The notes under the pieces: generated by a model
Database searches by the model: none
The model's input: only the letters and a program-made list of their open reading frames with translations
What the model was told of the DNA's origin: nothing
Virus record (IMG/VR): IMGVR_UViG_3300029908_000143
Coordinates: 1 to 24,476 of that record
DNA: 24,476 nt
Source: a virus
Reading direction: 5' to 3' (one strand)
Shown here: one piece after another, positions 1-24,476 of the stretch
Numbering within the stretch: the first letter of the stretch is position 1
How the letters are laid out: each line of letters starts with the position of its first letter
Position numbers and translations under genes: made by a program

Positions 1-217
1 CCGTCACACGAGCAAAAGCATGGATATGCAGAAAGTCCCCAACCGAAACATCATCATCCAAATTCAACTTTTCAATAGTTTCTTCATTGAACGTCAAATT
101 CAGACCATAATCATAATCCGGCTCAGATGACTTGGGCATACACAAACCCTTAATGGCATCTTCTGCCTTGTCCGCGTCACTGCGCTTCAGATCAACCATT
201 GCTGGAAAGCTACGCAT
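1..217 (-). CDS. Capsid-staple-like phage head protein (partial, N-terminus only)
   Basis: The 3' end lies beyond the left edge, leaving 72 N-terminal residues. The reading begins MRSFPAMVDLKRS and continues with PDYDYGLNLTFNEETIEKL and VGDFLHIHAFARVT. The pattern of 'MVDLKR', then a 'YGL' beta-strand, then 'E.LEKL.L...VGD' is known to me from small capsid staple or decoration proteins of epsilon15-like podoviruses. The ATG at 217 is chosen because AAGGGG sits six bases upstream. An in-frame ATG at 199 is the alternative. The gene begins 10 bases after the stop of the large beta-repeat protein, so it belongs to the same minus-strand head operon. The family call is from remembered similarity. 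Confidence 0.7.
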   Translation of the reverse strand, partial: MRSFPAMVDLKRSDADKAEDAIKGLCMPKSSEPDYDYGLNLTFNEETIEKLNLDDDVSVGDFLHIHAFARVT

Positions 218-227
218 ATTAAACCCC

Positions 228-1790
228 TTACGTCCAAGTACCAGTCGATGTGCTAACCATCGTAACTGCTGGCGTGCCAACAGCCGTCACAGTAACAATA
301 AAGTCGCGCCAGCCGCTTGCAGGAATAGTCACAACACCAGAACCAGCCGAGCTAATCGTGACGTTCGTACCACCCAAGAGAGCAGAAGTAGCTACAGCGA
401 CAACATTGACAATTCGCAGCTTGTAGCTTGTTCCAACAATGGGCGAATGCAGTACCTTTAAGATATTTGCGGCAGTATCAGTCGTGAGCGATGTAATAGT
501 AGTTGAGCCAGTAATCGTAGTCGAAACTTCTGCAACACCACCAGTTAGCGAAGCAGCAGTAAGAACCAGTGTAGCCGCCGAAGCAATCGTATTCGATGCT
601 GCCATTTTCGTAGAAGCAGCATCAGACGTCCATACGCCGTTAGCAGCAGATATGAAGTTCGCAACAGTGCCGGGGAAAATCGCAACACCCGACGTAGATG
701 CTTGTCCGTTGATCGTATCGGAAGTTGCTCCGATAGGAGGATAAATAAGCAATGGGTTTGCACCATTATTAATAACCGTAATAGTCAACCCAGCAGAGTT
801 CGTCGTCGTTCCAGTAACAAAGCCGGGCAATCCGACACCAGCGCCAGCACCAACAGTCGTTACGTTGCTGGTCACTGCCGTAAGAACTGTAGCAGTAGCC
901 TGATTTGTTCCAGCAGCCGAAATGCCAGTAGCAAACGATGCTGTAGGCAAGGATGTTCCAGCCGCATACCCAGTGTCAGCATTAGACGTATGCCACTCCT
1001 GTGTAGCACCAGATAAAAATGCTGAATAAGTAGCAATGCTATTAGGCATTTGCAAAACTGGTGTGGCAGAAGATGCCAGATCGTTTAGCGTAGCAGTTCC
1101 GCCATTTTGCGTATAAACTGTGATGTTAGTGGCGGTATCATTGTAAATCGTAACAACTGCTCCATTCGCCCACGCTGGAAGGGCAACAGCATAGTTAGCG
1201 CCGCCAGTCGTCACATGCGCATAGTTTGACGTAATCGCCGTTGCTGCTGCCTGTGTGATCGTCGAAGATGCCGTGATAGCTTCTTGAACTATAAAAGTTG
1301 GAATCGTACCAGATGCCCCGCCGCCAACTCCACTTTCAATTAACCAGCCGCCAGCAGCAGCAGCAACAAAGATATTAACGCCACCAGGAGGGAGTGGTAT
1401 ACCAGTCGCGCCAGCAACCCCATTAATGGTATCTGATCCGTTACCGTAAACTTGGATGATATTAGCTGTGTTATTCACAACAGTGACAACATCTCCCGAT
1501 GTAGCCGCAGGGAGTTTAACGCCATCGCCATTGGTTGTTCCAGCCGTTACTGCCGTTGACGTGTCTACGCGAGAAATACCTGGAACTAGAACTGTAGCAC
1601 CAGCCTGTGTACGAGTCGTCCCCGCGACAATACCAGTAGCAGAAGGAAGATTAGTACCGGCTAATGCTGCAATTTGTGCCGATGTAACCAAAAAATCCTG
1701 TCCACAAGGACGACCATTTGGAGACTTACTGAATGCACGGATAGCTTCGTTACCGCTCAAAGGCGATGGGAAAATCACTGGAGTTGTCAT
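228..1790 (-). CDS. Large beta-repeat virion structural protein
   Basis: This is a 520-residue protein rich in Thr, Ala, Gly, Val and Ser, with very few charged residues and one Cys (residue 29). After an N-terminal arm (residues 1-35) it has three related modules of roughly 110 residues (about 36-155, 160-270 and 275-390). Each has a 'T.V.TGGxxVxLP' strand, a 'G..VTVxNNxAN.L.VY' core, a 'TINGxA' or 'TLNDLA' turn, a 'PG...F' segment and a closing Trp (GGWLIE, TQEWHTS, NGVWTS). A different C-terminal beta domain follows (about 391-520). Such modules are common in phage structural proteins, so a head-surface or fibre-like role is an inference from composition and from its place after the capsid genes. 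The start has AGGAGAG upstream. No catalytic motif is visible. Confidence 0.75.
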   Translation of the reverse strand: MTTPVIFPSPLSGNEAIRAFSKSPNGRPCGQDFLVTSAQIAALAGTNLPSATGIVAGTTRTQAGATVLVPGISRVDTSTAVTAGTTNGDGVKLPAATSGDVVTVVNNTANIIQVYGNGSDTINGVAGATGIPLPPGGVNIFVAAAAGGWLIESGVGGGASGTIPTFIVQEAITASSTITQAAATAITSNYAHVTTGGANYAVALPAWANGAVVTIYNDTATNITVYTQNGGTATLNDLASSATPVLQMPNSIATYSAFLSGATQEWHTSNADTGYAAGTSLPTASFATGISAAGTNQATATVLTAVTSNVTTVGAGAGVGLPGFVTGTTTNSAGLTITVINNGANPLLIYPPIGATSDTINGQASTSGVAIFPGTVANFISAANGVWTSDAASTKMAASNTIASAATLVLTAASLTGGVAEVSTTITGSTTITSLTTDTAANILKVLHSPIVGTSYKLRIVNVVAVATSALLGGTNVTISSAGSGVVTIPASGWRDFIVTVTAVGTPAVTMVSTSTGTWT

Positions 1791-1826
1791 GTCTGTCTCT
1801 CCTTAAAGAGCGTTAACAGGTTAAGC

Positions 1827-2204
1827 TTACTTCTTTTCTCCGCCGTGTTCTTTTTCGTGACGCTCATGGAGCTTTTTCATTTCGCCCTCATGCTTTTCGT
1901 GCATGTCTTCGTATTCTTCCTCATGGCGTTCATGGAGTTTTTTCTTATCGCCATGCTCACCGTGATCATGAACTGCATGCTCATGTTCATGCTTGCGATG
2001 TAGTTCCAGATGCTCATGGATATGGCGGTGGTGCATGGCAATCCGTTCATGCGAATGGCGAACTTCTACAGGAATGCCCTTTTCAGAACCTTCTGCTTCT
2101 GTTTTGCCAGTGTCCATCTTTTTGCCAACACCCACTTTGCCTTCTTTGTCGCGTTCAAGCTTAGGGCTGCTGCCAAACATTTTTTCTGCGATTTCTGATG
2201 CCAT
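1827..2204 (-). CDS. Histidine-rich helical head-region protein
   Basis: This is a 125-residue, highly charged protein of unknown function. The N-terminal half (1-49) is Lys/Glu/Gly-rich. Residues 50-120 contain 21 histidines, mostly one or three residues apart among Glu, Lys and Arg. Residues 90-122 form three 11-residue repeats with the core [LM]HE[RK]HE, placing HxxH pairs at 91/94, 102/105 and 113/116. This fits an amphipathic hendecad helix or coiled coil and could bind divalent metals. The ATG at 2204 is preferred over one at 2225 because AAAGGAAT lies at good distance before it and the longer start would overlap the preceding gene. It sits between two small genes and the beta-repeat gene in the head operon, so a virion or assembly role is inferred only from position. 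Confidence 0.7.
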   Translation of the reverse strand: MASEIAEKMFGSSPKLERDKEGKVGVGKKMDTGKTEAEGSEKGIPVEVRHSHERIAMHHRHIHEHLELHRKHEHEHAVHDHGEHGDKKKLHERHEEEYEDMHEKHEGEMKKLHERHEKEHGGEKK

Positions 2205-2208
2205 GATT

Positions 2209-2451
2209 TTATTCCTTTGAGCCATACATTAATTCTTGACCGCTTTTTTTCTTAGCGGCAGGGTGGAAGTGCTTTAGCGTTTTAGCAAGATTAGCTTCCT
2301 TGCGAATGGTAGGATTCTTCGAGTGCAAAGCTTGTTCAAGCTTTTCCTCTGGAATCTTTTCACCAGAAGGTACGCCGAGGTGGGCATGAAGTTTACCCTT
2401 GCCCTCCGCGACAGCCCCCTTGATCCACTTGCGCTTCTTGGCTTCAGCCAT
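2209..2451 (-). CDS. Small basic head-operon protein
   Basis: This is an 80-residue Lys-rich protein. The segment 'KWIKGAV...GKLHAHLGVP.GEKIPEEKLEQALHSKNPTIRKEANLAKTL' follows a pattern I recall from small phage proteins of podovirus head regions: 'W...A...PG.LH..LGVP.G.KIP..KL..A.HSKNP...R.A.LA.TLK'. Function in that family is unknown to me. Its start overlaps the stop of the preceding gene by 8 bases, with GGGA upstream, so translation is probably coupled. No membrane segment or signal peptide is visible. Confidence 0.7.
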   Translation of the reverse strand: MAEAKKRKWIKGAVAEGKGKLHAHLGVPSGEKIPEEKLEQALHSKNPTIRKEANLAKTLKHFHPAAKKKSGQELMYGSKE

Positions 2452-2953
2452 TGATCATATCCCGTTGATCGCGTTTCTTAACACTAACGCTCTTGATTTC
2501 AGGTGTTTCAATCGTTTCAAGATCAACGCGACGAGTTGTTGCCTTATTGATCTTATTCGACAAGGTTGCAGCTTCAACCCGCGTTGCGTCAAAACGATTG
2601 CTCGATTGAATGCGATTCATATACGCTTTAATTTCAATGTCCTGCGACATGATACCACTGCGTACATTGCCAGGTTCTTTGTATTCAGGATGCTTTTGAG
2701 ATTCCTTCTTACCAGTTTCCAAATCCTTCAGCCATTCTTCAACCGCTAACAAAGCCAGTTCATTCATGGGCAAAAGATTGAAATTAGGCACGCCGTCAAA
2801 CGCGATCAAGGCAAGCTTTCCAGCATCATCATATTCAGTCAAAAGCGACGCACCATCGAAAAAGCCCTTACCAATAACGCGGTAAATGGGCTCATCTTCA
2901 GGAATATTGAGCTTCGACGTCTTTTGCGGAGGAAACGTAAACAAACTAGCCAT
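2444..2953 (-). CDS. Hypothetical head-operon protein
   Basis: This 169-residue protein is not assigned to a family. The N-terminal half (20-75) looks globular, with 'EPIYRVIGKGFFDGASLL' and a hydrophobic stretch around 'LALIAFDG'. Residues 70-90 look helical and the C-terminal 80 residues are charged. The ATG at 2953 is preceded by AAGGATT. It follows the cement gene by 10 bases and overlaps the next gene by 8, so it is firmly inside the head operon. Given its neighbours it may be a minor head or head-completion protein, but no motif proves that. Confidence 0.65.
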   Translation of the reverse strand: MASLFTFPPQKTSKLNIPEDEPIYRVIGKGFFDGASLLTEYDDAGKLALIAFDGVPNFNLLPMNELALLAVEEWLKDLETGKKESQKHPEYKEPGNVRSGIMSQDIEIKAYMNRIQSSNRFDATRVEAATLSNKINKATTRRVDLETIETPEIKSVSVKKRDQRDMING

Positions 2954-2963
2954 TTTTTAATCC

Positions 2964-3548
2964 TTACGCTGCTACGATGAAGTTCTTACCATAACGACCA
3001 AGTTCAACAACACTTGGTGGGTTCATAACCAAAGAAGCAGAGATAGAAACAGCAGCCGTACCAGTAATCGTGTACAGAGCAGCATAGAAGCGTGGGCGAC
3101 CAGAAAATGTAGGGGGAACTTCAGACAACGGCAGGAAGTATTGGAACGGAGACGTACCAGCAATCAAAGTCGTTCCGACAAAACCGCCAGTTTGTGACAA
3201 CAGCGTGTATGTTCCTTCAGTACCATTCCCGAAATCAGGAGCAGCTTCAACACCAAACGCAATCGTTCCCGAACCCGTACCAGTCGTGGTAACGGTGAAC
3301 AAAACGCCCGGATGAGCAACGCCCTGACCAGTTCCAAAATCAGTTCCAAGAGCAGTCGCCCCACCAAGAACCAGCGAACCTACGTTACCAGTGACAGGAC
3401 CAACCATCGAAGGTGTCGTGCCTACGCCTGCGCCAGCAGCATCAAAGACGTTCGTCGATTTTACTGTAGTGTTCGTCCCCGTAATGGCTTGAGCCACCGA
3501 GAGAGCGGTATTGGACGTACCTACAACTTGTCCTTCAAGATATGCCAT
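2964..3548 (-). CDS. Bbp16-like capsid cement (decoration) protein
   Basis: This 194-residue protein is Gly/Thr/Ala/Val-rich with almost no Lys, typical of a beta-structured capsid surface protein. The C-terminal part ('GRPRFYAALYTITGTAAVSIS', then 'MNPPSVVELGRYGKNF') resembles the ending of Bbp16-type cement proteins, where a 'R..RLNY.V.GT...G.' strand precedes the C-terminus. The order scaffold, major capsid, this gene matches bbp18-bbp17-bbp16 of phage BPP-1. It would bind the assembled capsid and stabilise it. The start has AAGGAG upstream, and the hairpin at 3578-3605 separates it from the major capsid gene. The family match is from memory and moderately sure. Confidence 0.7.
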   Translation of the reverse strand: MAYLEGQVVGTSNTALSVAQAITGTNTTVKSTNVFDAAGAGVGTTPSMVGPVTGNVGSLVLGGATALGTDFGTGQGVAHPGVLFTVTTTGTGSGTIAFGVEAAPDFGNGTEGTYTLLSQTGGFVGTTLIAGTSPFQYFLPLSEVPPTFSGRPRFYAALYTITGTAAVSISASLVMNPPSVVELGRYGKNFIVAA

Positions 3549-3577
3549 TTTTAACTCCTTAATTCGTTAATTCGATA

Positions 3578-3605
3578 ACCTCGCTGGCTATTGCACCAGC
3601 GAGGT
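3578..3605 (-). terminator. Strong hairpin between major capsid and cement genes
   Basis: A perfect 10-base inverted repeat (ACCTCGCTGG and CCAGCGAGGT) encloses an 8-base loop, directly after the major capsid gene and before the ribosome-binding site of the cement gene. There is no T-run after the stem on the minus strand, so it is not a canonical intrinsic terminator. An RNA-stabilising 3' hairpin, a processing site or partial terminator that sets the capsid/cement ratio fits better. The structure is seen directly and the role is inferred. Confidence 0.6.
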
Positions 3606-3618
3606 AGCCCAGATACCT

Positions 3619-4677
3619 TTACGATACAGCCGCTTCACTATTGATCATCTGATCATTCAAGCGAATTGGAATGCCGCGCCAGTTAAGAACAGGCTGACCG
3701 GCATACTCAGTAGGCCCAAGCAGAACATTCTTATTACGGATCGCCTGAATTTCCATCGCGGTCTTGATGGTACGATTGCTATACCAAGCAAACTTGTGAC
3801 CAATGTTGCCATTTGGATCATCAGTCTTCGTAATGCCAGAACCACGAGGAGTCGTGTGCGGCACAATGTTAACCGCAGCACTCATCAGAGAGAACAAGTC
3901 AGGTGGCGTGGTCGACAGTAACCCACCAGCAGTCGTCGTCGTATCAATGTTACAGATACGAACTTGGAACTGCCAATTTTCAATCGCAACGCCAAGCTTC
4001 CAAGTAAACACGTCTGTGTAGCCTTCATAGCGCAGACCGTTAACGTCATACAAAGGAACGATGTCGCCCTTATCTTCATGAACAAGACCAGAAGCCGAAC
4101 CCTTAGGAAACAGCAAGGACAAGCCGCCTTCGTCACTCCAACCATTCAGCCACAATGAAGCATTCGAGCTTAATGTACCGCCAGCGTTCAAAACATTAGC
4201 CGCAGTAGAAGAAGTAGCAGTTTCCAACGAGTTGTAGTACAGCGTTAGCCCAGTCGTCGAAGCAGGCATGGTCAATTCGTTCGCGTAGAAGATCGACGAA
4301 GAAACCTTCTGAGCCATACCTTGAATATGGGTCTTGGCATGCTGTAAGCGGAAGTTAGCAACTTCGCCGTTCAGTTCAGCTTCGTCCTTATCAACCATGC
4401 CGTAATCGCGCAAGATGCCGATAGAGAACTTTTCTTTTCCGAAAAGTGGCTTCGTCGCCGCAATACCTTGGTTGTTCTGCTTCCAGCTAGGCTGTGGCAA
4501 ACCAGTCAACAACGATACTTCATGCCCCATAGGCAAATTGCCAACCTTGGCAATAGCATCTTCGACAACTTGATTGCACTGCGCCATCAAGTTGACGATA
4601 TAGCCGATTTTGCCATCGGGCTGGGCCATCATTGCCCAATCATACAAATTTGGGGTCTGGTTAGCGAATAAAGCCAT
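3619..4677 (-). CDS. Major capsid protein, epsilon15 gp7-like
   Basis: This 352-residue protein has the hallmarks of the major capsid family of epsilon15/BPP-1-type phages. The N-terminus has 'LYDWAMMAQPDGKIGYIVNLMAQ', followed by 'VEDAIAKVGNLPMGHEVSLLTGLPQPSWKQNNQGI' and then 'MVDKDEAELNG..ANFRLQHAKTHIQGM'. In that family the same order occurs: '..DP.GKIA.IVE.L.QTNE.L.D....EGNLPTGH....RTGLP...WR..NQG' and 'VD..LAELNG....FR..EA...'. The protein is expected to adopt the HK97 fold and form the icosahedral shell with scaffold and cement proteins encoded on either side. The ATG is preceded by TAGGAGC. Length is normal for the family. Confidence 0.9.
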   Translation of the reverse strand: MALFANQTPNLYDWAMMAQPDGKIGYIVNLMAQCNQVVEDAIAKVGNLPMGHEVSLLTGLPQPSWKQNNQGIAATKPLFGKEKFSIGILRDYGMVDKDEAELNGEVANFRLQHAKTHIQGMAQKVSSSIFYANELTMPASTTGLTLYYNSLETATSSTAANVLNAGGTLSSNASLWLNGWSDEGGLSLLFPKGSASGLVHEDKGDIVPLYDVNGLRYEGYTDVFTWKLGVAIENWQFQVRICNIDTTTTAGGLLSTTPPDLFSLMSAAVNIVPHTTPRGSGITKTDDPNGNIGHKFAWYSNRTIKTAMEIQAIRNKNVLLGPTEYAGQPVLNWRGIPIRLNDQMINSEAAVS

Positions 4678-4716
4678 TTTAAGCTCCTAAGTTGTTGTTG
4701 TATTTGTTGAGATGAT

Positions 4717-5478
4717 TCATTGACCGCCCCCATACATCATCTGAGAAGGGCTGGCTTTCTGAACTGGAACAACACGTGACGTTACTGGCGAGCCTTCTTT
4801 AGCTGCCACTTTCGTGATGTTGGATAGAAGACGCAATATAGCTGGGTGATTTTCAACACCAGTTTCCTGCAATACTTTAGCGACTTCGGCTTGTTGAACT
4901 TTCGTGCCACCGTATAGACTGACTGCCTGAGCAGCAGAGCTAATCGTTGCATCGAAGTTCTCTCCACCAATGGATGGATCGTTCTTAGCTGTTTCAAGCC
5001 ATGTGGTGTTGCGAGACTTAAACCAATCCCAAGCTGCCTTGTTTTGGTTCTCGACAACATTCTTGATTTCATTGACGTGCATGTCGATGAAGTCTTGACC
5101 TAGCTTCTGTGCAATGTCTTGCTGTGATTTCGTCAGGTTCTGGAATTCGCCAAGCTTCGTATTGAAAGCCTTAAACGATTCGCTATCAACCTGTGTGCCC
5201 TCAGGCAACTTGAATTCATAAACTGGTAGAGGTGCTGGTTCAGCATCAACAACAGGCTCTGGAGTAACTTCTTGAGCTTCAGCGGGTTCTACGGTTTCAG
5301 TTTGAGTATCTTCTACGGGAGCGAGGAGAGGCTTAGGAGCGTCGACTGGTGCTTCTACTGTCACCTCTACAACGGGAGCAGCTTCAGTCACCACGGGCGC
5401 GGCTTCTACAGGCGCAGAAACGATAGCAGCTTCTGGAGCTGCGGTTACTGGGGCAGAGATGATAGCTTCGTCAGACAT
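4717..5478 (-). CDS. Capsid scaffolding protein
   Basis: This 253-residue protein begins with an acidic, low-complexity arm of Ala, Pro, Val and Glu (residues 2-90). A helical core follows: 'FKAFNTKLGEFQNLTKSQQDIAQ', then 'WDWFKSRNTTWLETAKNDPSIGG' and 'LQETGVENHPAILRLLSNITK'. The motifs 'W...NDP.IGG..F' and 'TG..NHP.I.R.L..I.K' are typical of scaffold proteins found before HK97-fold capsid genes in many phages. It probably guides capsid assembly and leaves before or during packaging. The ATG at 5478 is chosen over an adjacent in-frame TTG because AGAAGG is correctly spaced before it. No protease motif is visible. Confidence 0.85.
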   Translation of the reverse strand: MSDEAIISAPVTAAPEAAIVSAPVEAAPVVTEAAPVVEVTVEAPVDAPKPLLAPVEDTQTETVEPAEAQEVTPEPVVDAEPAPLPVYEFKLPEGTQVDSESFKAFNTKLGEFQNLTKSQQDIAQKLGQDFIDMHVNEIKNVVENQNKAAWDWFKSRNTTWLETAKNDPSIGGENFDATISSAAQAVSLYGGTKVQQAEVAKVLQETGVENHPAILRLLSNITKVAAKEGSPVTSRVVPVQKASPSQMMYGGGQ

Positions 5479-5481
5479 CAA

Positions 5482-5663
5482 TAGCCTTCTAATGATTTCT
5501 CAGAAGGATATATGATTTTGCTTGTATGGAATACTGAACGGAGGTACACTGCACTAAGGTATAACCAGATTTAGTAAGTTCTGTTCCGGTATTATATAGT
5601 CAACCCATGTTATACTTTTCCAAAGTGGAGCATTCAATATATGATGAGGAAAGCTAAGCCACC
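5482..5663 (-). other. Gap upstream of scaffold gene, candidate late promoter region
   Basis: These roughly 180 bases carry no gene and form the largest gap inside the head operon, just upstream of scaffold and capsid. On the minus strand there is a perfect TATAAT preceded by TTGACT, but the two are too close (TTGACTATATAAT) to act as a pair, and no good -35 sits 16-18 bases before the TATAAT. An extra capsid promoter here is plausible because capsid proteins are needed in excess, but the sequence does not prove it. Confidence 0.3.
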
Positions 5664-5855
5664 TCACTCCTCCTGAACAAACCTAGCGACAGCCTGACAG
5701 ACTGTTCGGACGCCTAGTTTATCTTTAGAGCTTCGGATGTAAATCTTTATCATCGACAGAGATAAATTCAGATTTCTCGCAACGTGCTTATATGTATCTC
5801 CCTGAGAAACCATTCTAAGGATTTCAATCTCACGCGCATTAAGCTGTTTGATCAT
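5664..5855 (-). CDS. Stand-alone LuxR/GerE-type HTH protein
   Basis: This 63-residue protein is almost entirely a LuxR-type (GerE) helix-turn-helix. It starts 'LNAREIEILRMVSQGDTYK', continues with 'VARNLNLSLSMIKIYIRSS' and ends 'KDKLGVRTVCQAVARFV'. The family pattern LT.RE.EVL..V..G.....IA..L..S...V..H...I..KLGV..R..A is clear. There is no receiver or ligand-binding domain, so it is probably a constitutive DNA-binding factor. It overlaps the Bbp19-like gene by 4 bases (ATGA) with AAGGA upstream, so it is co-translated with head genes, just before the gap preceding the scaffold gene. Its target is not visible from sequence. Confidence 0.85.
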   Translation of the reverse strand: MIKQLNAREIEILRMVSQGDTYKHVARNLNLSLSMIKIYIRSSKDKLGVRTVCQAVARFVQEE

Positions 5856-6184
5856 GCTGTGTCCTTGGATAGGGCTTCTTTTCGCATCTCCCAGAAACTT
5901 TCTGGAGCAGCTTCCATAACTTCTTCTAAAAGGCGCAACCCAACACCGCGCTCACCTTCAAAGCGAGCGTTACGTTCTGTTGTATCTCTCATCGTGTTTT
6001 CTGAAAATACATGGCAATACTTTCCCAGCACCTTAAACATCCATGCGCGACCTTCTTTTTCAGCCATAATAGACTGAACAACACGCAATTCTGTGTTCCT
6101 TTGACGCCTCGCCGCATCCTTAGCCTGCCTGACAGATTCAGGATTGTTAGCATCATAATCGAGTGGCTGTAGTTCTTCGTCCAT
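5852..6184 (-). CDS. Bbp19-like head protein
   Basis: This protein of about 110 residues resembles the Bbp19 phage domain, including 'DAARRQRNTELRVVQSIM', 'GRAWMFKVLGKYCHVFSEN' and 'NARFEGERGVGLRLLEEV', then 'FWEMRKEA'. In that family the core is '..L..vl....GR.fl..lL...gvf......d...faEG.R.vGL.Ll..i....p..y..M..E'. The ATG at 6184 follows the previous stop directly and has AGGTA upstream. An in-frame ATG at 6196 would overlap the previous gene and lacks a ribosome-binding site. Its position between portal and scaffold genes matches BPP-1-like phages. Its biochemical function is not known to me; a role in head assembly is inferred. Confidence 0.75.
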   Translation of the reverse strand: MDEELQPLDYDANNPESVRQAKDAARRQRNTELRVVQSIMAEKEGRAWMFKVLGKYCHVFSENTMRDTTERNARFEGERGVGLRLLEEVMEAAPESFWEMRKEALSKDTA

Positions 6185-6185
6185 C

Positions 6186-6440
6186 TTACCTGCCATGAAC
6201 AGTGTAACTTGCCATTTTCTGTGCTATTTCGATGTCATTAGTCAATCTCTGAACTTCAAATTCTGGCAACTCACCGTCCTTATACATTTTAATTGCTTTC
6301 TTACGCATGATCTCGAACTCATTAGACAAAGCCCGCCAATCAGGCACACCAGTCATAACGCCGAGTTCTCGGCAACATGATGCTGCTTGGCGCAATCCGT
6401 GATCTAATCTTTCCATGCTCTCATGGCTAGTCATCGGCAT
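6186..6440 (-). CDS. Hypothetical small protein
   Basis: This 84-residue, mostly helical and charged protein is not recognised. It has three cysteine-free helices after 'AASCCRELGV', including 'SNEFEIMRKKAIKMYKDGELP' and a C-terminal 'FEVQRLTNDIEIAQKMASY'. It starts 3 bases after the stop of the previous gene. No clear Shine-Dalgarno precedes the first ATG, and an in-frame ATG at residue 9 (6416) is an alternative. It sits in a compact run of small genes between portal and Bbp19-like genes. Confidence 0.55.
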   Translation of the reverse strand: MPMTSHESMERLDHGLRQAASCCRELGVMTGVPDWRALSNEFEIMRKKAIKMYKDGELPEFEVQRLTNDIEIAQKMASYTVHGR

Positions 6441-6443
6441 ACG

Positions 6444-6683
6444 TTAAACCATAATCAGCTTTTTATCAGCCGTCCCTTTGTATTTAATCATTTTAGGCAG
6501 AGTTTCCATAACAATGCTCTTGGCTACAACAAGACCATCGCGCATCAATAGATAACGTGGGTCACGACGCTGAAAACACATTTGTTCAGCCCCGCCCATT
6601 GCTTGATTTAATGCTGCCAGCAACTCAATCGCAACAATCATTTGCGTACGCGTTTCATCCGCTGAAACTTTCTCACCGATCAT
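6444..6683 (-). CDS. Hypothetical small protein
   Basis: This 79-residue protein is of no known family. It is largely alpha-helical by composition ('TQMIVAIELLAALNQAMGG') with a Lys-rich C-terminus. The start overlaps the preceding gene by 4 bases (ATGA) and GGTGA lies upstream, so coupled translation is likely. No membrane segment, metal motif or catalytic signature is visible. Confidence 0.6.
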   Translation of the reverse strand: MIGEKVSADETRTQMIVAIELLAALNQAMGGAEQMCFQRRDPRYLLMRDGLVVAKSIVMETLPKMIKYKGTADKKLIMV

Positions 6684-6868
6684 TTCTGTTCACCCGATTC
6701 TTCGATGATTGATATTATTTCCCGATCGCTCATATTTTTATCAAAAAATCTTCTTCTACACGTTCCATCATCTTCTTTCACCTCAAAAACCTTCAAGTCT
6801 CTTTTGCCAATAGAATTTCCATTAATATCCCAGCAATCAATTTTTTCATGAGTAATTACGCCGATCAT
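6680..6868 (-). CDS. Hypothetical small protein
   Basis: This 62-residue protein is unrecognised. The first half looks like a small beta-fold ('VITHEKIDCWDINGNSIGKRD', roughly three strands), followed by a charged helix at the C-terminus ('DREIISIIEESG'). It overlaps both neighbours by 4 bases, which argues strongly that it is a real, translationally coupled gene of the head operon. Upstream GGTGAT can serve as ribosome-binding site. Confidence 0.6.
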   Translation of the reverse strand: MIGVITHEKIDCWDINGNSIGKRDLKVFEVKEDDGTCRRRFFDKNMSDREIISIIEESGEQK

Positions 6869-7044
6869 GCTGCATCACCGCCATCATTGCTCACAACTCT
6901 AAGCGTCGGCTTATTACCCAAAACAAAAGCGGCGTATTCTTTCGCCGCCTCTAAAACATATTCATAATCCACGCCCGCTCCGCATGTGCTAGATGCCATG
7001 CAAAGACACGACATGCGGAAGGTAACTTTTTGCTCTTCTGTCAT
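6865..7044 (-). CDS. Hypothetical small protein
   Basis: This 59-residue protein is unrecognised. It contains 'SCLCMASSTCGAG', three cysteines in ten residues that could bind a metal, followed by a helix 'YVLEAAKEYAAFVLG'. The ATG at 7044 is preferred because GGTG is well spaced before it. An in-frame ATG at 7071 has AAGGTG too close to the codon. It follows the portal gene by about 60 bases and overlaps the next gene by 4. Confidence 0.55.
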   Translation of the reverse strand: MTEEQKVTFRMSCLCMASSTCGAGVDYEYVLEAAKEYAAFVLGNKPTLRVVSNDGGDAA

Positions 7045-7108
7045 TTTTTCACCACATATTTTCATATACACCTTAGTATAGTTAATGTGATGTCATCGTC
7101 AAGTTATT

Positions 7109-8932
7109 TCATCCGCCAGTCAACATCTGCAAAGCGTTCTGCCCCGCGCCGACCGTCGTCTGCGAAAGCGTCTGAGCAGCCTGTGCCGACTTATTCGCTG
7201 TGTCGGATGCTTGCTGTATCATTTCAGCCTTCTGTTGGTTCTCCATCTGCTGCGCGCGCGCAGCACGAACCTTCTTCACAAAGTCGGCGTCGTTAACAAT
7301 AGTCGGAGGAACACCAAGCATGTCGAAAGCTTCATCAATGAAGGTATCAACCGCCAACTTGTCCTTCGCGTCTGGGTAGACGGGAACAAGATTACCAATC
7401 AATGCCGCTGCACGCTCCATCGAGCCAAGCGCAGAAGCGCGTTGCGCAAGAACAAGTGTCGAGCAGAAGTCGAAACCAATAGCTATATTGTTTAAGCTCT
7501 TCGGCATCGGGTCGATCATATTCTTTCTCTTCATAATAGAGAAAATGCGCTTCAATTTAGGGCGTAGATTTTCAGTAATAAGATTCTCAACGACTGGTCC
7601 AAGAACCTGTAGAGCCTCTTGCCGCCTAGCATTGATTTCCGTCGCCGACCTCTGATCCCCCTGTAAATTAGAAATCGTCATGAAAATATCTTTGAAAAAA
7701 CCAGTCTCGATTCTCTTCTGTATCTTCTCGATATTAACCGCCAACGCATTCACATCTGGATTTACATTATAAATCGAACGCATGCCATTGTGTGCATCAA
7801 GACCAGGCATAAACGTAACGTGACCAGGTAATCCACTTGATGGCATATTTTTCAGCTTCTCGTCGGCAATCAACGGTGGATTCGCCATTTTCTCAATAGC
7901 TTCCGCCATGCGTCGCGTCATAACCTGAAGCTGCTTAACGTCAGGCATGACATCCATACCCTGAGAACGCCCATAGGCATCATTACCCTGTGTAGCCCAA
8001 CGTGACGCGCTGAAAGGCTGATCCCAGAAGCCGCGAACAGACAGGGGCTGTTTTCCAGCATCTGCATACATCCAGTAAACTTCACGCCAAGGAAATCCGC
8101 CGGGAAGTTTCCAATCCTTATTCGTCCCTACCGCATAGTTTGGCTCGATTGCGTGAGCGATAATATGCTCCGTCTGCAAGCCCGCCCCCTTCCCGCTCCA
8201 TAATTGCTGAATCTCTTGACTCACGTTATCAATACCGAAGAAATCAACCATCTGCGCCGTACTCATAAGAACCAGACGATACAGGCTCGTTACGCGATTA
8301 GACGCATCAACATCCAAATAATACTCTCCCACACAAGGAACGTGAACGCGGATGACGCTTTCATCATCTTCATAAATAATAGCGGGCGACGTTCCGTATG
8401 CCGATATATCCTCGCATTCCTGAACGAACTGATTATAAAAATTCGATATGCTCAAAACCCCATAAATACGATTCTCAGTTTCCTCAATCCACTTACGCGC
8501 ATCCGCATCAAGAGAAATACCTTGCATCAACGGAATGATCTTAAACCAAGGAGCAGAAGGCTTTGCAAGGTTGCTCGCCAATCCGCCCGCGCAATAACGC
8601 AGTGCGAGCGTGGCTGTAGGATCGACAATCGCGCTATTGATAGGGATGCCGCGCATCATAGAATTCGGCGTAGGCAACCCACCAGAACCCTGCGTGATAA
8701 ATAGAGAACGGCGCGGCGCAATATACCTAGCCACGTCATTCCAATTCGTACTCCACCACGTCTGTCTCCAAGCATAAAGTGACAATAGTTTGCCCGACAA
8801 ATGATCGCTCATCGACTTCCAGACAGCCTCTTCCATAAGTGGCTTGCTCTTACCAGAAGCCGTTGCCGCCTGTTCAGCTAGGAGTTTAGGCGAGGCCTTC
8901 TCATAATTGGCGATTTCATCTGCAACTGACAT
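7109..8932 (-). CDS. Portal protein (podovirus head-to-tail connector)
   Basis: This 607-residue protein matches the bacteriophage head-to-tail connecting protein family (PF12236). Signature segments are 'W...WNDVARYIAPRRSLF' (about 60-78) and 'DPTATLALRYCAGGLASNLAKPSAPWFKI' in the order D104 to I132 (family: 'D.T...A...LA.GL...L..P..PWF.L'). Further on come 'VGEYYLD.D..NRV..LYR' and a 'MTRRMAEAIEKMANPP' helix. It would form the ring-shaped portal through which DNA enters and leaves the capsid and on which the terminase docks. The ATG at 8932 is chosen over TTG and GTG codons upstream because GGTGG precedes it. It begins one base after the stop of the small upstream gene. Length is normal for the family. 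Confidence 0.92.
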   Translation of the reverse strand: MSVADEIANYEKASPKLLAEQAATASGKSKPLMEEAVWKSMSDHLSGKLLSLYAWRQTWWSTNWNDVARYIAPRRSLFITQGSGGLPTPNSMMRGIPINSAIVDPTATLALRYCAGGLASNLAKPSAPWFKIIPLMQGISLDADARKWIEETENRIYGVLSISNFYNQFVQECEDISAYGTSPAIIYEDDESVIRVHVPCVGEYYLDVDASNRVTSLYRLVLMSTAQMVDFFGIDNVSQEIQQLWSGKGAGLQTEHIIAHAIEPNYAVGTNKDWKLPGGFPWREVYWMYADAGKQPLSVRGFWDQPFSASRWATQGNDAYGRSQGMDVMPDVKQLQVMTRRMAEAIEKMANPPLIADEKLKNMPSSGLPGHVTFMPGLDAHNGMRSIYNVNPDVNALAVNIEKIQKRIETGFFKDIFMTISNLQGDQRSATEINARRQEALQVLGPVVENLITENLRPKLKRIFSIMKRKNMIDPMPKSLNNIAIGFDFCSTLVLAQRASALGSMERAAALIGNLVPVYPDAKDKLAVDTFIDEAFDMLGVPPTIVNDADFVKKVRAARAQQMENQQKAEMIQQASDTANKSAQAAQTLSQTTVGAGQNALQMLTGG

Positions 8933-8933
8933 A

Positions 8934-9188
8934 TCAGTTACCACCAAGCGTCTGCTTCGCCATATTTATCGTGGAATCAGAAACACCCTGACCGCCATTC
9001 TCCAATGTCCCACCATAAGCCGCCCCCATAGCGTTTTTCTGACTTGCAGCATTAGCCGCAACAGAAGACGACGCCAACGTGGCTGGCGATGCCATAGGTG
9101 GAGCCGCAGGAGGTGCTTTTGGCGTAGCCCCACCACCAAACCCAAGGCGGGAACAATTCATAATGCCGTGACAGCGCAAGTTAAACAT
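8934..9188 (-). CDS. Small Gly/Ala/Pro-rich protein upstream of the portal
   Basis: This 84-residue low-complexity protein has 'GFGGGATPKAPPAAPPMASP' in the middle and ends in 'TLGGN'. Podoviruses of this group often encode a small glycine/proline-rich protein with an ending such as 'TLLG' or 'TLGG' beside the portal or head-tail genes. The resemblance is compositional, so the role is unknown. The first ATG (9188) lies just after a CCCCA/TGGGG hairpin whose distal G-run is the only ribosome-binding candidate. An in-frame ATG at residue 10 is the alternative start. It ends one base before the portal ATG. Confidence 0.6.
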   Translation of the reverse strand: MFNLRCHGIMNCSRLGFGGGATPKAPPAAPPMASPATLASSSVAANAASQKNAMGAAYGGTLENGGQGVSDSTINMAKQTLGGN

Positions 9189-9193
9189 GGATA

Positions 9194-9210
9194 CCCCATA
9201 AAATTTGGGG
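9194..9210 (-). promoter_or_regulatory. Hairpin over the ribosome-binding region of the pre-portal gene
   Basis: CCCCA and TGGGG form a 5-base stem with a 7-base A/T loop. On the minus strand the second arm (TGGGG) ends five bases before the ATG at 9188, and is the only purine-rich sequence there. The stem could therefore mask translation initiation of the small gene and, by coupling, of the portal. The inverted repeat is seen directly and its effect is inferred. Confidence 0.35.
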
Positions 9211-9267
9211 ATAGTTTAGCAAAACTAGAGCTGCAGGGATATTAGACCAAGGTATAGGGCGATTAGC

Positions 9268-9678
9268 TCATATATTACGATACAGTATCACATGCGTCTT
9301 CTTGTACCCAAACGAACTCATCAGCTTCTCCCAACCATGGCGGCATTCAATCTGTGATCTCGAACAACCCATCGAACGACCCCAAGCCTCAATCTGCTTA
9401 ACGAACCCAGCCCAATCCTTCGCATGAATTCCCGTCGCGCAGATAAATCTCAAAAACCTCGCATGGGGATATTCGTTAATCTCGGTAATACATAAACCTG
9501 TCACCTCATCCCCCTCACGCGCAATCCACAGAAACCACGCGCCGTCGCTAATAAACCTGAGCGCATCATCAACCAGCCACTTCCCATCCGATCTCCTGCA
9601 TGCAGAAATCAACTTCGGTATAATAAACCACTGCACTTCTTCAATGTCGTCTCGCCTAACGAGTGTGAGTGTCTTCAT
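9268..9678 (-). CDS. GNAT-like phage protein
   Basis: This 136-residue protein has the look of the small GNAT-like acetyltransferase proteins found near head genes in podoviruses. An N-terminal strand-helix ('LTLVRRDDIEEVQWFIIPKL') is followed by a strand pair ('AWFLWIAREGDEVTGLCITEI'), a second pair ('ARFLRFICATGIHAKDW'), a helix ('FVKQIEAWGRSMGCSRSQIEC') and the ending 'FGYKKTHVILYRNI'. The closing 'lGf....v.y.k.l' is typical of GNATs. The acetyl-CoA loop (Q/RxxGxG/A) is not clearly present, so activity is uncertain. The ATG at 9678 is chosen for its near-perfect GGAGGAAAG directly upstream. It overlaps the preceding gene by 23 bases. Confidence 0.7.
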   Translation of the reverse strand: MKTLTLVRRDDIEEVQWFIIPKLISACRRSDGKWLVDDALRFISDGAWFLWIAREGDEVTGLCITEINEYPHARFLRFICATGIHAKDWAGFVKQIEAWGRSMGCSRSQIECRHGWEKLMSSFGYKKTHVILYRNI

Positions 9679-9901
9679 CTTTCCTCCATTGCTCTCTAAT
9701 ACGCTCATCATCGACTTTCTGGTCAGCTTCGTCCTTCTGCTGCGCAGCAACCCCATCCCAATACCCCATGCGGGTATATTCGCTCGTTGTTTCAGATGGC
9801 GGTGGCGACCAAGAATACCCAGCTTCAAACCCATGGTCGTAATCATAGTCACCACCAAAAGCAGGGGCAGCAACAATCAAAAACATCAAAACATATTTCA
9901 T
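9656..9901 (-). CDS. Small exported protein in the packaging operon
   Basis: This 81-residue protein starts MKYVLMFLIVAAPAFGG, a convincing short signal peptide with likely cleavage after AFG. No lipobox Cys is present. The mature part is Tyr/Asp-rich at first ('DYDYDHGFEAGYSW'), then proline-containing, and ends in a strongly charged helix. It overlaps the TerL gene by 4 bases (ATGA) with AAGGAAG upstream, so it is co-translated with TerL. Function is unknown; an exported protein in this place could act in the periplasm during lysis or exclusion, but nothing proves that. Confidence 0.7.
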   Translation of the reverse strand: MKYVLMFLIVAAPAFGGDYDYDHGFEAGYSWSPPPSETTSEYTRMGYWDGVAAQQKDEADQKVDDERIREQWRKDEDTHTR

Positions 9902-11457
9902 GTGCTCTTCCTTATGTGCTCGTCAGACAATGGATCGTAAAATCCAGTAAAGCCACTCCCGCTCCTACGCCTGCTATTAAACGCCTCATAGTGGTCACTC
10001 GGAACTACGTTGAACGCGAACGAAACAGCCAGAGCGTCCGCTTTATCAGGAGAAACACCAAGTCGTTTCTTCATATCAGCCTTCTTTTCCAGCAAAATAC
10101 AATCATGCCCGTCCTTCATCGCATAACCATACTCAACAGCCGTCAATTCCTTCGCCAACTCCGCATCATCAGGTATCGCCCCACCAGCCAACCAGTCACG
10201 CATACGACCATAGATTTCGGCTCGTTTGTTATAAAAACGAACAGCGCCATCAACCATAGAGCTATCAGAATCAGCATTCGCTCCAAACTGCACCTCAAGC
10301 ACAGGCTGTTTCAACATTCTTAGTCGATCTACAACACCGCCACCAACACCGCCGCCGTCTACCATGATTGCATCTGGCTTATACATCGCTGCCAGATCAA
10401 TAATCCTCTGCGCAACCGCCATCGTATCAGCGCCGCGCATCATAACCCAAGGAATCGTTCTCGCATCTCTACCACGGCGCACTACAATTACCGTAGCATC
10501 CGCGCCGAACCTTCCTACGTCACACGAAATCACGCAAGGGTCGTGAAAATCATAATACGCTTCCCTCTTTCGTGCAGCTTCAACAATATCTCCACCAATA
10601 AACTGAGAATTCCCACTCCGAGGAAACACACCGCGCACACGAACACGAAAGAAATCGCTATCTTCCCCATAATCCTCTCTCCATTCCTCAATCTGCTGCT
10701 TATTCGTGATCTTTACAGTACGACTATCAACCGTCGTGCATATCCACCGATGCTTCATCGTCGTAAAACACTCGCTAAACGCCCCAGTGTTTCGCGTCGG
10801 GTTGCCGAAAGCGTGCATGTGAGGCTCTCCATCGGTAAGACCCCCTTCAGCGACTTTCCAGATGATGTCTGGCACAGCTGAGGCCTCGTCGAAGATGTAG
10901 AATGGCGTCGAATTTGCTGCGTGAAGTCCAGCGAAAGCTTCGCTTTGTTCTTCGCGGCAAGTTATCGCATCACACCGCCATGTCTCAGAGAAATCATTAT
11001 GATAAATTCTTAGTGCGCCCTTGCCCGTGTTTATCGTAAACCAGTTTCCCGTAACACATATGTTGGTCCATTTATTTAATTCGCTCCAAGTTTTTGATTC
11101 AAGCTGCGTACTCGTGTTCGCTGTAACAACACCTTTGCAGTGTGGGCGCGTTGACATTGTCCACAATATAATCCACGCAGTCATTGCCGACTTGCCCACC
11201 CCATGACCTGATGTTGTTGCCATCCGGATAGCTGGAACTGCCGCGCTACCATCGAAGCCGCGCTTTTTTACTTCTTCGCCAAGACGGATGAGATATTTCG
11301 ATGCCCATTCATCAGGCCCTCCAAATCCCTTTAGCATATTCCCATCCCAAGGAAATGCCCACAGCACAAAACCAAGAGGATCATTATAAAATTGTGCGAC
11401 TTCTTCGGCCAGTGAATTGAATGTTCGCCCTCCGTAGGTGCATGGATATACGCTCAT
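9898..11457 (-). CDS. terL: Terminase large subunit
   Basis: This roughly 519-residue protein has both terminase domains. The positions here count from an upstream in-frame ATG at 11478. The ATPase has Walker A 'SGHGVGKSA' (90-98) and Walker B 'FYIFDEAS' (193-200). The RNase H-like nuclease has D320 in 'SCDVGRFGAD', D374 in 'IMVDGGGVGGGVVD' and a third acidic site in 'DKADALAVSF' (D478/D481). It cuts concatemeric DNA and pumps it into the prohead through the portal. The start at 11457 (MSVYPC) is preferred since GGAAG sits close before it, whereas the ATG at 11478 has no good site. It lies downstream of two small genes and the promoter at 12139-12167. Confidence 0.93.
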   Translation of the reverse strand: MSVYPCTYGGRTFNSLAEEVAQFYNDPLGFVLWAFPWDGNMLKGFGGPDEWASKYLIRLGEEVKKRGFDGSAAVPAIRMATTSGHGVGKSAMTAWIILWTMSTRPHCKGVVTANTSTQLESKTWSELNKWTNICVTGNWFTINTGKGALRIYHNDFSETWRCDAITCREEQSEAFAGLHAANSTPFYIFDEASAVPDIIWKVAEGGLTDGEPHMHAFGNPTRNTGAFSECFTTMKHRWICTTVDSRTVKITNKQQIEEWREDYGEDSDFFRVRVRGVFPRSGNSQFIGGDIVEAARKREAYYDFHDPCVISCDVGRFGADATVIVVRRGRDARTIPWVMMRGADTMAVAQRIIDLAAMYKPDAIMVDGGGVGGGVVDRLRMLKQPVLEVQFGANADSDSSMVDGAVRFYNKRAEIYGRMRDWLAGGAIPDDAELAKELTAVEYGYAMKDGHDCILLEKKADMKKRLGVSPDKADALAVSFAFNVVPSDHYEAFNSRRRSGSGFTGFYDPLSDEHIRKST

Positions 11458-11521
11458 AACAATCTTCCGTTTCTCCATCCATTGCGAGAAAGATAATCAC
11501 ATAAAGTTGTTATAGGGGCGC

Positions 11522-11650
11522 TCATTTCGCCGCACTCGCTATCTTCCTCAACCACTCGCTCACAGACAACGACATCTTCCCAGCCTTAGCCGCAATATCA
11601 GCCTTCTCCTTCGTCGTAACACGAAGCTGTATCAGTTCATTTCGTTCCAT
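11522..11650 (-). CDS. Small MobC/ribbon-helix-helix-like protein
   Basis: This 42-residue protein starts MERNELIQLRVTTKEKADI and ends in 'GKMSLSVSEWLRKIASAAK'. The pattern 'I.LRVT..EK..I...A...G.S.SEWLR...' is that of small ribbon-helix-helix or MobC-type DNA-binding proteins. The ATG at 11650 is chosen because GGAAGG lies upstream and the earlier in-frame start would run through the Arg/Gly shadow of the previous gene. It overlaps that gene by 14 bases. As a small DNA-binding protein next to TerL it could regulate the operon or assist packaging. Both are inference. Confidence 0.65.
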   Translation of the reverse strand: MERNELIQLRVTTKEKADIAAKAGKMSLSVSEWLRKIASAAK

Positions 11651-12110
11651 TTTTATTAACCTTCCGACATGCCTTCCGAGATGCCTTCCGTGAAACCTTC
11701 CCCTTAACCTTCTGCGTAAACTTCTTATCATATTCCTGAAGCCCATCCAAAATACGAGACTTTATTTCTAACTCAACAAGCTTCGCACCCACCCTCTCAT
11801 CAATATCCCTTATCATCCCATCAAAGGATTCAATCTTTAACTGCATCCCGTTCAACGCATTGATCGCATGATGCCAATTCGCCTGATGCATCTCATTTAT
11901 CGTCTCAAGAAAAACACGGTCTTTTTTCTGCCCCAAGATAAGTTCAGCCATTCCGTCTTGAATGCATGATACAACCTCAACTTCTATTGGATTTACACCA
12001 TACATAGACACATGAGGTACATTAACTTCATTCGCAGAATCATCAGTATCTGTCACAATCATCTTAGGCGCATACATAGATCGCATCATATTCCCTAAAA
12101 ACTTAATCAT
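11637..12110 (-). CDS. Hypothetical protein between TerS-like and TerL genes
   Basis: This 157-residue protein is unrecognised. The N-terminal third is mixed ('VNVPHVSMYGVNPIEVEVV'), residues 60-130 look helical and could form a coiled coil, and the last 25 residues are extremely basic. That tail contains a repeated 4-residue unit (SRKA, SRKA, CRKV) encoded by a 12-base tandem repeat. The tail may bind nucleic acid. It is the first gene after the minus-strand promoter at 12139-12167. GGGGTA upstream of the ATG can serve as ribosome-binding site. A packaging accessory role is possible from position only. Confidence 0.65.
   Translation of the reverse strand: MIKFLGNMMRSMYAPKMIVTDTDDSANEVNVPHVSMYGVNPIEVEVVSCIQDGMAELILGQKKDRVFLETINEMHQANWHHAINALNGMQLKIESFDGMIRDIDERVGAKLVELEIKSRILDGLQEYDKKFTQKVKGKVSRKASRKACRKVNKNGTK
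11660..11703. repeat. 12-base tandem repeat (about 3.7 copies)
   Basis: On the plus strand the units are CCTTCCGACATG, CCTTCCGAGATG, CCTTCCGTGAAA and a partial CCTTCCCC. It encodes the basic tail repeat of the minus-strand gene ending at 11637, and its first unit also supplies the GGAAGG ribosome-binding site of the next gene. Such in-frame minisatellites can change copy number by slippage. Confidence 0.7.
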
Positions 12111-12138
12111 TTCTGTACCCCAAATTTATTCGTCACTA

Positions 12139-12167
12139 ATCCTACCGTATGTCACCACAGAAGTCAA
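12139..12167 (-). promoter_or_regulatory. Sigma70-like promoter for the packaging/head operon
   Basis: On the minus strand TTGACT (12162-12167) and TAGGAT (12139-12144) are separated by exactly 17 bases and lie about 29 bases before the ATG at 12110. This is close to consensus (TTGACA-17-TATAAT). It would transcribe the 157-residue gene, TerL, portal and possibly all head genes, but not the TerS-like gene, which lies upstream of it. Confidence 0.7.
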
Positions 12168-12287
12168 CGCGGGTTTTCTAAAAAATCTACAAACCAGAAG
12201 TGTCATTACAAAAGTCGTGCCGGCGTTTCCGCGTCATGAGGACATATACAGTTTTCGGTCTGTCGAAAAACCCCCACCTCCCCTGTT

Positions 12288-12310
12288 GTAGCTTCGCTTC
12301 GCGAAGCTAC
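12288..12310 (-). terminator. Hairpin at the end of the TerS-like gene
   Basis: GTAGCTTCG and CGAAGCTAC form a perfect 9-base stem with a 5-base loop (CTTCG), overlapping the stop codon of the minus-strand TerS-like gene. On the minus strand a TTTTT run follows only about 20 bases later, after a G-rich stretch, so it is not a textbook intrinsic terminator. It probably ends or stabilises the TerS message. The remaining bases of this gap (12111-12287) hold the operon promoter and nothing else I can identify. Confidence 0.5.
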
Positions 12311-12771
12311 TTAAGCCTCGATCCGCGCCTCGCGCTTGTCCTCGTCGATAGCACAGGCGAAGGCTCAGACTCTACCACGCTATAGCTAACCTCTGGCAAT
12401 GCCTCACCTCTAGACAACGCCACACGCCTGCGCCCCTCTAGTAATGCCGCCTCTGTTTCGACCGAAACGGAAACTTTAGCATCAACGTGCTGGACAGCCC
12501 TGCCAACCGTCCGATCTAACATCCGCTCCCGCTCAACCGCGCAGTCGAGATCATCGCCAGCCTTGAGCATGTTAGCTATTTGTATTAGGACGATTGCAGA
12601 CCAACTTCCCAGTTTGTCGAGGCGGGCGGGGTCGGCGGCGATAGCGAGTATTTCGCTAGGCGAATAACGCTCCATGAGAGCAGTCGCAACATCGCCCTGT
12701 GTGGCAAATACAGAGGGCTTGCGACCGTTTGGATTTCCGGACACTCCCGGGAGCCAGTTAGGGTTAGCCAT
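12307..12771 (-). CDS. Putative terminase small subunit (NPNGR-type)
   Basis: This 154-residue protein begins with 'MANPNWLPGVSGNPNGRKP', the N-terminal motif shared by many phage and transposon proteins of the DUF5681 kind, often annotated as terminase small subunit. The helical core includes 'ERERMLDRTVGRAVQHVDAK', reminiscent of TerS ('DR..GK...K.E'). The tail is Ser/Arg-rich. TerS binds the packaging site and hands DNA to TerL, which lies two genes downstream. Unlike nearly all neighbours it has no recognisable Shine-Dalgarno (TTTTTCAT before the ATG), perhaps because the IS200-type element lies only about 60 bases upstream. The TerS assignment is an inference from motif and position. Confidence 0.65.
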   Translation of the reverse strand: MANPNWLPGVSGNPNGRKPSVFATQGDVATALMERYSPSEILAIAADPARLDKLGSWSAIVLIQIANMLKAGDDLDCAVERERMLDRTVGRAVQHVDAKVSVSVETEAALLEGRRRVALSRGEALPEVSYSVVESEPSPVLSTRTSARRGSRLK

Positions 12772-12830
12772 ATGAAAAACAAATGTTAACGACTGTACTG
12801 ATTAATGATTGCCTAAATTTTGAGCAAAAG

Positions 12831-13268
12831 TCAACCACAAATTAACTTGATGGCTTGAGGCGAGTCATCTTGATTCTCGATGTACTTCTTTACCATCTGC
12901 TCTGTCACCGCACCAACAGTGCAGCAGAAGTATCCTTGTGACCACAAGTGACTTCCCCAGTACCGCTTTTTCAGTTGTGGAAACTCTCGCTGTAGCCGAT
13001 ACGAGCTTTTACCCTTCAGATACTGCGCCATTTTCGCGGGGGAAAGGTGACTAGGCGCACTTATCAGAACGTGCACGTGATTCGACCTCACATTCCCGCT
13101 CACAACACTCATTTCATTCTCGCTGCATATCTGCCTCAGCAAGTCTCTCAGCCGTAATCCCACATTCCCTCTCAGAACCGCATAGCTGTACTTCGTTTTC
13201 CATACAAAGTGGTACTTCAGCTCCAGTACCGTATGGGCTCCTCGGTCATATCTATCTTTCCCAAACAT
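12831..13268 (-). mobile_element. tnpA: IS200/IS605-family Y1 transposase (TnpA)
   Basis: This 145-residue protein is complete and of normal length for an IS200-type transposase. It has the HUH motif H64-V-H66 ('NVRSNHVHVLIS') and the catalytic tyrosine Y129 in 'VTEQMVKKYIENQ'. The start 'LELKYHFVWKTKYSYAVL' and 'YWGSHLWSQGYFCCTVG' are also typical. Such enzymes cut and rejoin single-stranded DNA at hairpin-marked ends without terminal repeats or target duplication. No TnpB partner is present, so this is an IS200-like solo element. All key residues are intact, so it could be active. AGGGAG precedes the ATG. Confidence 0.92.
12849..12869 (-). repeat. Candidate right-end palindrome of the IS200-type element
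   Basis: GATGGCT and AGTCATC on the plus strand form a 7-base imperfect stem with a 7-base loop inside the 3' end of tnpA. IS200-type elements have imperfect palindromes near each end that TnpA binds. The exact cleavage site cannot be fixed here. The bases from 12772 to 12830 between TerS and tnpA hold no gene. Confidence 0.3.
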
Positions 13269-13279
13269 TCACCCACTCC

Positions 13280-13298
13280 CTTGATCTCAAAACTCAAG
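13280..13298 (-). promoter_or_regulatory. Hairpin upstream of the tnpA start
   Basis: CTTGA and TCAAG form a 5-base stem with a 9-base loop, whose edge touches the AGGGAG ribosome-binding site of tnpA. IS200 transposase messages are known to hide their ribosome-binding site in a stem, so this could be the equivalent. The stem is short, so confidence is low. Confidence 0.3.
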
Positions 13299-13342
13299 CT
13301 TTCTTGGCTTTAATATCAAAAGAGCTAGCTAAAGGCTAATTC

Positions 13343-13354
13343 CGCCTAAAGGCG
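13343..13354. repeat. Candidate left-end hairpin of the IS200-type element
   Basis: CGCC-TAAA-GGCG is a tight stem-loop about 75 bases before the tnpA start, in the context GGCTAATTCCGCC, with no coding sequence around it. Left-end palindromes of IS200-type elements occur at about this place. The outer boundary of the element probably lies a little beyond, but cannot be fixed without an empty-site comparison. Confidence 0.4.
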
Positions 13355-13469
13355 AAGGTTTATACCCGACCAAGTGGAAATGAAACTGCCTATTTTACAA
13401 TCGTTACGTTTCACACTGTGGAACTGATTCAACATAATAATCAAAACAAAACATGAACGAACACTTAAC

Positions 13470-13499
13470 AATTGTTCGCAAAGGCGTTTGCAAACAATT
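13470..13499. repeat. Inverted repeat, operator- or iteron-like
   Basis: AATTGTTCGCAAA (13470-13482) and TTTGCAAACAATT (13487-13499) match as an inverted pair at 12 of 13 positions around a 4-base centre. The same 13-mer recurs at 13706-13718. This is a probable binding site for a dimeric DNA-binding protein, or a cruciform-capable site. Confidence 0.7.
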
Positions 13500-13695
13500 A
13501 CCATTAATTATTCATCTTTACAATCAATGGGATAGTGGGTGTTTTGGGGGTATTTTTAATTGATTTCCGAATCTCAATATAAAATAAAATATAAAAGTGC
13601 CTTATAGTGGGGGGGAGAGAGAGTAAAGGGTATATTAAAAAAAATATATATTAAATAAGAATAGATACGATTTGTCCTTTGTTTAGTGGGCTTAG

Positions 13696-13718
13696 AATTG
13701 TTTACAATTGTTTGCAAA
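13696..13718. repeat. Third AATTGTTTGCAAA copy fused to a perfect palindrome
   Basis: AATTGTTTACAATT (13696-13709) is a perfect palindrome. It overlaps by four bases AATTGTTTGCAAA (13706-13718), which is identical to the minus-strand reading of the site at 13487-13499. Recurrence over 200 bases of noncoding DNA suggests a common binding protein. Confidence 0.7.
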
Positions 13719-13763
13719 GCGGATACCGACAATTAAAAAACATCGCGCACAATGCGTGGTCTA

Positions 13764-13790
13764 CCTAACCTAGCCAGCGGGGTTTTTTAT
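13764..13790 (+). terminator. Weak candidate intrinsic terminator
   Basis: AACCT and GGGGTT can form a 5-base stem around GCCAGC, followed directly by six T residues and ATTG. It would stop plus-strand transcription entering from the AT-rich region before the early promoter. The stem is short, so the call is tentative. Confidence 0.3.
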
Positions 13791-13833
13791 TGCCCCTATC
13801 CATCTGATACTATCTGATAGACATATTTTGTTG

Positions 13834-13862
13834 TTGACTTAAACCTATCCATTAGATATAGT
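13834..13862 (+). promoter_or_regulatory. Sigma70-like early promoter
   Basis: TTGACT (13834-13839) and TATAGT (13857-13862) are separated by exactly 17 bases and lie about 46 bases before the first early gene. This is the best plus-strand promoter in the window and probably drives the small early genes. Operator-like repeats overlap the -10 and lie upstream of the -35, implying repression or activation by a phage or host factor. Confidence 0.75.
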
Positions 13863-13878
13863 GTTTATATCGATGGAT
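13847..13878. promoter_or_regulatory. Operator-like inverted repeat over the early promoter
   Basis: ATCCATTAGATATA (13847-13860) and, inverted, TATATCGATGGAT (13866-13878) are mirror copies apart from one extra base. They cover the -10 and the transcription start. A direct copy, ATCCATCTGATA, sits at 13798-13809. A bound protein would block the promoter. Confidence 0.55.
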
Positions 13879-13907
13879 TAACCCTCACACAAACTGGAGT
13901 TACCGAA

Positions 13908-14036
13908 ATGAAAACCTACCCCACATATGACCGCCGCCCGGTTTTACGAAAAGAACGTATCACAACGATTGTGACGGTTGTGCTGATTATCGTCGGCATT
14001 GCTATCGGCGCGTATATTGATGCACTGCCTCTGTAA
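13908..14036 (+). CDS. Small single-pass membrane protein
   Basis: This 42-residue protein has a charged N-terminus (MKTYPTYDRRPVLRKER), one transmembrane helix ('ITTIVTVVLIIVGIAIGAY') and a short tail. The orientation by charge is N-in. The ATG has GGAG upstream (ACTGGAGTTACC). It is the first gene after the early promoter, so it is expected early in infection, where small membrane proteins often act in exclusion or host takeover. That role is inference; no family is recognised. Confidence 0.6.
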   Translation: MKTYPTYDRRPVLRKERITTIVTVVLIIVGIAIGAYIDALPL

Positions 14037-14054
14037 AACCCATAGGAGTCGCAC

Positions 14055-14231
14055 ATGACTACAAACAGAAAAGGAAACACCATGACCACCACCACCACAC
14101 AAACACAAGAAATCCTCGAAATCCTGAAAGACAAAGGATTCGATTTTATCGACGCTTGCGAAGCTGAAAGCTGGACGGCTGAAACGGATTTTCAGGAAGT
14201 CTTGCGCGAGCGCGTGAATGAACAAGACTAA
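14055..14231 (+). CDS. Small acidic early protein
   Basis: This 58-residue protein starts MTTNRKGNTMTTTTTQTQ and continues with an acidic helical region ('ILEILKDKGFDFIDACEAES' to 'ETDFQEVLRERVNEQD'). Two start codons are equally good: the ATG at 14055 has AGGAGTC upstream and the ATG at 14082 has AAAAGGAA, so two forms differing by nine residues may be made. Function is unknown. The gene ends 20 bases before the next start. Confidence 0.55.
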   Translation: MTTNRKGNTMTTTTTQTQEILEILKDKGFDFIDACEAESWTAETDFQEVLRERVNEQD

Positions 14232-14251
14232 AAGAAAACGATCCCTCTTTG

Positions 14252-14407
14252 ATGGAAAGTCTGGAACTTGCGAAAGAGTACGGATTTACTCTGGATAAGA
14301 TCAACTCGGAATTTCTGGCAACTATCCATTACCAAAACGCGCTGTCCGAAAAGATAGGCGGTGCCGTGGAAGTACTCGAGGGATATTTTGCCGATAAGTC
14401 CGAATAA
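14252..14407 (+). CDS. Small early protein
   Basis: This 51-residue helical, acidic protein begins MESLELAKEYGFTLDKINSE and ends 'GGAVEVLEGYFADKSE'. There is no Shine-Dalgarno before the ATG, so translation may depend on reinitiation from the upstream gene. The reading frame is bounded by neighbours with good spacing and has phage-like codon use. Its call is less sure than its neighbours'. Confidence 0.45.
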   Translation: MESLELAKEYGFTLDKINSEFLATIHYQNALSEKIGGAVEVLEGYFADKSE

Positions 14408-14432
14408 CCCACACACACGAAAGGAATCTCCC

Positions 14433-14774
14433 ATGATACACCCCACACTTACACAGGCGCACGACACCATAATCGACCTAATCGCCGTTCTCAAAATTGA
14501 GATTGCCGCCGATAGGGACGCAGGAATCCCAGACGACGAAAACAGTCATATTATCTTGCTAAAAAACGCCAATCGCACGTTAAAAAATATCTGCCACGAC
14601 ATAGACAATACTTTGTCGATTGTGTGGCGCGTGGATGACGTCAGGAAAATCAACCCCAGATTATCGCTCAAAAAATGCCGTCAAGTTCTCGAACGTGTCG
14701 AACGCGATTGGGACGCTAGCAACGGTGTAACTTGGGATACGCTAGAGGCGACGATAGAAGACCTAAACCGTTAA
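14433..14774 (+). CDS. Hypothetical early protein
   Basis: This 113-residue, mostly helical protein is not recognised. It begins MIHPTLTQAHDTIIDLIAVL, has an acidic loop ('DRDAGIPDDENSHI') and ends in charged helices with 'RDWDASNGVTWDTLEATIEDL'. The ATG at 14433 is chosen since AAAGGAAT is well spaced before it; the upstream ATG at 14361 reads through the previous gene's coding region. It belongs to the early plus-strand operon. Confidence 0.65.
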   Translation: MIHPTLTQAHDTIIDLIAVLKIEIAADRDAGIPDDENSHIILLKNANRTLKNICHDIDNTLSIVWRVDDVRKINPRLSLKKCRQVLERVERDWDASNGVTWDTLEATIEDLNR

Positions 14775-14799
14775 CTTGCAAACACACAGGAGTCGAGTC

Positions 14800-14934
14800 A
14801 TGAAAGAATCAGCACTAGAAAAAGCCTATCGGATATACGGCGGCGGGAGTCCGCAACATCGCCGGGCGCTGATAGCCTATGAACGGCGAGTCTATGGTTG
14901 TCTTGTGAGTGAATTAACAAGGGGGACAAAATGA
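14800..14934 (+). CDS. Small basic early protein
   Basis: This 44-residue protein, MKESALEKAYRIYGGGSPQH continuing to 'RRALIAYERRVYGCLVSELT', is basic and rich in Arg and Tyr. The ATG has AGGAGTC upstream, the same leader used by several early genes here. Its stop overlaps the start of the next gene (ATGA), which supports it as a real coupled gene. No family is recognised. Confidence 0.6.
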   Translation: MKESALEKAYRIYGGGSPQHRRALIAYERRVYGCLVSELTRGTK

Positions 14935-15155
14935 CCGACTTATCGCACCTAGAAGCACTCACTCATCGCCTTGGCCGCGAAACATGCCGCATGAACAATG
15001 CGAAAAATGAAAACGAACGGTCTTTCCGCGAGCGCGAAATTGCTTCATGCCGTAAGGAGATTGAGGCTGAATACAAGTTTTTGGGCATTAAACCTTTGAC
15101 GATAGAAGAAACTATGATGAGTGACGACGAATTACTTGCCGAACTTACAGCTTAA
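14931..15155 (+). CDS. Small early protein
   Basis: This 74-residue charged helical protein probably forms a coiled coil ('LGRETCRMNNAKNENERSFR' and on to 'REIASCRKEIEAEYKFLGI'). It ends in a short acidic segment ('SDDELLAELTA'). The ATG overlaps the previous stop by 4 bases and AAGGGGG lies upstream. It is unrecognised. Confidence 0.6.
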   Translation: MTDLSHLEALTHRLGRETCRMNNAKNENERSFREREIASCRKEIEAEYKFLGIKPLTIEETMMSDDELLAELTA

Positions 15156-15228
15156 CCCTAGCCCCCCCCGTGGCATGATGCAACGGGAACGAAAAACAAC
15201 GCATAAGCCCCTGTAATAGTGTCGACCG

Positions 15229-15249
15229 TGCCAGTGCGGATCACTGGCA
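15229..15249 (+). promoter_or_regulatory. Hairpin in the gap before the ANARLIAAAPELLEAL-type gene
   Basis: TGCCAGT and ACTGGCA form a perfect 7-base stem with a 7-base loop in the 119-base gap (15156-15274). No T-run follows, so it is not an intrinsic terminator. It could be a processing or operator site. A run of eight C residues lies at the start of the same gap. Confidence 0.4.
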
Positions 15250-15274
15250 ACCTACAAACAAATAGGAGTCTATT

Positions 15275-15601
15275 ATGACTACACAACACACACCCGCACC
15301 TTTTCTAGTAATAGCGAACAACGGAACGCATGGAACATACATAAAGTCGGCAATAACAGGCGAATCAGTTTGCGACCTATACGTCATGACCGAGTCTAAA
15401 AAACTGTCTCAATTCATGGAGAGCGAGCCATTAGATTTTGCTAACGCCGAAAGCAATGCCCGACTAATCGCCGCCGCGCCTGAATTGCTGGAAGCACTGA
15501 TTGAACTTGACCAATGGGCGCAGGCGCAGCAACAGGAGGAATATCCGCAGGGCACCTTCGCGATTGTCCAAGAGGCTATCAACAAAGCAAGGGGAGTCTA
15601 G
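15275..15601 (+). CDS. Phage protein with 'ARLIAAAPELLEAL' motif
   Basis: This 108-residue protein carries 'DFANAESNARLIAAAPELLEALIELD', a motif I know from very many phage and prophage proteins of unknown function. The N-terminal part is a small beta domain ('PFLVIANNGTHGTYIKSAIT', then 'ESVCDLYV'), and the motif helix follows near residues 54-78. It is usually found among small early or accessory genes, as here. The ATG has AGGAGTC before it. The family is widespread and its biochemical role is not known to me. Confidence 0.8.
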   Translation: MTTQHTPAPFLVIANNGTHGTYIKSAITGESVCDLYVMTESKKLSQFMESEPLDFANAESNARLIAAAPELLEALIELDQWAQAQQQEEYPQGTFAIVQEAINKARGV

Positions 15602-15603
15602 TC

Positions 15604-15795
15604 ATGCCTAAATATAAAATATCGAAAACCGTTACCACGTTTTACCGCCTAGAAATTGAGGCTGAAGATGAGGCCAAAGCAGTAGCCCTAGCGGAAGTTC
15701 GGGATGTTCGGGATGATTGGGATGCGGCGGAATGGGTGAAAATAGGAAGTGAATCGTTCATCCAAGGGGAGGGCGGGGTGCCCCCTGCGGCATAG
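15604..15795 (+). CDS. Small early protein, DpnD/PcfM-like pattern
   Basis: This 63-residue protein starts MPKYKISKTVTTFYRLEIEA, with 'EDEAKAVALAEVRDV' next. The layout 'Y.I.....T.....IEAEDE.EA...A' is that of small proteins of the DpnD/PcfM type, whose function is unclear. The ATG at 15604 follows the previous stop by 2 bases and has GGGGAGTC upstream; longer starts would be shadows of the previous gene. Part of the operon of small early genes. Confidence 0.6.
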   Translation: MPKYKISKTVTTFYRLEIEAEDEAKAVALAEVRDVRDDWDAAEWVKIGSESFIQGEGGVPPAA

Positions 15796-15863
15796 TGCGC
15801 CGAATTGTTTGGAATAGAACAAAGGCGCGGATACGTTCAACTATTTTTGAAAGGCAACTAATC

Positions 15864-16118
15864 ATGATTAGCTGTGCAGCAACAAGCCGACTAATATGCG
15901 GTGCTATCCTATGCTGTTTCTCATTCTGGGGAGGCATGCAGATATGCGAAGCCCCGAAAATAATCGAGCGAACGGAATTCGTCTATATCACCCAGCCTAT
16001 AGACCTCCCGACCAAAGCCGCAAAATATCGCGGGGCGGAGGCAAACATATTCGCCGCCGCTCTTCCGGCAAGCGTTTTGATAGCTTCGGGAGGCAAGGGG
16101 AAACTGCGCCACCCCTAA
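15864..16118 (+). CDS. Small membrane-anchored protein
   Basis: This 84-residue protein begins MISCAATSRLICGAILCCFS, followed by 'FWGGMQICEAPK', a hydrophobic N-terminal segment that is either a signal peptide or a single anchor. The rest ('IIERTEFVYITQPIDLPTKA' onward) is expected outside the cytoplasm. The ATG at 15864 is chosen because GAAAGG lies before it; the GTG at 15795 gives a basic, non-hydrophobic extension. Function is unknown. Its place next to the regulator gene is typical of superinfection-exclusion or lysis accessory genes, but no signature supports either. Confidence 0.5.
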   Translation: MISCAATSRLICGAILCCFSFWGGMQICEAPKIIERTEFVYITQPIDLPTKAAKYRGAEANIFAAALPASVLIASGGKGKLRHP

Positions 16119-16145
16119 AATCACGCCCAGCAAAAGGTTAAAGCC

Positions 16146-16337
16146 ATGACGCCAGAAAAAATCAAAGAACTTCGCAAGTCACTAATGGAGACTCAAAATC
16201 AATTTGGCTCACGTCTTGGTATTGGCTGGCTCGCTGTTCATAGATTGGAGAAAGGAACAACGCAGGCTCGAGGTGCGGTGTTGAAGATTTTAGAAAAAAC
16301 GCAAAATGATTTGACTAAAGTCAAGGCATCAAAGTAA
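16146..16337 (+). CDS. Cro/Xre-like HTH regulator
   Basis: This 63-residue protein has one helix-turn-helix. It begins MTPEKIKELRKSLMETQNQF, and the HTH core is 'TQNQFGSRLGIGWLAVHRLEKG', the usual Xre pattern (TQ..FA..LGIS...V...E.G). It ends in a Lys-rich tail. It is small like lambda Cro and probably binds operators as a dimer. Good candidates in the window are the ATCCAT-type repeats around the early promoter or the AATTGTTTGCAAA dyads. It lies directly before the structured leader of the primase gene. AAAGG precedes the ATG. Confidence 0.8.
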   Translation: MTPEKIKELRKSLMETQNQFGSRLGIGWLAVHRLEKGTTQARGAVLKILEKTQNDLTKVKASK

Positions 16338-16348
16338 ACTGCCCTTCC

Positions 16349-16404
16349 GAGTGCGAGGCTGATCACCTTTTATCGTGGCGTTTCCAGTTCGCCATGACGC
16401 ACTC
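16349..16404 (+). promoter_or_regulatory. Nested stem structure upstream of the primase gene
   Basis: An outer stem GAGTGCG (16349-16355) with CGCACTC (16398-16404) is perfect. Inside lies TCGTGGCG (16373-16380) with CGCCATGA (16390-16397), an 8-base stem with one G-U pair and a 9-base loop. The left spacer contains GGCTGATCACC around the palindrome TGATCA. The inner and outer right arms abut without a gap, so the RNA could form a compact stacked junction 27 bases before the primase start. A leader that controls primase translation, or a protein-binding DNA site, are both possible. Confidence 0.5.
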
Positions 16405-16430
16405 ACCCATCTTCTCTAACTGGTGCAAAC

Positions 16431-18617
16431 ATGCAGCTCAAAACATGGAATACAAAGAATAAGTTTCTGTCTTTTTGGGATAGCGCAACAACCAATCTTG
16501 TTTCTCAACATCCCTATATCAAGCGCAAAAATGTAAAGCCTTATGGGGTTCGCGTCATCAATGGCGAATTGGTTATACCAATCTATGACACAACCCAAAA
16601 AATAGTTGGCATCCAGACAATCAAAGAGAACGGCGAAAAGAAATTCGCTTTTGAAAGCAAGGTTGAGGGCAACTTTTTTGTTTTTAATGATAATTCAGAT
16701 AAACAAATCATTTATATTGCCGAGGGGTTCGCAACATGCGCGACCATAGCCGAAATAACGGGCTGCACCGTTGTTTGCGCGTTTAGCGCGGGAAACCTCA
16801 CAAAGGTTGCCAAGAACATACGCGATAGATTTAAGGGCGAGATCATTATCGCTGCGGATAATAAAAGCGCGGGAGAGATAAGCCTTGCCAATAAAGCAGC
16901 AAGAGAATGTGGTGGCTTTGTGGTTTTGCCAGCCGAAGGGCAGGATTTTAATGATATGGCAAATTCTGGAACCGATATTTTGCCCAATCTTTCCGAATAC
17001 AAAAAGCCAACCGAAATTGTGGAAGAAGTTAAGGTTTATAAGGATTACTCAAATTATGACGAAGATTTTGACGAAGAAACCATTAAGGATATGCTGTCTT
17101 ATGTCTCGCCGGACATTGGATACCACGAATGGATAGAGATTGGCATGTCCCTGAAGGCTGGTGGGGCTTCCCTGCGCGTTTGGGACGATTGGAGCAGCAA
17201 GGGTGGCTCTTATAAGAAAAACGACTGTGCGAGCCACTGGGGAAGCTTTAAGGGCAATGGCATAACAATAGGCACGCTGTGCCACCATGCCAAATTGAGC
17301 GGGTGGGAGAGAAAATACGAAAATCAGCCTGTTGTTGAGAAAAAATCAACTCTTGATATTGCTTCGATCATTGGCGGGTTTAGCAAGAAAAACATAAAAA
17401 AGGACGCCCCGATAGAATTTGACGGTCTTATCGGCGATACGGTCAAATGGATTGTTTCAACTGGCACATACAAACAACCGATGCTTGCTACCCTTAATGT
17501 GTTGGCGGCTCTGGGGGCTGTTTTTGGGCGCAAATACGCCAGCAAGATAAACACGCGCACAAATCTCTATATGGTTGGGGTTGCTGCTTCTGGCGGCGGA
17601 AAAGACCATTCCCGCCGCTGTATAGCCAATCTTATGACAGAAGCAGGGCTGTCGAACTTTCTAGGGGATAACGGGGTACGGTCTGATTCTGGTATTGTAA
17701 AATCCATTAGCGCACAAGCAAGCCAAGTAATGATGATTGATGAATTCGGCATCTTCTTGAAGGCGTTGAAAGACCAAAAAAGCGCGGGGCATATTAAGGC
17801 GGTTAGCAGCCTATTGTTGCAGCTCTATTCTTGTTCATCATCCATTTACAAACACGGCACATATGCCACGGATAAAATGGAATCCATGATTTTGCATTAT
17901 CCAAATCTTTGCATATACGGCACGACGACAGAAGAAATGTATGCTGGGGCTATATCAAAAGAAGGCATCAAGAGTGGGGAACTCAACAGATTTATTGTGC
18001 TGTTTGGCGACGACAATGCCGAACCTTGCCATAATATAGAGCAGGGCGAAGCCCCCGCCTTACTTGTCGAGGCATGGAAAGCATTTAATACAAATCCAAC
18101 TGGCGACAGCCTTGGTGTATCCAATGATGCGAAGATAGCAGTTAAGCCCTTTATAGTTGGTTGGGGGGATTGCTGGGATGATATTTGCGCCCTGCTGGAT
18201 TATCAACATTCAAAACGGAATGAAGAAAACTCCGCTCTATGGGTTCGCTATCGTGAAAATATTATAAAAATTGCTATGATATACGCGCTATCGGAATTCA
18301 AATTTGAATTAGACAAGAAACACATAGAGACTGCAAAATACTATGTAGAGGCATCCGTAAAATATATGGATAAACTGGCTAAGACGCACATGGCTGAGAA
18401 CCAGTGGGAAGAACTGTATAATGAATTCATCCATCTTTTAGAAAAGAATGATGGGGAGATGCGTAAGGTAGACTTATTGAAGGCGATGAAAAAGGTCAAA
18501 AGAAGAGATGTCGCGGAGATGCTCGAGGGGATGAAGGATTCCGGAACCATCTCAATAGAGGGTAGGGTTTCTAACGAAAAGGCAGGGAGGCCTACCGTCT
18601 ATGTCAAACTTATGTAA
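16431..18617 (+). CDS. Toprim primase / helicase fusion protein
   Basis: This 728-residue protein has three regions. Residues 20-175 match the Toprim_3 type of phage primase, with 'HPYIKRKNV', 'ELVIPIYD', 'IYIAEGFATCATI' (E98) and 'IIIAADNKSAG' (D143, but K145 where the DxD motif expects Asp). Residues 215-292 match PriCT-2 ('YHEWIEIGMSLKAGG' to 'W..W'). Residues 330-560 are a DUF3987-like helicase or ATPase with Walker A 'GVAASGGGKDHS' (383-394) and Walker B 'VMMIDEFG' (433-440). The last 60 residues look like a winged helix. It would prime and unwind phage DNA at the fork. The ATG has only a weak GGTG upstream. It is the first replication gene after the structured leader. Confidence 0.85.
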   Translation: MQLKTWNTKNKFLSFWDSATTNLVSQHPYIKRKNVKPYGVRVINGELVIPIYDTTQKIVGIQTIKENGEKKFAFESKVEGNFFVFNDNSDKQIIYIAEGFATCATIAEITGCTVVCAFSAGNLTKVAKNIRDRFKGEIIIAADNKSAGEISLANKAARECGGFVVLPAEGQDFNDMANSGTDILPNLSEYKKPTEIVEEVKVYKDYSNYDEDFDEETIKDMLSYVSPDIGYHEWIEIGMSLKAGGASLRVWDDWSSKGGSYKKNDCASHWGSFKGNGITIGTLCHHAKLSGWERKYENQPVVEKKSTLDIASIIGGFSKKNIKKDAPIEFDGLIGDTVKWIVSTGTYKQPMLATLNVLAALGAVFGRKYASKINTRTNLYMVGVAASGGGKDHSRRCIANLMTEAGLSNFLGDNGVRSDSGIVKSISAQASQVMMIDEFGIFLKALKDQKSAGHIKAVSSLLLQLYSCSSSIYKHGTYATDKMESMILHYPNLCIYGTTTEEMYAGAISKEGIKSGELNRFIVLFGDDNAEPCHNIEQGEAPALLVEAWKAFNTNPTGDSLGVSNDAKIAVKPFIVGWGDCWDDICALLDYQHSKRNEENSALWVRYRENIIKIAMIYALSEFKFELDKKHIETAKYYVEASVKYMDKLAKTHMAENQWEELYNEFIHLLEKNDGEMRKVDLLKAMKKVKRRDVAEMLEGMKDSGTISIEGRVSNEKAGRPTVYVKLM

Positions 18618-18858
18618 TGATGACTCCCCTTTTTCCAAAAGAATAGGCTGTATGAGTCGGGAAGAAAAAATTGAATTTGTATTGAAAAATGTTGATGGAA
18701 CATTTGATGCAATAAAGTACATTTATGATAATTGTGACGAAAACAGCGAATTCGGAGAAATGATTTTCGATGCCTATCTTCTTTTTTCTCAGACTAGAAC
18801 GGCAATTCATGCGTTTGTATTGGATTCTTCTTCAGAGAAAAATCCTGATGAGCTGTAA
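18601..18858 (+). CDS. Small acidic hypothetical protein
   Basis: This 85-residue acidic protein is unrecognised. Helices include 'SREEKIEFVLKNVDGTFDAI' and 'EMIFDAYLLFSQTRTAIHAF'. The ATG at 18601 overlaps the end of the primase gene by 17 bases and has GGGAGG ten bases upstream. An ATG at 18652, with AGG before it, would give 68 residues. Its 3' end overlaps the minus-strand gene at 18794 by 65 bases. Confidence 0.55.
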   Translation: MSNLCNDDSPFSKRIGCMSREEKIEFVLKNVDGTFDAIKYIYDNCDENSEFGEMIFDAYLLFSQTRTAIHAFVLDSSSEKNPDEL

Positions 18859-18997
18859 TAATACATTCAACGAATGTGTTGTATTGCTCAACAGTTAATT
18901 TCCTTAGATCGTAAACTTTAATCGAATCAATGAATTCCCCACCAAGTTGACCTGCGTGGATGATTGCATCTATTTCATGGTTTTCCTTGTCTATCAT
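18794..18997 (-). CDS. DUF6511-like small phage protein
   Basis: This 67-residue protein is on the strand opposite to its neighbours. Its core 'HEIDAIIHAGQLGGEFIDSI' followed by 'LRKLTVEQYNTFVECIITA' matches my memory of small phage proteins with the pattern 'EI.AAI.AG...GEYLDSI...DL..L....W..F...V.T.Y' (DUF6511-type). This similarity is the main reason to accept it. The ribosome-binding site (AAGTGA) is weak. It lies just behind the promoter at 19024-19051, in divergent orientation to it. Function is unknown. Confidence 0.55.
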   Translation of the reverse strand: MIDKENHEIDAIIHAGQLGGEFIDSIKVYDLRKLTVEQYNTFVECIITAHQDFSLKKNPIQTHELPF

Positions 18998-19023
18998 ATT
19001 TTCACTTTATACAAAAAAAGATG

Positions 19024-19051
19024 TTGACACAACAGAAATCTAATGTAAGAT
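19024..19051 (+). promoter_or_regulatory. Sigma70-like promoter for the recombination genes
   Basis: TTGACA (perfect -35, 19024-19029) and TAAGAT (19046-19051) are 16 bases apart, about 57 bases before the ATG at 19109. It would transcribe the frameshifted small gene, the Sak4-like ATPase, the DUF669-like protein, the nuclease and the helicases. Confidence 0.65.
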
Positions 19052-19108
19052 GCGAATTATCAAATGTCCGTACATCCGGTCAGAACTCAGAAACAAAAGG
19101 AAACTCAA

Positions 19109-19440
19109 ATGTTAAGTAACCACACCGACTTTTCCAAGTTTACTGATAGCGAACTTGAAGCAACCTTAGAACGGGTTGATGTTGAACTCAAAGAAATCCA
19201 GAACACAAGAAAGCAGATCGTGGAAACGGGATAAGGCTGAACCTTATGGATTGGTTCATGTTGGGAATCTCACTGTAGATTTCCCCAAAAAAGTTACCTA
19301 TGACCAGAAATCCTTAAAAATCTTAGCTCAACAAATCATGAGCGCAGGCGAAGACCCAGCCGAATACATCGACATTAAGTATGACGTTAAGGAAGTCAAG
19401 CGTGTTAACAACCAAAGATGGGGAAATGGAGCAAGAATAA
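19109..19440 (+). pseudogene. Frame-disrupted small recombination-module gene
   Basis: A good start (AAAAGGAAACTCAA before the ATG) opens a 41-residue frame that begins MLSNHTDFSKFTDSELEATL and stops at 19232-19234. One base further along (+1), a conserved-looking protein continues: 'KAEPYGLVHVGNLTVDFPKK', then 'VTYDQKSLKILAQQIMSAGE' and 'DPAEYIDIKYDVKEVK'. This second frame has no start of its own, since its first ATG lacks any ribosome-binding site. Joining at the GGG of 19228-19230 gives one protein of usual shape for small phage proteins preceding Sak4-like genes. The second frame then runs on into the next gene; a further +1 step near 19401 would instead reach a TAA at 19438, two bases before the next ATG. 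It may be a decayed gene, a sequence error or programmed frameshifting. Confidence 0.6.
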
Positions 19441-19441
19441 A

Positions 19442-20218
19442 ATGGCAATCTCACTCGAAACACTCAAAAAAGGCGTATCTAAAGCACCCCCACGCATTCT
19501 CATGTATGGGGCTGAAAAGATAGGCAAGACCAGCCTGGCAGCAAATGCACCAAACCCCATATTTCTTCGCACAGAAGATGGCGAGGGAAAGCTTGATATG
19601 ACAAGCTGGGATTTGAAATCATATGATGATTTTGTTGAGGCGATTAATGTTCTTGCAACACAAGAGCATGAATTCCAAACAATTGTCATCGACACTATTG
19701 ATTGGTTCGAGCCAATGATCTTTGCAAAGGTCATTGCAGACCGACCCCAGAATGAAAAGGGCAAGGCTGTAACCAATATTGATGATTATGGTTATGGCAA
19801 GGGCTACCTGTACGCAATGGACTATTGGGGGCAGGTTATTGATGGGCTTAACTATCTTAGAACGACAAAGGATATGATGGTTATTCTCTTGGCGCATACT
19901 CACATTAAGTCATACAGCCCACCAGACAGTGAGTCCTATGATCGTTTTACCTTAAAGATGAACGAGAAGGCTTCTGAAAAATTGATGGAGTTTGTGGATT
20001 GTATTTTCTTCGCAAGGAAGAAGATTTTCGTGCGCGAAGATGATGTGAGTGGAAAGAATAAAGCTGTTGGAACTTCGGACAGTCGTGAGATTATGACTGA
20101 AAGCCTTCCAAGCTTTAGGGCAGGAAATCGCTACAATCTTCCTGCAATCATACCGCTTGATGCAAACGCTTGGGATGTAATCGCCTCAAACATCCCTTAC
20201 TTCGATAAGTTCAAATAA
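19442..20218 (+). CDS. Sak4-like RecA-fold ATPase (AAA_24 type)
   Basis: This 258-residue protein has the short Walker A 'GAEKIGKTS' (23-31) right after 'PPRILMY', a conserved 'LRTEDGEG' strand, and Walker B 'TIVIDTID' (80-87), then 'ILLAHTHIK'. This is the AAA_24/Sak4 arrangement: a RecA-like core without the C-terminal domains. Such proteins anneal or pair DNA together with a phage ssDNA-binding protein, and the DUF669-like gene follows directly. The ATG at 19442 is chosen for GGAG upstream and the 'MAISLETL' start usual for the family; an in-frame ATG at 19418 is weaker. Confident of the ATPase, moderately of its recombination role. Confidence 0.85.
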   Translation: MAISLETLKKGVSKAPPRILMYGAEKIGKTSLAANAPNPIFLRTEDGEGKLDMTSWDLKSYDDFVEAINVLATQEHEFQTIVIDTIDWFEPMIFAKVIADRPQNEKGKAVTNIDDYGYGKGYLYAMDYWGQVIDGLNYLRTTKDMMVILLAHTHIKSYSPPDSESYDRFTLKMNEKASEKLMEFVDCIFFARKKIFVREDDVSGKNKAVGTSDSREIMTESLPSFRAGNRYNLPAIIPLDANAWDVIASNIPYFDKFK

Positions 20219-20241
20219 TCCAACAACCAAAGGAACGCAAC

Positions 20242-20781
20242 ATGACAGACCTTACAAGCCTTAACATCCAAGCTAAAGACAATAGCGCACCAGAATACAC
20301 CCTGTGGCCGAAGGGCTACTATAAAGTTGTCGCCATAAAGGAAGAACTGAAGGACTCGTCTTCGGGCGGCAAGTATATCTCAATTGAATTTGAGGTTATC
20401 GACAACAAGCGCAAGTTATGGGGAAGCTACAACATTGTGAATTCAAATGCGGTAACCGTTAAAATTGCGACTGAGCAGCTAGAAAGCTTTGCTTGGGCAG
20501 TTAACATAGCGATGCTCAAAACAAGCGAGGAACTCCTTTACAAAGAATTTAATGCCTATATCGACATCACGCCGGAATCCACTGGCAAGAATGGTACGGT
20601 TTATAAAGCAAAAAACGAGATTAAAGGTTATTACCCCATTTCATGGACGGTGAGCGAGATTGAAGCACATCGCAAGGGTAAGAGCAAAACAGGTGAAAGC
20701 GCCGGTGTTCCGCACACCGCCGCTACTAATACGCCTGTCGGTGCTTCGGCAAGCCCTTGGGCGCGGAAGGCTGCTACCTAG
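20242..20781 (+). CDS. DUF669 ssDNA-binding-like protein
   Basis: This 179-residue protein fits the DUF669 family: 'LWPKGYYKVVAIKEELKDSS', then 'GGKYISIEFEVIDNKRKLWG', 'AVTVKIATEQLESFAWAV' and 'KNEIKGYYP'. It ends in a flexible Ala/Pro/Thr tail with a terminal aromatic ('ASPWARKAAT'). DUF669 proteins have an OB-fold-like core and act as ssDNA-binding partners of phage recombinases. The gene follows the Sak4-like ATPase after 23 bases, with AAAGGAA before the ATG. The tail is low in acidic residues, unlike classical SSB tips. Confidence 0.85.
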   Translation: MTDLTSLNIQAKDNSAPEYTLWPKGYYKVVAIKEELKDSSSGGKYISIEFEVIDNKRKLWGSYNIVNSNAVTVKIATEQLESFAWAVNIAMLKTSEELLYKEFNAYIDITPESTGKNGTVYKAKNEIKGYYPISWTVSEIEAHRKGKSKTGESAGVPHTAATNTPVGASASPWARKAAT

Positions 20782-20794
20782 GCAGGTGAGAAAT

Positions 20795-20832
20795 CGCAGG
20801 ATTAGTCTTTGAGTATAGCGGCTGATCCTGCG
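20795..20832 (+). terminator. Long hairpin after the DUF669-like gene
   Basis: CGCAGGATTAG (20795-20805) and CTGATCCTGCG (20822-20832) form an 11-base stem with one G-U pair and a 16-base loop. A short T-containing stretch (GTTCTTATT) follows, but no T-run. It lies in the 94-base gap before the next gene, so it may stabilise the upstream message or attenuate transcription. Confidence 0.45.
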
Positions 20833-20875
20833 GTTCTTATTAACATAAAATAGATATGTCCGTAAAGGATAAGTC

Positions 20876-21103
20876 ATGCCCAAATATACAATTGATGTCT
20901 TTTTCCAAGATGATGATGCGGAGAACAGATGTAAATGTTCATTATGGATTGATAATGCAGATGATGTTGGTGATGCCTACAGAATTGCACATGAAATAAT
21001 GGAAAATTCTGGACTTAAAAAACCAGTTTTAGGCGCATTGATGCTAGGTCACCACACAACTTGTGGAAATATCATTGTAGAAAAGAAGAAATCAAATGGT
21101 TGA
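20876..21103 (+). CDS. Small hypothetical protein
   Basis: This 75-residue acidic protein starts MPKYTIDVFFQDDDAENRCK and has 'CSLWIDNADDVGDAYRIAHE' next. The pattern suggests a small alpha/beta fold with 'I.VFF.DDD' and 'W.D.ADD..DAY..A.E', seen in other short phage proteins of unknown function. AAAGGAT precedes the ATG. It overlaps the nuclease gene by 8 bases and so is translated with it. Confidence 0.6.
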   Translation: MPKYTIDVFFQDDDAENRCKCSLWIDNADDVGDAYRIAHEIMENSGLKKPVLGALMLGHHTTCGNIIVEKKKSNG

Positions 21104-22034
21104 TTTAACCAGTCTTTTTGACGCCGATAAAACACTCAAGGCTTGCGATAATGCGCTCGTAGCAGCGCAATTCGATGAGAAGCCACGCCCGTATTTGGGG
21201 GCGAGTAGTATTGGGGAAGCTTGTTCGAGGAAGCTGTGGTATCGGCTAAGATGGGTGCGGGAGTTATTCGATGCTGCTGCGCTCAAGCGTTTCAGAGATG
21301 GGCATATAACCGAGCAAACGGTCATCAGCCAGTTGCGATTAAAATTCGAGGTGTCGGATACCCAATGGGGATTTAAGGACATTGACGATCATTTTTCTGG
21401 TCATATAGACGGAACCATCAAGGGCATTATCGAGGCTCCTGCCACCGAACATCTTCTTGAGATAAAGGCAACAAGCGATAAGAAGTTCAACCAGTTGAAA
21501 AAAGCCAAGCTTGAACTTGGCGAGAAGATGGCTCTTCGCAAATGGAATAGCGTTTATTATGCACAGATCGTTCTCTATATGTACTACAAGAAGCTAACAC
21601 GCTCATTCCATGTCGTATCTACGGCTGGTGGTCGTGATTGGATGAGTGTGCGAACGGAAGCGGATAACGGATTCGCCAAAAGCCTAATCGAAAAAGCCCG
21701 TCGTATAATCTACGCCAACGATGCGCCAGAAGGAATCTCTCGTGATCCTGCGTTTTTTGAATGCAAGTGGTGCGGGATGTTTGATGTATGCCATAAGAAA
21801 AAGTTGCCAGAGAGAAATTGCAGAACGTGTCTGCATAGCACACCATCGGCACAAGGATTGTGGCATTGCGATCTGCATAAAATGCCAATGGATTATAACG
21901 AACAATTGGTTGGTTGTCCGTCACACGCATTTATTCCTAGCTTTGTAGCGGGAACTATAAAAACCGTTAATGGTAATTCTATCATTTATACAATGGATAA
22001 TGGTGAGGAATATCACGATGGTGAGGATAAATGA
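21096..22034 (+). CDS. Cas4-like PD-(D/E)XK exonuclease
   Basis: This 312-residue protein has the PD-(D/E)XK nuclease signature: H70 ('FRDGHITEQ'), D105 ('SGHIDGTIKG'), E122 and K124 ('HLLEIKATSD') and Q157 ('YYAQIVLYMY'). It also has C43 ('GEACSRKLWYR') and C223-x2-C226-x5-C232 ('FECKWCGMFDVCHKK'), the spacing of the iron-sulfur cluster of Cas4 and AddB nucleases. A second Cys/His set follows (C242, C245, C258, H261, C274). It probably resects ends for single-strand annealing recombination with the ATPase and DUF669-like genes just upstream. It overlaps the helicase start by 4 bases (ATGA). Confidence 0.85.
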   Translation: MVDLTSLFDADKTLKACDNALVAAQFDEKPRPYLGASSIGEACSRKLWYRLRWVRELFDAAALKRFRDGHITEQTVISQLRLKFEVSDTQWGFKDIDDHFSGHIDGTIKGIIEAPATEHLLEIKATSDKKFNQLKKAKLELGEKMALRKWNSVYYAQIVLYMYYKKLTRSFHVVSTAGGRDWMSVRTEADNGFAKSLIEKARRIIYANDAPEGISRDPAFFECKWCGMFDVCHKKKLPERNCRTCLHSTPSAQGLWHCDLHKMPMDYNEQLVGCPSHAFIPSFVAGTIKTVNGNSIIYTMDNGEEYHDGEDK

Positions 22035-23611
22035 TTTATCTTCTCCGCGATTACCAGCGACAAGCAGTTGATGCTACGTTCGACTTCCTCATTAACAAAG
22101 ACGGAAATCCTCTTGTTGAGATGTGTACGGCTACTGGAAAGAGCGTTGTCATAGCGGAAACGTGCAGAAGAGCCATTGAGATGTCTCCGTATGATAAGAT
22201 ATTGGTCGTCACACATAATCGTGACCTCGTTAAACAGAACTGCGAAAAACTGCATTCTATTGCACCAGAGCTTTCAATCGGTGTCTATTCTGCTGGGCTA
22301 TCGAAAAAACAAATAGGACGACAGGTTACTTTTTGTTCTATTCAAAGTGTTTGGTCAAAAGCCTTCAAGTTCCCATCCATTAGCCTGTTACTTATAGATG
22401 AAGCGCATTCTATCCCATTAAAGGACATGGGAACATGGCGTAAGTTTATCGCTGATCTAAAGATAGCAAACCCATTCTTGCGCGCGATCGGCTATACAGC
22501 CACAGCCTACCGCTTGGGACAGGGTGTCCTTACAGAGGGTGAATTCAAGCTATTTGATGAAACTTGTTATGAATATGGAATCTTAAAGGCTATTGAAGAT
22601 GGGTATGTATGCCCACCTAGGAATATAAGAACAGGAACGCATTATGATACCAGTAAGGTTCATAAAAGAGGCGGTGAGTTCATCGAGAAGGAATTACAAG
22701 CCGCCGTCAACACTGATTATCTAAATCGAAAATGCGTTGATGAAATAATACTGCAAGGTAAAGATAGAAAAGCATGGCTTGTGTTTTGCTCTGGCGTCGA
22801 TCACGCAAGAGCGGTGCGTGACATAATGCGCGAATACGGAATAACATGCGAAACGGTTACGGGCGACACGCCAGCAGCCCAACGTGACGCGTACATTCAA
22901 GGATTGAGAGATGGAACTATCCGGTGTCTAACTAATAATAATTGTCTAACAACTGGCACAGACGTTCCAGCCATTGATTTGATCGCGTGCATGCGTCCGA
23001 CTGGAAGCGCAGGACTATGGACGCAAATGCTTGGAAGGGGCTTCAGACTGCATCCGTCTAAGACAGATTTTCTTGTACTTGATTTCACTCAGAACACACC
23101 GACACATGGTCCGCTAGATAAGATTCGCCCCAAAGGACGCTTATCAGACGGAACGGGCGAGGCTCCCCATAAAATGTGTGTCAATTGCATGTCTGTGGTT
23201 GCTGCAAGCTTAAGAGAATGCCCTGATTGCGGTTATATCTTTCCAATAGATGAAACGCCAAAGATACAAGCTAATGCTGTTGGTGGAGCCTTACTCTCCA
23301 ACCAACTTGATATCCGCACACTAACTATTCGTCAGGTTTATTATTCACGCCATAAAAAGCTAGGAAAGCCAGATAGCTTGAAATGCTCTTATGTCGTGAA
23401 TGAGCAGATAAGCCCAATAACAGAATGGGTCTTTCCAGAAATTGAGAAGAGAAATCGCTTTGATATGTGGTGGATTAAAAGATCAAACCAGTTGCCACCC
23501 AAAGATGTTTCTGGCGCATTAGAGCTACAGGGAACATTAAAGATACCAACGACTATAACAGTCAGAAAAAACGGCAAATGGGAGGAGGTAATTGGTTATG
23601 GATTCGCATGA
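22031..23611 (+). CDS. SF2 DNA helicase, RadD-like
   Basis: This 526-residue protein carries the full SF2 motif set: 'LRDYQRQAV' (5-13), Walker A 'TATGKS' (33-38), DEAH 123-126, 'GYTAT' (154-158), 'SGVDHAR', 'TGTDVP' and motif VI 'QMLGRGFRLHP' (332-342). A zinc finger C383, C386, C397 and C400 ('CVNC...CPDC') follows the helicase core, as in RadD-type enzymes. The C-terminal 110 residues have a DUF3340-like basic domain. It probably works in replication fork or recombination DNA unwinding. Start overlaps the nuclease stop by 4 bases. The end overlaps the next start by 14 bases. Confidence 0.9.
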   Translation: MIYLLRDYQRQAVDATFDFLINKDGNPLVEMCTATGKSVVIAETCRRAIEMSPYDKILVVTHNRDLVKQNCEKLHSIAPELSIGVYSAGLSKKQIGRQVTFCSIQSVWSKAFKFPSISLLLIDEAHSIPLKDMGTWRKFIADLKIANPFLRAIGYTATAYRLGQGVLTEGEFKLFDETCYEYGILKAIEDGYVCPPRNIRTGTHYDTSKVHKRGGEFIEKELQAAVNTDYLNRKCVDEIILQGKDRKAWLVFCSGVDHARAVRDIMREYGITCETVTGDTPAAQRDAYIQGLRDGTIRCLTNNNCLTTGTDVPAIDLIACMRPTGSAGLWTQMLGRGFRLHPSKTDFLVLDFTQNTPTHGPLDKIRPKGRLSDGTGEAPHKMCVNCMSVVAASLRECPDCGYIFPIDETPKIQANAVGGALLSNQLDIRTLTIRQVYYSRHKKLGKPDSLKCSYVVNEQISPITEWVFPEIEKRNRFDMWWIKRSNQLPPKDVSGALELQGTLKIPTTITVRKNGKWEEVIGYGFA

Positions 23612-24026
23612 GATAATCACGAGGAAGGAAGCCATTGAGCGCGGATTGAAGCGGTATTTTACGGGAAAGCCGTGTAAGAATGGGCATGTCGAGGAACGCC
23701 ACACGAAATATCGTGAGTGCATGCAGTGTAACAGAGAGGCTTCTAATGCCACATACAGAAAGTGGCATGCTCAGAAAAGAATGTATGAATTATCATTGGA
23801 AAAAGCAGAGCACGGAGAATCTCCCCAAGATGTGTGTAAATTTATTACACTACAAGAAGCCAAGGCCATTGGTTTGAAAAGATATTTTGACGGACAACCA
23901 TGCGGTCGTGGACATATTAGTCAGAGAACTGTCCAAAGACGAGACTGTGTACAGTGTTCAAGATTGGCTGCAAAGAAATATAAGTCCTCCCTCAAGTGCG
24001 CCGAGCAAGACCAAGAGACAGAATAA
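23598..24026 (+). CDS. Tandem zinc-binding repeat protein, phage HNH-associated type
   Basis: This 142-residue protein has two copies of one domain. Copy 1: 'RKEAIERGLKRYFTGKPCKN', with 'GHVEERHTKYRECMQCNREA'. Copy 2: 'QEAKAIGLKRYFDGQPCGRG', with 'HISQRTVQRRDCVQCSRLAA'. Each has C-x2-GH and C-x2-C spacing, so each can bind one zinc, and both carry 'GLKRYF.G.PC'. I know this unit from phage proteins tied to HNH or endonuclease VII-like nucleases, but the HNH residues themselves are absent. It may bind DNA. The ATG at 23598 is chosen for GGAGGAGGT upstream. Confidence 0.75.
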   Translation: MDSHEIITRKEAIERGLKRYFTGKPCKNGHVEERHTKYRECMQCNREASNATYRKWHAQKRMYELSLEKAEHGESPQDVCKFITLQEAKAIGLKRYFDGQPCGRGHISQRTVQRRDCVQCSRLAAKKYKSSLKCAEQDQETE

Positions 24027-24423
24027 ATGTTTGTATCTCTCGTAAAGTCCTGCAAACCGCCCCCCGATGACCTGCACCCACAAGATACTCACCAAATTCC
24101 TTTTGGGCTTGAGAAGGATAGCTTTTAGCCTTTAGCTCAATAAAGGCTATGCCGCGATTGCGCCATAGGAGCATGAGATCGTACACACCGGATCGTACAC
24201 CGCTTATTTTTAGCTTAGAGCCGCCGCGCACACCAACCTTTGCGCTGCCACCAGCTATTGAACAAACCTCAAGCCTCTCGATTGGGTCTATAAGGCAATA
24301 GATTAGCCTTATTGCTTCCGGCTGGAACTCTTCTTCATCATCCCACCTCTTGTCCAATTCCTCATCTGAATATATCTTAATAACCTTCAGCGGTTCGCGT
24401 GTGAAATGAGAAATCTTCTTCAT
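23992..24423 (-). CDS. VRR-NUC domain nuclease
   Basis: This 143-residue protein has the VRR-NUC core 'GVRSGVYDLMLLWRNRGIAF' with 'IELKAKSYPSQAQKEFGEYL' next. Key residues are D82, E96, K98 and Q107, the PD-(D/E)XK pattern of virus-type replication-repair nucleases, and 'GVxDL...IELK...S..Q' is plain. The N-terminal 50 residues are charged and unassigned. It would cut branched or flapped DNA in recombination. It is on the minus strand and overlaps the convergent zinc-repeat gene by 35 bases. Its start overlaps the preceding minus-strand stop by 4 bases (ATGA). Confidence 0.8.
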   Translation of the reverse strand: MKKISHFTREPLKVIKIYSDEELDKRWDDEEEFQPEAIRLIYCLIDPIERLEVCSIAGGSAKVGVRGGSKLKISGVRSGVYDLMLLWRNRGIAFIELKAKSYPSQAQKEFGEYLVGAGHRGAVCRTLREIQTFILSLGLARRT

Positions 24424-24476
24424 TTCTTTGCAGCCATCTTTTCAAGCATCATTCTGACTTGTGATGTTAAGGTGCG
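24420..24476 (-). CDS. Partial C-terminus of an upstream gene
   Basis: An open minus-strand frame enters from the right edge and ends TLTSQVRMMLEKMAAKK with a TGA that overlaps the VRR-NUC ATG by 4 bases. The 18 visible residues look like the end of a helical protein. Such ATGA coupling is used by many genes in the window, so this is probably a real gene whose body lies outside. Confidence 0.5.
   Translation of the reverse strand, partial: RTLTSQVRMMLEKMAAKK

Follow-up and report, generated by a model that had tools for sequence, protein, structure and literature searches.

The window, by which we mean the whole stretch of 24,476 bases that was analysed, encodes structural and packaging proteins on its minus strand (1-12.8 kb) and replication proteins on its plus strand (13.9-24 kb). 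The repeats studied here lie where transcription diverges, with structural and packaging genes leftward and replication genes rightward, as the original prediction had placed them (table 1). That prediction described three copies of the 13-mer AATTGTTTGCAAA at 13470-13718, and we retrieved these and no further sites with up to one mismatch in the 24,476 bases. Only 0.21 such sites are expected, and none of 100 shuffles reached three. Equal numbers of the 13-mer elsewhere had been named as an argument against a dedicated role; the window holds no comparable copies outside this region. The first two copies do form a tight dyad, i.e. an inverted pair with a 4-nt centre, and this pair is predicted to fold, as a single strand, into a strong hairpin (minus strand, z -3.7). 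The supposed perfect palindrome AATTGTTTACAATT (13696-13709), on the other hand, has AATTGTAAACAATT as its reverse complement. What remains is an inverted repeat with 6-bp arms around a TT centre, which makes better sense as a piece of the tandem 10-bp repeat AATTGTTTAC-AATTGTTTGC.

The intervening DNA is AT-rich, as had been described, and duplex stability over 100 bp is lowest in the window at 13569-13668. The unusual G-runs are there too: the seven G at 13609-13615 are the longest G run in the window. The longest run of either G or C is one of eight C, at 15162-15169. A switch in GC skew, which the original prediction proposed to look for, is present: the skew is -0.163 on the left side (12 kb) and +0.065 on the right side (11 kb), and the direction of coding switches at the same place. 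The cumulative minimum forms a plateau at about 13.0-15.5 kb. Skew alone is no proof of replication, because the direction of transcription changes there as well. Two features had been overlooked, a conserved GTCCTTTGTTTAnnGGGnTTAG block at 13674-13695 with a third phased site at 13679, and the gene of an IS200-type transposase.

Table 1. Features of the divergent region and of the adjoining genes, with positions in the window. L005 is the divergent relative described in the text.
Feature	Position	Strand	Remarks
IS200/IS605-type transposase gene	12831-13268	-	Y1_Tnp E 3e-42; outside the putative origin
AATTGTTTGCAAA, first copy	13470-13482	+	one mismatch
AATTGTTTGCAAA, second copy	13487-13499	-	exact
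AATTGTTTGCAAA, third copy	13706-13718	+	exact
Left inverted pair AATTGTTCGCAAA GGCG TTTGCAAACAATT	13470-13499		found in the window, without a counterpart in L005
Probable left edge of the conserved region, TTACCATTAATTATTCATCTTT	13498-13519	+	collinear with TTACAATTAATTATTTAGCTTT in L005
Core element, putative origin	13575-13721	+	G/purine run, AT-rich stretch, GTCCTTTGTTTA block, three phased sites
G/purine run GGGGGGGAGAGAGAG	13609-13623	+	GGGGGAGGGAGAACGGGGG at the equivalent position in L005
AT-rich stretch, putative duplex-unwinding element	13626-13685		least stable 60 bp in the window
Invariant GTCCTTTGTTTA	13674-13686	+	12/12 identical in L005
First phased site TTGTTTAG	13679-13686		within the GTCCTTTGTTTA block
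Tandem 10-bp repeat AATTGTTTAC-AATTGTTTGC-AAA	13696-13718	+	AATTGTTTGC-AATTGATTGC-AAA in L005
Second phased site TTGTTTAC	13698-13705	+	inside the tandem 10-bp repeat
Third phased site TTGTTTGC	13708-13715	+	inside the tandem 10-bp repeat
ATCTGATAGACATAT, weakly supported operator candidate	13812-13826	+	just upstream of the early promoter
Sigma-70-like early promoter TTGACT-17-TATAGT	13834-13862	+	10/12 consensus matches
Small XRE-like HTH protein, candidate regulator	16146-16337	+	HTH_3 E 7e-4, below the Pfam cut-off
Primase-helicase (TOPRIM + PriCT-2 + DUF3987), candidate initiator	16431-18617	+	

The transposase gene separates the repeats from the small terminase gene. The left end of its element, judged against two genomic copies (L097, L099), is at about 13365-13380. 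We found no right end before terS and the transposase is devoid of the C-terminal motif of its relatives, so that the element looks truncated. We rejected the repeats as an end of an IS200/IS605 element, since they start at 13470, about 90 bp outside the left end.

We then relied on comparison with a relative. An IMG/VR search with the primase identified L005, part of a 52,141-bp contig, whose primase is 62% identical to that of the window. Positions 13587-13721 of the window align with 7069-7207 of L005 at 74.5% identity over 141 bp (BLASTN). The Smith-Waterman score of the element is 94, against a mean of 21.8 (sd 2.8, maximum 35) in 1000 dinucleotide shuffles. The core is present in single copy in the window and in the 52-kb genome of the relative, and we rejected on this basis a multi-copy set of promoters for a phage RNA polymerase. 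Further left, the match between TTACCATTAATTATTCATCTTT and TTACAATTAATTATTTAGCTTT is weaker (its score was reached by 11 of 1000 shuffles). With this match, homology reaches leftward up to the inverted pair at 13470-13499, whose right edge TTACCATTAATTATTCATCTTT directly adjoins. The original prediction held that loss of the sites in relatives with the same gene order would count against it: the right-hand cluster is kept in L005, but the left inverted pair is lost.

Within the element, GTCCTTTGTTTA has no second exact copy in the window or in the L005 genome, and is followed by GGG, by TTAG and then by the tandem 10-bp repeat. This arrangement sets three TTGTTTRC-like sites at 0/+19/+29 (spacings of 19 and 10 bp), a triplet which, with one mismatch allowed per site, occurs once per genome and at the same place in the window and in L005. 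In the L005 genome, the 100 bp of lowest stability (28713-28812) abut the element (28575-28713), and the cumulative GC-skew minimum falls at the element in both phages, although such skew and low stability are likewise expected of any divergent promoter region.

The element itself is known from two genomes, and L005 is the sole divergent relative carrying it; three near-identical fragments (L003, L006 and L019) belong to the same virus as the window. The patterns TCCTTTGTTTAnnGGGnTTAG, TTTGTTTAnnGGGnTTAGAA, GTTTnCAATTGnTTGCAAA and the triplet of phased sites were sought in viral contigs; beyond this virus and L005 they turned up in unrelated contexts only, including coding DNA of L007/L010/L011 and of L221. 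Among phage and plasmid records there was no similar DNA for the window and chance-level matches only for L005. One 62.6-kb contig has two copies of GTTTGCAATTGATTGCAAAAC (L104:6371-6389 and L124:63-81), each directly after a TA/TAG triplet; they could represent an operator or terminator dispersed in an unrelated phage.

The genes that share the history of this DNA are those of replication. Between the window and L005, identity is 62% for the primase, 71% for AAA_24, 73% for DUF669, 68% for the exonuclease, 57% for the helicase and 68% for the nuclease. Packaging and structural proteins have diverged much further (TerS 29%, TerL 39% over 129 aa only, portal 22%), and most structural genes of the window have no match in L005. 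We regard the element as belonging in cis to the replication module, because it is conserved with the replication genes while the packaging genes diverged. The element and the gene of the XRE-like protein are 2425 bp apart in the window and 2453 bp apart in L005, and the small early ORFs tested in this interval (13909-16141) have no detectable homologue in the relative. The early promoter has a counterpart in L005 (TTGACA-16-TATATT at 7269-7296), and ATCTGATAGACATAT matches there at 14 of 15 positions, a score reached by 26 of 1000 shuffles.

The original prediction named two proteins as possible binders. One of them, the XRE-like protein, has a homologue in L005: both proteins belong to PHROG 2104, both are encoded just upstream of the primase, and they are 38% identical over 50 aa. 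L005 encodes no homologue of the other, a LuxR-type protein (5664-5855). We consider a third protein that had gone unnamed, the primase-helicase, to be a likelier binder than either. Its Toprim_3 and PriCT_2 domains score above the Pfam cut-off and DUF3987 below it. Residues 320-728 are predicted to form an MCM-like AAA+ domain (AF2 model, pLDDT 82.5, 21-sequence alignment). The listed Foldseek matches of this model in the PDB are all of MCM type (best E 1.5e-6), the fit being loose (TM about 0.4, rmsd mostly above 6 A). Searched by sequence, the primase gave no meaningful match among solved structures and none in genome contigs. The C-terminus of the model has the order helix-strand-helix-helix-strand-strand, which we read here as a winged helix, a putative DNA-binding domain. 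By this model, the replication module encodes an MCM-like AAA+ helicase with a putative C-terminal DNA-binding domain.

The best explanation of these data, to which we assign a probability of roughly two in three, is that 13498-13721 (core 13575-13721) is the replication origin of the phage and that its sites would be bound by an initiator, probably the primase-helicase. The arguments for it are the occurrence of the sites nowhere else, the conservation of the element in a relative, its position, its low stability, the switch in skew, the gene content and the predicted MCM-like fold. Easily melted AT-rich DNA beside the repeats, a mark of iteron origins, is present in the window and abuts the element in L005. 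In the mechanism that we infer, from origin activity and binding protein to loading step, order of events and bidirectionality, the initiator would bind the three phased TTGTTTRC-like sites (13679, 13698 and 13708), perhaps assisted in this phage by the extra inverted pair (13470-13499). This initiator would most likely be the TOPRIM-PriCT-2 primase that the phage itself encodes, which is fused to an MCM-like AAA+ helicase and would bind via its C-terminal winged helix. Binding would open the adjacent AT-rich stretch (13626-13685), the helicase would load, the same polypeptide would prime synthesis, and forks would depart both ways, leftward beneath the late and rightward beneath the divergent early transcription unit. 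Several points count against an origin: L005 is the only divergent relative with the element, the left inverted pair is not conserved, and three near-sites are few for an iteron origin. We found no DnaA boxes (TTWTNCACA, up to one mismatch) at 13370-13920 or at 28300-28850 of the L005 genome, and no clear signal of IHF-like sites.

The original prediction left the choice between an origin and an operator, and we favour the origin, the right-hand repeats being part of a 147-bp non-coding element kept with the replication genes. It is rather unlikely that the sites are instead an operator, at which the XRE-like protein would control the divergent early and late units and the AT stretch would be a promoter region. 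The location between these units, the operator-like inverted pair at 13470-13499, the clean dyad TTTGCAATtgATTGCAAA in L005 and the presence there of an XRE-like protein of the same PHROG at the same place are all consistent with this role. Yet the protein is only 34-38% conserved against 74.5% for the DNA, and this conservation includes the G run and the AT stretch, which are not operator-like. Moreover, there are no promoter-like sites inside 13440-13830 of the window, and the early promoter, accompanied by a conserved 15-mer, is about 115 bp to the right. A direct 10-bp phasing is also unusual for an XRE dimer, which we counted against an operator. It is important to highlight that the roles of origin and operator may overlap. 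An origin primed by RNA, in which a transcript over the G/purine run would form a stable priming R-loop and the 13-mers would only modulate the process, seems improbable to us. RNA-based prophage origins do exist (PMC7157519), the G/purine run beside AT-rich DNA is kept in L005, and a weak promoter-like site at 13410-13438 is directed into this run. This site is nevertheless outside the conserved region, the phage has its own primase, and the folding of the conserved part as RNA is unremarkable (z from -1.6 to +0.6 on both strands of both phages). The window also lacks any Rfam match, and a structured RNA found no support.

Packaging sites often adjoin the small terminase gene, and the element does so, which raises the question of whether the element is a cos or pac site read by the small terminase subunit encoded just leftward. 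We find this very improbable, mainly because the terminases diverged (TerS 29%; TerL 39% over 129 aa) while the DNA was conserved. In addition, the IS200-type gene separates the site from terS in the window, and published relatives have an analogous gap beside the primase, with other genes between this gap and the terminase genes in RHph_TM3_3_14B and Yong-M3-232. Finally, an AT-rich region with an adjoining IS remnant could gather copies of an AT-rich word by chance or hold the end of an IS200-type element, an account that is hardly credible overall: three copies are seen, all here, the right-hand cluster is kept in a relative without the IS, and the left end of the IS is some 90 bp off. It is refuted for the right-hand cluster, and still possible for the left inverted pair.

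The origin that we propose resembles known systems in its design. The helicase Cch2 of SCCmec, for which a comparison with MCM has been made, uses its C-terminal domain to bind a putative intergenic origin at three short iterons (PMC7581432). This origin and those of SaPI Rep proteins (PMC7581432) are, like the element in the window, intergenic, with few short direct repeats and a primase in the same module. The Cch2 initiator is a helicase that binds the repeats via its C-terminal domain, and we propose its counterpart in the window by analogy. The Cch2 origin lies directly downstream of the helicase gene, whereas the element in the window is about 2.7 kb upstream of a fused primase-helicase, at the divergence of early and late genes. 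The repeats are AAGTG in the Cch2 system and TTGTTTRC in the window; hence, we liken the systems by design and not by sequence homology. In the satellite PLE of V. cholerae, a non-coding iteron region is required for replication (PMC7145576). It is similarly part of a phage-related element, but its initiator is a RepA_N protein, of which we recognised none in the window. The Streptococcus thermophilus phage Sfi21 has, according to a citation in PMC6356513, a 302-bp non-coding origin that gives phage-encoded resistance. As far as that account goes, this too is one non-coding element with the character of an origin, belonging to a phage replication module; it differs in host group and in sequence, and its action as an origin was demonstrated, whereas that of the window is putative.

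We fetched stretches of 9-20 kb around the primases of seven published phages with the same module, namely H40/1, C7, H188, 1.030.O, 1.005.O, Yong-M3-232 and RHph_TM3_3_14B. In each of them, a non-coding gap near the primase (254-614 bp) held the least stable 100 bp of the stretch, an agreement which is in part expected of any divergent promoter region, the gap being the obvious long non-coding one. Several of these gaps have iterons. Those of Vibrio phages H188, 1.030.O and 1.005.O and of Pseudoalteromonas phages C7 and H40/1 are similar to each other (z 9-41, near-identical pairs aside), and carry no origin annotation in their records. These five phages have the replication genes found here (primase, AAA NTPase, DUF669-type, Cas4-like nuclease and helicase), and their gaps, as in the window, are beside the primase, hold the locally least stable DNA and present a purine block followed by an AT stretch. 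They differ in that significant similarity to the element in the window is found in H40/1 alone, the only one of the seven above z 3. This similarity is a short purine-plus-AT block with z 4.5, a value that no shuffle reached. For homology between the element and those of other phages, the sequence comparisons are suggestive only.

Two metagenomic relatives present plain iterons. L143 (IMGVR_UViG_3300038550_000080), whose exonuclease is 45% and primase 28% identical to those of the window, has at 4043-4297 at least 12 TGTTTAC iterons in two orientations on both sides of an AT core, an array that by its sequence looks textbook-like for an iteron origin. It shares with the window these iterons, the AT core and the vicinity of the primase gene, but has at least 12 iterons instead of three, and the array is at the 3' end of that gene. 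The other relative, with the same exonuclease and helicase as the window, has an 11.5-copy tandem array of the AT-rich 10-bp repeat TACAATTTGT (L151:8930-9044), which is a candidate origin. In Synechococcus phage Ssp-JY40 (L214:19305-20013), GTCGGTTAG iterons, a G-rich purine tract and an AT core lie beside a gene that matches the primase. This region holds CTTTGTTTTAGAGGGGTT on the minus strand, which resembles the conserved block of the window.

An origin would be a feature of an ordinary kind, but those of this family appear to be unmapped so far: we found no mapped origin for phages with this replication module in the open-access literature. We tentatively suggest, in a generalization that may well prove wrong, that phages with a TOPRIM/PriCT-2-type primase fused to an MCM-like helicase, together with AAA_24, a DUF669-type protein, a Cas4-like nuclease and a helicase, share one design of origin. 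This would be a single non-coding gap near the primase, in which short phased iterons and a purine/G run accompany the DNA of lowest stability in the genome. The fused primase-helicase would recognise this origin via its C-terminal winged helix. The prediction of a 150-bp origin with three named sites and a named candidate initiator makes the proposal directly testable. Several of the seven published phages are cultured, and the rule of the least stable gap can be tested without this metagenomic virus. If the shared design is true, one polypeptide would be the initiator, the helicase and the primase of these phages.

Follow-up and report, generated by a model that had tools for sequence, protein, structure and literature searches.

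The DNA analysed here, a virus record of 24,476 bases in a single contig, assigned to an uncultured tailed phage (the window), contains a predicted early promoter accompanied by two copies of a dyad element, CCTATCCATNNGATA, which we tentatively read as an operator for Cro-like feedback with a small HTH protein as its binder (probability of about 36%, judged from sequence comparison). The promoter and its repeats occupy the divergent gap between leftward packaging and structural genes and rightward replication genes, and the first rightward reading frame starts at 13908, directly downstream of them (Table 1).

Table 1. Positions of the control elements and genes considered in the window
Feature	Position	Strand or direction	Remark
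CCTATCCATNNGATA copy 1	13795-13809	+	TATC-N5-GATA at 13797-13809; not in L043
ATCTGATAGACATAT	13812-13826	+	element kept in L043, 14/15
Sigma-70-type promoter TTGACT-17-TATAGT	13834-13862	+	predicted, 10/12 consensus matches
CCTATCCATNNGATA copy 2	13844-13858	+	TATC-N5-GATA at 13846-13858, overlaps -10
Inverted ATCCATCGATATA arm	13866-13878	-	over predicted start
Stand-alone GerE/NarL-type HTH	5664-5855	-	over Pfam cut-off
Large terminase	9898-11478	-	
NikA-like protein	11522-11746	-	over Pfam cut-off
Packaging and structural genes	below about 12.8 kb	leftward	
63-aa HTH protein (XRE / MqsA C-terminal type)	16146-16337	+	just before primase, candidate binder
Primase	16431-18617	rightward	
Sak4-like protein	19418-20218	rightward	
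SSB-like protein	20242-20781	rightward	

Relatives were collected by terminase search (39 loci), two primase searches (4 and 3 loci) and a Sak4-like search (80 of 324 kept). When positions 13280-13960 were compared by blastn with 123 loci, only the same virus (L002/L044) and one other contig (L043, identical to L045 and L046) were recovered, all other matches being of 35 bases or fewer. L002/L044 is 99.99% identical to the window over 8,390 bases and is thus the same virus, adding no independent evidence. L043, a 52-kb IMG/VR record, was therefore the sole independent relative found to span the region, so that only two phages could be compared; no relative of the region came from the genome collection, and among phage records the intergenic region matched only short strings. 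The large terminase is about 50% identical to terminases of Vibrio, Pseudomonas and Salmonella phages, and the terminase search, with its 39 loci, did not recover L043 despite its similar replication genes, which points to a possible exchange of modules. An IS200-like transposase (12831-13268, minus strand; Pfam Y1_Tnp) lies in the space separating the promoter gap from the frame at 12307-12771; L043 has nothing of the kind between the corresponding genes.

The letters and coordinates of the TTGACT-17-TATAGT promoter were given correctly in the original prediction, and its near-consensus hexamers and their spacing, within 16-18 bp, conform to the sigma-70 type. A promoter scan of 12500-15500 returned 4 matches versus 4.6 expected by chance, so the consensus match by itself is not unusual. 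The element precedes the rightward replication genes, and L043 carries a promoter, TTGACA-16-TATATT, at the corresponding place (11/12 consensus matches, the best score in its region). All plus-strand terminator-like sites that were found lie outside the interval from the promoter to the HTH gene. TTGACT-17-TATAGT thus looks like the promoter of the rightward early (replication-module) operon.

The repeat strings are also where they had been placed, with ATCCATCTGATA at 13798-13809 and ATCCATTAGATA at 13847-13858, and the inverted arm is indeed the reverse complement of ATCCATCGATATA. The inverted pair does cover the -10 and the predicted start, with its component parts offset from each other by half a base (the centre is 13862.5 for ATCCAT/ATGGAT versus 13863 for GATATA/TATATC). 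ATCTGATA, said to recur one helical turn apart, is present at 13802 and 13812, its only two occurrences on that strand of the contig, with none on the other; this 10-bp repetition is within chance, and the element is single in L043. In shuffles of 13790-13907, the inverted 13-mer was equalled in 115 of 300 and the exact 8-mer repeat in 36 of 300, and the contig as a whole has 49 pairs of 8-mers spaced by no more than 30 bp. For three ATCCAT in 81 bp, the probability anywhere in the contig is 0.07; 54 clusters of a triple 6-mer within 84 bp were counted there. ATCCATNNGATA, when at most one mismatch was allowed, gave 4 matches versus 1.85 expected, a count reached in 10 of 100 shuffles. Individually, the triple ATCCAT, the inverted arm and the ATCTGATA pair are all weak, being close to chance expectation.

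The CCTATCCATNNGATA pair is above chance, by a modest excess. Its two copies form a 15-mer direct repeat (CCTATCCATCTGATA and CCTATCCATTAGATA, starting at 13795 and 13844) that is identical at 13 of 15 positions over a 49-bp separation, and a pair as good was reached in 4/300, 3/300 and 18/300 shuffles of 13790-13907, 13722-13907 and 13587-13907, respectively. Across the 24.5 kb contig there is just one other pair of this kind with a separation of up to 60 bp. Furthermore, the contig has three TATC-N5-GATA sites, two of which lie around the promoter, and a dyad class of this form, whichever it is, occurs twice in 13 of 2033 sampled 84-bp segments, which overlap one another. Both the word length of 15 and the dyad class were picked after the sequence was seen, and these repeat statistics therefore flatter the case. 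The exact inverted arrangement of the window has no other occurrence in IMG/VR. The original prediction was that the array looks like a cooperative operator, and cooperativity is not supported by the phasing: the best copies are 49 bp apart, or 4.7 turns at 10.5 bp per turn, which speaks against simple side-by-side cooperativity.

Comparison with L043 preserves some of the array and removes the rest. The relative has no ATCCAT element in its intergenic region, so these proposed half-sites are not conserved, while one ATCTGATA element is kept: downstream of a shared non-coding block, L043 has ATCTGATAAACATAT, a match equalled in 2 of 1000 shuffles. The combination ATCTGATARACATAT...TTGACWTAA was found in IMG/VR in these two viruses only, with 22 bp from the start of the shared upstream element to the -35 in the window versus 40 bp in L043. 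The best local alignment matches the -35 regions (1/500 shuffles as good), and positions 13863-13883 agree with L043 at 16 of 21 (49/1000 shuffles as good). Global alignment was not significant over a wider stretch (64/500 shuffles), compared with 2/500 for 13797-13907. The local alignment opens a 10-bp gap opposite CCATTAGATA of the window, into which the 13844-13858 copy falls; hence the -10 hexamers of the two phages do not correspond base for base. Over its own -10 and start, L043 carries a different dyad, the perfect 12-bp palindrome TTGATATATCAA, one of three such palindromes in 22 kb.

Of the small DNA-binding proteins encoded in the window, three in number, only the XRE/MqsA-type HTH has a counterpart in the L043 record, at the same gene position before the primase; neither the GerE/NarL-type HTH nor the NikA-like protein is matched there. 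Taken alone, the HTH of the window is below the Pfam cut-offs, and its L043 counterpart is above them. A joint profile of the two matches MqsA at 2.8e-8, and its sequence matches include a HipB and a weak C2. A structure predicted from the two sequences was not informative (mean pLDDT 78.8, pTM 0.45; helices merged), and PADLOC returned only a weak capH match. The two HTH proteins are 34% identical, compared with 63% for the primases and 73% for the Sak4-like proteins, as predicted for an operator and a repressor that evolve in step. A fast-evolving HTH unrelated to the repeats would give the same pattern, and such a protein need not bind the promoter region.

Known operators offer partial parallels. 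In lambdoid phages, as for P22 C2 and 434, a small XRE-type HTH is encoded in the early operon and dyads overlap the early promoter. The window would resemble these Cro/C2-type systems in its candidate early-operon XRE-type HTH and its operator-like dyads at the promoter; unlike in them, its dyads do not form a regular three-site array, no CI-type repressor gene is seen and no integrase family match was obtained in the window or in the L043 record. The operator of MqsA is an AACCT/AGGTT palindrome. Although the C-terminal domain of MqsA is the nearest match of the window's HTH, this protein, at 63 aa, is too short to include the zinc domain, and no palindrome of this consensus is seen in 13700-13910. 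The NarL heptamer is TACYYMT. NarL dimers bind inverted heptamers in a 7-2-7' arrangement (PMC2718512), and reading of the region reveals no inverted TATCCAT pair so arranged. For HipB, the operator consensus is TATCCN8GGATA (PMC3376134). The half-site of this hipBA operator, TATCC, is shared, and HipB is among the matches to the HTH profile, but the full pattern is missing from the window, where TATCC...GGATA with N6 to N10 has 0 matches.

The non-coding DNA upstream of the repeats has features of its own. Positions 13587-13721, a candidate replication origin, are 74% identical to L043, versus 65-71% for neighbouring coding DNA, whereas 13722-13796 is largely absent from L043. The conserved block consists of a G-rich run, an A+T-rich stretch and then the 10-bp repeats TTAGAATTGT, TTACAATTGT and TTGCAAAGCG. 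In IMG/VR, AATTGTTTNCAATTGNTTGCAA was found in 4 contigs, namely the same virus, L043, L131 and L132, the last two of which are unrelated by tblastx and carry it inside a 270-aa reading frame. An imperfect hairpin at 13466-13503, the fold of which was beaten or equalled by only 4 of 200 shuffles, bears in its arms the AATTGTTYGCAAA string of the repeat at 13704-13719. The cumulative GC skew of the contig is minimal at about 15 kb, where genes also switch strand. Closer to the promoter, GCCAGCGGGGTTTTTTATTGCC (13773-13794) has a 22/22 match in Vibrio phage records, where it is intergenic, and occurs in L019 with a mismatch. It resembles the 3' arm of a terminator; the scan found no proper stem, and the Vibrio phage records have no terminator annotation under these matches. 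The region yielded no Rfam match and no tRNA, and neither 13728-13796 nor 13587-13722 folded clearly better than shuffled sequences, whichever strand was taken.

From the elements, the gene order and their partial conservation, all read directly in the two phages, we infer a scheme of transcription, binding, repression and binder identity as follows. Host RNA polymerase would start the rightward operon from TTGACT-17-TATAGT, and a small phage DNA-binding protein would turn this promoter down once enough of it had been made, in the manner of Cro. The most likely operator would be the two CCTATCCATNNGATA copies, the first lying upstream and the second across the -10, and the likeliest binder the 63-aa HTH of the same operon, which would cover the -10 from copy 2 and make additional contacts at copy 1 and ATCTGATA. 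The operator would be lineage-specific, perhaps serving the operon's own XRE-type HTH. Consistent with this scheme are the rarity of the 15-mer pair, the position of dyads at the promoter and the L043 palindrome; counting against it are the repeats that are mostly near chance, the failure of ATCCAT to be kept and the sub-threshold Pfam scores of the HTH alone. The operator claim of the original prediction is thus plausible but unproven: operator-like dyads do overlap the -10 of a well-placed early promoter, and of the repeats checked for conservation in L043, as the original prediction had asked, the ATCCAT half-sites are missing and only the ATCTGATA element is kept.

It is possible, if doubtful, that the early promoter lies in A+T-rich DNA whose repeats arose by chance and bind nothing but RNA polymerase. 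The near-chance frequencies of the 8-mer, inverted and triple-6-mer repeats fit such an origin, as does the absence of the ATCCAT sites from L043, but the contig has few pairs like the 15-mer one, which coincides exactly with the promoter and places a dyad across the -10. A more upstream functional site is unlikely: here the conserved ATCTGATARACATAT would be an activator site or upstream promoter element and the ATCCAT copies incidental. Its 14/15 identity in L043, the low shuffle count and the restriction of its pairing with TTGACWTAA to two viruses would agree with this, yet the match could reflect common ancestry of closely related DNA, and a distance to the -35 that differs by a non-integral number of helical turns is unusual for a fixed activator site.

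A still less probable arrangement has ATCCAT read by another protein, be it the GerE/NarL-type HTH, the NikA-like protein or a host regulator. Both families are encoded in the window, the L043 record lacks both them and the repeats, and TATCCAT resembles the consensus of the NarL heptamer; against this, no inverted pair at the 7-2-7' spacing is seen, and the comparison involves two phages with records that may be incomplete. Among these explanations, Cro-like feedback through the CCTATCCATNNGATA copies is the one we prefer. Since the one relative does not share most of the repeats, the region is probably of an ordinary type for viral control: a phage early promoter, one repeat pair of which may be an operator.

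The two phages could also represent a fast-evolving operator/repressor pair in a lineage without visible integrase, in which promoter position and upstream element are kept while the -10 dyad and the HTH are replaced together, although we consider this rather unlikely. If the operator is not real, the region is an ordinary phage promoter. If it is real, it would constitute a compact switch for early genes in a little-known phage lineage, and an example of an operator that changes along with its regulator while the promoter stays fixed.
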